Source of the DNA: Macrocystis pyrifera
Lineage: Eukaryota > Sar > Phaeophyceae > Laminariales > Laminariaceae
Length of the DNA stretch: 64,000 nt
Direction of reading: 5' to 3'
NCBI GenBank assembly: GCA_031763025.1
Contig: JASSKH010000020.1
Span: 8,678,528 to 8,742,527, forward strand
Shown here: piece by piece, positions 1-64,000 of the stretch
Numbering within the stretch: the stretch's first letter is position 1
Layout of the letters: each line of letters starts with the position of its first letter
The notes under the pieces: generated by a model
Database searches by the model: none
Told to the model about the DNA's origin: nothing
What the model saw: the letters and a program-made list of their open reading frames with translations, nothing else
Position numbers and translations under genes: made by a program

Positions 1-102
1 TGGTACTGTGCTAGGAGGCGTGCTAGGATAAAGGTACTGGGCTAGGAGGCGTGTTAGGATGGGGGTACTGGGCTGGGAGGCATGTTACGATTGGGGTACT
101 GG
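1..102. repeat. 31-bp minisatellite at the left window edge
   Basis: GGTACTG recurs at 2, 33, 64 and 95, an exact 31-bp period. Each unit carries a GCTAGGAGGCGTG-like core with a few substitutions. The array probably continues to the left of the window. No coding content is seen. Confidence 0.85.
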
Positions 103-188
103 TACATTTTTTGGGCCAACCTATTTTTGACTGACGAGTTCCTCAAATCAAGAACTACCCAATATCGTTGGAAATATCATTATTAATA

Positions 189-293
189 TTACGGGTGACC
201 ATAGTAAATAGGACGAAATATTGGTAGTAACATTAGGTAAAAATATACGTTTTTATGGATACCATAGGTCCTATTAACTGTGGTTGCTCGTAA
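189..293. mobile_element. Palindromic TTACGGGGG MITE, copy 1 (TA target site)
   Basis: A 105-bp near-perfect inverted repeat. It starts TTACGGGTGACCATAGTAAA and ends with the complement, TTGCTCGTAA. TA flanks both ends, as expected for Tc1/mariner (Stowaway-like) insertion. Six further copies lie at 3078, 14893, 15335, 51559, 51930 and 56693. It has no coding capacity, so it depends on a transposase made elsewhere. Confidence 0.8.
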
Positions 294-436
294 TAGTAGT
301 GTTTCACCATAAGTCATGCCTTCTATATACCTAGGTCATGGGACTGCTGTTGTTCAGAGGGTCGCACTTTTCTTTTTCGTCGTCGTGTTGTGAGATTTTT
401 GGGGTAAGGCTAGGCCTCCTCAAGCGACGAGCCTCA

Positions 437-712
437 GAAAAGATGAGGACTATTCACGGGTCGGGTCAAACCTCGCGGGTGGAGGAAGGGTAGGGTCGGG
501 TCGGTTCGGGTCGGGGAACGGTGCCCCGACCCGACCCGTGACAGTTTGAAAACCTCCCTACCCTACCCTGCCCTACCCTGCCCTACCCTACCCTACTCTA
601 CCCTACTCTACCCGAGCCGACCGGACCGGACCCGACCGACCCGACCCGACCCGAACGGACCGTACCCGGCCTGCGAAATTTCAAAACTTTCCTGACCCGA
701 CCCACGTATCGG
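437..712. mobile_element. Degraded CCGACCCG-rich element (hAT-like family)
   Basis: It is dense in GGGTCGG, CCGACCC and CCCTACCCT runs separated by short phrases such as GACAGTTTGAAAACCTCC. The same phrases fill the better copies at 12092-13003 and 54391-55095. Neither CAGGGCTTTT terminus is recognisable here, so this is an old or partial copy. Confidence 0.55.
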
Positions 713-1052
713 GTCTTGACCGGCGAAGAGCTTGGGAAGTATGGGTGCTACCTTTACCTTAGGCTTAGGAATTTCAGGTTGCCGCAAGGTCTGGAGAGTC
801 AGCCAGAGAAAGTGTCTACTACATGGGAGTCGGATTCGCTAAAATGGTTGATAGCGCACACTGAAACTTCGTTACAGTTTTATTTTGAGAAATTTCCTAG
901 GCGGTGAGCCGCAACGAAGGTTAGGGCTTCGGTTAGAATTCAGCGTCAACTATTTGAAAACCGTTCCGTCGCAGCTAGGCCGACTCGTAAGCACGGCAAC
1001 GACAAATGTAGGTAAATCTTTCGGACACCCTGTCGGAAGCCACAAACACGAC

Positions 1053-1720
1053 GTACGGTATGGTATGGTTTGGTATGAAGTGGTATGGTATGGTATGGGT
1101 ATGGTATGGTATGGTATGAGATGGTATGGTACGGTATGGTATGGTATGGTATGGTGTGGTGTGGGACGGTATGGTATGATATGATATGGTACGGTATGGT
1201 ATGGTATGGTATGAAGTGGTATGGTATGGGTATGGTATGGTATGGTATGAGATGGTATGGTACGGTATGGTATGGTATGGTGTGGTGTGGGACGATATCG
1301 TATGATATGATATGGTACGGTATGGTATGGTTTGGTATGAAGTGGTATGGTATGGTATGGGTATGGTATGGTATGGTATGAGATGGTATGGTACGGTATG
1401 GTATGGTATGGTGTGGTGTGGGACGGTATGGTATGATATGATATGGTACGGTATGGTATGGTATGAAGTGGTATGGTATGGTATGGGTATGGTATGGTAT
1501 GGTATGGGATGGTATGGTACGGTATGGTATGGTATGGTGTGGTGTGGGGGACGGTATCGTATGATATGATATGGTACGGTATGGTATGGTTTGGTATGAA
1601 GTGGTATGGTATGGTATGAGATGGTATGGTACGGTATGGTATGGTATGGTGTGGCGTGGGACGGTATCGTATGATATGATATGGTACGGTATGGTATGGT
1701 ATGGTACGGAATGGTATGGT
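1053..1720. repeat. TATGG pentanucleotide satellite with a higher-order period
   Basis: About 670 bp of GGTAT/ATGGT pentamers with variants. The marker phrase GTGTGGTGTGGGAC recurs near 1153, 1279, 1409 and 1537, with a variant near 1648. This gives a higher-order unit of roughly 110-130 bp. Most frames stay open on both strands, giving meaningless IPYHT and WYGMV proteins. Confidence 0.9.
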
Positions 1721-1845
1721 TGCAGGCGCATTTTCGGTGTGCATGTTAGCCATCATACGCCCCGGATGTATGTGTGCGTGCGCCCCGTGATCACGCTGAC
1801 GACGTCGCTACCGTTGCTAGTGTTGCTGCTGATGGTGCTACATTC

Positions 1846-1846
<1 letters not shown>

Positions 1847-1883
<37 letters not shown>
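1847..1883. repeat. (GCT)n microsatellite
   Basis: About twelve uninterrupted GCT units inside a CTG-rich stretch. No convincing reading frame spans it. The flanks to about 2650 show no gene I can support. Confidence 0.9.
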
Positions 1884-1884
<1 letters not shown>

Positions 1885-2652
1885 GTTGCTACTGCTACTG
1901 CTGTCGCTCTTGAAGCGGAGGCGCACCTCTCCAGCTGCGCGTCCCGTGACCATGCTCGATAAAAGCAGGGCAAGGGCCCTCACTCGCTTCCCCAGTCGGT
2001 AGCACCGCCTCACTACCCCTCACATCTCACAGCTGGTAACAAACCACGCTTCAAACCTACCATATCACCGCACAACCACGTCCCACCGCTCTTCAAATAG
2101 GCTCGCGCTCTGTGCCCCAGGCCAGCCCAAACTCAACCATTTAGGGATTTCAGAGTGATAAAGTGCTTATAAAATTGACGATCACCCAACTCAAACCTGA
2201 GGCCGTTTGTTACAAAACATTTTCTTAGGTTCAAAACTGGGCCCTTTTCACGAAAAGGAAACAATAAAAACAAAAAAACAGAACTCATGCAACCTACATA
2301 AATCGTAGCAGTTTCATCACTAAAAAAAATCTGCAACCTCAATTTGATACGGGGACCTCCACCATTTTGATCAAGGCTAAATGTTGCAGTCTGAGGTTCA
2401 GATCAGAGCCATCATACGGGTTTCAATATGCATGTACTGTGAACGATACAATACACACGCCCCCCAGTAGCAGCAGTACTCGTGCCTCGTACCACACATC
2501 TACGCGGCACAATAGCACAGCTGCTGCACACACAGACTGAAGATGCGGTCGCGTACAAGTCCGTGCTCGCCCGGCCCTCAGCCAGGAACTCTCGGCACCG
2601 CATCGGGGAGGCACCATGCGGAGGGCGTGAGCCATCGTCATCAGGAGTTATC

Positions 2653-2750
2653 GACGAACGAGCTCTGCTGGCTGGGCGGCAATAAAATATGCTCTGTGCT
2701 ATACGAACGAGCTCTGCTGGCTGGGCGGCAATAAAATATGCTCTGTGCTA
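2653..2750. repeat. Perfect 49-bp tandem duplication
   Basis: The phrase ACGAACGAGCTCTGCTGGCT, followed by GGGCGGCAATAAAATATGCTCTG and CTAT, occurs twice head to tail with no visible change. This is a recent local duplication. Each unit contains an AATAAA. Confidence 0.85.
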
Positions 2751-3476
2751 TGCGGCCCCGAAAAAAAACACAACAATGGAGAAAAATCAAGCCGCGGCAC
2801 AGAGCATTGAGACTGACGGACAACCGCTGCGCTCGTACTTCCTTCGGGATAGCCACCACCTACTCCCTGGCTAGCTTTCTTCTGACTGGGAGTAGGGTGC
2901 TTGCTTGGCGCTATCGACCGTTGACAGTCTCCAACCAAGGCGGAGTTTCGTACGATACATCCGATGGAGACACGAACACGGCAACTTTATCCGAACCAGT
3001 ATCATCGGCCAAGCCACTGCAGGTCGATGTTGGGCTACTGCTCATGAATCTTGCCGCAGGTTTCGTCGCGGTTACTATTACGGGGGACCATAGTAAATAG
3101 GACCAAATATTGCTAGTAAAAATAGGGCAAATACATAGGTTTTAGTGTGTACCGTAGGTCTTATTTACTATGGTCCTCCGTTGTAGCCCTAAGCCAACTA
3201 GATACCCCCACGCTGGGAGTTCTGGGCCGTGTGAGTAGGCTCCGCATGCTCGATAGTCTCAATGGTACCTCGGCAATTTTTGTACCAAAAAACTCGCACG
3301 AGCTCGAACAGGACCAAAGCATCGAAGGGCCAGATGTCTCCGCACACACGACAGGCGACTCCGCGTTCTTCAGGGTGCAGCCTACTCATGTGCATTCGTC
3401 ACGATTGGTGCCGGATGATCAAAACAGGCCCGCGTCCGAGGGCTTGGCTCGGAAAAGCTCGGATGAGCTTGGATAG
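2738..3476 (+). pseudogene. Possible coding stretch interrupted by a MITE
   Basis: Two open stretches flank the MITE at 3078-3183. The left one (2738-3077) ends with protein-like sequence including LQVDVGLLLMNLAAGFVAV, which looks like a membrane segment. The right one (to 3476) includes GTSAIFVPKNSHELEQDQ and a long hydrophilic tail. I do not recognise a family, and no initiator, splice site or downstream partner is clear. It could be an exon of an unknown gene broken by the MITE, or chance open frame in GC-balanced DNA. Confidence 0.2.
3078..3183. mobile_element. Palindromic TTACGGGGG MITE, copy 2 (TA target site)
   Basis: A 106-bp inverted repeat that starts TTACGGGGGACCATAGTAAA and ends CTATGGTCCTCCGTTG, with TA on both sides. 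It is the same family as 189-293. Confidence 0.85.
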
Positions 3477-4086
3477 GCTCGCTTAGAGCTTCTGCCTCGA
3501 GGGCAAAAAAACTCGGGCTACGATTTTGGCTCAATTTTGGCGGCCTCAGGTTGTTGCGCTCCACGTGACACGGGCGGCCCTCAAACTACCAGGACCAATC
3601 TGAAGGGTCATTGAAGTGGTTCGCGTGCCTCTATTACTCTCCGTGGGGCCTGTAGCTCCCGGTCGTCGCCGGCCTGAGCATCCTCCATGGCAAGTCTAAA
3701 ATAACACGGGGTAGTTGACGCCAGCTATCTTCCAATCAAATGGCTGAAATAACGCGAACGACGGAAGCCATCTTCCAATAAAATCGCTGTCTTAACGGGA
3801 ACCACGGGAACCACGTGAAATCACGCCGTACACAAACTAGAAGAAGAAAGACACAGCTCGCAGCTCGCACACCCGCAGTCACGCGACGATTGACCTTCGA
3901 TCTCGACATATCATCCACCCACGGCCAACGAGCTTGGTACCGGGCAAGGCCAATGGGTGTAAATTATGGTCTGGGAGGTACAATTGGAATCCGTGGTCTA
4001 GGGGGCGAGAGGTTGGCCGCGGCGTCCTATGCTCTTTGTCAAAGCTTTCAAAATGTTCTGTTTCGTGCCAACGGAAAGGAATCGAG

Positions 4087-4530
4087 AGTTTTTTCGTCTG
4101 TTTTCTACACACCAGCTGCCAAATAAGTTTTTAGTAGACGCCTGGCCCACCCACGCCACATATCACCGACCGAGGTGTGAGAACTGTGATACTAGTGTGG
4201 GTCGGAGCCTCTAACCAGCGCGCTTCATTCAGAGTTCGTGACGTAATCGTTGGGTTTGTCGATCGATGTCAAACCTGAAAAAAGGTCTATTTTTTGCCAT
4301 TGGAGAGGGGTCGAATTTTTTTGTCGTCTGCCTTCTACAGACCAATGCCAAAATGTTTTTTTATCAGACGCCTGGTCAGCCCACGCCACATATCACCGAC
4401 CAAGGTGTTAAGCACTGTGACACTAGGCTGGGTCGGACACCTTAACCAGCGCATTCCGTTCAGATTTCATGAAAGTGTCGTTGGTTGTGTCGACCGATGT
4501 CTGCCGAGGATTCTCATAAAAGTTGGTTCT
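4087..4530. repeat. Two-copy tandem duplication, about 230-bp unit
   Basis: The phrase CCACGCCACATATCACCGAC recurs with a shift of 230 bp. It is accompanied by matching TTCGTCTG...TTCTACA and GTGGGTCGGA blocks. The two units differ by many substitutions, so the duplication is older than the 49-bp one at 2653. The stretch 3480-5160 otherwise shows no gene I can support. Confidence 0.75.
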
Positions 4531-5173
4531 AGTCAATGGGAATGACTATACATTGCTCCAGTATCTGCCAGAACAGGGGTTTTACATACATTGCGCGGCG
4601 CGCAATTAAAGTCCGCGTAAGCTGTTCCGTGACGTATAAAATTTGCCATCCTCCATCCCCTGGCGTGCACTGGCTGGAGACTGGAGATTTTAGCTATTAT
4701 GAAGCCGACTAGACGCTGTTCTGATCATTTCTATAGGCCCATAATCTCCCCGCAATAATAAAATCTCGAGGAGTCCAGGGAAAAATGAAAAAAAACAAAC
4801 TCATGTACTCTATGCAGGTCTTCGGGATTGCTCCCTTAACTTACAGGCGAGTGGTATTGTCGTCAGTTCTGGGTCCTCAAGAGCAACACATTCTCTTTTA
4901 TATGTACTTTTTGCGTAAACACTATACGTAATAGCTCCTTCAGGGCTGAGCACTGGCACAGCACGTGCTGGCAGTACACTATCTACTGATCGAGCCTGCC
5001 AGTAGACGCTGCCAGTATATTTGAAACTACAGTACGTATAAGTATACGTCCGAGAAACACGACAGCCAGTATTCTGATGCAATCGAGTACGATCAGTACT
5101 GGCTGAGGGTGTTCTTTGTCCAAGCCTACCAAAACACAGCAGCACACACAAAACACACGAAGCAATACACGCG

Positions 5174-5306
5174 GTGAGCCTCCCACGCAATCCAACCCCG
5201 CACCTCTTCTCCAGCGCCGTTCCTCCCGCCTGCTCCTCCTCTTCCGCCGAGTTTGCGATGACCCCGGCAGCCAGCCTGACGCACAACGGGCCTAGCGCCA
5301 TCAAGG

Positions 5307-5344
<38 letters not shown>

Positions 5345-5840
5345 CGTCCCCACGAGAGCGGTCGCAGGGGATGCGCTAGTCGTAGAACTGCCGCCGCCCA
5401 CGAATTGAGGCAACCCAGTCACGACGCTGAGCGACGACGATGCGACTCCTCCAGCGCCCGTGCCGGCGGTGGTAGCTGCACCCACCGCTGAGGGTGAGAG
5501 CGCAGCAGTGGCAGCGGCTACCGCTACCGCTGCTGCCGCTGCTCTGACAACAGCTGCGACGGGCATGATGGCTGTTGATCTTTCTGCTGCAGCTGCTGCA
5601 GCTGTGGCAGTTGTTGTTGTTGTGGGTACCGGCCGACGCAGAGCTCCTGTGGGCCTGCCGAGCGGAGCGACGGCTTCGCCGCATCGCACCGCCAACAGCG
5701 TTAGTCACCTAAACGCTTCACTTCCCGAACTCCTTCCAGTATGGTGGCAGCGACCGAGTGTCGAGAGTGTATCGGGTCGTCGACCCTGGGATCTCCGCGG
5801 GCACGTGGCCGATGGAGGCCTGCTGTCAGTCAGAGGCGGT
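5174..5840. other. GC-rich, codon-repeat-rich block, possibly coding
   Basis: Base composition rises sharply here and several frames stay open on both strands. A plus frame gives a Ser-rich protein (5174-5491). A second plus frame (5460-5906) gives an Ala-rich protein. A minus frame (5126-5695) gives a 189-residue Ala/Thr-rich protein. A GTGAGT donor-like site lies at 5839. It could be a 5' exon of the gene whose next visible exon is at 6810, but the correct strand and frame cannot be decided by eye. Confidence 0.25.
5306..5343. repeat. (CAG)n microsatellite
   Basis: A run of about twelve CAG units. It would read as poly-Ser, poly-Gln or poly-Ala depending on the frame. Confidence 0.9.
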
Positions 5841-6809
5841 GGTGAGTTGACGTTTTTATTGTCGAAAAAGCAGACAGCAGTTGCACTTTTGAGCGGTTCT
5901 GCTTGAGGAGGGGGTGTCCGAGCTCCAGCGTTCGCTGATCCTGCGCCCTGCCTCGGAGGTGTAAGGAGAACCGGCGGCTTGGGAAAGCCGCAGACGTAGT
6001 GGTGTTCGGGTCTGAAGCAAGGGAACAAAGCAGGAGCGTTGCTGCTGCTGCTGTGCTACGATACGCACTCTGCCGCTGTGTCGTGGGAACGCGACAAGTA
6101 AAGAAATGGAGTTCAATTGGTTCTGATAGCGTTATGAGTATGCACATGTAGGGTTTCCACTGTTATCTGGAGCGTTATTTTGTGGACGACGGTTACATTT
6201 ATTTCATGATTTTTTCGAATTGTTTTTTTGTTGTCGTCGCCTTCGAGTCTCCTCCTCTGTCCCTCTCTCTCCATCGCTTGAAGGCTCTTCCGCGAGGTCA
6301 GCACTCGGTGCTTTGCTCTTGAGCCCCTTCCCCTACCAACGATGAGGACAAGTCAGCGAAGGTCAGTTGTGTTGCTGATGTTGGCTGCTGGTAACCATGC
6401 TTGAGGCAGTGCTCATACTGACTAAAGCAGCAAAAAGCAGTTCTGTCGATGGAATTTCGTCAGCGCGGCCAGTTCGTAACATGCGGGTTAGCTTGACGTT
6501 GATCGGCGTCAACTCGGCGTGACGCCCTTGTGGCGTGCCATATATTTCCAGCTCGTAGATTCGAAACGTAGATTATATCTATATACACCCACCCACAGTG
6601 CATCGCTCGTTTACGATTCTTGTCAGCTAGTTGCACATACCGCAAGTGGAGATCAAACGCGATTGAGAACGTTCGCTACAGTAGACTCATGCACTTGCAC
6701 ATATCTACAATATGATACAAATACCGTTGAACACACGCCCGCAGCATGTTTTAATTGGCACCCCCTGAATAAAGGACCGATCCCGGTGTCCGGACCTTTT
6801 CGACTGCAG

Positions 6810-9800
6810 GGTGTCGCACGAGCGGGAGAAAGCACGCGAGGAGGGATGGAACAGCACGAGGCACACAAAGCTCAAGGAGTACAACGCATTGTTCGACCCG
6901 AACATGCGACACTTTTTCGAGACTCCTTCCGTTCAAGGCCATCTCCTCAGAACCGGACAGGTACGAGTCAGCATGCAGGGCAGCGAACGCCACGTATTAT
7001 GACCCTTTTCATTTTTCTGCTTCTTTCCATCACGCCCGATCTCGCAAGTAGTGGTATGTTTGCCCCACTGTACTTCTCCAGCCCCCTTGTTTTTCTGTAC
7101 AACAGCTGTCACATGGCGGGCGCTCCTCCCCCCTTCACACTACAACGGGTTGAGACCCAGGGGTATCCTCGTTGTGTAGTGAACTACAGTACCAAACGAG
7201 GACCGAGGCCGGTACTCCAAACCGTCTGGGACAGAGCACGCAGTAAGTGTGCGTATCATCATGCTGCTTCCCGCATGTCGTATGTACAGTTCCCAGCGCT
7301 GGGTCTCGGGGCACTCCACCTATCATACCCAGGGTCGCCCGGGCTGCTTGGTGTGGTCTTGGTCTTGCTTCTGAAGTTCCAAAGAACTTTGCACTACAGA
7401 CAGACTTGAGAGACAGAGCATGAAATAAAACAACACAGGGTTCCCCCACACGATGGGATGATTTGCTGCTGTATTTTGGTGTCCGACCTGCAAGCGAGGA
7501 GCTGCATGGCACTCGCTCAAGCATGGTACTACTGCACCCGTACGGCGACGCGTTCTTTCCACATAGAACTGTTGATAAGACTGCTTTTAGTTCCTTAGCT
7601 CGTCTCTCGATATTACGTTTTGACCCTCGGTGGTTGCTTTCACAAGCCGACGTCACAGGCACGCCTTCCATTCCCCCCCAGAGTTGTTGATAAGAACCGC
7701 TCTTACTTCCCCTGCTCGTCCCTCGAATTAGTTTTTGACTTTCGGTGGCTGCGTTCTCAAACGAACACACATGTACGCCTTCCCTTCCCCCCCCCGGTGC
7801 CTGGCTTGGAATCTATGACGGAGAGAGCCCCTTCCGCGTTTACACTGGTCGTCGATTGTTATCGAAATATGCCAAGTCACACGCTTACCCTGCAGAACGT
7901 GCTCCGGCATAGACTGTAAGGTGAATGGTTCCGCGGGCGGATACGCTTGCGCACAAGGGAGCGAACAAAACGCGAAAGAAACGGCCAGGGAGATCCCCAC
8001 GGTTTTAGGTGCAAACTAACGACTTGCAAATGCCAAGAGCTCCATGCTACCGAAATAAAAAATACTTGCAGGCCAGCGGAGGTCGGACAGATCACGATTT
8101 CTTCGTTCGTTTTGATAACTACAGCGAGCTGTATATAAGTGCTCGACGATATGCCGACTCTCGCCAACTCTGTCTGCTGGCTTGTGATGTCGCGCTCTGA
8201 TCGGCAAGTGGTTGTTTCGTTGCTTTGTGCAGGGCTGATGCACTCTGCCGTGCTGTGTTGCGCTTACGGTGGGTGTGCGACGACGATCATGCTCGTCTTA
8301 CAGCGTACAAACAAGCCTCACAAAACCCCCAAAAAGTCGAAAAACGAAGGCCCTTCTCGTAAAAACACAACGAAAGAGGGGAAAACAGCCCGGCGGCAAG
8401 TATACACAGAAGGAGGCGTCGTTGGTGTGCACGCCCCGAGAGGCCAGGGATGCCAGGGATGTGTCAACGGGGCCGGCCGAGGAAGAAAGAATGACGACCA
8501 CAAGATAGTTTGTGACAGTATCTCCGTAACCACCCACATGGTGCCATTTTGTTGCGACCATTCAAATAGGATTGCAAAGGTAGTGTATACGGTACCACAC
8601 AGGGGGTTGGAAAAGTGTTGCAAGCGGCATAAAAAAAGGGGACTGCTCCCAAGGTATCGCAAACGACAAATAGCACTACAAAGGTATCGCAAACGGCGGT
8701 TTCTCAGCCGAGAAGCTCTCCTCCGCTAGAATAGGCAGATGCTTTTGGGCCCCAAAGATGGTGAGACACCCGCTCCCCATTTCTGCCGCGAGGCATCAGG
8801 GCGGGGCAAGCAACTACCGAAACTACTGCTGCAGCTCCAAAAGAAGCCAACCCTGTTAGTTTAAATTGGGTATGCGGTAGATAATGTTCTCCCAGCAGCC
8901 CAGTCTCAGGGCGCGAGCTTCACTGCAACATATAAAATAAAGAAAATGGTATATATATTTGCCTTCCGTAGCTGGTCCCGGAAGCTGAGAAGAGGGAAAT
9001 ATATGGAGTGGCCTGGTAGGCGATGCTACCATATTCTACTCCAGCTACTATTTCCAAAGCACTCCTATTTCTCATAATTCCACAGCGTTCCTAGATCGGC
9101 TCCGGCAACAGTCTACAAAGACCTTGCGGGATATTCCACGTGTCATTCCCATACCGCAATACTCCGATAATACCCCATCGGACAACCCGACGCAACCATC
9201 ATATGTTCCTACTTTGTTCGTTCGAGACAAGCCTTTTCGAACAAACTCACTCGAGAGAAAATTGTCCATACTTAAAAGTTGTCCCTCACGTTTCTCTGGA
9301 GTCGACGCGCTCAAACGTGCGCATCTATAGGTGATCGTTGCCTCTGCTGCTGTGTCTACGGAGTTAACATACTCAACACTCGGGCCCATAAGGTGGTAGC
9401 TCTCTCTCTGGTGTTTGGCGATCGAGTCAACACACCCTGCAAGCGGACCTACAGTAGAAATGATCGTTGTTCCTAATGCCCACTCGTCTGAAATCAACAC
9501 ATCCGACCAACGCGTAAGGTGATCGTCGACTCGCTGACACTGTTCTGAACCACGAAGCAGATAGACCTCAGAAATGATCGTTGTTTCTGATGCACACTCG
9601 TCTGAAATCAACACATCCGACCAACGCGTCTAAAGGTGATCGTCGACTCGCTGATACTTTTCTGAACCACGAAGCAGATAGACCTCAACGGGCGCGTGAT
9701 CGACGTCCAGAAGCAGAAGGGAAAGCTACACATCATCGAGCAGGAGTTCAAGCAGGCGGAGCGCATAGAGTACTGGAGGCAGAAGGAGGTGAGTTGCTGA

Positions 9801-9855
9801 TATCGGTGGCGCTGGTAGCGGTGCTGGTGCGACTGCCACTATGATGCGAGGTGCA

Positions 9856-9899
<44 letters not shown>

Positions 9900-11823
9900 A
9901 CGTAGGATACTATTACCGAAACATTCACTGATTTCTACTGCCCTACCACCTACTACTGTTCCTACTGTAACCACTACTGCAACTGGACGCGTTCTATGAT
10001 AGAGGTAGCACATTTCTGCTAGCATGTTTTCTGCTGGATGGCGGGGTTCCTTAACCCCAAAACCGTCTGAATGCCAATCTTGTTTCGAAAAAAACGACGT
10101 TTTTGTATACTTGGGCCATGGGATTGTTCATCGGGTTGCAACTACTGTAGGTTTTTTGCTGAAGTCAGTTCTCGGGTGAGGTGTAAGGTATGGAGCTCCT
10201 TAAGTGAGGAGCCTCAAAAAAATTAGGGTGAACGCCTCTATCGTAGGACGCCTTACTGCTACTTGTGCTGTTGCTACAGGAAACTGCCGGCACGAAATGT
10301 TTTATCTGCTTGTATTGTTGCCACAGTACTACCACAGTACAGCAGTATTGCAGTACACAGTACAGTACTACAGTACACAGCAGAAGATGTGAGAACGTCG
10401 AGACGACGGTGCGAAAGCGGAGGATACTTTTCGCGAGGGTTTGTGGCTCGTATGGGTAACGAGAGACTGCTTAAACGAGTGAGGTTTGGGGAACTGGAGG
10501 GGGGAAAGGGTTACTTGGGAAGGTAAGAGCAGGACTGGATGGGTTGTCTCGAACGCGACCTATCGTTGTTTATCTTGCCCACCAAAGAGAAGCAATGGGC
10601 GCTGACAGCGAAGAAATAGGGGAAGTGGTTCAGACGTGTTGAGGAAGCGGCAGAGCAGTACCTGGAACGCTGGTTCGTTAAGGTGAAGGCGAATGCAGCG
10701 AAACGACGAGCGCTTGAGGTACAAACTGCCCCGCGACTGAAGACTCCGTTGGGCCTAAGGCCCCTGGGGGGGGGGGGGGAAGAGGAACCGCGCTAAAGGG
10801 GCGTAGCAACAGCCGCTAGGCCGGTGAAGAAAGTGAAGGCACCTCCGAAACGTGGCACTGGCTGTCTTTCTAGCTGAGACGCCCAGTGACTACCCTTGTC
10901 GTAGCCTAATGCTGCGTTCCAACTCCTGTTTTCCTTGTTTTATTGTTGTGTGTTGTGTTGCCCTATTGCCTGCCGAGTCGGTTACCTCCCGTCCCTCCGG
11001 TACCCTGCCATTCTACGTCAACTTCGTCGCATATTTGAGTGACCCTAAGCTATTTTTCCTTCTTTTTCCTGATTTTGGCGTTGTTTTCTTAGCCCCCCTT
11101 GATCCGTTTGTCTCTGTCCTCTCTGTCTTCCTTGCGTCTGTTGTGTCGTCCTTGACCCACCAGCTGGACAGTAGGACTGCTCGCTTTTCGCTATCCGGCT
11201 GTTTCATATGGACCCTTCTTCGGAGTAACCTTTGCAGTCAATTCTTTTTGAGCTCACACTTTTTGTTTTTGCGTTGTTCTACGTGTGTTTACACAAGTTG
11301 CGCCGGACGAGACCCCCCTACGACGTGCGTTTTATCTGTTGTGACAGAGGAGTAAAAGTACCAGGAAATGGGTAGCAGACGAGTTTCGGCAAAAAAGGGT
11401 TAATCGGGTACAGTTAGGCTGTATAGCAAACGGTGGCAACGGGCACAAGAACACCGACAGAATTTTCTGTTGTCGAACGTTGACATAATGTGTGAAAAAA
11501 ACAAATATAACGACGACAGCATGAACAACAAACACTACAGTACACACATCGCAATCACCACCACCACCACTGCCCCCCCCTCTCTCCCGCTACAAGCACC
11601 ACCCCCACTAGCACCACCACCACCAACATACATGCCACCACTACCACCACCACTACCAACTTCACCGACGACCATGCCCCGCAACGGTCGGCTATGTGTC
11701 CAGGAGAGAGACATGCGGGGGATGCGGGAGCGGGTCCAGAAGAAGCGGGCGCTAGCTTTGGAGCGAGCCAGGAAGGAGGACACGGTCATGCGCCTCCACG
11801 AAGACAGGAGGATAAGACAAGAG
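6810..11823 (+). CDS. Charged, helical conserved-looking protein, three internal exons
   Basis: Exons are 6810-6960, 9678-9788 and 11704-11823, each with an AG acceptor and a GT donor (GTACGA, GTGAGT, GTGTGC). The first starts one base into a codon and ends in phase 0; the next two are exact multiples of three, so all three join in frame. Exon one carries KLKEYNALFDPNMRHFFE and ends LLRTGQ. Exon two starts IDLNGRVIDV and holds KLHIIEQEFKQAERIEYW. Exon three is an Arg/Lys/Glu-rich helix (MRERVQKKRALALERARK) ending RIRQE. The joined part is about 127 residues, strongly helical and probably coiled coil. The TGQID-G-VID join reads naturally across the intron, which supports the model. The 5' part and initiator are not identified; the end may be the exon at 18259. 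I recognise no named family. A cytoskeletal or flagellar coiled-coil role is only a guess. Confidence 0.65.
7572..7800. repeat. Tandem duplication inside the 6961-9677 intron, about 116-bp unit
   Basis: Two diverged units begin GTTGATAAGA and share GCTCGTC and TCGGTGGCTGC/TTGCTTTC blocks. Both end in CCTTCC followed by a C-rich run. The rest of this intron (6961-9330) shows no other gene I can support. The longest open frame in it (8139-8729) looks random. Confidence 0.65.
9457..9687 (+). repeat. Tandem duplication that copies a splice acceptor
   Basis: Two units of about 114-117 bp start GAAATGATCGTTGTT and end GAAGCAGATAGACCTCA. The second unit provides the real acceptor (CAG before 9678) and the first ten bases of the 9678-9788 exon. 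The first unit carries the same acceptor and the same first ten bases, ending at 9570, and then runs into intron sequence. A third, more diverged unit may lie at 9330-9456. Confidence 0.85.
9857..9898. repeat. (CTG)n microsatellite just after an exon
   Basis: About fourteen CTG units, 70 bp downstream of the donor at 9789. It lies in an intron. Confidence 0.9.
9989..10251. mobile_element. MITE family 3 with internal hairpin, copy 1
   Basis: About 263 bp bounded by GCGTTCTATGATAGAGG and the inverted CCTCTATCGTAGGACGC. Near the right end is an internal hairpin, GGAGCTCCTTAAGTGAGGAG. The copy at 15546-15792 matches over its whole length. It has no coding capacity and no clear target-site repeat. 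Confidence 0.7.
10252..11703. other. Intron sequence with an unassigned helical fragment
   Basis: This is intron between the exons ending 9788 and starting 11704. A plus frame at about 10612-10740 reads as a charged helix (KWFRRVEEAAEQYLERWF). It lacks an obvious splice context, so it may be a remnant of a mobile element. The open frame at 10852-11355 is Leu/Ser/Phe-rich, and I see no reason to call it a gene. ACC/CAC trinucleotide repeats fill 11545-11670. Confidence 0.35.
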
Positions 11824-12091
11824 GTGTGCTTGTACACTGTCGCCCCTCTCTGCGTTAGGGTACCTATAGGATTACCTACCGAGAAAGCTTTCTCGAGTTC
11901 TTAGCACGATGGGCCCTACCGTATTCCTCAACCGAAGAAAGATACCACTCTTCGCTGGGCTTACAGTGCCCGTTTGGATCATGATGTGAATATCTCAAGG
12001 ATCGTGTCTTTCCGGCCAGAGCGGTACGATAACGGCCCACGAGCGAGGAATATCCTATGGTAAAAGCTGTTATTATCGAAGAGCTTATTTT

Positions 12092-13003
12092 CAGGGCTTT
12101 TCGCGGGTCAGGTCAAACCTCACGGGTCGGGTCGGGTCGGGTCGGGTTGGGTCAGCTGACCCGACCCGACCGCGAAACGATTGAGGTGTGCTGACTTGAT
12201 CCGACCCGACCCGCGACAATTTGAAAGCCTCTTGCCCGACCCGACCGGACCCGCGAGATTTAAACTGTCGTTGACCCGACCCTACCCGTGAGAGTTGGAA
12301 AATCTCCTGACCCGATCCGACCCGGCCCGCCACCTTCCGATTGACCCGTGAGACACGGGTTTCATGCGGGTCGAGTCACCTTGACCTTGTGAGACCATTT
12401 GTCTTGACCCGCGGGTTCGACCCGCGGACCCGGCCCGTGGATCGACACGTCAGAAGCAATTGAATATTCATTTATGTGCCCCACAGTGATATGTGGCCTG
12501 GCTGTAGTGGGTATGGATAGATGCGGGCATGCGTACATGGACTTGGCGCTGATTTAATGTTTGAATATGATACCAAAGGAGTACAATCGATTATTGGTAC
12601 GAGAAAAGACTTTGGGTAAGAATAGTGCGGGAAGTGCTTCAAGTGTCGGATCCGACCCGCGGGTCAGCAGAAAATAATTCGCGGGTCATGCTGGCCCGAC
12701 CCGCGAGTGACCCGTTGCTCGCGGGTCATGACCTGACCCGACTCGTGAGCTTTTCATTACCTCCTGACACGACCTGACCCGACCCGTGAGATTTTAAAAT
12801 TCTTGATCTGACCTGACCCGACCCGTGAGGTTTGAAACACTCTTGACCCGACCCGACCCGACCTGCGAGACTTGAAAACCTCGTGACCCGACCCGACCCG
12901 AGAGAGTTTGAACACTTCCTGGCCCCACTCGACCCGACCCGTGACATTTTAAACCCCCCGTGACGCGACCCGCGGGTCGGGTCATGACCCGCGAAAAGCC
13001 CTG
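12092..13003. mobile_element. hAT-like non-autonomous element with CCGACCCG interior, copy 1
   Basis: A 912-bp element with perfect 19-bp terminal inverted repeats, CAGGGCTTTTCGCGGGTCA. Eight-base flanks CTTATTTT (12084-12091) and CTTGTTCT (13004-13011) match at six of eight positions, as expected for an old hAT target-site duplication. CAGGG termini are also typical of hAT. Beside both ends are repeated units of about 45 bp, each a GACCCGACCCG run followed by GAGATTTGAAAACCTC-like sequence. A unique core of about 170 bp (12455-12625) is shared with the copy at 54391. There is no transposase frame. Confidence 0.85.
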
Positions 13004-13011
13004 CTTGTTCT

Positions 13012-14025
13012 CCATTTTTTTTCAGAATTTCGAGGATATTTTTCATTCAAGATTTTCTTGTTTTTTTTTTTTTTTCCAAATACGTGAAAATTATATTTCC
13101 TGATATTTGTGCTTGTGCAGAATTTCACAAATCGTGGCAGAACGCCTCCGTATCTTGGCGCAAACTTCCAAAATTTTCCAAACTCTTGAAAATTCTGGAA
13201 AAAACTCACCGATAATATAGACCCTAATACAACGTAAGGAAATATAAGGATCGTTGACGTAGGCATTATGAAGACTAAACGGTCCTTACTTTTTCGTTCA
13301 GAGTATACACACTTGGAGTCGTGCTAGCACAGTAGAGGGAGGGGGATGGGGGGGGGGAGAAGTTGTCTCAGGTTCCTATCATCAGCAATGCCATGCACAC
13401 GTAGACGGGGGTTGTGCCGTACTTTCTATTTTCTGAGCTTCTCACATCGTGGAAAAACTAAACTCAGCCGAGCGAAACAGGACTTTCGAAGAACTACTGT
13501 AGTTTTTTTTCTATGGCCCTACTGTGGTACGAGTACTTCGTATCCGGTATACTTCTTACTCCACAGTAGAAAATCCTCTCGTGCTGTCCGGCACACTAAT
13601 AGCTGATCGCCTTCAGGGACTCAACCGGTCACAAAATAATGAGCCTAAAATTTAAACCCCCTATATACCGTGTGGGACATCTTAGTCTCGTCGCGTGAAT
13701 GAAGAGGAGTCCCGCGGCTGACCCAAGTAGACAGAAGTAGAGACGCCCGCCGCGATCGGGTAGCTTCTGCTGTTTCCGAGGCTCCTCTGGTTTGAGTCAC
13801 CGAAGGAGCTCTCTAGGGTACCCTCCCTACCCAGGTACCGACCGCGTGAAAAACGTGTGGTACAACCCCGACGACGAATAACAATCGCTCCCATCATAAC
13901 CCCTGCAGGAATGTTTTAAAACGAATGGTATTGTCGTAAAGAAGACAAAATGGCACTCCTCCCCAACGATATCGGGCAGCAGCCCTTCAGAGAAACTAGC
14001 CCCCCCCCCCCCCCATTTGTTCCCA
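13012..14025. other. Intergenic or intronic stretch, no gene seen
   Basis: It holds short homopolymer runs, a 13-14-base C run near 14000 and a GAGGCTCCTC hairpin related to MITE family 3 near 13777-13815. No open frame looks protein-like. Confidence 0.5.
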
Positions 14026-14300
14026 TGTGCTCCGTCTCAAAACGGATGCGCGGTCAATGGTCAATTAACTGAGGCAAGCAACAAATGAGCACGCCCTCCC
14101 CCCCCCATATGCGACCTAGTAGGATGCTCGCCCTTCATACGACTCGCCGGACACCTCACGGCGTTTCGCGCTTGGTGTAAGCAGTGTCTGCCTGGTCGGT
14201 GAAAACCCGACATGCTCCGTCCCGGCATTGTAGGGATGCGAGGGTCTACGGATTTACGACTACAACCATGCATGATAACGAGTAAACTCCCCATGCGCGA
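14026..14300 (+). repeat. C-tailed dispersed repeat, copy 1
   Basis: It contains two blocks. One is GCTCCGTCTC...CAACAAATGAGCACGCC followed by a C run. The other is CCTTCATACGACTCGCC...GGTCGGTGAAAACCCGAC...GATAACGAGTA followed by C's. The blocks recur at 20541, 34673 and 59080, each ending GAGTAC plus a C-rich tail. The layout resembles a retroposed short element, but its class is not established. Confidence 0.65.
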
Positions 14301-14892
14301 CCACGGTCATACATGATTTCGAGTAGCCTCGCCCCCTCGGTCAGCCAGGAACGGTTTTCCTAACGCAGCGCGCGCCATCAACAATATGATCGAATGATTA
14401 GGGAAACACACATCTTGAAAAAGAACACTTGCTACATGCGGTAGAGGTTCGACCTGTTTTTTTTCTGAGGCTCCTCGCCCGAGGGGAGCTCTCTACCTTT
14501 GCACCTTTAACCCAACAACACAAAAATGGTGGGAAACAGTATAAAAGCGCAAAACCCTCTGTGCGTACTGTATGCACACTCTCCCAGCCTACTATACATG
14601 TTCTGTAAAAAAATCGAACAAATGGCAGTTCGACTATGTTTGGGTTAGGGCCTGTATTAATGAGATTTTTGTTAACGATTCCGCCAATACTTTTTTTCCT
14701 CTGTTTTCATTTGCGTCTGTTCGGTAGAAAAGTGAATCACCAAGCAGGCGTTTGGAAATAAACCCCGAAAACATCAAATTCGGTAAGAAGTCTTTTGTTG
14801 ATAAGCAAGGAGGGATCCCGTAATTCAGAAAAAATGTTCCCCCCCCGAAAATGTGCTCATTCATGCTCCTGTCGTAGCGCGCGTCTCTATTA

Positions 14893-14996
14893 TTACGGGG
14901 GACAATAGAAAATAGGACCTACGATTAACACAAAAACCCTATATTGGCCTATTTTTACTATCAATATTTGGTCCTATTTACTCTGGTCCCCCGTGA
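14893..14996. mobile_element. Palindromic TTACGGGGG MITE, copy 3 (TA target site)
   Basis: A 104-bp inverted repeat, TTACGGGGGACAATAGAAAA to CTGGTCCCCCGTGA, flanked by TA. It is inserted in the opposite orientation to most copies, judged by the internal TATATTGGCCTATTTTTACT order. Confidence 0.85.
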
Positions 14997-15334
14997 TACC
15001 AAGATGTCCAGGAGAGGAGCTTTCACAGCATGTATTAATCCATCAAAGGGGGTTGCTCTTATCAAACGGTGCATGCCTCGCCGAAGAAATTGCGGTAGAG
15101 GGTTTTCTATACTTGATTGTCGCATGGGCCAAACAAAATCGCACTTGACGGAGGAGCTCCCGAGCTGAAGAGCATGTACTCCGTAGGTATCCCCTAGATC
15201 GTTGCGTCCGATGTACACAATACTATATAGATACTACTGTATATACATATTATACGCCAGGTACATAATGTGCACACACTATACACATACAATATACATA
15301 CTCTATACGAATGGTTGTGTATATACCCATACTA

Positions 15335-15439
15335 TTACGGGGGTCCATAGTTAACGGGACCAAATATTGTTAGTAAAAATACCTAAATATATAGGTTTTT
15401 ATGTATGCCATAGGTCCTGTTAAATATGGACCCCCGTAA
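15335..15439. mobile_element. Palindromic TTACGGGGG MITE, copy 4 (TA target site)
   Basis: A 105-bp inverted repeat with termini TTACGGGGGTCCATAGTTAA. It is nearly identical to copy 7 at 56693, so the pair defines a young subfamily. TA lies on both sides. Confidence 0.9.
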
Positions 15440-15450
15440 TAACCCCTTCA

Positions 15451-15495
15451 GGACTGCAGTCCCGTTGTGGGACGAAACACTTGGAATTTGGGTCA
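15451..15495. mobile_element. Half copy of a GACTGCAGTCCC palindromic MITE (family 2)
   Basis: One arm plus loop, GGACTGCAGTCCCGTTGTGG then GACGAAACACTTGGAATT. It matches the arms of the full copies at 15820-15883 and 21268-21338. Confidence 0.6.
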
Positions 15496-15545
15496 AATTT
15501 ACGTGCACCGGGACAGTGTACCACTAAAAGGACAAAGCTAACGAC

Positions 15546-15792
15546 GCGTTCTACGATGAGGTAGCACACTTCCGCTAAGATGTTTTCTGAATGACGGGGC
15601 TCCTTAACCCAAAATCGTCGGAATGATGCCAATCTTGTTTAAAAAAAGGACGTAATCGTCTACCTGTGGGCCGTGGGATCATTCATCGGCGTGCTATTTT
15701 GATTTTTTACGGAGTCAGCCTTCGGGTGAGGTGTGGAGCTCCTCAAGCAACGAGCCTCAGAACATTTAGGGTGAATTTCTATCGTAGAACGC
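15546..15792. mobile_element. MITE family 3 with internal hairpin, copy 2
   Basis: About 247 bp with termini GCGTTCTACGAT and ATCGTAGAACGC. The internal hairpin is GGAGCTCCTCAAGCAACGAG. It aligns along its length with 9989-10251, including GCCAATCTTGTTT and GGGTGAGGTGT. It is sandwiched between family 1 and family 2 MITEs. Confidence 0.75.
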
Positions 15793-15819
15793 CTCTACCC
15801 CTTTTATTAATAGTATGAT

Positions 15820-15883
15820 AGTCCCATTTTGGGGGCAAACTACTTAGAATGTGAGTGTTTTGTCCCCGAAACGGGACTGCAGT
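15820..15883. mobile_element. GACTGCAGTCCC palindromic MITE, family 2
   Basis: The left arm AGTCCCATTTTGGGGGCAAA pairs imperfectly with the right arm TTTTGTCCCCGAAACGGGAC. The loop is CTACTTAGAATGTGAGTG. It has no coding capacity. Confidence 0.65.
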
Positions 15884-16849
15884 TGTAGAGCGACAAGCCC
15901 ACAAACGTGCTGTCTTGTCTCGAATATGGTTCTGTCTTTCAATAAAACACAAAAGGTCCCGTGCTCCAATTCCAATCAATTTGTTTTTGTTTGCTTACTT
16001 CGTGACGAGCCGCCGATTTGCCTGTTCTTGTCTCTGCTATATATGACCTTGAAATCGGACGGGGTTCACCACGAAGTGTACATCAATGGCAGTGTTCATC
16101 TGATACCTTGCCTGTATCGGGCGTGTACGTGGCGATAGCTTATATTTTCTCTATCAAAGTAGGATGTTGGAGTTCTTCGAGTGAGAACCCTCAGAAATGT
16201 AGGCGCATCCTTCCCTCGATAGCTACACTTCGAATAAACATCTATTGATAAGCATATAAAGATATCTATTATAGAGAAGAAGAGGCCCTACCGCCGCGGG
16301 GGCGGTAGGGCCACAATGACGAAACTATAAATTAGTCTGTCTCATGCAAGGAAAATCATGAAAACAAAATCGCAATCGATAGCAATAAGCAACAATAAGT
16401 TGAACAGGAACAAAAAACAGTCTATCTTAGATGCCGGGTGTGTATCCCAAACCTTTCATAGCTGAGTATCAACCACTTTTTCGGATGAGTACTCTTGGCT
16501 GACGACGTGTTCGCGACAAATCAACAGAACGCTGCAAGCGACTTTGAAGCTACTACGTACTCTGCTGTAAGCGGACAGCTTGAATATAAGCATTGATGAC
16601 AGATACGCTGGTATGCCTCTGCGGTCACTTTTTACTGTCCAGCTTACATTTACTTGGGTGGGAAGTTATGAGGTTATATACCCTCAGCGACAGAGAGGAC
16701 GAGCGCGGTGGTCACATGTATATTGGTTGCCCCCCATGGTAATTGCTTCTTTTTTAATGGCACGTACGGTTCAGCATTCGAACTGCACGTGATGTTTCAT
16801 GTAATGTAGCAAGCCCAAGCTCTCGCGCATTCAAGAAAGATGAAAGAAA

Positions 16850-17560
16850 ACAGTATTAACAATATGATAATACATGGTAAAACGGGAAATAAATATTGAT
16901 ACAGCATGCTCCAGTACCACGCCGAAGAATGCGACACACATACGTACGACGTACATGTTGACGGTTGAAAGTAGTCCCGCACACCGAACTCATCAAACAC
17001 CCTCAACACGAAGCGCCAGTTAAACGCCGCCCTGGTCCTCTGGTCCGCGTTGCTAAGCGCGAAGAGGGTATTTGTGTGACGGAACGAAAATAATGGCCGA
17101 ATTACGAAACATACATGCCATTAATAGATGCGGCGAAATCAGCTTGAATCGGTTCGTTGTGCACCTTGTACCCTCGTACCTGGTGCATGTTCTCTGAAAT
17201 TCGAAAGTATCTGAGCGAGAGCTTGGCACGTATCACATGGCAGCCGCTCGTGAGCTTCTCATGCCCCGCAACGATCTGTATCCTCTCGTAGCCGCGCAAG
17301 CTATTTCTATCAGCATGAATAGAGTACAGCGGGCACGAAACAGATCTACCTGTTTGCTGCGCATATACATCATCCCGGTTTACGATCGAAGGATACCGGC
17401 ACGGACCCACGAGATGCTGACATCGTACACGTAAAAATTTGCCGTTGTCATGAAGCGTGACGTCATAGTTGGGACACGCGCGCGCGTGTGTACTACTGCT
17501 GTGTTGCTTGGTTTTTCAGAACACCCGCCCTGAATGATACCCCCGTGTCTGGTCTCGAAC
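16850..17560 (-). other. Possible minus-strand exons, family unknown
   Basis: A 102-residue open frame (17102-17410) contains SLRGYERIQIVAGHEKLTSG and HVIRAKLSLRYFRISENMHQ. The latter is followed by a GTACGAG donor-like site on the minus strand. Further along that strand (about 16970-17090) a different frame reads LFALSNADQRTRAAFNWRFV and LRVFDEFGVRDYF. Both look protein-like, but I cannot fit splice sites between them and recognise no domain. They could be exons of an unknown host gene or remnants of an inserted element. Confidence 0.25.
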
Positions 17561-17863
17561 AAGTACGGTAGGGTGTCGGATATTTTTTTCTCCTGGGTTT
17601 GTTGAAGCTAATGAATTCAGTTAACCCTAGAACTGCTGTGCAATAGTCTGGGGCTGTCGTTTTAATGTTTTAAGCGACACGCGTCAACGCAAAAAACCTT
17701 TTCGATGAGGATTTTGAAGCACAGCAGCACACAACAAATTATACGTACGAAGTATAATATTTTCATAGATGTCGAACGCAACCCCCACAACTAACTACAA
17801 CCAGCAGCGAGACCCACCACCACCACCCAGCGACAAGCTTCTGCTTCTACCTGTGCCCAGCTG

Positions 17864-17893
17864 CTGGTGGTGGTGGTGGTGGTGGTGGTGGTG
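17864..17893. repeat. (GGT)n microsatellite
   Basis: Ten GGT units in a row, preceded by a CCACCACC-rich stretch, so the region can fold back on itself. Confidence 0.85.
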
Positions 17894-18258
17894 CTTAACT
17901 CGAGGATGGCTGTGGGTGGGTGGTCTGTGATACCTTGGGCGTGCCTGGTACATGGTGTGTCTGCTTTTCCCACGACCCCTGATACGACCCCAAGTACCTG
18001 GAAGTTAGATAATTCAATAAGACCAATCTTCGCGAACTCAGGACGGCTTTGAATTCCTCTGAGCAAATGAGGATAGCGGGACGCTGTTCAGAGGACTTCA
18101 AAGACCCTGTCTGTTTCGAAATCGGTGGTGCTTTCGTCGCGCACGGCGCCTTAGAGGGCGACGTGTCGTATCATTATGATACGAGCATCAGAGCGAGGCC
18201 GAACGATACAATCCCAGTAAAGCTTAAAAGTAGGAACCCCGCTGCTGTTACAAGGCAG

Positions 18259-18358
18259 CCGTGAACCGCTGTGGCCATGGCGACAAGCACGGCGCCAGTA
18301 CGAGCTGTACTATGCCAATCTGCGACGTATGAAGATGGAGTCGGACTTGCCGGTGTAG
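18259..18358 (+). CDS. Probable terminal coding exon (charged helix, stop TAG)
   Basis: After an acceptor CAG at 18256-18258 (an alternative AG ends at 18254), one frame reads REPLWPWRQARRQYELYY, then ANLRRMKMESDLPV and the stop TAG (18356-18358). It is charged and helical like the exons at 6810-11823 and on the same strand, and AATAAA follows at about 18446. It may be the last exon of that gene. Its starting phase does not fit directly onto the exon ending 11823, so at least one exon between them is missing from my model. It could equally belong to a separate gene. Confidence 0.4.
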
Positions 18359-18445
18359 GGACAAGCTTGCGTTTTCAATGCGTGTGTATTTGTTCTTTTT
18401 TCGTTTTGCCATTGGGCCGCTCTAAGTTGCTATGATGAAGCGAGA

Positions 18446-18451
18446 ATAAAA
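18446..18451 (+). terminator. Candidate polyadenylation signal AATAAA
   Basis: AATAAA about 90 bases after the TAG of the exon at 18259. Distance and strand suit a 3' UTR. Confidence 0.35.
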
Positions 18452-20030
18452 TATCACTTGAATCAAATATTGTTTGTTTGGGCATCAGACGAACTCCAGA
18501 ACATGAAGATGTACATCCTGAAAAAAAAAAAAACCCTTTCCATATTCCCTGCACACTCCGAAGAAAATCGGAGAAAAACGAAATAAAAACCGGATTCTTG
18601 TTGACTATGTTGTGTACTTCCTCGGAGTGGGAGGGAGCTCGAGCGGTCAGTGTGTGTGTGTGTTTTGTAGTCTGGACCACGAAACTTGTACCCTTTCTAC
18701 TCTTGCACATCTCGGGCAGATCATCCACAGATCATTCCCACTTCATGATCTAGATCTTTCAGGGCAGACAGATTCATGATCTGTATGATCTGTATGATCT
18801 GGGTCACGTTGCGGGGGGAAAGCGTTATACCAGGTACTTGCTCTGCATGATCTAGCACGTGTTTCCTGGGTTGAATATGTACTACAATGTCTGCATTCTG
18901 CACAACAACTCCTTATCACGGCAGATGTAGGATCTGTTCGTAGATGATTTGTACCGCGATATGTCCGAGCTGTGTGACACTTTTGGCCGTTCTGTTTTTG
19001 GCATGTATCTTGCAGGTTAAGGCGTGGACCTGTCGATGTTGCATGGACACAGAACACACCACGAAACATGTCACATGCACCCACGCTTGACGTTTGACAG
19101 ATTGTACGAGCTTGCCTTGAAGCGCAGGGGGGGGCAAACCTTGGCGCGAGTCGCGCAAGAGCACAGACGAGCGTTGCAGGCAGGAGACCCCGAGCGACGA
19201 GGTTGTCGCGCAGTCAGGTTCGTCTTACTTCAGAGTAGCATTATTATTAGTAGCAGCAGCGATAATAGTAGCAGCAGCAGCAGTAGTAGTAGTAGTAGTA
19301 GAGAGTAGTAGTGGCAGCAGTAGTAGCGGTAGCTGTAGTGGTAGCAGAAACAGAGGGGGCAACAGGGCAGAGCGCGTGGATTGTGGGACTAAGGAGGCGC
19401 CGGGAATGTCTCTAGCGAAAACGTCGTACGTGTGCATGACGAGCCAAAAGATAGTGACGCCAAAGTGCCCCCTTTGTCGCAGCAGCTCAATGCCACGGCA
19501 AGGGCGGCGCCTTGATAATTTAGTTCAGTATCTTACCCGAAAAACGCCTTCTTCGAAGAAGTTTGTTGCCACAACCCGACCAGCATTTTTATACCCTAGC
19601 CCGAAAACAAATACTACGGTAGTAAAATCATCATACCAACCGGTAGTTGCTCTTTCGAGGAGCTCGACCGACCGGAAAAATGTTGGTTCAGAAGGCAAAA
19701 ACGCGAAGCCTCTACCGTGGCCTTGTTCAGCATGGCCTTCCTCCCTGCCGGACTAAAAAACTGAGACGCCTGCCGTGCCGCACCGTACGACACACACGCA
19801 AAACAAAACAACTGTCTGAACTTTATGAGGGAACGGTTTCGGTACTTCGCCTGCCTTCATCGCACTCTCTCTCCCTTGGAATACGACAGGGATCGGGCCG
19901 GCTCGAAAGAACGCGCGGGTACTCTTCGGAACTCTCGAATGCAGAGCAGGGCGATTACTCGGGCCGATCTTCCAGAACATTCGTCACGGAAGGAGGTGGT
20001 TTTGCTGGCGAAGAAGGGTTGGCGACCCGG
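18452..20030. other. No gene called; coding-like pieces and AGC/AGT repeats
   Basis: A plus frame at 19024-19225 (LALKRRGGQTLARVAQEHRR) looks protein-like and then runs into AGC/AGT trinucleotide repeats (19245-19340). A second frame (19376-19756) includes a CPLC pair but no recognisable zinc-binding domain. Neither has a clear splice context. Confidence 0.3.
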
Positions 20031-20035
20031 TAACG

Positions 20036-20150
20036 CCCCTCCTCCACCTCCCCCGCCCCCTTCGATGAGGCCGGCGAGAAACGAGTAGGTTATCGCGGTT
20101 GAGGGGTGGAGGGGGGGGTAGGGGGGGCGTACCGCCCCCTCCCCCCCCAC
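20036..20150. repeat. G-rich/C-rich inverted repeat
   Basis: A pyrimidine block, CCTCCTCCACCTCCCCCGCC, is followed after about 50 bases by purine blocks GAGGGGTGGAGGGGGGGG and TAGGGGGGGC. The block is followed again by a C-rich run. A weaker second version occurs near 20245-20320. The region could form a hairpin or G-quadruplex. Confidence 0.6.
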
Positions 20151-20491
20151 CCGAGGCGCTAATCCTATCATCTTCGGAACCTATGCACCGCCTAGTGTGT
20201 ACTAGGTGTTTTGTTATCGCTGGGTGTGTAACAGCCTCCAACTCCCTTCCCCGATAAGGCTGGCGACGTGAGATTGGTTAGTCGCGATTGGCTACTCGGA
20301 AGGGGAGGGGGGGGGGACGGAGGCATACACAGCCAAAGAGCAGGAATGGCAACGGGGCGGCGGAAGGAGGTACTAGACACGAAGGATTCGTATCCTTCAG
20401 CGGAACACGACCCAGACATTCGGGGATGATCTTCATCACGAAAATGCTCGAGTTTTTTCTGGCGAGAGAGTGGATTGACTAGTTTGTATTG

Positions 20492-20513
20492 CCCCCCCCC
20501 CCCCCCCCCCCCC
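20492..20513. repeat. Run of 22 C
   Basis: An uninterrupted homopolymer, followed by GTCCGTCCGTC. Confidence 0.9.
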
Positions 20514-20540
20514 GTCCGTCCGTCAAGAAATGTCTGCCCC

Positions 20541-20650
20541 TAGTGGTTGAAAGTCCGACTTTGCTCCGTCCCGGCACTGTAGGGATGCCAGGGTCTATGG
20601 TCATACGACTACGGTAGTGTATGATAATGAGTACACCCCCCCCCGGTAAG
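20541..20650 (+). repeat. C-tailed dispersed repeat, partial copy 2
   Basis: It shares CTCCGTCCCGGCACTGTAGG, GGTCTATGGTCATACGACTA and the end GATAATGAGTACACCCCC with the copies at 14026, 34673 and 59080. Confidence 0.7.
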
Positions 20651-21001
20651 ACTGATTGGGTGGGGGGGGCTCATCCACTCCCCGTGGCAGAGCAAAATAC
20701 AATATGAGGTAGTGGAAGGAATCCATCAACGAAGGATTAGCACACTTTGACGGGGCAACGGCGGACAACAGGCCAGTGCTTCTGAAATTTTAGTCAGAGA
20801 AGGAATGGTTTCTGTTGGCAAGCGAGGGTGGACTAGAACTACAGCCAGAAGACACAAGCTACGACAGGGCAGCATCTTTTGGCCGAAACTAAATATTTAT
20901 GACCGACGATGCTCCTCCCAAGGGCGAAGAACCGCCCAATGCTATCGCCGAAACAAAGTCTGGGTTTTAAGACTATGTTTGGATATTATGTACTTATGTA
21001 T

Positions 21002-21010
21002 CTGTCTGTC

Positions 21011-21056
<46 letters not shown>
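21002..21056. repeat. (TATC)n microsatellite
   Basis: About a dozen TATC units with a TTATC variant. Surrounding sequence from 20650 to 21260 shows no supported gene. Confidence 0.9.
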
Positions 21057-21267
21057 CTCCATGGCGTTGTACGTCGGGTTTTGCACTTTTTTTTCCCTTG
21101 AGGTCAGGCTTTTTGGGTGGGGTATACTACAGTAGTAGCAGTAAGGAGCTCCTCAAGTGAGAAGTCTTGGGAAGTACCGGTATTACGCAGGTAGGCTCAC
21201 CCGTATCGTAATACGATAGGTGCACCGTGCTCACGACACGAGGGGTAGCACTTTAAAGCCCTTCTAG

Positions 21268-21338
21268 GACCGCAGTTCCGCTTTCGGGGACGAACTACTT
21301 ACAATTAGAGTGCTTCGTCCCCCGATTGGGACTGCAGT
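21268..21338. mobile_element. GACTGCAGTCCC palindromic MITE, family 2
   Basis: A 71-bp inverted repeat. The left arm GACCGCAGTTCCGCTTTCGG pairs with the right arm CCCCCGATTGGGACTGCAGT around a loop like the one at 15820. Confidence 0.7.
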
Positions 21339-22236
21339 GGTAACAGGGTTACGGACAATTTTGGGTCCAGGCTGATGGGTGCTCGCCTCCGCCGAGGAAC
21401 TGCAGTGCCCCAACAGCACTCTTGTGTGTCGCTATGTAAGGTGGGGCGGTGGGGGTCACGTTTGAGGTTGATATTTCTTTCGAGTCGTTCAGAGCTACTC
21501 GGCCGAAGTGACTCGACTACAGTACGTGCCCAACTTCTTTTGTTGCAGTCTCACGTACAGTAAGATTTTCTGAATTCTGCTTTGGTTGTATGCGCCACAC
21601 CGCGCGCGGGACTGTTCACTACGCTTTGCGTCAACAAAAACATACTCAAGTCTTGAGCCATTTTAGTTTTTGGCGAGGTGCAGGGGCACGCTCCCAAGTG
21701 GCCCAAACGCGGTATTCGCTCGTGCTATCGTCGATAACATGCCAGCAAGAGGGGAAAATGCTGCTTTTTTCGACGACGACAGCGTTATATATACTTGACT
21801 ACCAGCCTGATAGCTACGGTAAGTGCCTTAACCAATCCCGTCGAGACCCCGCCCCCGAGAGAGCGACCGACCAAGCACAACGATAACGTTTGGCGTTTTC
21901 AATCGTCTACGTACGAGCACAGTGTGAGCGCTCAGCGGCACGGATAGGGTCGCCTTGCGCCCGTGCCTCACGCCTCCTCGCATTGTACCCGGGACACCGA
22001 TCGGTTATGTCTCGTTAAAATAGGGGTAGCCCCCTTTACAGCAGCAATATGTATACTCCGGTATGTACCTACCGCAGGCTAGGCCTTAAGATCGGCCATC
22101 AAGTTGTTCTTGCCCTACTTCACAAAGTCAGGTTTTCTGGAAGGGAAGAGGAGAGAGAGAGAGCTCCTCAAGCGAGTGGAGCCTCAAAAACTAATTGGTG
22201 CTATATCCCTCTCTCGGAGAAGGTATCAGTAACATC

Positions 22237-22237
<1 letters not shown>

Positions 22238-22292
<55 letters not shown>
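22238..22292. repeat. Run of 55 uninterrupted C
   Basis: Fifty-five consecutive C residues between AACATCA and TCCGATAA. A homopolymer this long is very unusual. It makes a poly-Pro/poly-Gly open frame on the two strands, which is not evidence of coding. Confidence 0.9.
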
Positions 22293-22296
<4 letters not shown>

Positions 22297-22454
22297 ATAA
22301 AGCTGGACCTGGAGTGGCCGCATTCGTACACTACTACGTACGTGAGTCCCTTCTTGACAAGCTTGGTGGGGGGCGGGAAATCATTCAAGCATCCCCCCAA
22401 GGAGAAAATTCAACGCGGCAGCTGCGTTTCCAAGCACCTTGAAGGGATCGTCAT

Positions 22455-22719
22455 GCGTGCTACAGTAGGAGTAGCCGTGTTTTGGCCGAAACGGTTCTCA
22501 CTGACGGGGTTCAGCAAGTGAGGGACACGCCCAAATGTCACTGGGAAAAACGTTTTCGTTTTTGTAAGACTCAAGCCTAGCAAATACCTCCGGTATGCCG
22601 AGGTCCAGCGTCCAGGTTTTCTCGAAGTCAGTGTGCGGGGCGTGTATAGAGCTCCTTACGGCTACGTGAGGAGCCTTATCAAAATCTGTTCTGATAGGTG
22701 CTATCGCTACCGTAAGCGC
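22455..22719. mobile_element. MITE family 3-like element, diverged copy
   Basis: The ends are GCGTGCTACAGTAGGAGT and the inverted CTATCGCTACCGTAAGCGC. The internal GAGCTCCTTACGGCTACGTG hairpin and the CGAAGTCAGTGTGCGGGGCG segment match the layout of 9989 and 15546. A further diverged member may occupy 23420-23895. Confidence 0.5.
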
Positions 22720-22789
22720 ACGTCTAAGGGCACCGCTTTTTAGCCGACCTATCTTTTCGATTTACAATATATATCCTCGTCTGAGGAAT

Positions 22790-23122
22790 TTACCGTATAA
22801 TAATATCACACTGGGTGATAAGGTAACACACCCCCTGGGTTCAGGCCCGGTTTCCTCCGAAACACGGGGGGGGCACAAACAACGAAAATGGTGGCTCTGG
22901 AAATACCGTATATCACGCTGGGTGATAAGGTAACACACTCCTGGGACGATTTTCAGGCCCGGTTTCCTCCCAAACATGCCTTGAGGGGGGGCACACACAA
23001 CGAAAATGGTGGCTCTGTAATATTTCGTGGAGAAGGTTGCATAGACGCATCATCGCTCGTCGTGCTCGGTACGCCCCACTGCTGAAAATCGTCCGAGGGG
23101 GTGTGTTTACGTTATCAAAAAG
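22790..23122. repeat. Tandem plus inverted repeat around GGTGATAAGGTAACACAC
   Basis: Two head-to-tail units (about 22790-22897 and 22907-23018) share CTGGGTGATAAGGTAACACA, CAGGCCCGGTTTCCTCC and AACGAAAATGGTGGCTCTG. The right end (23081-23122) carries the inverted form TGAAAATCGTCC...GTGTGTTTACGTTATCA. This foldback layout resembles a small transposon with an internally duplicated arm. Confidence 0.65.
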
Positions 23123-24099
23123 TGTTACATGGCAACTACCCAACATCGCTAGAATGCCAGGGTAGCACATTTGACCCGCAGTACGGCAGAATAACGCTTA
23201 GTATCCAAACCATTGTATATAGTAAGGGCCCCGGGGAACTATATATATATGACGACGCCTAATACATCGCTGGGAGGCCATGCTTAGTATTAATAGTGCT
23301 TTACAATGAAGCAGTATTCGTTGCGTGCGTATCATAGGCCGCGACGTTTGCTCATGTCGTCTTTTGATACATGTGTCTCAATTTGAGGAGAGCCTCTCAT
23401 AAAAATGTTTCGGGGGCACGCCTGCCGTAGCATGCATCCTTTTTGCAACGAAACCAAAACGTTTCTGATTGACTGACGGGTCCCGTCGATTGAGGAAACT
23501 ACTCGTGTACCCAAAATATCGTTGGAATACGTGCCGTTTGATATCGGTGTGCAGCAGTTTTCGTGGTATATTCACCTAGCCTACGGGGTTGTACGCTCGA
23601 TTCACGTTTCGATGGTAACTCAAAACCGTTTTGTAGACGAGATAGTGCAAAGGCTCGTCAGGCTGAGGAGGAGCCTCGGAAACAAGCAGGCGCGACCAAC
23701 CTTGCTGTGGTGACATGCGTCCCATTAGGGTGTTTCCACAACTGTTTCGATATATGCCTACCATGAAGGCTCTGACATTGGTCACCGGGTTGCACCTTCA
23801 TTTCGTCAAAGTCAGGGTTTGGGCGGAGTATTGAGCCCTTCAAGGGGAGAGCCTCGGAGGGCATAATAGGTAGGTGCACTCCTATCGTAGCATGCATCTT
23901 GTGTAGCTGGAGTTCCAAACACCGTGGCATGGCTTGTCGGGAGACCACCGTGGCATCAAATAGCCAGACTTCCAAGTACCGGGTGGCAGAATAAATACGT
24001 GCGCTGTGGAGTTCCACACACGATGTCCTTTTCGCTGGATTTTCCGGACGCATTGTAGCTAGGGTGTGTCAAACACCGGGTCAGTCGTAGCTGTAGTCT

Positions 24100-27000
24100 C
24101 AAGCACACTGGCACATCACCGGAGTTACAGATGCCGCGGCAATTCGTAGCAAGAACTCAAAACATTGTAGCATTGTCATATATACAGTAGTTTGAACCGG
24201 GGAAGGTCTGAAATTTGTAGTGCCACGCGCTTAACTCGTGAGCTGCAGGCCTGATATCCGGCGATGTGCAGCGCCGAGCTGTTGCCGATATCTAGTGGCA
24301 CGCGGTCGAAGCGGGCGCCAAACCCTAGCTCCCCCATCGCGTTAGAGAACAACAACCGCCTCGCTCATCGCTAGCGCTGCAGCCATTGTGGATGGCGCTG
24401 TCCACCCTTACAGCCCCACTTTGACATTCGCGGGGGTGTTTGAAAGGAAGACGTTTGCATCCGAAAACGCCACCAACTTGAAACCCACTTGCTTGTTCGC
24501 GATGGTAAAATCGACTGTTCCGGCCAGATAGAGAAATTGGTGTTTGCCTTCCCCATGTGAGCCCTGGATGGTTTAGACATAGACCTTGCCAGTTGAAGGT
24601 ACACTACGCTGCCCGTGATGGCATGGGAATGCTGTCTCTCCTAGTTGCTTCGAGCGCTCTCTCCCGGCTGGTTTTCTGTGATAGCTCTTTCCCCGCACTA
24701 GGCTTGTGCGCAGGCTTGCAGCTTGCCATACCGCACCGCTCCAACAGGAACTTGGTGCAGTTCTCCTGGGTCATGGTCACCGTCCGTCCTCTTCGCGCGG
24801 TCACGGGTAGCGCCCATCTCGAACACGAACGACACGTCTCTCATGTCCGTCATTGAGAAACCAAAACTCATCAGCTTTCGCCTGATCGGCCTCAGCACCG
24901 GAACGTTTTTTCCGAGCGACTTAACGTCGTTGACGTACAGGGTTAGGACGTCAACGGCAGCGCTCTCCGAGTATGTAGGTGTAGATACACGGGTTCGGCT
25001 TGATAAATTTTAATTTCATTTTTCACCAGATTTTCATCGATCGTGTTCCATCAGTTGGCTGGGCTCTGGCGGAGACCGTATAGTCTTGTCAAAAGCCGCA
25101 TTTTCCTGTAGGAATATTTTTTTCGGTTGATTAATCGTATTCAAGTTCCATCATGACGTACACTTCCTTTGTGACATCAGTTAAAAGAAACCGGGTGTTG
25201 TAATCTAGATGCCAACGCTCCAGGTTGCACAAAAGCATCACCGCTATCGCCAACACCATACGGATGCTCTGGAGTCTGCCTACGGCCGCAAACATGCTGC
25301 CGCACACAATGCCAGGCAATTGCCCTCATCCCAATCCAACAACGTGTCCCTTGGGTGAGTGGTCGGCCTTAACCTTATACGAGACCCTTCTACTGCCGAC
25401 AAGCTTGTGTCCCGTGGGGACGGAGGTCGCCCAGGAAAGAGGGTGTAGGCGTTGTCCTTTTCACGCTTGCCACTTCCTTTTTTGAGGCCCTTTCCACTGC
25501 GTCTTGACCAGTACGATCGGGGCCTCTCTGAAGGGGTTCAATTATTTCCGCATTATCCCCCGCCGACCAACTTTGAATATTCGTTGCGGCTTAGGCCTAC
25601 TCCACGGTCGAATCTTCTCCGTACGTCTCGTGCGCGATATTCGGCAGAGTCGCATTCGCGTGCAGCCTCAGCCCTTGGAGCTTAGACAGCGCAGGCCCGG
25701 TTATGATCGCCGCTGGGTGAGCAAAACTTTGAACGGTTGATGGCTTTGTACACCTCACGAAGGGTTGGGCCGCAGTGCCGTGGGAGCACACGTAACCTCA
25801 CGCATACGTCTAGGCACAAACGGCCCTCGGTGTTGGAGCCGCGTTGCGAAGCTCCTTGCGTCGGCGTCATCCCAGGCATAGCCCCCTCTTGCGGTAGTCC
25901 TGCAACTCCTCCTACCAGCAGGTGCCTCCTTGTGGTCTCACCGATCCGCCCCAAGCACCTCAGTCACTGGGGGATTGGCTGAGAGCCCGACCAAGGGCGA
26001 CGTGGTCATCAGCAGAAGCACCGGGAATAAGTTCCAACAAGGAAGTAACGCGAACAAGGCCCCGCAAAAATGTTCGTCAGTGACGTAGTTGTGGTCGTTG
26101 CTCGACGGAATAATCTGCGACTATGATTCCACAGACGGCGGCGGGAGTAGGCGTGATGGAGTCTCGATGAAGACGACGTCCCCGGCTCTCCATGTTGCGA
26201 CGGGTGGTAGGATTGCAAACGCGGTATATCTTGCTGTTATTGCTGTAACCCACCAGTGGCCATTCTACCTCCATGATTTCAATAGGTTTAGAGTACGTCT
26301 CGACGTGCACGAAGGCCCGGGCGCCGACGACTCGAAAAAGTCGTGGATCCTGCTCCGTCCCACCGTGTAGCATCTTGCACGGAGACTACTGTACATACCG
26401 ATCGCGGAGTGCGGCGCCCTGTTGCCATAAAACGCCGCCGTGATTATAAATACTCCCCAGAGAAACTTCGGCAATCTGCTGTCGGCAAACACGCACCGCA
26501 CTATAGCTGCAACAATTCTTCTTCCAACGCGCTCGAACGTACCGATTTGCAGCAGGACGTTGGCGGTGGCATACTCGAGCGCTACCCCCGTCTGAAAACC
26601 GTAGACCTGAAACTCCTGAATTCGCCCCCTTCACCAACCCTCAAACTCTCCACGCGGAAACCGCTTGGAATTACCACAGACTGTACGAACACCTGAGGCG
26701 AGCTGAGAGCGTTGTGCTTGAAGCTCACCTGGTAGGTAAGTTATCCGTCCACTTGATGTGCTCGTCGGAGATCTTGATGGTGACGCAGTTGTAGCCCCCG
26801 AGTGTTTCTGGGGTTAACGCTCCCATCAGGTCTGCGGAAACCAGCCGGAAGAGGGAGTTTGAGGTTGTGATCGGCGCCTTGGGACGAACCAGCTGGTGAT
26901 TGCTGCCCAAGGCGCACACGTCGCAGTCTGACACAGGTCCATCGAAGCCCATCACGTTGTTGTCCAGATTAATCACGACGTCTAGGCTCTTGAAATTGGG

Positions 27001-27900
27001 GTCCATGCCACAAGATGGCGGTAGCTGCGGCCTGTGTTGCAAGCCGTCGCCCGTTCTTGCCGTCCCGGCGAGATCCAGCGCAAAAAAGGAGAGATCGTAT
27101 CCCAGCTCTTGAAGTGGGAATGTGAACTTGTTTGCTTGCTGCAACCTTGGGGTCGTTCATGTAAACTATGACAACAGCACCACCGTTACGCGCCGCTTGC
27201 TTCACCGGGAACAGTTCACGCCCTAGGCCGAGCATAACCAGACACGACAGTTAGAATAAGCGCCGCACTCCCTTGTCGTCGATGACATGGCCCCGGAGCA
27301 GTCCTTGCGCAATACTATTAAATCTTGGACCCCCTGCAACGGCGTTTTCAAAGTTTTCGTGGCCCATCCAATACCCTGTACCTTTCCAGTCTATCCCGCA
27401 ATCTGGGGATGCTGACGTTGTCGAAACAGTGTCTCCACGCGCCCCTGCTGTCCACCAGCACATTTAAGGAGTCATTCCTGGGGCCTGTCCACGGTCCCGC
27501 GGTGGAACTGATCGTGAGTACTGTAGTGATTCCCCGACTTTTTTCCGGCTGTGTCCTTTGGCGTTCATGCGGGATAAAGGGTCTAGCCGCGCAGATGGCG
27601 GATCATGGTCACAGTCACCAGAGCTTGAGCCACAGTTGTCAATCCTCTGAAGATGGGCCCCGGTTAACCCCAGTCCCTGGGCTGGGCCTTCCTCGACCAT
27701 GAAGACCGAGTCGCCAGCCTCTTCGCCGCTGACGCTGCCGAAGTAATCCGAGCAGCCCGCTGGCGTCAGCCGGCTCGTTAGTGGGGCCAAACGGCCAGAA
27801 GGCTTCTTCCTCCGTCGGCGCTTTCACTGGGAAGCCCTAGATAGGGTGGTCGGGGCAGTGAAACAGCGGCAAATTCCGCATTTGCACTGCTGATGTCATG
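24100..27900 (-). mobile_element. Old Ty1/Copia retrotransposon fossil
   Basis: On the minus strand the parts come in Copia order: gag/protease-like sequence near 27.3-27.8 kb, an integrase region at about 26.1-27.1 kb (LPKFLWGVFIITAAFYGN; LVGYSNNSKIYRVCNPTTRR), reverse transcriptase at about 24.7-25.3 kb (WHLDYNTRFLL; FGFSMTDMRDVSF) and RNase H at about 24.1-24.6 kb. It is heavily degraded, with many (well over ten) breaks, so it is an old insertion. LTRs are not recognised. It is clearly more decayed than the Copia element at the right window edge. Confidence 0.8.
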
Positions 27901-30104
27901 TTGGATACGGCAATCCGCGTCGTTGTGCGTGGTGGACTTGTGGAAATAAAATAATTGATTTCCATCTCCTCTCCCCCTTGCGTCCCCGGGTCCTGCTGTT
28001 CTTCGTGGCGAGGCGCACGCTGTTTTCGTTGACGTCCCTGGCCCCAGTGCTTGGTCCCAGGCGGTGTTCCCTTTTCTTTACGTACGGCGCAGTCTTGTAT
28101 GGCGTGTAGGAGTTCTCATTTGAGAATGTCCGGTTTTTTAGCAGGTACTACCGTTGTTTATATTTCAGTCAAAACCAAAACTAAATTCACCCGCGGTTTT
28201 CTTCCAACGATGCCCCGAGAAAAATAAAAGTTCGCTTCCTCGACGATTTTTATTATAAAATCTTTGCTTTTTTGTTTCACATTCTTGAATTGGCTTTTTC
28301 GATAAATATTTCCGATGGTAATTTTCAAGATACCAAATCCCACACACTCAGGAAACCGCATTCTGGACGTGATATTGACAAATTGCCCATGAAAAATTGC
28401 TGTGATGCGTCAGTAGACTACATGTGTCCTGACATGGCTTGGTTCTTCTCTGTCATTGGTCTTGCGCAAGGTCGCTGTTTCATTTCTGTATGCATGCCTT
28501 GGAATGCGTGGTGTATGTTCGAAAAGTTCAAACCCTTGATACCGAAAATGGAGTTTGACCTGATTTGACCTGTTTTGGCAGAGCAGGGCCACAGGGTGTG
28601 CTCCCATGTTGGGTAAGGATCCTCTATTGCCACACACGCAGTACTTCGAGAGAGCCAAATTTGTATGCGCGCATGCACATTGAAGCTTTCATGGCTGCCG
28701 GGTGAGTATCGTAGCATTTTCCGTGTGTTTGACACAAAGAATAACCAATGCACCACAGCACCTTGCCTCCATGTCGCTAGGCTAATCGCAGCGCTTAATA
28801 TGAAGGCCAAGATAATAGTACCATTTCGCCGGTGAAAAGCCGATCAATACCATGCCGAGCTGGAATGTAGTAGAAGGACACCCGGCCTTCCGGCCGAATT
28901 ATTACTAAAACCGGACCCGATCGACCCCAACTCGTCCAGCAGTGCTTTCACCACATCCATCCTTTTGTCAGTGTTTGGATAACAACAACAGCTTGTGAAG
29001 CCCCTCACAGCGACGGAAATATGCATCCATCAAGGTCCTTCACAAAAAGAAGGATCGCTCTGCTCGCAACAAAACTACAACAACAGCGGGATTTCGCGTG
29101 TTGCCCATGCATGCAGGCAAAGCGTTATTATTGAAAATCGTTGCGTCCCTCCTTTACAGCAGTATTTAGCAACTAACTACTGCGAGGCTCGGGAATTACT
29201 CCCGAGGAACAAAGTATCCCGAGATAAAAGAACAAATCGGTACTTGTGGCCTGTTCCGAGGGGTACCTCTCACTACTGTAACACAGTAACTACAGTAGTA
29301 GTACAAAATCCAATGACTTTCTTTACACTCGAATACTATCAGTCAGTCACTCGAATGCTATCAGTCAGTCCTGAATGCTTGACGAAGATCTACCAATAAC
29401 GCGGTCTCCCTCTCATGAATAAAAGCAGTGGGGGCAGCATTATTATCGTGTCGCAAACAAGAAGTTACGACGACACCGGTGTCGCAAATACCGTTTACCC
29501 TTAACTTCATAATACACATGCTGTTCGTGCGAGTGAGTGCAAATTTTCTCCGCCTCGGCACTTTGGCTCCACGTACCCCGGGGGGTACTTGAACCGCGCG
29601 ACCCCGAATATCCACCCACACCGAGAAGCCAAGTTGCTCTGATGCCCAGCAGCCGCGAAAAAGGTTATCCATGTCGGAATACTTCACTTGCTTGAACAGC
29701 AAGAGCGATGAAGACACTCTCGGCTCCCAGCAGAAGCCATGCTGACGAAGCATGTATGTGCAGGATGACATACCCTGAAACGGTACTATTATTAAATCAT
29801 ACACACTTAGTTATGTAGTACTTCGTACTTTGCCACGCGGCACGATTTTTCGATACACAATTTTCAGTACCAAAAAGCCCAGGAACCTCGGAGCCGATCA
29901 CATCGAGTTGTTTACGTGGTCGCGCACGTATCTTGCGGGCTGACATGGTGCGGGGCCCGCAGAGACCGCCTGGCTGGCCGTCGAATCAGGGTACGTACTC
30001 GAAGCACCATGCGCTTTAACTTCGTTCGACAAAACTGTTGTTGTATTTGCTGTTGTAATCGTTCACGTCATGCCTGATGAAAAGCATCAGGTATCTCAAA
30101 GAGG
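27901..30104. other. Intergenic stretch upstream of the AEC gene, no gene seen
   Basis: It holds scattered short repeats, including a GGAGTTCTCATTTGAGAATG hairpin near 28108 and a C/G-balanced stretch with no coding signal. The promoter of the AEC gene probably lies in the right part or in 30105-30413. No TATA-type element is convincing. Confidence 0.4.
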
Positions 30105-30413
30105 ACTCCGCTGATGATTGGTTCTTCCAACAATTTCAAAAATTCAAATATCATTACAATCGAAAGCCGCTTTATTTTTCGCAGAATCTTTGACCAGATA
30201 CATGAAAAATAAAAAGCGGCACCAAACGAAGCAAGCAAAAAGGGACTGCGTGGTCCCACCGCGCACACCACCGCCACACATCATCACCTCACCCAACTGC
30301 TGGTCGAGGTTGAGGTCCACACTCGTACAGGCCTACATGTCTATTTCCTCCCACAGCAGCAGGGCATAGGCTGTTGTGTACCTGGTACACAGCAGCAGTA
30401 GCTATAGGACGGC

Positions 30414-33400
30414 ATGGCTCAGGATACGGCGACGACTGCTGTGCTCACCCACAGCGTGCTGGCCACCGCGAGGATCTTCGTCGTCCTGCTGGCGGGATTT
30501 CTCGCGTCCAAGTGGCCTAGGCATGATCGTGAGTACCTGGTAGTAGACAGCAGTCAGTCAGAGCAGTAGAATAATGTACCCAGGGCCGTGATGATGCTGG
30601 TTTAAAGTCTGACAACAACCAGTCAGAGCAGCATTGCAGAGAGAGGTAGAAGAAGAGTGTACCCACCTGCCGCGATGATGATGCTGGTTGAAATTCTCGA
30701 CACAACTCCACAAATAAATTTGCTGTGGTTGCTGACCGATAGTACAGAACCTGATATATGCTATTATTCCAGCTATTGGATATACTACTACTCGTTCATA
30801 CTCGTACTGCGTAGCTGCTCAGATCTCGTTCGCGGTCATCATGCATGTGGGAGCGGGACTTCTTCTGGCGTCCAAGCGGTCCAATTACGTCGAGAGCCTC
30901 ACTAATAAGAAAACAGCAGCTTCTACTACTACTGCTGTACAGCAGTACAGTACACGTACAAACGCATGCACGAGCTCTTTCTTTTACCCTGCTTTTCTGC
31001 TGTTGTTGTAGGACTTGGAGCAAGAAATTGCTTATCTTGAACTCTTTTACCTACCTGCTGGAAGAAATTGTTCGAGAACCACAGAAGACACTATAGCTCT
31101 CTCCTCATGCATGGTTCGATGACCGCAAGCAAACAAGTAGGGGTCTCTTTTCACAACACGACTATTTCGTCTCCCCGAATTAAAAAAATAAATATTCAGG
31201 GGGTGTCTACTAAAATACCTGGTATTAATAAAATAGCTATTAATAAAATAGCTAGAAAAACAAATACATATTTTTGCCGCTTTGCCCTCATTTTTCTCAT
31301 TTTGCCTCCGTTTTGTGGGCGGGGGCCAGGGTGCCAAGAGGGCCCTTTACAGGCGAGATCAGATTGTAACCTCCCCGCTAGTCCCCTGATCCTCCGCTGT
31401 TCACGTACATACTTACGAGTGAAGGCAATTCCAGTCTACTGTCTGTCGGGAGACCAGTGTTCATCACTGCAACACCTACCTAGTAATGCAACTTCACAGC
31501 AAGCACAAGCAGCCTATATTCATTGCCGAGATCAACGTTCAGTCGGGACTGCAGCAGCACAGACAGGCTTACGATAGGTAATGGTTATTTAGCGGCAATG
31601 TAGTACCTCCGGTGAAAATGCGTACTGCCATAATGTCATGTCGCGTACAGGTACACCAGGTACGCTGGTACCTGGCATCACGTACCGGTATCACGCGGCT
31701 TGCAGAGTAACTGTTGAAGTTGGGCATCGACCGATCGGGAGAGATCTCACAACGCAGCGCGGTGTATTCACATGCATGCGGTTGTGATTTTGACTTTTCA
31801 CGACAGCAAAGTTTTGTACCAGGTATTTCGTCTCCCCGAATTCAGAAAATATGTATAAAAATATAATCAACCGGGTTATAAAGTATCTCAGTGCGCAGAA
31901 TGATTATTTTAAATTGTCCTGTTGACCCGGGCAGCATCCAGGGGAGCTACTGGCCTATATCTTTGATAAGGAATTACATATAGAATACGCGCGTTCGGTT
32001 TGTCACAAGACTTGCAAAATTCTGTAAAAATGGAATACAGACGAGACGTATTACGCAGCTTGCAAAGTTGAGTATCAACTATTTAATCAGTCGAACTCAC
32101 AGCTGACGTATTTCAAAATTAATAAAATCAACCGAACATCGCAGATCCCCGAATTCAGATGATGTATGTTTCGTATAACTTTTAATAACTGATGTAGGTA
32201 CAGATAGTGCCTGCAGCGAGTGGATCACCGTGCTTATAGTGGAGCACGGAGCACCTCGACTTTTATCGCATGTGAGTTACGACAGGTCTACAGAACTGAG
32301 CAGCGGATCACAATGATTTTATGGCGTGTTGGCCAGGCATCATGTCTTGGTGGCCAAGCATCATGTCCTTCTACATACACTGCATCAATCTTATGTAGGT
32401 TTCTTCTACAAGCACAACTGTCACGGTATTGGCATACGACGCGAAGATGTTACCTTTCGACCTATAGGGGTAAAAGGTCGATCGATTTGATCCTTATAAC
32501 ACTCTCTACTCCTCTGAGCGGTGAAGATCTTTGGGACGCCGGTACCCCGTACGGCCATACGTTGATCTACCCGCTTCGTTTCAATACCATGGAAACTAGA
32601 GGGAAATGCAGTTTCAGGGACACACGCGCAAGCGCTTCTATTATAAGAGAGACGTGCGAAGGGAGATTTGAGCCCGTGTCCTCCACGGCGTCAAATGTGA
32701 AGGTGCTGCTGCCTACTGAGCTATGGGCGTAAAAGACCGATCGATTGCCCAGCCCAGGGTAATCCTTTTAACACTAGCACTATAAGTACGAGTGGAGCCG
32801 TGCTGGTGAGTAGTCTGGCAGAAGACGTTGTATTAATAGCAGTATTGGCTCTAGAGAGTGGGGAAGCACCTTCTCTGCTCACTCTGCCTCTAGAAATGAG
32901 CTCCAGTACTTGTGGTCTATTTACTTGTTGTACTCTTTTGGTCTTCGCTGGGTATGAGTATCTACGACATATATTTGTATGTCGTAGTCGCGTATCGACT
33001 GCAGAAGTTCACATTTTACAGTTTCCTCAAGCTTCCCTTCGGAGCTGCACATTACCAGGGTATTTTGGCACTTCCATCCAGAGCACTGCGCCATGGGCCA
33101 TCATGTCACTGCTGCCATGGACACCTTTAAGACAGGGGCATGGCACCGCCATGGCATTGCCGCCTGCCGCGGCGCTGCCATGGCGGAGCCTGCAGTACCG
33201 TGGCGAAATGCCGTGCTACACGCCATGGGAACCATCATTGGTGCAATTGCGACGCTTGCTACGGCGCTCGCCATGGTACTGCCTCATGGCGCCACACAGG
33301 GGTGCCCATTCATGGGCGGCGTGGCTGTACTGCCATTGTACTGTAGCCTACTCACACGTCAAACGGACAGGTCATGACCTATAGCATTACAGTGAATCAC

Positions 33401-36400
33401 ATACTGTGCCTGTAGTGCCTCACCTGCTCTCGTGAGAGAGGTTGTGCCGGATCTACATGGTACAGATCCGACCCATGAAACATGTGTTGCTGCTGTAGAT
33501 CACGTAGATTATGCGGGTCTCACCCACCGGCAACATGAGCTAAGTCACACCAAAAATCGCGAACAGATCTGCCTTGGAATATTAAGGCTACTGGTAACCG
33601 GTGATCTGACCATCATTATCAACTTCAATGCGTTGCGACGGGATTCGCCTTCATGCCACTTCCAACCCATGGGTGCGCCGTGATGTCCCATGGACATTAT
33701 TGTCCTTTTTCGCGACATGCCGTGGCATGCCTGCCGCAAAACCTTCCACGGCATCTTCCACGGCATACCACGGAGCCTTCTACAGACTTCCACGGCAGAC
33801 CATGTAACCCTTACCCTAACCCTTACCCTACCCCTAACCCTAACCTAGGTGCCGTGGACATTGGGGTGCCGTAGGAGTTGCCATGACATGCCGTGAGGTT
33901 GCCATGGAGTGCCGTGGCGGTTTGCCGCGGGGTTGCCATGGTACTACCCATGGTATGCCGAGCACCCCCTACGGCGCCATGGAATCCTATGCCACACCAT
34001 GAGATGCCGTGGGGATGCCATCGTATGCCATGGGTGGTACCGTGGCCATGCCACAACGAAATCAAATAGTGTAAAACCTTGCGTGGCCATGCCGCGGCCC
34101 CGCTACGGGACATGGTCAAGTAGCAAAGCCGTGACGTTTTCACAAAATACCATGGCATGTCATGTGCCATGTAACCCCATGGTAATACCATGAAGGGTCA
34201 TGGGACTGTCATGAGATCGTCATGAGGTTACCATGGAAGCCCATGACAGTTAGTGAGAGCCCATGATGTGTCACGAATTGCATGAAATATGTTCACGACT
34301 CGCGTGCCATCGACATGACGGTATCGGGACACCGCCATATTATGGCCATGACTGTGCCATCATAAGGACTGCCGTGGCGTTCCATGGAAAAGTCAAAGAA
34401 TACATGTATAACTTCCATAATCCATGTCCTCCCTGCTGTGTCATACTCCTTCGGTTGATGCACCCCTCCCCCCATCATTTTGGTGCAGGGGGAACTTTAA
34501 CTTCGCACAGGGGGGATGATCGCATAACGTAGGGTGTATATGGTAAGGCACCCACGAGGCAGTTACAAAGTGAACCCATTGCAGTCTCTGGAAGTAGCCA
34601 CACCTGAAAATATGTCAGTTTATTGACGCTGTCATCCACATACATGAAATTCCGCCTCAAAAGCGGTTGTTGGTAGGATGCAGCGCTCACCCTTCATGCG
34701 ACTCGCCAAAACCTCACGGCGCTTCGCGCTTGGTGCAAGCATATGTCTGCCTCTGGTCGGTGAAAACCCGACGCTCTTCGTCGGGGGATGCGAGGGTCTA
34801 TGGTCATACGACCCCGGCTATGCATGATAATGAGTATAGCCCCCCCATTGCTCCGTCTCGAAAGGCATGCGTGGTCAATGGTCAAATGACTAAGGCCAGC
34901 AACAAATGAGTACGCCCCCCCCCCCCCGCCATTATATGGTCAGACACCCCGCCACTACCAACTGACCAACTACCACGAGCCTTCTTGGAGACCCTCGAAG
35001 TTCAAAGTGCTCCCTCTGCTAACGATGGCCAGAGCACGGGCGGGAAAGTAATTTGTGAGCTCGATGCAGTCCTATACTCAGTCCGCGTTGACTTAGTAGA
35101 AGCTACACACGGTACAGTAGATATTAATTGTACAATATCCCATCTAACAGGAAAATCCTCAATGCCATTGTTGCGATGACGCTTTCCCTGCACAGCTCTG
35201 CTGACCAGGGAGGCCTGCCGCTGCGTCAGCCGCGTGTGCGCCCTACTTTTCCAACCCGCGCTGGTCATCTCCAGCACGGGAGGCACCTTGAACGTCGCGG
35301 ATCTCCAAGACTCGTGGCAGTTGGTGGTGGCCGGGGGGCTGACGATAGGCCTGTCGGTAGCGGTCGCCTGGGTGTCCGCGCGGCTGCTGCTGGGACCGGA
35401 ATCTCGCCGCGCCATCCGACCTGTGGAACTGGCGGTCGCTTTCCAGAATTGCGCGTTTATCCCACTCTTACTGATGGAATCGCTATGTGAGCAGGACGCG
35501 ATCAAGAGGTAAGTAAGTGTGAGAGAGGGGGAAGGGTGACAGCTTTTCTGTTGTTTTTGGTGGAGTGCCTTCCTACGTTGTCCTTTCCCCATCTCATTAG
35601 TTGCTTTCCTGCCCTGGCTTTTCACTTGCCTAGTACAGGCGCGTAGCTAGAAGCGTCGTAGATGAAACATCGCTTGTACACTAATGTCACTTATCGGTAA
35701 TCAATAGTGAGCAAACACGCTGCACAGAACAAATTGAAGTCCCTAGAATTTTGTATTCCCTGATCGAGGGGTCTCTTCAGGCCACCTGCCGTACCTTGGT
35801 ATTCTACATGCCGCTGCCCTTACCTTCGCGTTGTTGAATACCTGGTGCGTACTTCAGGTGAGGCTATTCTTCAAAACCACGAAACACGAGGGGGAGAGTC
35901 GTGGAGATCGGTAACGTAACCCAGAGTTACGCTGTGGATTGTTCTTAGAAGGGTATGAGGGCGTTTTGGTTCATATTCTTCGGTTGAATAAATTACGTTG
36001 ACAACCATACAAATTAAAAATAGAAAACGAAAAGATAGAAGAGATCGCTGATTTCGTCGAAGCTCGCGTTTTTGCAAGCTGTGTGTCACGCTTCGATCGC
36101 GCGCACTATATACGGACTTTTTTTTTCATGACCCTACATGCAAGAAAGGGTTGGATTAAATATTTATACCAGGTATGCTATTAATAACTTTTTCTATATT
36201 TTGGGGCAACATTGTATCCCTTATTGAGGACACATCCTGAACCTGTGGAACTACAGTACCATACAATATTATGGTAGGAACGTGGCAATTGTTTGGTTTT
36301 CTCGTGAAATGGGTACACATGTACAGCTCGGGGGCGCTGGTAGACTGGTAAACTAGCTGTTGTGTTTATCCACCGACCATGTCCAGGTCGAATGTCCATC

Positions 36401-39400
36401 TCTCATACAGCAGCCAATACTTCAGCAGCAATACCCTGTGTACGAGGTAGAACACCCCGAAGACGATGTACGAAAACCAAACAAGGGAGCTAAATGGCAC
36501 CAGGGAAATTGAAATGGTTTGCATTGATTTCCTCTACCTCTACATAGTGATTCCCTGCCCCCCCCCCCCACCGCGCGGTATAAAAAGTGTTTGCATTCAT
36601 CGTTGCTGTAGCTGTGATACACTACTATCCAAACTTTTCTGGCCGACGACCTGCATTCCTGCTGGTACACACGCAGACGCATACATACATACACACACTA
36701 CACATTACGACCGCCCGCCCCCCACGAAAACAATCGCTCGTTCGTCGAACGTCCTCTCAGCGATTTCGGCGACGATGCGGACGAATGCTTCAGTCAAGCA
36801 ACGAGCATGATCTTCCTTTACTACGCCTCATGGCAGGTATGGGCTGTCGTGGGAATGATGCGTGACGCATGCTACTAGAATGACGGGTACAGCAGTGGTG
36901 TGCACATTTTATGACCACCCCATGACTAGCTAATTTTGCGTTTTGGTTTCGTCTCCCTTTTAGGTCTTAGTCTTTTACTACTGAAAACACTATGGTATAC
37001 TAATTCCAAGTAGCTCTTTTCCTCGTGACAAAACCAATGTGTAGACGTGATATTATATCTGCTATATCTTCAAACCGGATGGGCCTTGAAAATGGTACAC
37101 CACTGCTTTTAGTATTTTTCGGTCAAACCTGTTCCTGACTGACAGGGGACTCCGCAACTAAGTAGCTGTCCCAATGTCACTGGGAATAACATTTTTGTTT
37201 TTACAATCGGGCGTGCCTTGTATTTCCACGACATTCTTCAACCGTGGGCGAGGTGTAAAAACAACGATAGTTTAGCTGTCACTAGGCAAATTCGCGCAGC
37301 AGCAGGAAATTTGCAACTGTCTTCAACTTGTGTGCGTTGGCGTTCGTGAAATCTCTGAACACCAAAGTAAAACTAATGAATCCGAAAGCGCTCTGTACAA
37401 TCAAGTAATATCGTGCTTCAGTCATTTCGAAAGGGTCCCCCGCCTTTGTAGCGGTGTAGAAACTAAAAATCTCCCATTCGCTCGCAATAAGATTGAACGA
37501 GTATTGGGACAAACACCAAACACGTAACCTAGAAATGGGATTGTAAATATGTTGCAGGCTGTCCCTCAAGCCTAACGCGGAAAAGGTACCCACACGAAGG
37601 TGCGCGATATATTGGTCAGGTTTGTTTTTACGCGTGGGGGTTCTACGCTCTGGGACAGGACGACACGCTGGAGCTCAAGCTCACGGCTCAGCTAGTGAGG
37701 ACACCGCTCACGGCGGTCGAGGGCACTTCTGCTACCCTGTCCCCTTTCCAGTATTCTCACGCAGTTTCAGAGGGAGGAGGCATGCTCAGCGACGGCAGCA
37801 GCAGCAGCAGCAGCAGCGGGACTGCGGAAGGGGAGGGAGATACGCCATGCAATGGCGGCAGCAACGGGACCGCCGAAGGGAAAGGAGATACGCCATGCAA
37901 TGGCAGCAGCAACAGCAGCAGCATTGCGAGCATACCTAAAGATACTCTCAGCAATGGTAGCAGCAGCAGCACAGCGAAGGCAGGCGTGCTGGAAAACGTT
38001 ATAGCCGCTGTCGATGTTCGCCAGCTCGATAAGGCGTTGGCAGCATCGTCACCGCCCGACCTTCGAGCCGATGGAAGTATGGTTGCTGCCGATGTTCAGG
38101 TCGATAGTGCGTATATCACGCCGCCACCGCGCCCTCGGGCCAACAGTATAGTTCCTGACGACGTCCAGCTCGGCATTCCGCTGGTGGCGGCGCCGGCTGG
38201 CCTTCGAACTCGCGACCGCAGCTTGGACAATGGTATTATTGTCTCTCCAGATGTCCATCTCGATGCTGATGCGCTGGTAGCACCATCGCTCGCTCGCTTC
38301 CGAGCCAATGATATAGATACTGGCGATGTTCTGGTTGCACCGGCTTCGCCACCGCCGCCGCCGCGTGGGGGTCGTCGACCGTGCGACCACAATGTGGAGA
38401 AGGAAAGTGGCCATGCACGAAGTGGTGATGGTAGTGGTGGTGGTGGTGGTGGTCGTGGTGACGAATATGTTAGAGACGTGCAACAGCAACACGTGTTAGC
38501 AGTAGATCATGCCAACGACGAATCCTCGCGTTTACAGGCATCGCCGCCTCTCCGGGGGCTTCGGGCTTGCGAGTGCAATCTGACGAACAGAGGTAGCTCC
38601 CCACAACACGGTGGCGGTGGTGGCCGTTACGAAAATAATACGGGTGTGCAACAGCAGGTGGTGGCAATAGACGATGCCAACAGGGAATCTCCGCTCTTCC
38701 AAGGTAACACCGGAGTGCTTCCCTCAGCCGAAGAGGTTGAACCACAAGGGTGTAGGTCTCACGATTCCGAGTCCCTCGCAACCACCTCCTCCTATCGTAG
38801 GAACTCCAAGCAGCAACGGACAATATCGAGGGAAGAATTCACTGATGTGGCTGTGAACCCGGCTGAGCAACAACGAACAAAGCCGAGCGAAGCAATCAAT
38901 ACGGCTTTGGGCACGGCTAAGGCTGGCCTAGGTCGACGTGTGAGGTCCCGCGCCGTTGGACCTACTGCGATCACCTCCTGCCGTTGGAATTCCAACCAGG
39001 GACGAATGACGTCGAGCGAAGAACACAATGTGCCTCTGAATGGGGATAAGCAACACCGAACAACGACTGGTGGCGAAGAGAAAAATGTGGTTTTGGGCAC
39101 CACTACGCCTGAGCAGCGGCAACGTACAACGACGAGCGAAGGAAATATGGTGCTGGATGCGGTGAAAGGGGACCTAGGTGGTGGCGGCGGTGATGTTTCC
39201 TGGGCAAGGGTCTGTCGGCAACGGATGTCGGTCGTGCTGTTGTCCCCGAACATCATCGCCGTCACCGTTGGCATTGTGATCGCCATGATCTCCCCTCTAC
39301 AGGACGTCCTCTTCACCGACCCCCAGGCTGTTCTGCGCCCCCTTGGAGCGGCTCTCGAGGTAACCTGGGGGTGATGCTATAATGCCTTTGGGGGCTTGTA

Positions 39401-41426
39401 TATGAGGAGACTTGCGAATCACGGAACATTGGCACATTGGGGCCGGTGAATTATGGGACCTGTGCATCAGAGATATATCGTGTTTTGGAATTCGGGGTGC
39501 AACACTGCTGTAGTAGAGGACAGTGCATTCCAGGAGGTCAGTCCACATCAACCCCCAAAGCTTTGCCACGAAACATAGAACGAAGAGAGACATTGCCGAG
39601 ACATCTCAGTCGACAGGACAGACACACCGGCCAGCTGTCATAAGGGAACCGCGATAGCAGTTTTGGCGATAAAAGTGGTGCGCGACGCACACTAGGGTAC
39701 GACAGTGACTACTATATAGTCTGGCACAACCGTCCAGGTGACCCACAGGCACGGTAGTAGTATAACACGTGGTAGTACAACACCCAGAGTGGCGGGAGCA
39801 GCCGTCCCTTTTTTGGTCTTCACGGTGGATGGATGAAATGAGTGCAGAACAAGCGGCGTGAGTAACGCACTACTGAACCACGCGGCTGGTAGCGATCATT
39901 ATCGAATCGAGTTTCGGTTGTACCCGCATTCCCGACGTACACTGAACACAGACACTCTACGTATCGTCGATCGTTTCGTTTCTAACTCGCGAACGCTCAG
40001 ACATTGGGCACGCCCACGGTAGCCACGTCACTGCTGGTTATGGCCGGAAGTCTCTCACAGGTTCGCGCTATCGGTGCTATCGGTGCCGGCGGGGAGCAAC
40101 CCAGCGGGAATAGCGACGGGACTCTATGGAGCTGTCGCCGATTTAACTTCATCGCGGGGGCCCTCCTCGTTGCGTGCCGCCTCGTCATGGTGAGCGGTGT
40201 ACGCGATGTCGGCGCTGGGGTTGGGGCTTTGGTTTGTGTCTAAAGTAGTGTTTTTGGCATGTTCTGTAATATTCTATCTCCTAACACCCGGGACTACAAG
40301 CGGGCCACACGAAGTTCCCCGACTCTAACGTTATTTTCGCTACTATTTCATGATTTTTCATCTTCTTAGCACGATATGCGTTCTAGTCTTGGTTCGACTC
40401 TTCTCCCTCCCTCTCCGCCACTTGGCCCTTTGCTGAACTCCACGCGCCCACTCAAAAAAAGGTTCCCGCCATCGGTTTTGGCATATTCTGGGTGGCGACG
40501 AAGCACAGCACCGTAATGAGCGAGAATCGACTGATGCGCATGATCATGCTCATCGAGTTAGCGATGCCATCGGGAGCGGTAAGAGCGAGTATTGACCCCT
40601 GTGGCCCCGGTAGCGTGTGGTATTAGGCTGTAGGGGGGAGAGGGTCCGAAGTGACATGCAAGGAGCCATCAGAAACGTGCGAGGCGAGACGATATCCGCA
40701 CTTCCACTGCTGTTGCTGCTGCACGTTTTTCGGGTTGATGATAGGGTCGGTCACTCTTCTCGTTGTTTCGGTAGGATCCATGCGATGATAGGGGTACTAC
40801 AGTACTACAGTAGCACCTACCTGCTATATTTTATGGGGGTCTTTCTGAAAGGAAACCACACCCTATAACCGACCTTGAGACAAGCGTGAAGCCACAGTAA
40901 GGCTGACACACGATCTCCCGGGCTACTGTAGGTATCTATTATTAATAAATGTACCGAGATAACCGACTCCAAAAATGGTATAAGCTACGCCTCCTGATGC
41001 ACATGCCCATGGGCAAGGTACCGGTATCAGATTCAACCAACAACCGGCTTTTCAGTCAAAGCTTAACGCTAAGCCTGGCGCACAGTCTCATGGGCTAGGT
41101 ATTGTATCTACCAAACCATTTACAGTGAAGTATGCCAGTAGATCGGATGAGGATGCGTTGGGTAGCCCCTTTGTTGAGGGAAACCTCTTCACACAGTTGT
41201 CACAGTGGGAAATGTTTGTGCTTTAATAGCTGCTACTCTGCTGCCTTGCCGTGTTTCGGTCGTCGTCCGTTTTTTTATTGTTTTGCAGTTTATCATCGTG
41301 TCCTTGAACCAGCTGAAGATGCCGGCCACGGCAGGGTTCATGGCGCGGCTCTACCTCTGGCAGCACGGGGCGTCGGTCTTGACCATCACGATCTGGACAG
41401 CTCTTGCCGTGCACATGGTGTACTGA
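30414..41426 (+). CDS. Auxin efflux carrier (AEC, PIN/PILS-like) family transporter, 7 exons
   Basis: The exons are 30414-30528, 35196-35508, 36794-36836, 37620-39359, 40001-40189, 40462-40578 and 41289-41426. All are bounded by GT/AG, all junction phases agree, and together they make 884 codons plus TGA. The first half has about five membrane segments (residues ~12-32, 49-66, 79-104, 115-135, 145-168). It includes the family's broken-helix motif as FQNCAFIPLLL (N123, P128). The second half has about five more (~693-882), with SPNIIAVTVG, GTPTVATSLLVMAGSL and AMPSGAFIIVSLNQ typical of AEC proteins (Mem_trans). Between them lies a ~500-residue hydrophilic, repeat-rich loop (~190-690), wholly within exon 4. 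AEC proteins are carriers for auxin-like or other organic anions at the plasma membrane or ER; the substrate here is unknown. ATG 30414 is chosen because it precedes the first helix directly. Intron 1 (4667 bp) is swollen by repeats. Confidence 0.9.
30829..30897 (+). pseudogene. Decayed duplicate of AEC exon 1 (copy A)
   Basis: It lies 300 bp downstream of exon 1, inside intron 1. The frame reads FAVIMHVGAGLLLASKR, which resembles the exon 1 end FVVLLAGFLASKWPRHD. The position of the exon 1 donor is occupied here by CTCACT, so it can no longer be spliced in the same way. A sister copy sits at 52992-53066. Confidence 0.5.
32060..32135. repeat. Dispersed GAGTATCAACTATTTAATCA repeat
   Basis: The phrase GAGTATCAACTATTTAATCA, followed by GTCGAACTCACAGCTGACGT, recurs at 51738-51785. 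A shorter form occurs at 51676 and a diverged one near 16465. Class unknown. Confidence 0.6.
32655..32732 (-). repeat. tRNA-like sequence, possibly a SINE head
   Basis: The minus strand reads GCCCATAGCTCAGTAGGCAG, like a tRNA 5' end with an A box. About 45 bases later comes ACGGGCTCAAATCTCCC, resembling a B box and T arm. D and T stems pair poorly, so it is not a good functional tRNA. Related ACTGAGCTA...TCGATCGATT blocks occur at 32455, 57465 and 59300, which suggests a dispersed tRNA-derived repeat. Confidence 0.35.
33085..34400. mobile_element. CCATGGCA-saturated insertion in AEC intron 1
   Basis: About 1.3 kb packed with CCATGG, GCCATGGCA, ATGCCGTGG and CCGCGG phrases in both orientations at irregular spacing. 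The matching place in copy B (about 57540-57640) holds only about 100 bp of unrelated sequence, so this block was probably inserted in copy A. Clear terminal inverted repeats are not visible, so the edges are approximate. No protein frame is convincing. Confidence 0.5.
33805..33847. repeat. Interstitial telomere-like tract
   Basis: A run of TAACCCTTACCCTAACCCTT-type repeats, the TTAGGG telomere motif with variants, in the middle of the CCATGG-rich block. Confidence 0.8.
34673..34928 (+). repeat. C-tailed dispersed repeat, copy 3
   Basis: It shares CCTTCATGCGACTCGCC, CGGCGCTTCGCGCTTGGTG, GGTCGGTGAAAACCCGAC and ATGATAATGAGTA with the copies at 14026 and 59080. It has a second block ending CAACAAATGAGTACG and a long C run. 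The preceding 130 bp (AGTCTCTGGAAGTAGCCACA...) also match 58990-59080, so the two longer copies share a bigger unit. Confidence 0.75.
37794..39180 (+). other. Repeat-built hydrophilic loop of the AEC protein
   Basis: Within exon 4 the loop contains a poly-Ser run, then two copies of TAEGEGDTPCNGGSNG/TAEGKGDTPCNGSSN. Next come about three units built on DVQLG/DVQVD...LR.....I..DV, then short Gly runs. Last are units built on NS-QQRTISREE / NQGRMTSSEE / KQHRTTTGGEE / RQRTTTSEG. Each set looks like a coding tandem duplication that kept the frame. The loop probably lies in the cytosol, as in long-loop plant PIN proteins; that is an analogy, not homology I can show. Confidence 0.7.
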
Positions 41427-44400
41427 CAACTCAATTTATCCTTTCATTTATCCACCCATTCATTCAATCACTCATTCATAGCTAGATAGCGCAGGGAAAG
41501 GCTTAGTTTCGCCTGGTGCTGAGAACCAAACATCACTCCCGATGGAAATCGAAACGCCGTTGGATCTTTCTATGAGTTTATGAACGTTGCTAACCATGAC
41601 GTTCTAGGGTGGCATATGCTGCAATATGAGACCGGCCTTTCTGGGCGCGTTGAAGTCAATTTTGGCGTAAATATACCAGTTTTTCTGTAAGGAGGCGTCC
41701 AGTCAAGGGGCCGAGCTACGATATCCTTGGATGCATCAAGACCGGCTATATAGACTAGGTTTACTCCGGTAAAGTGGTGACCCCACTCGCGCTCGGGGTT
41801 GCGTTGGCCACGAGGAGCAGAGGGTGGATGGAGTCCCGGGATGCCAAATGGCAGATTAAAAGGTTGTAGAAACCTTGTAATATTATGGTGGAGACCCGGC
41901 GTGGGAGGGGGGGCATCCCGTCCTCTTCTCATATATTGATATATCGGGGACCCGATACGAGGATACCAGATACTCAGTGGAGGGGTTCAGACGGCGGTGT
42001 CACCTAGCACCTTGCTTAGATTCAGGGAGGATATCGATTGCCGGTATTCCGGTAATCACCTATGACAGCAAGGGGTATCAATGTTCACCATCACTTTCTG
42101 GACAGACCCTGTCGAGCACATTTGTTGTGTGTATTTTTAATAACTCTATTAATTCATTCATCGCTGGATAGCGCAGGCACGGGGCGGGTCCGCTTGGTTC
42201 AGAATAGCAAAACATGCTACATAAGATAGGAGGTCGGTTTTGTGGGGCTGGTTAACGCCTCGTTTGGCATGCATCTGCTACTTTTAGTGGAACATGCGGT
42301 CAGTCATGCGGTCAAACCGCTGTCTCCATGGGCGTGTCAAGGCCTCTGTTGACCTTTACGTACTACAGTAGTTTGGTAGTTTAGAATGCAAGGGGGCGAG
42401 CAATGAACGGATAAACCCCGGCCACCTAGCATCTCACTGAGATCAAGGGAGGTCGGTGGCCTGTACACAAGTAAATCCCGACCATTCCTTACCTTGAACG
42501 GCAAGAGTGTCTTGAAAATCTGCGGCAAGGTCTTGGTGCCCCCTTCAAAACATTGACAGTAGGTCTTCGTATCAAGCTATAACTGCAACATTATACCAGG
42601 CACGTGCTTGCTTTGTGAGTTATTTGTTTTTCTGGGGTGGAAAGGGTAGTCGAACAGGAGCATCGTCATTCGAGATCACCGGAGCATCCGCCTCTGAGAC
42701 CAAAGGAGAATCGTCTTCTGTGGTTGCCGGAGCTGGGATCAACAAAGGCAGCGTCGATTGGGATCGCTAGAGCGTAATAGGTTCGTGGCGTCTGAGTGTA
42801 GTCGCTTGGGATCGCCGGAGCATTTCCATCTGGGGCCGCTCGACCATCATTGACCTTTTTTTTGTCCTTCGGCGGAATAGCAAAAATAAAGCTCAAGCTC
42901 ACCACACTTCCACCTTCAAAGTTCGTGTCGTGTGTCAACTTAACCCATGGTTCCCATTGCAGCATCATAACAGTCTGTCGTTGCCACCGGCGTTCGGGCA
43001 CGTTGGCCCGACCTGACCCCCGAGAGGGGCAGGTGCGATGGAGATAGCCACCCGGGAGAGTCAACATCTCCGGGTAGTGTGAGACTCGCTCGAGCTCACC
43101 CACTAACTAAAACCTATGCTATGAGGCCTTCCCGCCGGACTTGGTCCAGTTACGGTCCACCCTACCCGTTCGGGCGTTCGACCCGTGTATAGCAGTAGAA
43201 CAAACGAGAGGTGTGGTGTTACTATCGTGTGAGCGCGGAGCCTATGTTAGGTCATACTTTGCGCGACATACATTGCCTGCCGTGCCACCTGTGGCAGTCA
43301 GGGGACGTTGGGGAGTACATTCCACGTTCCCGGGTCTCCTACGTGGATGTGAATCTTGTGGCGGGTATACCAGTACAGGATACTATTAATACTGCACCCG
43401 GGGATGTACCCTGACTGTCGCTTGACTAAAATTACTCGCATTGAGCACCTGTGTTGCACTGCCCACGAAAAAAGGCTTTAAATCGACAGGGAGGAACCCA
43501 GCACGTTTCTCCTTCTCATTCTACACCAGAAAACAAATACTTGGCTACAGGATAATAAACCGAAAATTCAAGCACCTGGAACGACGTGTTCAAACTTCAG
43601 TGACGACGGTCGCTCCGAAGGAGGACGCGAAAAGTGCTGTCGCTCTGGCACACTCACGGGAGTGCATCAAGGAGCTCATATCTGCCCTGCCAAATTTCGG
43701 CTCGATGGAAACGCTCGGAGCTAGAGCAGACCAACGAAAAGTCCCCAGGAAAGAAACGACGGGAGACGTGATTCCAGTGTCTTTGTTGTCGGGATTTTTT
43801 TTCGAGTTTTGTGGGCAGTGCAATACAGGTGTCAGTTGACAAAGGGGTGCGATTGTTTTCACCGCTCGATTTTTCGAGAACAGGAAGGTTGCCAATACTG
43901 AACAACAATACGGCGTTTCGGAAAGGTATACTGGTAGTCGAGAGCCTTCCGAAAATACTGCAATATACGTTCGACCTTGGCACCCATACGCACCGCTGTC
44001 TAGAAAATGAGCGCTGCGAAACGATCACACCCCTGTGCGAACTCAACGCTCTTTACAGTATCGCAAGCCAGTTGGACTGGAGGCCTTGGTGTTGGAGACA
44101 TCCTCCACGAAGCTATGTACCAGCCAGCGGTGATTTGTGAGGCAGGTGCTATATTAACGCTGCTTACTACTGGTGAGTTTTTTTCTCTAAGGCCCCGAAG
44201 TAGTTACGCTACGGCAAGGGACCACTTACATCTGACGACCACCAGCGTATACACCAACAGATTTGAGCCGCTAACAGCGTAAATATGCAACATCTCCTTT
44301 ACCGACATGGAGCAACTCCTCGCGCGAGCTATGGTGTGGAGCCGGATGGGCCCGAATGACCCCTGACCACCACATAGCGTCCAACCTCTGAACTAAACAA

Positions 44401-45595
44401 GTACACTGGGGAACAGCAGGGCAACGCATATCGTTGCCGCTGATCTACGGGGCCATATCTCCAGTACCGTAGCTGTAGAGTGTCGCATGCTACAACTGTA
44501 TGGGGCGTGCAGAGATCCATTTCGATGGTCGATGAGGTGATCACTGGAGAGTGTTGCTCTTATGTTTAGTAGCATATCCCGCTCATCTACCCTGCAGTAG
44601 TGACCGGTGCTGTGCACGTTTTAGTTTGTGTGTGCTCGTGCTCTATGGCAGTCATCCGAAGAGTGCCAATCGATGCGACCGGAGCACGTTGTGCAGTGCG
44701 TGCGTGGGCGTGCCGTGAATGTGCGTGTGGCGCGGTCATACGCCCCAGAGCCCAGAGCACCACTACTTCGTTGACCGCGCGAGCCTGCAGCAGCAATAAC
44801 AAGCACCACAAAACAACAGCTTTAGAAATTCAGCAGGAGCTCACAATGCACATGAGACCGTCAAAGATGTTGCAGCTGTACACCACCACATCACGAACGA
44901 CAGCACTACTATCACGACCACCAGCGATAACGGGAAAAAAGCTTCTGCTGCTCTATCTCCCTGGCTGGTGGGGTGGTGGTGGCGGTGGTCGTGGTGGCAG
45001 CAGGTTGCGTGTTGTGGTGTGGTGGAGTCGTGCCCTGCTGCGGTAATTCTCTAGGGTATGTGGTGGTGTGGTGGAGTCCGTGCCCTGAGTATAATACTAC
45101 CCTCGTCTGGTCCGACCATCGAGCAAGCCCCGCCACCATCACCATCAACATCACCAGTTGCGGCTACCACAAGCACCACCAGGACTGGGCAACCGTAAGA
45201 CTGGTCTATATAGCTCATGGTGATGGTAGTGCAGGCGGTGGTGGTGTGTTGGCTTTTGCTGGTGGTGGTTGCTTGTTGTGCTGTGGTTTTTGTACTTGTC
45301 TGCTATTTCTTGTAGACCCTGGAGTTTGAGATGATTACCTTATTGAATATACCTGGTATAATCATTACCACATCGTGTGTGAATATAAATGCAGAGGGTT
45401 CTCGGAAGAATGAGGGAATGTGAGTTCTGTACGTATCTAAGAGTTTAGCCAATCAGATGAATGCAGTGATACATGGTAGTATGGATCGTAGCCCTTGGTA
45501 CACACACCTTGTCCGGTACGAAGACGCAACCGACACGTGATAGCGCAGTGGAGGAGGGGCAGAGCTACAGGTCCGAGGTGTGATATAGACTAGTT
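41427..45595. other. Intergenic stretch after the AEC gene, no gene called
   Basis: A TTCATTCAT...GATAGCGCAGG phrase near 41455 recurs near 42145, like decayed direct repeats about 690 bp apart. Minus frames at 41570-41932 and 42666-43103 are open and Pro/Arg-rich but unrecognised. Trinucleotide GGT/CAC repeats fill about 44950-45290. CTGCTG runs occur near 45710. No spliced gene is supported. Confidence 0.35.
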
Positions 45596-45599
45596 TTGA

Positions 45600-48500
45600 T
45601 GTCAGACGAGAGCAAGTCGCCGAAGGCCGCACATATCGCGGCTACTGCTGCACGCGATGCTCAGGCTGCTTGGATTGCTGCGCAAGCACAAGTGAAGGGA
45701 AATGCTCATGCTGCTGCTGCTACTGCTGCTGCTGTGCAAGCGGAGCGGCACACGCCGTGCTGAGGCTGCGGCTGCTGAGTGAGCCTAGGCCGGGGCTCGC
45801 CAGGCCACTGCTGTTGCTACTGCCGCTCGCCTGACGAACGCTGCTACTGCTGCTGCTGCTGCTCCTGCGGCGGACGCTGTTCCTCCATTCCTATCGGTGG
45901 CTTCGGGGGGGGGCGGTAACACCGGCTTAAGTGCTGTACTGGCGAATCAGATCGCCGCTGAATTTTCCCGCATCTACGGGGAGGTGCGGAGCATAAAAGC
46001 CACGGTGGACAACGTGCTTCTTTCTGTTGGTGGCCTTCGGGACGGGGTCGCCGGCGGCGCATCGAAGACCACTCACGTCGAGATCCTTCTTCAGCAGTTT
46101 GTGGATAACTTCGCCGACCGTGAGCCGGGCTTCCGGTACAGCGGGGACGCGAGGGAGCGTCACGTCCAAACCTCTCAGCTAAAGGACGATACGACCCCAT
46201 GGAAGAAAATGCCGGCCCGCAATCATTGGCTGCTTCGGGAGCGCCTGCCTCCGGACCTCGGCGAGTCGGTCGCGGACGTTCAGAGTTTCGTGGGTGAGGC
46301 CGTCAACGTTATGCGGCTCAGCTTCGCGCGGTCTGCGACTTTGATGTGACCGCGTATAGACCACGCGCCGAAGGCATGGTCGCCCAACTGCTGATGGACG
46401 CTGACCGGGTTGACTTCTCGCGTCAGGCTCTTATGGCGGTCCTCACCGTTGGACTCTCGGCTGCAGTCGCCGATGGTCGCGCTTGCCTGGACTGGCTAGC
46501 ACCCCTCGACGCCGCGTTCATATCCGCGTCTGCAGGTCTGCGTCGCCACAATCTCAACTACTTCATCTTGCTCTCCGGCTCCGCGGCGCGGGCTGTTATG
46601 AGCGAAATAATGTCCTTTCGCCTGTGGGTCAACGACTTCACGAGATGCGCCCAGCTAGTTGGTTCGTTGACTGTTCCTCCTCAGTCTAACGCCGTGTTTA
46701 ACGCGCCGCCTGCCCCTGCGTTCAGTCTCACACGCTTCTTTTCACGAACGTGGACGACGTTCTCAAGCTCGTCGAGGGTTTGCACGTCCCACGCGACAGC
46801 CGGGACAGAATCGTCCAAAAGGAACCGCAGTCTCGCCCCCCCGCCAAGATGGGTCCAACCAGGAAGAAGAATGCCGCGCTGTACAGGTGGTTTTCGTCCA
46901 CAGACCAATGCCGGTTCTCCGACTGTATGTTCGTACATGCTACTGCCCCGGCCGACTCCTCTTCTTCTGCAGCTCTCGGCAATGTTTGTATCTTGGCGGC
47001 GCCAGCTGTGGGGTCGCGAGGCGGTGCGGCGGCACAGCATAGTGGGGCGTGAGCTCTGGTGCTCTGCCCGGATGGTGGTCGCGACGGGGCCGGGGGTGGT
47101 GGTGGCGCTGGTTCGGAATGAGGACACGGGCCCTTCCTGTCGGTAGGGCCAACCCGCCGAGAAACGGGGACCGCGCGGACCGTTGGTGGAGCGACGACGG
47201 CACCGGTCGCTAATGGTGGTGCTGGGACTCGGCCGACTACCCGTGAAGGAGCGGGGGGTCGCGTGGGCGTGCGTTAGGAGCTCTGGCTGACGATGGTGGC
47301 GTAGGGTGCGATTGCGTTGCGGTGGCTCCGGGTTCGGTTCCCTTCTCGGAGAAGGGTACGGGTGTAAGTGTGCGTGTGAGTTGTTCGCCAGTTGACACGG
47401 TGTGCGTGCGAGGTGCAGTCGGTGACGTGCGTTAGGGTGCTTTGCGAATCGATGAGGCAGATGCGTGACTTGCCGCTCGGGAGGTTGTGGTGCAGACAGT
47501 GTCTGATCGAGGCTCGCCGAGCCTCGATCAGGTCCTCACTCTTGCGCCAAAGTCAAGGCCGTGTTCCCCTTCTACTTTCCACCACCGGCTTCTCATTGTT
47601 CTCTCCGCATATTGTTGTCATCGTACAGCACCTATCACATCGTAGCCACCCGGCCGTACATCGGGCGATTCGACCGCAGAGCTCGCGTATCGTAGCCACC
47701 CGGTCGTCGCCACGCATGCTGTTGCTATCCACCACAAAATATGCGCAGACGTTGTGCATGGTCGGACAATGGTTTTGGATTGTCAATTCGCAGCCGAGAT
47801 TCAGAGTCTTCGCATTTTACGGCTGAGCCTCGTCATGCACGGTCTTACGTTTGAACGCGAGGGCGGCCGGACCAGCGTCAGCGGTGACACTAACTTTGAC
47901 TCCGCACCATCGTGAGACCATGCTCTTCGTGACGTGCCGCTACGAGTGCTAGTTTTGCAACAGACGCACAGTAGTCGCGCTCAAATCCCCTTGAGCGGCG
48001 TAGAAGTCAAAGACGCCTCTCGTTTTGGTTCGTCCAGCCTTTGGATACGTGTTCGGCGATCACGTGGTTGTGGGTTCGCGCTTGTAATTTGGTTGGCGTA
48101 ATAGCCCTGGGGTTCGAGGGTTGACGGCATCTGCGCTCGAGCATGTTCACTCGCTCTCTACGTTTCAAGGCGCAGACGTTTCCCAACAAGGGGCTGCCGC
48201 CGTTGCGCACGTCGAGCTTAGCCCGCCGCGGGGGGTTCGGGTCGTTGCTAACCCGCCTGATTGTGGGCCCGTTCCTGGTTCAGGGGGCAACACCGGGGAC
48301 TATTTCTTTTTCGAGGAACTACGTAGACGATGACATTCTCGTCGAGTTGCAATGATGGCCCGACGGCCGCCGCTGCTCGTGTACGTTACAGTCGCTGGCG
48401 TCGGACCATTTTTACTTGTTGAGCAAACGTGGGATTTCCGATCCACCGTTCCTTTCTGCCAAAATGGCTAACTGGGACACGCAACTCGAGGCGTTGGACT

Positions 48501-50400
48501 GGATCATCGGCACTGAGGCGCTGCCGGTAACGTTGTCGCCTCATAAGCGCTATTCTCGCCGAGTGGCCCCCGTCTCGTGCATCTGCGTCAGCGAAGTAGG
48601 CGTCGCAGCTCGTTGGTTTTTTCATGCATGTCTCCCATGCTGTGCGTCCGAGGGGGGGTTCGTAATTCGTTTATTGGCTTCATTTGGTATGCCGCACATA
48701 GCCGCCGGAGATGATTGTGCTTGCCGTATGGCCAGCCCCGGGCGGCGTCTCGCCCTGGGATCCCGAGTCCATGGTGACCTCGAGTTTTGGATGTGGGTCG
48801 CTCAGGAAGGGTTGGACACGCGTGGAGGAACCTTCTAGACTCCGATGTATTATTTGCTTGAGCGCCCATCTCAACGTACTCTGCTTTCGAACGCATCCTA
48901 AACCGCTGTCAGGGGGGTTTCTCCCGAAACTGGGGTATTCTGGCGACAGTATTCTGACGCCGGGAAGCAGTCTCTATTCTGTGGATCGAGAACGAAATAT
49001 CAATTAACGTTCTCGAACTGCTGGCCTGGACATGGTAATTTCTGCATGGGTCCTCGTCTCTCCGTGTGCGATGAGGGACTGTGTGTTGCTGCGTGGCGAC
49101 AACGAAGCACCCGTAGAGTGGGTGCGGTGTTGTCGAGGTGGGGAGGGGCCGAGATCTAGAGCGTTAGTGCGCCTCCATGGTGTGCTCCAATTGTCCTTTG
49201 ATTAACACTTTGACTCGAAACACGTACGATGTTTTCTCAACGTGGTCGCCGATGGTATCTGGTGTAATCGTGCCTCCGTCCTCATTAATATGCGTGCTGT
49301 TCGACCCGATATTCTGTGTCTGCAACAGGACCTGGGGGACGCGAGTACATCCCTCTGTACTTCGGCATTGGCCTCGAACTCATGCGAAATGACATTGCGA
49401 CTTCGTCTGAACGCACTTATCAGGGGCATTTCAGCACACAGGTAGGCTTTATGGTACGTTATGACATGCCTGTTTTCCTAAAGCGCTGCAATGACAGCAT
49501 GACCAATGTATGGCATTTGTTCGAGTACGTCGCGTACGCCTTTGCCACCACGAAATTGCCGTCGGCAACTATCGAGAGCCATTTGTCAGCGATCAAGTTT
49601 TTCCATTGTATTTCGCGCGAGTACGAGCTGGACACTAGTCATCCCGTCTTGGTCAATGCTCTCGACGGCTCCGCTCGTTTGCATGCCAACGCTGGTAGCC
49701 AAGCAACCGTTCGTCGGCTTGTTTCGTGGGAAATGTTAATCGCGGGCGAGAAATTGATCCCTACGTGGCGGACCGGGGGTCACATCTTGTGGATTGCCCT
49801 CTGTTTCCACCTTTTGGTTTTTGACTCGCACGTCCGAAACGTTCGCGGGAACACGATCACGCCTGCACGAGACACATTATTTGCGACGGGCTGACGTAGC
49901 GTTCTTCCGCGGAACGTTTTAACTTACTCTGGCGCAGTGGTCCACCGCGGACAGCGTTGAGGTTAGGTTTCGCGGCCAATTCGGGAAAGGGGCGGTTCTG
50001 ACGCGCGGACGTGGCGGTCCAGCGATGCGCGTGGGCGACGGTGGCAGTGTTGTTGATCTCATGATCAAATTGACGTCTTATTATCTGTTTCTTCCCTCGT
50101 AGGCCCCCTTTGCCGCGTTTGGCGTTGGTGATGGCGGATGGTCCATGTGGACACAGCAGCAAGCGACGACGATTTTGCGGAAAGTGGTTGCGTTGGCGGG
50201 CGGGCGGGCAGAGGAGAACGCTTTGCACTCTCTTAGGATTGGAGGCGCAATGCACTTGTCGGCGGGGGGGGGGGGGGGGGCGACACCAGAAGTGTTGCAG
50301 CGTGAGGGCAGATAGGCGTCCGATGCGTACAAGACGTATGTTCGCGGCTACGGAAAGGACGCCAGTTGGGTAGCAGACGTTATGGCCCAGGAAGGAATTA
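45600..50400 (+). mobile_element. Degraded DIRS-like tyrosine-recombinase retroelement fossil
   Basis: Parts on the plus strand follow DIRS order: an Ala-rich gag-like stretch (about 45.6-47.1 kb), reverse transcriptase with a YVDD box near 48.33 kb followed by an RNase H-side segment (about 48.4-48.8 kb), then a tyrosine recombinase (about 49.3-50.4 kb). The recombinase has a helical N-terminal part (SERTYQGHFSTQVGFMV) and a catalytic part with LHSLRIGGAMHLSAGG and YKTYVR. The element is broken, with several breaks, and its terminal repeats were not identified, so the ends are approximate. A 17-G run lies near its right end. Confidence 0.7.
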
Positions 50401-50530
50401 GCGATGGGATTCACTCGGGTCAGGGCACAGAGTAGTGGCGAGTTAATTTACCCTTAGATCTGACCAGGCAGAAGTGAAAATATGGAGAAGTGTGTTATCA
50501 CAAGCAATCCCTATGATATTGCAAGTAAGC

Positions 50531-50548
50531 GGGGGGGGGGGGGGGGGG
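50531..50548. repeat. Run of 18 G
   Basis: An uninterrupted homopolymer in the non-coding stretch 50400-51200, which otherwise shows no gene I can support. Confidence 0.9.
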
Positions 50549-51278
50549 TCGTAAGAGTGCATCCGTAAATCGGGTCAACTCCCTTTTTGCGATGAACGCT
50601 GGCGTCGAGTTTTCTTTCTCGCCAGTTGGGTTGGGAGTTAACTCGAGTGTGGTGTGTTACCGTCGGGGTAGCCCCGGGGGTCACCCCCTCTCCAACCCCC
50701 CTTCTCCGGGCGGGGGATTGCGTATAATATAATACAACTTCGACAGCAAAGAGTCGAAATATCGCTCTCTCTCAAGTTTTTCGTTTTATGAAAATTGAAA
50801 AAATCACGTCAGCTGTGGGCTCAACCGATCGGTCGATACTCAACTTTGCAATCTGTGTGATAACCGTTCGCGCGTTTTCCATTATTTCCCTCGCGATTGA
50901 CTACTGGCCGGTGACTCCCCTAGATGCTACCAGGGTCAGCGAGACGAATAATACTTACAGGCGCGATTTCCAATTGATTTCTGCCAGCACCATCTCGTGG
51001 ATCGAAACTTTGTTTACAGCACTTCACACATGACTCGCACACAAGACACTGGAAATATTTTTAGGTACTCCCTGTAACTAACTAAATGTTGCAGCAGGTC
51101 TTGACGTACAAGTACGTACGTGTTTGGTGAATCTCAATATCGTACATGTTTTTTGGCCTCTTCTGCTCTTGATATGAAAAACACAGCAGCAGTATGCACA
51201 CACCTACTACTACCTGTAAAATTGCAGAGGGTGATCCAACAGCGCAGGAGGAGGAGGCGATGTTCGTGTTTTCTGCAG

Positions 51279-51432
51279 ACAGGCTAGCGAGTGGCGCACG
51301 TTGGTCCTACAGCAGCTCTTTGTTCAATCTCGGACGTTCTACCAGGCAATACGATGACAAGAAGAGCTGGATCCCGGAGCTCTCGCCCTACGCACACGCG
51401 ATGCCAAGAAGATGGAAACAGAAGAAGCTTAA
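51279..51432 (+). pseudogene. Coding-like terminal exon with an in-frame TGA
   Basis: After a good acceptor (TTTTCTGCAG ending 51278) one frame reads QASEWRTLVLQQLFVQSR then TFYQAIR, meets TGA at 51355-51357, and continues in the same frame as QEELDPGALALRTRDAKK then METEEA and TAA. Both sides look like real helical protein. It is either a host pseudogene exon, or a gene ending at the TGA with a protein-like tail by chance, or a recoded stop. I do not recognise the family and found no partner exon. Confidence 0.35.
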
Positions 51433-51558
51433 ACCTGAACGCGAGCGCCACTCTACGACCTCCTGTCTTGTTGATTGTTTCGACTGTAACCGAAGTCCGG
51501 TCCTTCCTGTTGAATATATGGCCCGGATCTTGATTGGGTTTTGCCGGGTGTGTACTTC

Positions 51559-51667
51559 TTACGGGGTCCATAGTAAATAGGACCAACAACTCGTATTGTT
51601 AGTAAAAATAGGTACATCTATAGGTTTTTGTGTGTACCTACGGGGTATTAACTATGGTCCCCCGTAA
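51559..51667. mobile_element. Palindromic TTACGGGGG MITE, copy 5
   Basis: A 109-bp inverted repeat with ends TTACGGGGTCCATAGTAAAT and CTATGGTCCCCCGTAA. The right flank is TA and the left flank has mutated to TC. Confidence 0.8.
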
Positions 51668-51929
51668 TAATAACTCAACTACTTGATCAGTCGAACTCAC
51701 AGCCGACGACGTATTTCATATTTTTTATAAAATTCGTCAGTTGAGTATCAACTATTTAATCAGTCGAACTCACAGCTGACGTATTTCAAAATTTATAAAA
51801 ATTCATCGGTTGTTTTTGGGTCGCAGGCGATACGGGACGGTATATCAAAGCTCGTTATTATTTATGTACCGTTTCCCTTTTATCACGGACCGGTACACGT
51901 GTGCTGCTACTACTACTGTGGTGCTACTA

Positions 51930-52053
51930 CCACGGGGGAACTATGAGTAAATAGGACCCACGGTACTCACAAAAAACCTACATATTTTATTTCCCCTATT
52001 ATTTTGACTATTAATGGCAATATTTGTCCACTGTTTACTGTTGTCCCTCGTAA
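51930..52053. mobile_element. Palindromic TTACGGGGG MITE, copy 6 (diverged)
   Basis: About 124 bp. The left arm CACGGGGGAACTATGAGTAA and the right arm TTTACTGTTGTCCCTCGTAA are less well matched than in other copies. The order of internal motifs matches copy 3. Confidence 0.65.
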
Positions 52054-52585
52054 TACTGACGTGCGCACTGCGGTGTGTATCTGGTACTACTGCTTGTTTG
52101 TTTTCTCTCATCGAGCGGCATTTTTGCCTGTTTTTGCGTTCTTGTGGCCACAAGAAGGATTTCAGGGAGGTGAGCTATTAATACCTACCGGTACCTCGGT
52201 ACTCCTGTTCTGCGTTGTGATAAAATAAAGGTATTTAACAAATGTATCATCTTCCAACAAAATACTTCAAAACTTCAAACAGACATGATAATAAAAACGA
52301 AAGCTTCTTTTTGCGCCAACAAGATACATAAAAAAAGCCAGCCCACCACCAAGCACCTAAACAAAGCAAGCAAATATAGGGGCTGCGTGGTCCCACCGCA
52401 CACACCACATATCATATCATCACGATGAACTAACCGGCTGCTGCTCGAGGTCGAGGTGCACTCGTACGGGCCCACATGTCTACTTCTTCCCACATCAGAT
52501 TCAGCAGTGTGTAGGCTGTTGTATACCTGGTACACAGCAGCAGCAGCCCCTCCCAGATTGCTAAACCTACTCGCTATAGGACGGC

Positions 52586-52700
52586 ATGGCGCAGGGTACG
52601 GCGACGACTGCTTTGCTCACCCACAGCGTGCTGGCTACCGCGAGGATCTTCGTCGTCCTGCTTGCGGGATTTCTGGCATCCAAGTGGCCTAGGCATGAGC
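52586..52700 (+). CDS. First exon of a second AEC transporter gene (rest not in window)
   Basis: A 115-bp exon with ATG and a GTGAGT donor at the same places as exon 1 at 30414-30528. I count eight differences by eye, of which five are silent and three change the protein (D4G, V10L, D38E). It encodes a signal-like first membrane helix, VLATARIFVVLLAGFLAS. The frame, start and donor are intact, while the surrounding non-coding DNA has diverged much further. The second exon was not found up to 64000. Either the gene continues beyond the window, with the right-edge Copia element inside its first intron, or only the first exon was duplicated and is a relic. Confidence 0.55.
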
Positions 52701-52991
52701 GTGAGTACATACAGCAGTAGTGCGGACAGCAATCAGTCGGAGCGGTAGAAGAATAGTGTAGTAGTAGCTGCTGTGATGACGCGCTCGTTTTATTCTTCTG
52801 ACAGCGACCAGTCGGAGCAGCAGCAGTAGCAGAACCTATCTGCCGTGATGATGATTGATGCTGGTTGAAAGCACAACTACTACTCCACAACTAATAAAAA
52901 AATGTGTTGTCGTTGCTGACCGATAGTATGCGGATATATGCTATTCCAGCTGCTGATGCTATTGCTACTCGTTCGTAAAGCGAAGACCTCC

Positions 52992-53066
52992 TTCGCGCTC
53001 ATCATATATGTGCGAGGGGGACTTCTTCTGGCGGCCAAGCAAAAGTGGCCCAAATACGATGGGAGC
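52992..53066 (+). pseudogene. Decayed duplicate of AEC exon 1 (copy B)
   Basis: The frame reads FALIIYVRGGLLLAAKQKWP then KYDGS, followed by GTGACT where exon 1 has GTGAGT. It is closer to an exon 1 end than its sister at 30829, and its presence in both copies dates it before the segmental duplication. Whether it is ever spliced is unknown. Confidence 0.5.
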
Positions 53067-53516
53067 GTGACTACAGCAGTATTGGAGAAGAGGGGGGGGA
53101 GAAAACAGGGGCTTCTGCATTATAATAAATTGTACCAGGTATTAATTATTTCATAATGTTATTACTAATAACGGTGATAATGACAGACCCACACCGATGG
53201 CGTGGGGATGGAGCTTGGGTGCGGCTTTTAGGATCTAAGAAGAACAGGACGGAAAGAGCACATCTTGATTGAGACGGAGGAGGGAGCAAGGACAAAATGG
53301 AGTGTTGTAGATAAATCATAGCGGAAAGTAGACACAAAAGTTATACCAGGTAGCTGCCAGGTAGACCTTGTGCATAGGTTTGTTTTGTTCTCGTGGTTTT
53401 GTTTCAGGAACGTTTCGAGTGATCAGCTTTGAAATGCCTCACACTGCTGTCGGATAGCAAGCATAAATATAAGAATGTACTTATATAACGTACACACAAT
53501 CTCTTTTTTTCGACCT

Positions 53517-53537
53517 AATAACCCTAAACCCTAACCC
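53517..53537. repeat. Short interstitial telomere-like tract
   Basis: AATAACCCTAAACCCTAACC, within the segment of about 600 bp that copy B has and copy A lacks. Confidence 0.65.
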
Positions 53538-54390
53538 CGTGACCCCAAACCGCAGCCAAAACGGGCCAAAACTGGCCATGAACGCGGCTGCGCCGCGTTT
53601 GCATCGAACCAGGAAATTTCTCAATTGCGGACGACGATTCCGAAGTAGGTGCAGACCGCGCTACGCGATTTTTAAGTCATAAACACCCCTAAAGATCCGA
53701 GCCCACAGATTGTAAAACCTACTCTTTACTGGGCACTGCGTTGCTTTCGTAGGACCGAGCAAGAAATTGTTTGCCTTGGTACTCTTTCACCAAGAAATTG
53801 TTTGAGAACCACACCAGAACGCTCTGCTCCTTATCATGATTTGATGATCGCAAGTCAACACGACTTTATTTTGCCGTTTTGCCCCTGTTTTTTCTCATTT
53901 TGCCTCTCCTTTGTGTGCACGAGGTCACCTGTCAAGAGGGTGAGATCAGATTCTAAGCTCCCCGCTAGTCCCCTGATCACACGCTATTCACACAATACGG
54001 GTGTAGGCAACTCTCCAGTCCACCGTCCGGGATCAATGTTCATCAGTACAACACCTACCATTGCCTGGTACCTAATAATAATGCAGTTCACACAGTTCAC
54101 AGGAAGCAGCCAAAATATTTATTGACGAGGTCAACGTTCAGTCGAGACTGCTGCAGCACTGACAGCTACCAGGTATTTACTAGCTGCAGTGAACAAATAC
54201 CTCCGGTGAAACGTATTCTGTCATACTGCTGTCATGTCGCGTACTGGTATATACTGGTACCTGGTATCACGTTCCGGTAACACGCGGCTTGCAGAGTTGA
54301 AGATGGGTATCGACCGATCGGAAGAGATCTCACAGCACAGCGGTGTATTCACAAAATGTTATGATACCAGGTACATGCGGTTGTGATTTT

Positions 54391-55095
54391 CAGGGCTTTT
54401 CGCGTGTCAGGTCAAATCTCACGGGTCGGGTCGGGTCTGCTGACCCGACCCGACCCGCGAGATTTTGAAAGCCTCTTGACCCGACCCGACCCGACCCGCC
54501 ACCTTCGGATTGACCCGTGAGACACGGGTTTCATTGACCTGCGAGACTATTTATCTTGACCCGCAGGTCCGACCGGCGGATCCGCCCGGTGGATCGACAA
54601 TTCAAAAATAATTTAATATTCAGTTTTGTGCCCACAATCGATATGTGGCCTGGCTGTAGTGGATATAACTGGATGCGGGCATGCGTATATGGCTTTGGCA
54701 GTGTTTTAATGTTTGAATAAGATATCAAAGGAGTATTATTGAATATTTGTACGAGAAAAGCCTTTGGGTAAGAGAGCGGGAAGTGTTTCGAGCGTCGGAT
54801 CAGCAGGCCGGATGCGCGGGTCCGATCCGCGGATCAGCAGAAAAGGATTCGCGGGTCACGGTGGCCCGACCCGCGAGTGACCCGTTTCTCGCGGGTCATG
54901 ACCTAACCCGACCCGTGAGCTTTTCATCACCTCTTGACCCGACCCGTGAGCTTTTCATCACCTCTTGACCCGACCCGACCCGACCCGACCCGTGAGATTT
55001 TGAACACTTCCTGAGCCGACCCGACCCGACCCGTGAGATTTTGAACACCCCGTGACTCGACCCGCGGGTCGGGTCATGACCCGCGAAAAGCCCTG
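54391..55095. mobile_element. hAT-like non-autonomous element with CCGACCCG interior, copy 2
   Basis: A 705-bp element, left end CAGGGCTTTTCGCGTGTCA and right end the inverse of CAGGGCTTTTCGCGGGTCA. The flanks GTGATTTT (54383-54390) and GTGATATC (55096-55103) match at six of eight positions. The undisturbed site in copy A (near 31782) reads TTGTGATTTTGACTTTTCAC with no element, which shows the insertion directly. The unique core (about 54605-54775) matches 12460-12625. It has no transposase. Confidence 0.9.
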
Positions 55096-55127
55096 GTGAT
55101 ATCGACTTTTCACGGCTGCAAAGTTTT

Positions 55128-57106
55128 AACACCTCGGATAACCTAACGCTTAACGTTTTATGTTAATGTTAGGCGTCAGCGAAAAAAAAAACGTAGCATT
55201 TCGTTACCACGTTAACTACTTTTTGGATTTTGTGATAACATAGTGTTAGTGTGTTGTGATATATTGGCGGGCGATCGCGTAACATTATGTTTGAGTGTTA
55301 CCTTGGTCTCGTACTGACCGCAGTATTTGTTAGGGTATGCAGCCCATAGCGAGTAACACTACCTTAGGGTGTTAGCGGAAATTCTGGTGGCTATCGTAAC
55401 ACACGTTGAAGGGATAACGTACATGGTCAATTAAACGTTAACATTACGTTACCGTGTTAGCGTTATCAGCCCGTAGCGAGTAACGTCATGTTAGTGTGTC
55501 AGCGGGGTTCTTCGTGCTACCGTAATACCCTTTCGACGGATGACGGACACGGCCAAATAAACGCGTACATAACACTATGTTAGTGTGTTAGTGAAATTTC
55601 CAGGGGCTACCGTAACACACGTTAAAGGGATGACGTATACGGTCAATACAACTTTAACATTGTGTTACCACAGTCCGTTTCCAGCGACGTTATGTGAGGG
55701 TATTACGGAAGTAACATAGAAACGTACGTCAAACGGATAACGTATATGATCGATAACACACTATTGATTGCATTATGTTATTGTTATCTCGTGTGCAATG
55801 TATGTAGTGACACAAGTTAGTAGATAACGTACACCCGCAATCTAAAGTCAACAATATGTTACTGCCGTGTTCACTCGTACGTGCGAGTGTGCAGATTACG
55901 TTATCGATGGATGACGTAATGTGTTCTACCTGGTAGATGGATGACGTACTGGCGGGGTTTCCACGAAAAATGAGGCGTTTTTTTTTTTGCGGGTATCCCT
56001 CCTAAATATCCCCGGTTGGGGTTTTAAAATATGAAGGCGTTTTTTACCGGGGATGCCATGCTATCCTCCCCCCCGGGGATATTTTTGTAGGTATCCCCCA
56101 CTGGGATGTCGGCGAATATGGATAACACGGCTACGCTATGTTACTCCCACACGCCCGCTTTACCACTAACACAGGTAACACATGTTAGATCTCGGGAAGA
56201 TCCAGAGGGTAACGTAGTAACATTACGTTAGAACGACTTCGGCCCCAACGATAACTCAGTAACACAAAGTTAGACCCGGATTGGTTTTTATGGTGACACG
56301 GTAACGGAATGTTACCATCAGATCTTTACTGACGGTAACACCGTAACATAATTTTACAGAGACTTCCGCATTTAGGCTAACATCCTAGCATAATGTTACG
56401 TATGGGCCGGCTAAGACTGTAACGTATCTAACGTACGTTAAGTGTTACGTTATCCGACCCTAAGGCAATGAGATGGGGGGCCCAGATAACGTAGTGTTAG
56501 CAGCGCTGGCCATTGCGTTATGTTACGTTATTAGCGTGTTATCTGTAACACAATGTTATATGTTAGCAGTGCTGGCGAACATATGGTAACATGATGTTAG
56601 GGTGTTATGCATAACACTCCTCCTAAGGGTAACATAGTGTTATTGCGTTACGTCTGACGCTGCGTCGATACTAACATTATGTTATCGTGTTATTACGGGG
56701 GTCCATAGTTAACGGGACCAAATTTTGTTAGTAAAAATAGGCAAATATATAGGTTTTTATGTGCACCATAGGTCCTGTTAACTATGGACCCCCGTAATAG
56801 TAAATATGCGGATATCGATCTGGGCATGTTAGAAGAGTGATACCGTACGTGTTTGGTCAAAGCCTGTTAGTTCAAAGGCTGATCACGGCATAACGTAATG
56901 CTACCGTACCAGAGCTGGACGAGACCGAGCAGCAACATAACGATAAGGCTCGTGCACGTTCGTGGGTTTCCAGTTAACACTGTGTTACCGCGTTACCGTG
57001 ATCGCTCCTCTAGTGCTAACACTATGTTAGTACGTTACCACGTTCCTTGTGTTAGGCCCGACAACGCAGACAAGTGTTATCCGAGTGTTACGTTGTCCGA
57101 GGTGTG
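55128..57106. mobile_element. Motif-saturated TAAC/GTTA DNA element with TIRs and 8-bp target-site repeat
   Basis: A 1979-bp insertion. The left end AACACCTCGGATAACCTAAC mirrors the right end GTTACGTTGTCCGAGGTGTG. An exact 8-bp direct repeat, AAAGTTTT, flanks it (55120-55127 and 57107-57114). The interior holds dozens of TAAC/GTTA phrases such as TAACATTATGTTA and GTAACGTTAT-like palindromes at irregular spacing. It has no long reading frame. It also carries a nested TTACGGGGG MITE (56693) and a GGGTATCC...GGGGATA foldback near 55975-56105. Superfamily is open: 8 bp suits hAT, and many internal binding-site-like motifs suit either hAT or MULE. Confidence 0.8.
56693..56797. mobile_element. Palindromic TTACGGGGG MITE, copy 7 (TA target site)
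   Basis: A 105-bp inverted repeat, nearly identical to copy 4 at 15335, with TA on both sides. It is nested in the TAAC element, so it is the younger insertion of the two. Confidence 0.9.
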
Positions 57107-57739
57107 AAAGTTTTTCATTTTAGGTACTGCTTGCTGACTGACCTGGTGTGAAACGTCTGTTGTGCGTAAGCTGGGCGTTTCGTGTACATTGGCACTACAA
57201 TTGCTGTAGTAGGTAGGTGCAGATAATGCCTGCAGTGAGTGGATCGCCGCGCTCACAGTGAAGCACCTCGACTTTTCTGCCATGCGAATTACAGGTCGAC
57301 AGAACTGAGCAGCGTATCACACGGACTTTTTACGGCGCGTCGACGTGGGTCGCGCATCGTACATATCCTTGTATTGCTGAACGTACACTACACGGTTTAA
57401 ATCTTCGGTAGGCTTCTTCTACGTACCGGGTACAGTACTAGCATAGTGTGAGGATGTTACTCACTGAGCAATATAGGTGTGAAACATCGATCGATTTTAT
57501 CCTTAGACCACCCCTCCCCTCTGAACGTCTGGGTTGGCGCGCGACGACGCTGACGACGCTGTATTACCCGCCTCTGACTGCGTGAGCTAGACAGCCAGGG
57601 TACCGTTGTTTTGTTTTTTTTTGGCGCTGGCGGTCAAGTTGGATACTTATTGTGCGGGGAGGACCTTTACTCCGCACACAGGCTGGATGATCGTATCACG
57701 TAGTGTGCATATGTTGAGCCACCCACGAGCGAGGCAGTT

Positions 57740-58980
57740 TTTTATTTTTATTTTTATGCAATTTTTTTGATGAGTGATTGAAACAGGCAGGAAGTCGGAT
57801 TTTCCACCGGCAAAAAAGCCTCACCAGATCGGTGCGCCATGTGCCGTCTTATCGTGTATTTGGTTTTATTTCATGGGAGAATAAAACAAACAGACCAGAA
57901 CCGAGATTTTGAACTCCACGTGGACCACGACACGAACGAGTCATTCACGCCGGGTTGGGCGATCAACCTTCACCACCAGCTCCTCGAACGAAGGAACGGA
58001 ATGTGGAACCTCTTGGGGAGCTGCGTAGTAAGGAGTTTGCTAGTCGCTGGACCAGCAAGGAGCTCTCGCTCTCGCGGAGCATGAGCTGCATGCGGCCGTC
58101 GTAGTCAGAAAAAAAAACGCTAGATTGTTTTGATACTGCTGTAGTAGTCTCGTCCTATTCGTCTCCAAAGTTGTATCGCCTAGAGCACCTGCAGTTGGGC
58201 GGCCGCGAGGGACGCGATGGTGGCCAAGGTATTGATGCCCTCCCTCTCCGTAGTGGTCGATGCACAAGTGCTGGAGCCCAGCTGTGTACAAGCGTAACCA
58301 AGCATGTAGCGTCGTGACCCGTCATGAGCTTAGTCTATAATCTATACAAAATTGTATCACCATGCCTCCGATGTCTTGTACAAAAGCAAATTTTATCACT
58401 TTCAGAGTGAGGGGTGGACAGACCTTGATAGTAGATCTTTATGGGGGTTTTGTGTTGGACGCCTGAAGCCGACCCTCCGACCCGAACCCTAACCCGAACC
58501 CGAACCCGAACCCTGTGCCAGTGGTCAGTGCTGGGATGCTGTGCTTGTTAAGACTCTAGGTTGGCTCGGTCGGCGTGGACGCTGAGCTTGGGAAGACTCT
58601 AGGTTGACTCGGGATGACTCGGGATGCTGTGGCTGGGAAAGACTCGAAAGTTGATTAAGCCGCGTAAAACATACCCCTAGCCAATCAGAGTGCCTAATTA
58701 GCTACCCCAGGAAGATCTGCTATCAGGGTTTGTGTACTACTGTTCAGAGTTGATCAGAAAAGGCTGTAAAAAAAAATTACTTCATGGAATTTCATGAGTG
58801 ATAAAATCTCGGAGGAACATTTTTGCCACCAAACAGGCCCCCGTAAGACGTGATTTTGATTAAAAAAAAACTGACCAGAAAAGGGACCAGAATCTGATAC
58901 CCCGAAGCCTTCGTAAACATTCTTATAATCACCTAAAAAAAATGCAAAACAGAATACACAATAAAGTAATAAGAATAATA
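57740..58980. other. Insertion in copy B with possible minus-strand exons
   Basis: Copy A lacks this segment (joint near 34562). On the minus strand 58189-58281 is bounded by an acceptor CAG and a GTGCTC donor-like site. It reads LGSSTCASTTTEREGINT then LATIASLAAAQLQ. Further along, 58003-58070 reads LMLRESESSLLVQRLANSLL. Both look like real protein, but I recognise no family. Tandem GACTCTAGGTTG phrases lie at 58550-58620. Confidence 0.3.
58479..58514. repeat. Degenerate telomere-like tract (CCCGAA/CCCTAA)
   Basis: A run of CCCGAACCCTAACCCGAACC units. Confidence 0.65.
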
Positions 58981-59079
58981 AGTTATAGAAACGCATTGCT
59001 GTCTCTGGAATGGCCACACCTGAAATTAAATCAACTATTTGATGCTGTCATCCACGTTCAAGAAAATCCATCTCGTAGG

Positions 59080-59276
59080 CGGTTGTTAGTAGGATGCACC
59101 TCACCCTTCATGCGACTCGCCCGACACCTCACGGCGCTTCGCGCTTGGTGCACGCATGTCTGTCTGGTCGGTGAAAACCCGACGTGCTCCGTCCCGGCAT
59201 TATTGGGTTGGGAGGGTCTATGGTCACACGACTACGACTGGATATGCATGATAATAATGAGTACACCCCTCCCTCC
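59080..59276 (+). repeat. C-tailed dispersed repeat, copy 4
   Basis: It matches 34673-34840 closely through CCTTCATGCGACTCGCC, GGTCGGTGAAAACCCGACG and GATAATAATGAGTACACCCC. The tail is C/T-rich. The preceding frame (58942-59090) reads LEWPHLKLNQLFDAVIHVQE and could be the very end of a LINE-type protein, though that is weak. Confidence 0.7.
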
Positions 59277-59559
59277 CCTCTCTAAACGGTGTGAAGGTAA
59301 TACCTACTGAGCTACAGGGGTAAAATATCGATCGATTGCCCAGCCCAAGAGGGTAATCCTTCTAACACTCTCCCTTCTGCGCGGCGGGATATTTGGGGCG
59401 TCGGTACCTGTTGATTGATCTCTAAAGGTATAGGCGCAGCTGGCACGGGAACGCGTGGTTGACTCCAGACAGTAACACGGAACTCCTCTTGTATTATTAT
59501 TATTATTATTATCCGAGCTGTCGAGTGACAGCTCATGCATCGTATGCAGATTATTATTC

Positions 59560-60362
59560 AACATGACGCGGGAATAAACCTCCCGTTTATCCCCCCGAAT
59601 ATCCGACTAAATATCCCTCTCCTATAATCCTATGTCAATATATGGAACTCCCTAATATTAGATGTAACGTCTCCGTCGTGTTTCTGAGCACAATCAATAT
59701 CCCCCCTGCTCATTATACACGACCATACTTTAATATCCCCCCAGCTCTGTACACTACAATGTACGGCTCCACTGGGTGGAAATATCTCAATATTATGACC
59801 AACTCAAACGAAATTCAGAAACATAATTTCACTCCAGAACCAAAAATCAAACTCTCAATTTCCAAAATACTATCCAAACTCTCCAACTCAGAAAACATTT
59901 TCTATGGACCGCACACGCCCCCAGGCGCTTCATAGTCTCTCTTCAACCTTATCCAAAAAAATCTCCCTCTATTTCATGAGGAATTAATGCAAATCATATA
60001 AAACATCACAGTAGTCATACTCATCAGAATAAAAATTAAGCCAAGAAAATAAATGCCAGAGATCGCAAGGAACCCCGTTCCCTCGGACAAGGGTCTCCCC
60101 TTGCCCCCTACTCCCGCCATAGATACACAGATCGCGACGGTAATGCGAGATAGCATACATTCCTTCACTTGAATTTTATTTGACGTGGGGACTACTCGAA
60201 AACACCAAAAACTCTCGAAATCCATCACCATGAACGAAATGGTATCATCCTCGGAATTAGCCAGGGAAAAAAAAAAACGGCAGCATCTTCGGATGTATAC
60301 GTAGTTCACACAAATCCTTCACTCAAAACTAACATAAAACCTTCCACCTCGGAAAAACCGTG
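59560..60362. other. AT-rich stretch below the Copia element, possibly LTR
   Basis: Composition shifts to AT-rich, with phrases such as AATATCCCTCTCC and AATATCCCCCC. It lies on the 3' side of the Copia pol region, where a 3' LTR is expected. The matching 5' LTR is outside the window, so LTR borders cannot be set. Confidence 0.35.
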
Positions 60363-63300
60363 TCAAATATTCATCAGAAAATCCCGGTGGTAACGAAACA
60401 CCGTATTGTTGAGCGGCTTTGTCAAGAAGTCTGCATGCTGTTTCTCCGACTCTACATGGGTAATAACAAACTCCCCCTTAAAAATAAGCTCGCGCAAAAA
60501 GTGGTGTCGTACGTCGATGTGCTTCGAATTCGATGTGCACACTGGATTTTGTGCCAGGTGCCTTGCCCCCTCGTTATCCTCGAAAACCGTAATGCATCTC
60601 TCCCCAAACCCCGGAAAAATAAAACTCCATACATAGCGCATGAACATTGCCTCCTTGATGGTGTCTGCCAGTGCTACATATTCGGCCTCAGTGGTTGAGA
60701 GTGTGACGCATTTCTGCGTCCTAGAAAACCAGCACACACACGCCCCAGCACACATGATGGCCCCACCGGAAACTGACCTCCTGTCAGTGGCTTTGTTGGC
60801 ATAGTCTGCATCTGCAAACGCTACCAGCTCAAGCCCGCTACCCTTCTGGAACGTAATGCCGAAATCACTCGTAGAAAATACATACTCTAAAATACCGACT
60901 GCTGTCTTCCAGTGTACTTCCCTCGGCCTATTCGTGTACCTCGCTACCGCCCTCACCGCGTTCGCAATATCTGGTCGTGCTTGGTTCGCAAGCCACATCA
61001 AGCACCCCACCAACTCGCGGAAAGGCCAATCACCCACGGGTTCATTCTCGTCAAACTCCTCGAGCTTCACACCAGTCGAAAGCGGGTTATTCCTCCCAGA
61101 ACTAACACCAGACCTCGCCGCGGTATTTTCAGCGAACGCCTGCTGCGAAATCGTCAAAGTACCAGCATCCCAATCCCTCGTAAAACAACAACCAGCATAC
61201 CACCGCAACTCGCCCAGATTGTTGATCGGAACAAGGTTGTTCAGGTCGTCACAGAACTGATCGCATCTAGCCTTGAGTCCTACAGCAAAAATATCATCCA
61301 CATGAACTACCGTTACAATGGAGACAGAGCCCGACTCGACCAACCTCATGACACACGCGTCAGCAGGGCTCTGCTCAAATCCTAGACTCTTCATGTGAGT
61401 GAGAAGGTGGTTGTGCCACGACCTCGACGCTTGCTTCAAGCCGTAGAGACTGCGATTCAACCTGACCACCTTACCAGACATTTCGCCGCAGCCGGGAGGT
61501 AGTCGCATGAATACATCCTCATCCAAACTCGACTGCACGAACGCCTGCTCAGCATCAAAATGACACAAATCCAAACCCAACTCGCACGCAATAGCACCCA
61601 ACAAACGGAAACAAGACGCTGCAGGCGTCGGAGCAAAAGTCTCAAAGAAATCAATACCCTCACGCTGCTTGAAACCTCGTGCCACCAGCCTTGCTTTCGC
61701 CCGCATCACGTCACCATGCTCGTTGGACTTCCAGGCGAACACCCACTTCGCCGAGATGACGTTGAGCCCCTCTGGTTGCTACGTCGCTCCAAATGTCCCC
61801 GCGTCCGCCAGCCCATGGTACTCCTTGTCCATCGCCTGTCTCCAGATGGCCGAATACTCGTCCGCACACGCTTCAGCATACGAGTTCGGCGTCGAAAGCT
61901 CGCTCGCCGGGCGTGTGGGAAGGGGAGGGTTCTCGCGCGGTGGGGCTTGGTGGAAAAGTACATGGCCTATACCTTCCCGCGCTGCCATCAACGACAGCAG
62001 CCCATGCCCCATAGCCTCGCGGTTCCGCGCAGTCTCCCCTCTTGTCCGCCCCCTCAGCACATCTCCACCTTCCGGATGTCGCCCAGCTTCCCCCCTGGCC
62101 CGATCACCCTGCACACCGCCACCACCCTCCTGGTGTCGTGCGGTCTCCCCCCTAGTCTGCCCTCTCTGCACAGCGCCACCGCTCTCCTGGTGTCGTGCAG
62201 TCTCCCCCCCCCTTGTCCGTCCCCTCAGCACATCGCCATCCCCCGGGTCCGGGATATAATAACCCAGTGCCCGGGCAGCACGCTGCGAAAGCTGTGGCTG
62301 CGGCGACTGCTGCGGCGGCGACGGCGATGATAACGGCGGCGACGGCGGCGGCGGCGGCGGCGGCGGTGGCGACGGCGGCGTCGGTGACGGTGGCTGTAGC
62401 GGCGGCGGTGACGATGACGGCGGCAGCGACGGCGACGGTGACGGCGATGGCGGTGGCGACGGCGACGGCGGCGGCGGCGGCGGCGGTAGCGGCGTTGATG
62501 ACGGCGGTTGCGGCGGCAGCAGTGGAGATGGGGACGGTGGCTCGGGCCATACGTCGGGGCCCCTCAGAGGCTCCGGCGCACCCGGCGGTGGTGGCGACGG
62601 CGACGGCGGCGGCGGGGAGCTCTCCTCCTCCGAAGGCAGTAACCCCACAAACGGTTTCCTCGGGTGTTCCCAAGTGACGTCACGGGAGAACGACCTTCGG
62701 CCAGACATCAGCAGGATCTTGCTGCAGTCAGCTGCGTGGTGGTTGCCGCCGTTGAGGTAGAAGCAAGCCTCCGCCTTCGGCTCGGTCTTCAGGGTCCTCC
62801 TGACGTGGTGGAAGCCCGGCTTCAGAAACGGGAGCAGCCGCGCAAACGGTGGTCTCCCGTAGAATTTTCGGTACGGCGAGTGCATTTCCGGCTTGTCCTT
62901 TACCCTCGCCGTCATGTTGATCACATCGCTCGCGTACACGCATGACTCAGCCCAGAGGGGCTGCGTCGCCGGCATCCTTGCATCGCCGAACAGGCGGGTG
63001 GCCTCCAGGCGGGACGCCATTGCAAGCTCCAGCGTCATGGCGATCCGTCGCTCGACCACCCCGTCATGCTTCGGAGAATCGACGGGCGTGTACTCGCGGC
63101 GGATGCCGTGGTGGTTGAGCAACTCCACGAACTCCGCCTTGGTGAACTCGGTGCCGTTGTCCGAGCGAAGGCACTCCACGATGGACGGCACACCCTTCGC
63201 ATTGATGTCGGCCAGGAAACCAGCGAAGACCTTCGGGACGTCGGACTTCCGCTTCAAGAAATACGGCCATCCCAGTCGCGAGTAGTCGTCGACGATCATC

Positions 63301-64000
63301 ATCAAGTATGACGCACCGCCAGCAGACGTAGGCTGTTGTCAGGACAGATCCACGAACAGACGCTCCAGAGGCCTGGTAGAACGGCACTCGGTCGTCCACG
63401 GCACCGCCATCCTCCTCCCTTTCGCCTCAGAACACCCAGCACACGGAACCAACTCCCCAAAAACCTTAATGTCCATCTGACGTGCCGTCTCACGGAGAGT
63501 GTCAGCATGGGAGTGGGCAAGGGCAACGTGAAGGTCGTTAATATCGATCCTCCTCATTTTTCCAGGAGCCAAAACAGCGGCAGCAATCGGGGTCTCTACA
63601 ATCCGCGTGGCGTCTACGTATGAACCCGCGTCCCTACGCACGAAAGACAGCTGTCCATTCAACGTGTGAGCTCCCTGAGCATCACGTGTCACCGGGCATT
63701 TCAACATTACTGCATGAAGCGAAAATAAATTGAAGCGAACACCGGGTACGTATGCTACGTCCATCAGCCTAACTTGAACGTCACCCTGAAAGCTGTGCAC
63801 CACAATTGGAATCTGGCCGAAGTACTCTATCTTCAGTGACCTCATGTCACCGACCACCAAACGGCTCTTACCAGGGGGAGGGGGAGTACAGTTTACCATA
63901 CCAAAAGGGTTGCCAGTCACATGAAAAGTTGCTCCCGAATCCGCTACCCACTCTTTATATCTCCCCCCTCTTTTTCCCGCGACTCTTGAATTCCCACTAT
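60363..64000 (-). mobile_element. Ty1/Copia retrotransposon, comparatively young, running off the right edge
   Basis: On the minus strand, from right to left: a protease-type DSGA motif near the window edge, a GAG-pre-integrase HHCC region (HVALAHSHADTL...CAGC) near 63.4-63.5 kb, an integrase core (VDDYSRLGWPYF; LRSDNGTEF) at about 62.9-63.3 kb, a proline-rich linker at about 62.3-62.6 kb, reverse transcriptase (AKARLVARGFKQREG; VVHVDDIFAVG) at about 61.0-61.75 kb and RNase H (EDNEGARHLAQNPV; SKHIDVRHHF) down to 60.36 kb. It is broken only a few times, so it is much younger than the Copia fossil at 24-28 kb. The gag part and the 5' LTR lie outside the window. Confidence 0.9.

Follow-up and report, generated by a model that had tools for sequence, protein, structure and literature searches.

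A gene-less DNA transposon of Macrocystis pyrifera with an array of putative phased protein-binding sites

The stretch of Macrocystis pyrifera DNA analysed here, referred to as the window in the following, is 64,000 nucleotides long and contains, at positions 55128–57106, a mobile element of 1979 bp that is the subject of this study. Several other features surround it. On the minus strand, the remains of a Copia-like retrotransposon (RVT_2, integrase core) extend over 60363–63338; among seven frames of the window compared with Pfam, two matched a family (RVT_2; integrase core) and five matched none. A repeat with a spacing of ~10 bp, whose open frames are rich in H, T, I, P and Y, lies at 946–1752, and searching the whole window with Rfam yielded no matches at gathering thresholds. 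Finally, a dispersed repeat rich in GACCC/CGGGT, which ends in CGGGTCATGACCCGCGAAAAGCCCTG, occupies 12272–13003 and 54441–55095. It probably corresponds to the two repeats (copy A and copy B), located near 12.5–13.0 kb and 54.7–55.1 kb, that a previous interpretation of the bare letters, hereafter the sequence-only reading, had taken for a filled site of the element and an unfilled relative. This does not hold, as the two repeats cease to match at 55095, which is ~30 bp short of the element, and no further match follows on its other side.

The element at 55128–57106 (strand not assigned) is one copy of a non-autonomous DNA transposon bounded by terminal inverted repeats (TIRs), as judged from these repeats, its target-site duplication and the existence of other copies; its length includes a nested 105-bp MITE. 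The left TIR (55128–55150, plus strand) differs at three bases from the family form CACACCTCGGATAACGTAACACT, the right one (57084–57106, minus strand) at a single base, reading GTTGTCC versus GTTATCC in the family. The termini are AACACCTCGG...CCGAGGTGTG in the window copy and CACACCTCGG...CCGAGGTGTG (CACACC..GGTGTG) in the family form, and the end sequence of the family is CACACCTCGGATAACGTAA. In the family majority sequence of 1910 bp, the TIR is perfect over 23 bp, with positions 1–23 matching 1888–1910 in inverted orientation. An exact 8-bp repeat, AAAGTTTT, flanks the window copy at 55120–55127 and 57107–57114. A long open frame is absent from the family majority, where the longest stop-to-stop frame comprises 85 codons versus a mean of 97 in shuffled sequence. 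The sequence-only reading had described both the flanking repeat and the lack of a gene correctly.

It had also proposed a search for further copies with the same ends, and these exist. Compared with the assembly (537 Mb, 223 contigs), the element gave at least 86 aligned pieces at at least 40 places, a lower bound on the copy number of the family because only 40 of 2573 first-look candidates were scored. Both ends were recovered at 38 of these 40 places, the window copy included, with lengths of 1900–2027 bp (the two without an end-bounded element are L045 and L047). An extra copy was met by chance in L053, beyond the 40 scored places. We considered whether it represents a second family with the same ends and rejected this: it belongs to the same family, lies in reverse orientation, is ~96–97% identical and carries an insertion. 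The contig in question (C219; L053 1–8005) holds three family copies within ~10 kb, the first cut by the start of the locus and one reversed with an insertion. Per-copy mean pairwise identity among the 38 copies ranges from 0.924 to 0.959, the window copy being the most diverged. In the family tree, inner branches are short and tips longer, and 12 of 34 inner branches are well supported. Neither the tree nor the duplication table includes the copy L009, the boundaries of which are ambiguous owing to a nearby second end; it was retained in the family majority and in the divergence rates described below.

The 8-bp duplication is a property of the family. With L009 set aside, and L039, L040 and L041 removed as duplicates of L035 (one insertion in C217), the two flanking 8-bp copies are identical at 17 of 34 insertions, differ by one mismatch at 10 and by two or more at 7. 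When the left side of one copy is paired with the right side of another, none of 1122 combinations is identical and 16 show one mismatch. With the duplication length fitted freely over 38 rows, 26 rows were best described by 8 bp without a shift, and the remaining 12 by a different length or a shift. The 27 distinct duplications of the family reveal a target preference for AAANNTTT. In addition, we found empty sites for four insertions, in which the flanks are joined across one 8-bp copy; these are other members of related repeats rather than alleles of the same site. For L020, the junction is matched perfectly, at 27 of 27 bases (window 51774–51800), while the empty sites of L033 (a MITE family member, window 3076–3181), L042 (L045 693–1001) and L029 (window 32010–32126) show small differences near the junction. 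The 38 end-bounded copies, the duplications as compared with their control and the four empty sites thus bear out the earlier proposal of a mobile element with TIRs and an 8-bp target duplication.

The interior of the element is rich in the tetranucleotides TAAC and GTTA. The window copy contains 101 of them in total, whereas 500 dinucleotide-preserving shuffles average 35.2 and 500 base shuffles 19.0, a check that the sequence-only reading had called for; 2-kb bins of the window clear of the element contain 4–15. Neither of the two outcomes that this reading had named as refuting it, a lack of further copies and a motif count at the shuffled level, thus occurred. We find, instead of the single short motif that it had described, largely a composite site of 21 bp, TAAC-N5-GTTA-N4-GTTA, which is asymmetric. 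In the commonest layout, TAAC is followed by GTTA 9 bp on, by a second GTTA 8 bp further and, after another 25 bp, by the next unit, giving a pitch of 42 bp. Allowing up to two mismatches in the 12 core bases, 29 such sites are found on both strands of the majority sequence, six of which overlap another at the same palindrome, leaving 23 places; 200 base shuffles averaged 0.2 sites and never yielded more than 2. The window copy keeps 17 sites with at most one core mismatch.

The spacing of these sites, which had been called irregular, is mostly regular, with breaks in phase. The palindromic part, TAAC-N5-GTTA, occurs 22 times with perfect arms in the majority, with 10 pairs exactly 42 bp apart, 6 at 84, 5 at 126 and 4 at 168 bp, whereas 20,000 random placements, a model that leaves duplication out, reached at most 6 pairs at any single lag between 13 and 299. 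Similarly, 28 pairs of GTTA are separated by 42 bp, compared with a median of 2 for lags of 5–399. Of the 25 gaps between neighbours among the 26 palindromes with at most one mismatch, 12 measure exactly 42 bp and two measure 84 bp; gaps of 39, 43, 56, 60, 83, 85, 89, 101, 139 and 364 mark the phase breaks. We judged phasing by these exact-lag counts in place of the power spectrum, in which the strongest periods are 8.3, 10.7, 8.4, 41.5 and 42.0 for all half-sites, and 14.0, 10.4 and 44.5 come first for palindrome centres.

Along the element, the sites are arranged in blocks of +, – and + orientation. In the window copy, the left block (55194–55590, plus) comprises sites with at most one core mismatch starting at 55194, 55236, 55280, 55354, 55439, 55481 and 55570. 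The middle block (56210–56398, minus) consists of five sites in exact 42-bp steps, at 56210, 56252, 56294, 56336 and 56378; in the majority, these five consecutive reverse sites span 1113–1281, between the forward left and right blocks. The right block (56587–57037, plus) has sites at 56587, 56630, 56672, 56975 and 57017. Left and middle block are separated by a segment free of TAAC and GTTA (55950–56120, no strand), which contains T-runs and GGGGATA/TATCCCC and is present in the family; positions 901–1000 of the majority contain no motif base. When both ends are read inward, they are asymmetric, with + sites at the left and – sites at the right end.

Between the reverse and the right block, at 56435–56457 (majority 1339–1361; no strand assigned), lies an internal copy of the terminal sequence, an exact 23-bp inverted match to majority positions 7–29 that lacks the last bases of the end. 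This layout suggests that majority positions 1–1361 go back to a shorter, older ancestor of symmetric build, in which an array pointed inward at either end, and that it later acquired a right segment bearing a working end. The right block also encloses the nested MITE (56693–56797, 105 bp, no strand assigned), which has the inverted ends TTACGGGGGTCCATAGTTAAC and a TA duplication and is absent from the family majority. The same TA of the element, following GTGTTA, holds this MITE family in three copies (56693–56797 in the window, L046 from 2079 and L052 from 563), in a sample that favours MITE-bearing copies because the query contained the MITE. The L046 MITE matches that of the window better when inverted (score per base of 0.83 versus 0.50). 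Three MITEs at one TA point either to an insertion hotspot or to an inserted palindrome that has since flipped.

How did this array come about, and what has preserved it? Aligning the 18 in-phase units, we obtained an identity of 0.81 in the 12 core bases, 0.54 in the five inner bases and 0.286 in the 19-bp spacers; as the motif served to find most of these units (3 of the 18 were placed by phase alone), the core value is biased upward and the contrast is in part circular. Shuffled spacers have an identity of 0.250 with a standard deviation of 0.008, and none of 2000 shuffles reaches 0.286. The left block has a core identity of 0.87 and a spacer identity of 0.25, the middle block 1.00 and 0.34, and the right block 0.68 and 0.30. 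An alternative set of 29 sites gives a spacer identity of 0.277 versus 0.251 after shuffling, with a few pairs up to 0.81. Two segmental duplications are recognizable in the left half, one of 72% identity over 334 bp (lag ~216) and one of 78% over 147 bp (lag ~127). Together with the spacers that are slightly above chance, they indicate that duplication contributed to the growth of the array. The sequence-only reading had considered that the motif spread by slippage or gene conversion. The left-half duplications agree with this for parts of that half, but the near-chance spacers in the 18 in-phase units speak against recent events of this kind because copied whole units would not leave such spacers, and we reject recent slippage or gene conversion as the only source of the motif for most units. 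The units may nevertheless descend from one another, with cores and pitch preserved and spacers worn down to a nearly random level of similarity. Near-chance spacers beside kept cores suggest an array of putative phased protein-binding sites maintained by selection.

After insertion, no selection on the motif is seen: at non-CpG positions of 35 copies (L039, L040 and L041 excluded as duplicates of L035), divergence is 0.0256 for motif bases versus 0.0262 for other bases. Such equal decay would follow from selection confined to the source lineage, and would follow just as well without any selection.

From the sequence data, we consider it most likely, with some reservation, that the array binds a putative element-encoded protein, the transposase or a partner of it, for the pairing of ends, and that the element is mobilized in trans. 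The gene-less element would then be a cut-and-paste transposon, moved by the protein of an autonomous relative. The 13-bp palindrome TAACATTATGTTA would be bound by a dimer, and the third half-site, 8 bp on, would give the site its direction. B-DNA has 10.5 bp per turn; since 42 bp equal four turns, this pitch would align neighbouring dimers along the same side of the helix. The relative's protein, be it a transposase DNA-binding domain or an accessory protein, could load cooperatively along the element, and the coat formed in this way might strongly favour the pairing of its ends. Spacers would be free to drift, whereas cores would be kept in the lineage that continued transposing. The repeated transposase sites of Galileo, described below, provide a published parallel (PMC3688188). 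Several of the observations above weigh against this reading, namely the interruptions of the pitch, the asymmetry of the ends, the lower core identity of the left and right blocks, the equal divergence of motif and other bases after insertion and the share of duplication in building the array. The earlier interpretation of the motif as a candidate transposase-binding site would be in line with this phased architecture.

Two other roles for a bound protein appear unlikely to us. By analogy to VANC proteins, an element-encoded factor with an anti-silencing or chromatin function could bind the array, which would then serve the escape from silencing rather than the transposition reaction. There are precedents for this, as the available parts of the respective publications report that VANC21 binds dense YAGTATTAY motifs of one orientation in the non-coding DNA of VANDAL21, targets that grow by the formation of tandem repeats (PMC5735166, PMC10398659), and that a giant Sola-1 element of Ectocarpus has a ParB-like plus DNA methyltransferase accessory gene (PMC12477816). 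Yet the present element has no gene to protect, such that improved accessibility would be the sole benefit to a copy without coding capacity, and its sites occur in both orientations with near-chance spacers, unlike the tandem repeats targeted by VANC. The other role, to which we likewise assign a small probability, is that of a mobile operator array. Most of the element would then be a track, in phase with the helix, on which a transposon-encoded protein distinct from the transposase is loaded, for example a ParB-like or anti-silencing protein; selection would have fixed the four-turn pitch and left the spacers free, and the gene-less element would spread as the best-coated substrate of the genome.

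We regard it as even less probable that the array is an old 42-bp minisatellite inside a transposon, with the motif as its least diverged part and no role in binding. Its periodicity of 42 bp, the segmental duplications in the left half, the spacers slightly above shuffled ones and the similar decay of motif and spacer between copies would all fit this explanation, and MITEs are known to carry or generate tandem repeats, as described in the available part of PMC9659126. However, neutral decay alone would not leave cores at 0.81 (1.00 in the middle block) beside spacers at ~0.29, with the limitation that the units were mostly found by motif, and the orientation of the blocks flips while the pitch holds. 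Neither are the units similar throughout, as Tandem Repeats Finder returned no 42-bp array over the element and spacer identity in the 18 units is 0.286 versus 0.250. Finally, it is very improbable that phase and palindromes serve a DNA structure such as cruciforms or nucleosome positioning instead of a specific protein: a 13-bp palindrome with perfect arms does occur 22 times in the majority, but any palindrome would do for this purpose, yet the same letters recur, loop bases included, and arms of this size would generally be too short for stable cruciforms.

Motif arrays in transposons are not new as such, having been described for the TIRs of Galileo (PMC3688188) and for the non-coding DNA of VANDAL elements (PMC5735166, PMC10398659), as far as the available parts of these articles go. 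What distinguishes the present case is the presence of about two dozen composite sites in a gene-less element, many of them at an exact four-turn pitch, with spacers close to chance. In the literature that we covered, namely titles and the beginnings of abstracts, with most subscription journals lying outside, we found no non-autonomous element in which sites in phase with the helix are separated by unrelated spacers. Should relatives show the same pattern, it would reveal at the sequence level that selection acts on phased protein binding in a non-coding transposon. It also leads to a testable claim on the requirements of a non-autonomous element other than its ends, and with a site of such precision the protein can be sought.

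Viral contigs contain a comparable pitch. In these contigs, no stretch has the exact 19-base end of the element and none has two full 21-bp units at 42 bp, but three (L049, L050 and L051) have three bare palindromes at this distance, a pattern that is present in 40 of the 51 loci we collected and absent from 11. L050 was discarded as a phased array, being a plain 21-bp tandem repeat. The other two, L049 (1374–1470) and L051 (3971–4067), are phage contigs with three GGTAAC..GTTACC palindromes in exact 42-bp steps, which lie, as judged by eye, upstream of an apparent regulator gene; they count as one case because they come from one metagenome and are apparent relatives of each other. These operator-like arrays share the palindrome pitch of the element. 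By contrast, they comprise only three sites and belong to a viral genome, and we take them as a separate instance of this pitch, a likeness of pattern that need not reflect common descent.

We compared the element with known superfamilies of DNA transposons. CACTA (En/Spm) elements have CACTA ends and 3-bp duplications and are excluded by the CACAC ends and the 8-bp duplication found here. Still, En/Spm offers a parallel in that a protein of the element recognizes a short subterminal motif, present in both orientations, and brings the ends together; its repeats resemble those of the element in their two orientations and are located near the ends. MULE (Mutator) elements have long TIRs, although some lack them, and duplications of 8–11 bp; the 8-bp duplication of the element fits, but its TIR has only 23 bp. 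The duplications of hAT elements follow the pattern nTnnnnAn. Those of the element share the length of 8 bp but not this pattern, with A at position 2 in 20 of 27 and T at position 7 in 20 of 27. Members of the P superfamily, such as Galileo, have duplications of 7–8 bp and CA..TG ends, in agreement with the CACACC..GGTGTG ends and the 8-bp duplication of the element, with the difference that Galileo itself duplicates 7 bp. In KDZ elements, the transposase of which we take to be Pfam family PF18758, the 8-bp duplication is that of Zisupton. Compared with the KDZ elements described in the available part of PMC12730594, the element thus shares the duplication length of Zisupton and the CA..TG termini of Kyakuja from Laccaria, but the latter has 7-bp duplications and no TIRs, as opposed to 8 bp and TIRs here. 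Giant KDZ elements have been reported in the brown alga Ectocarpus, according to the accessible part of PMC12477816. The 8-bp duplication and the CA..TG ends are compatible with KDZ, hAT and P alike.

With regard to the array itself, two systems invite comparison. In Galileo, a member of the P superfamily from Drosophila, binding sites for the THAP domain of the transposase occur in tandem repeats of the long TIRs, and higher-order multimers as well as specificity through multiplicity have been suggested, as the available part of the source states (PMC3688188). Repeated binding sites inside the element, putative in the present case, are common to both, but Galileo has unusually long TIRs, whereas the element described here combines a 23-bp TIR with an array that runs at a pitch through most of its length. 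In the VANDAL elements of Arabidopsis, as outlined in the available parts of the two studies, VANC proteins bind motif arrays in non-coding DNA and thereby lift silencing (PMC5735166, PMC10398659). These targets are dense motif arrays in non-coding transposon DNA, as in the present case. VANDALs, however, exhibit degenerate TIRs and motifs in tandem repeats of one orientation, whereas the element exhibits clear TIRs, an 8-bp duplication and sites in both orientations, separated by near-chance spacers.
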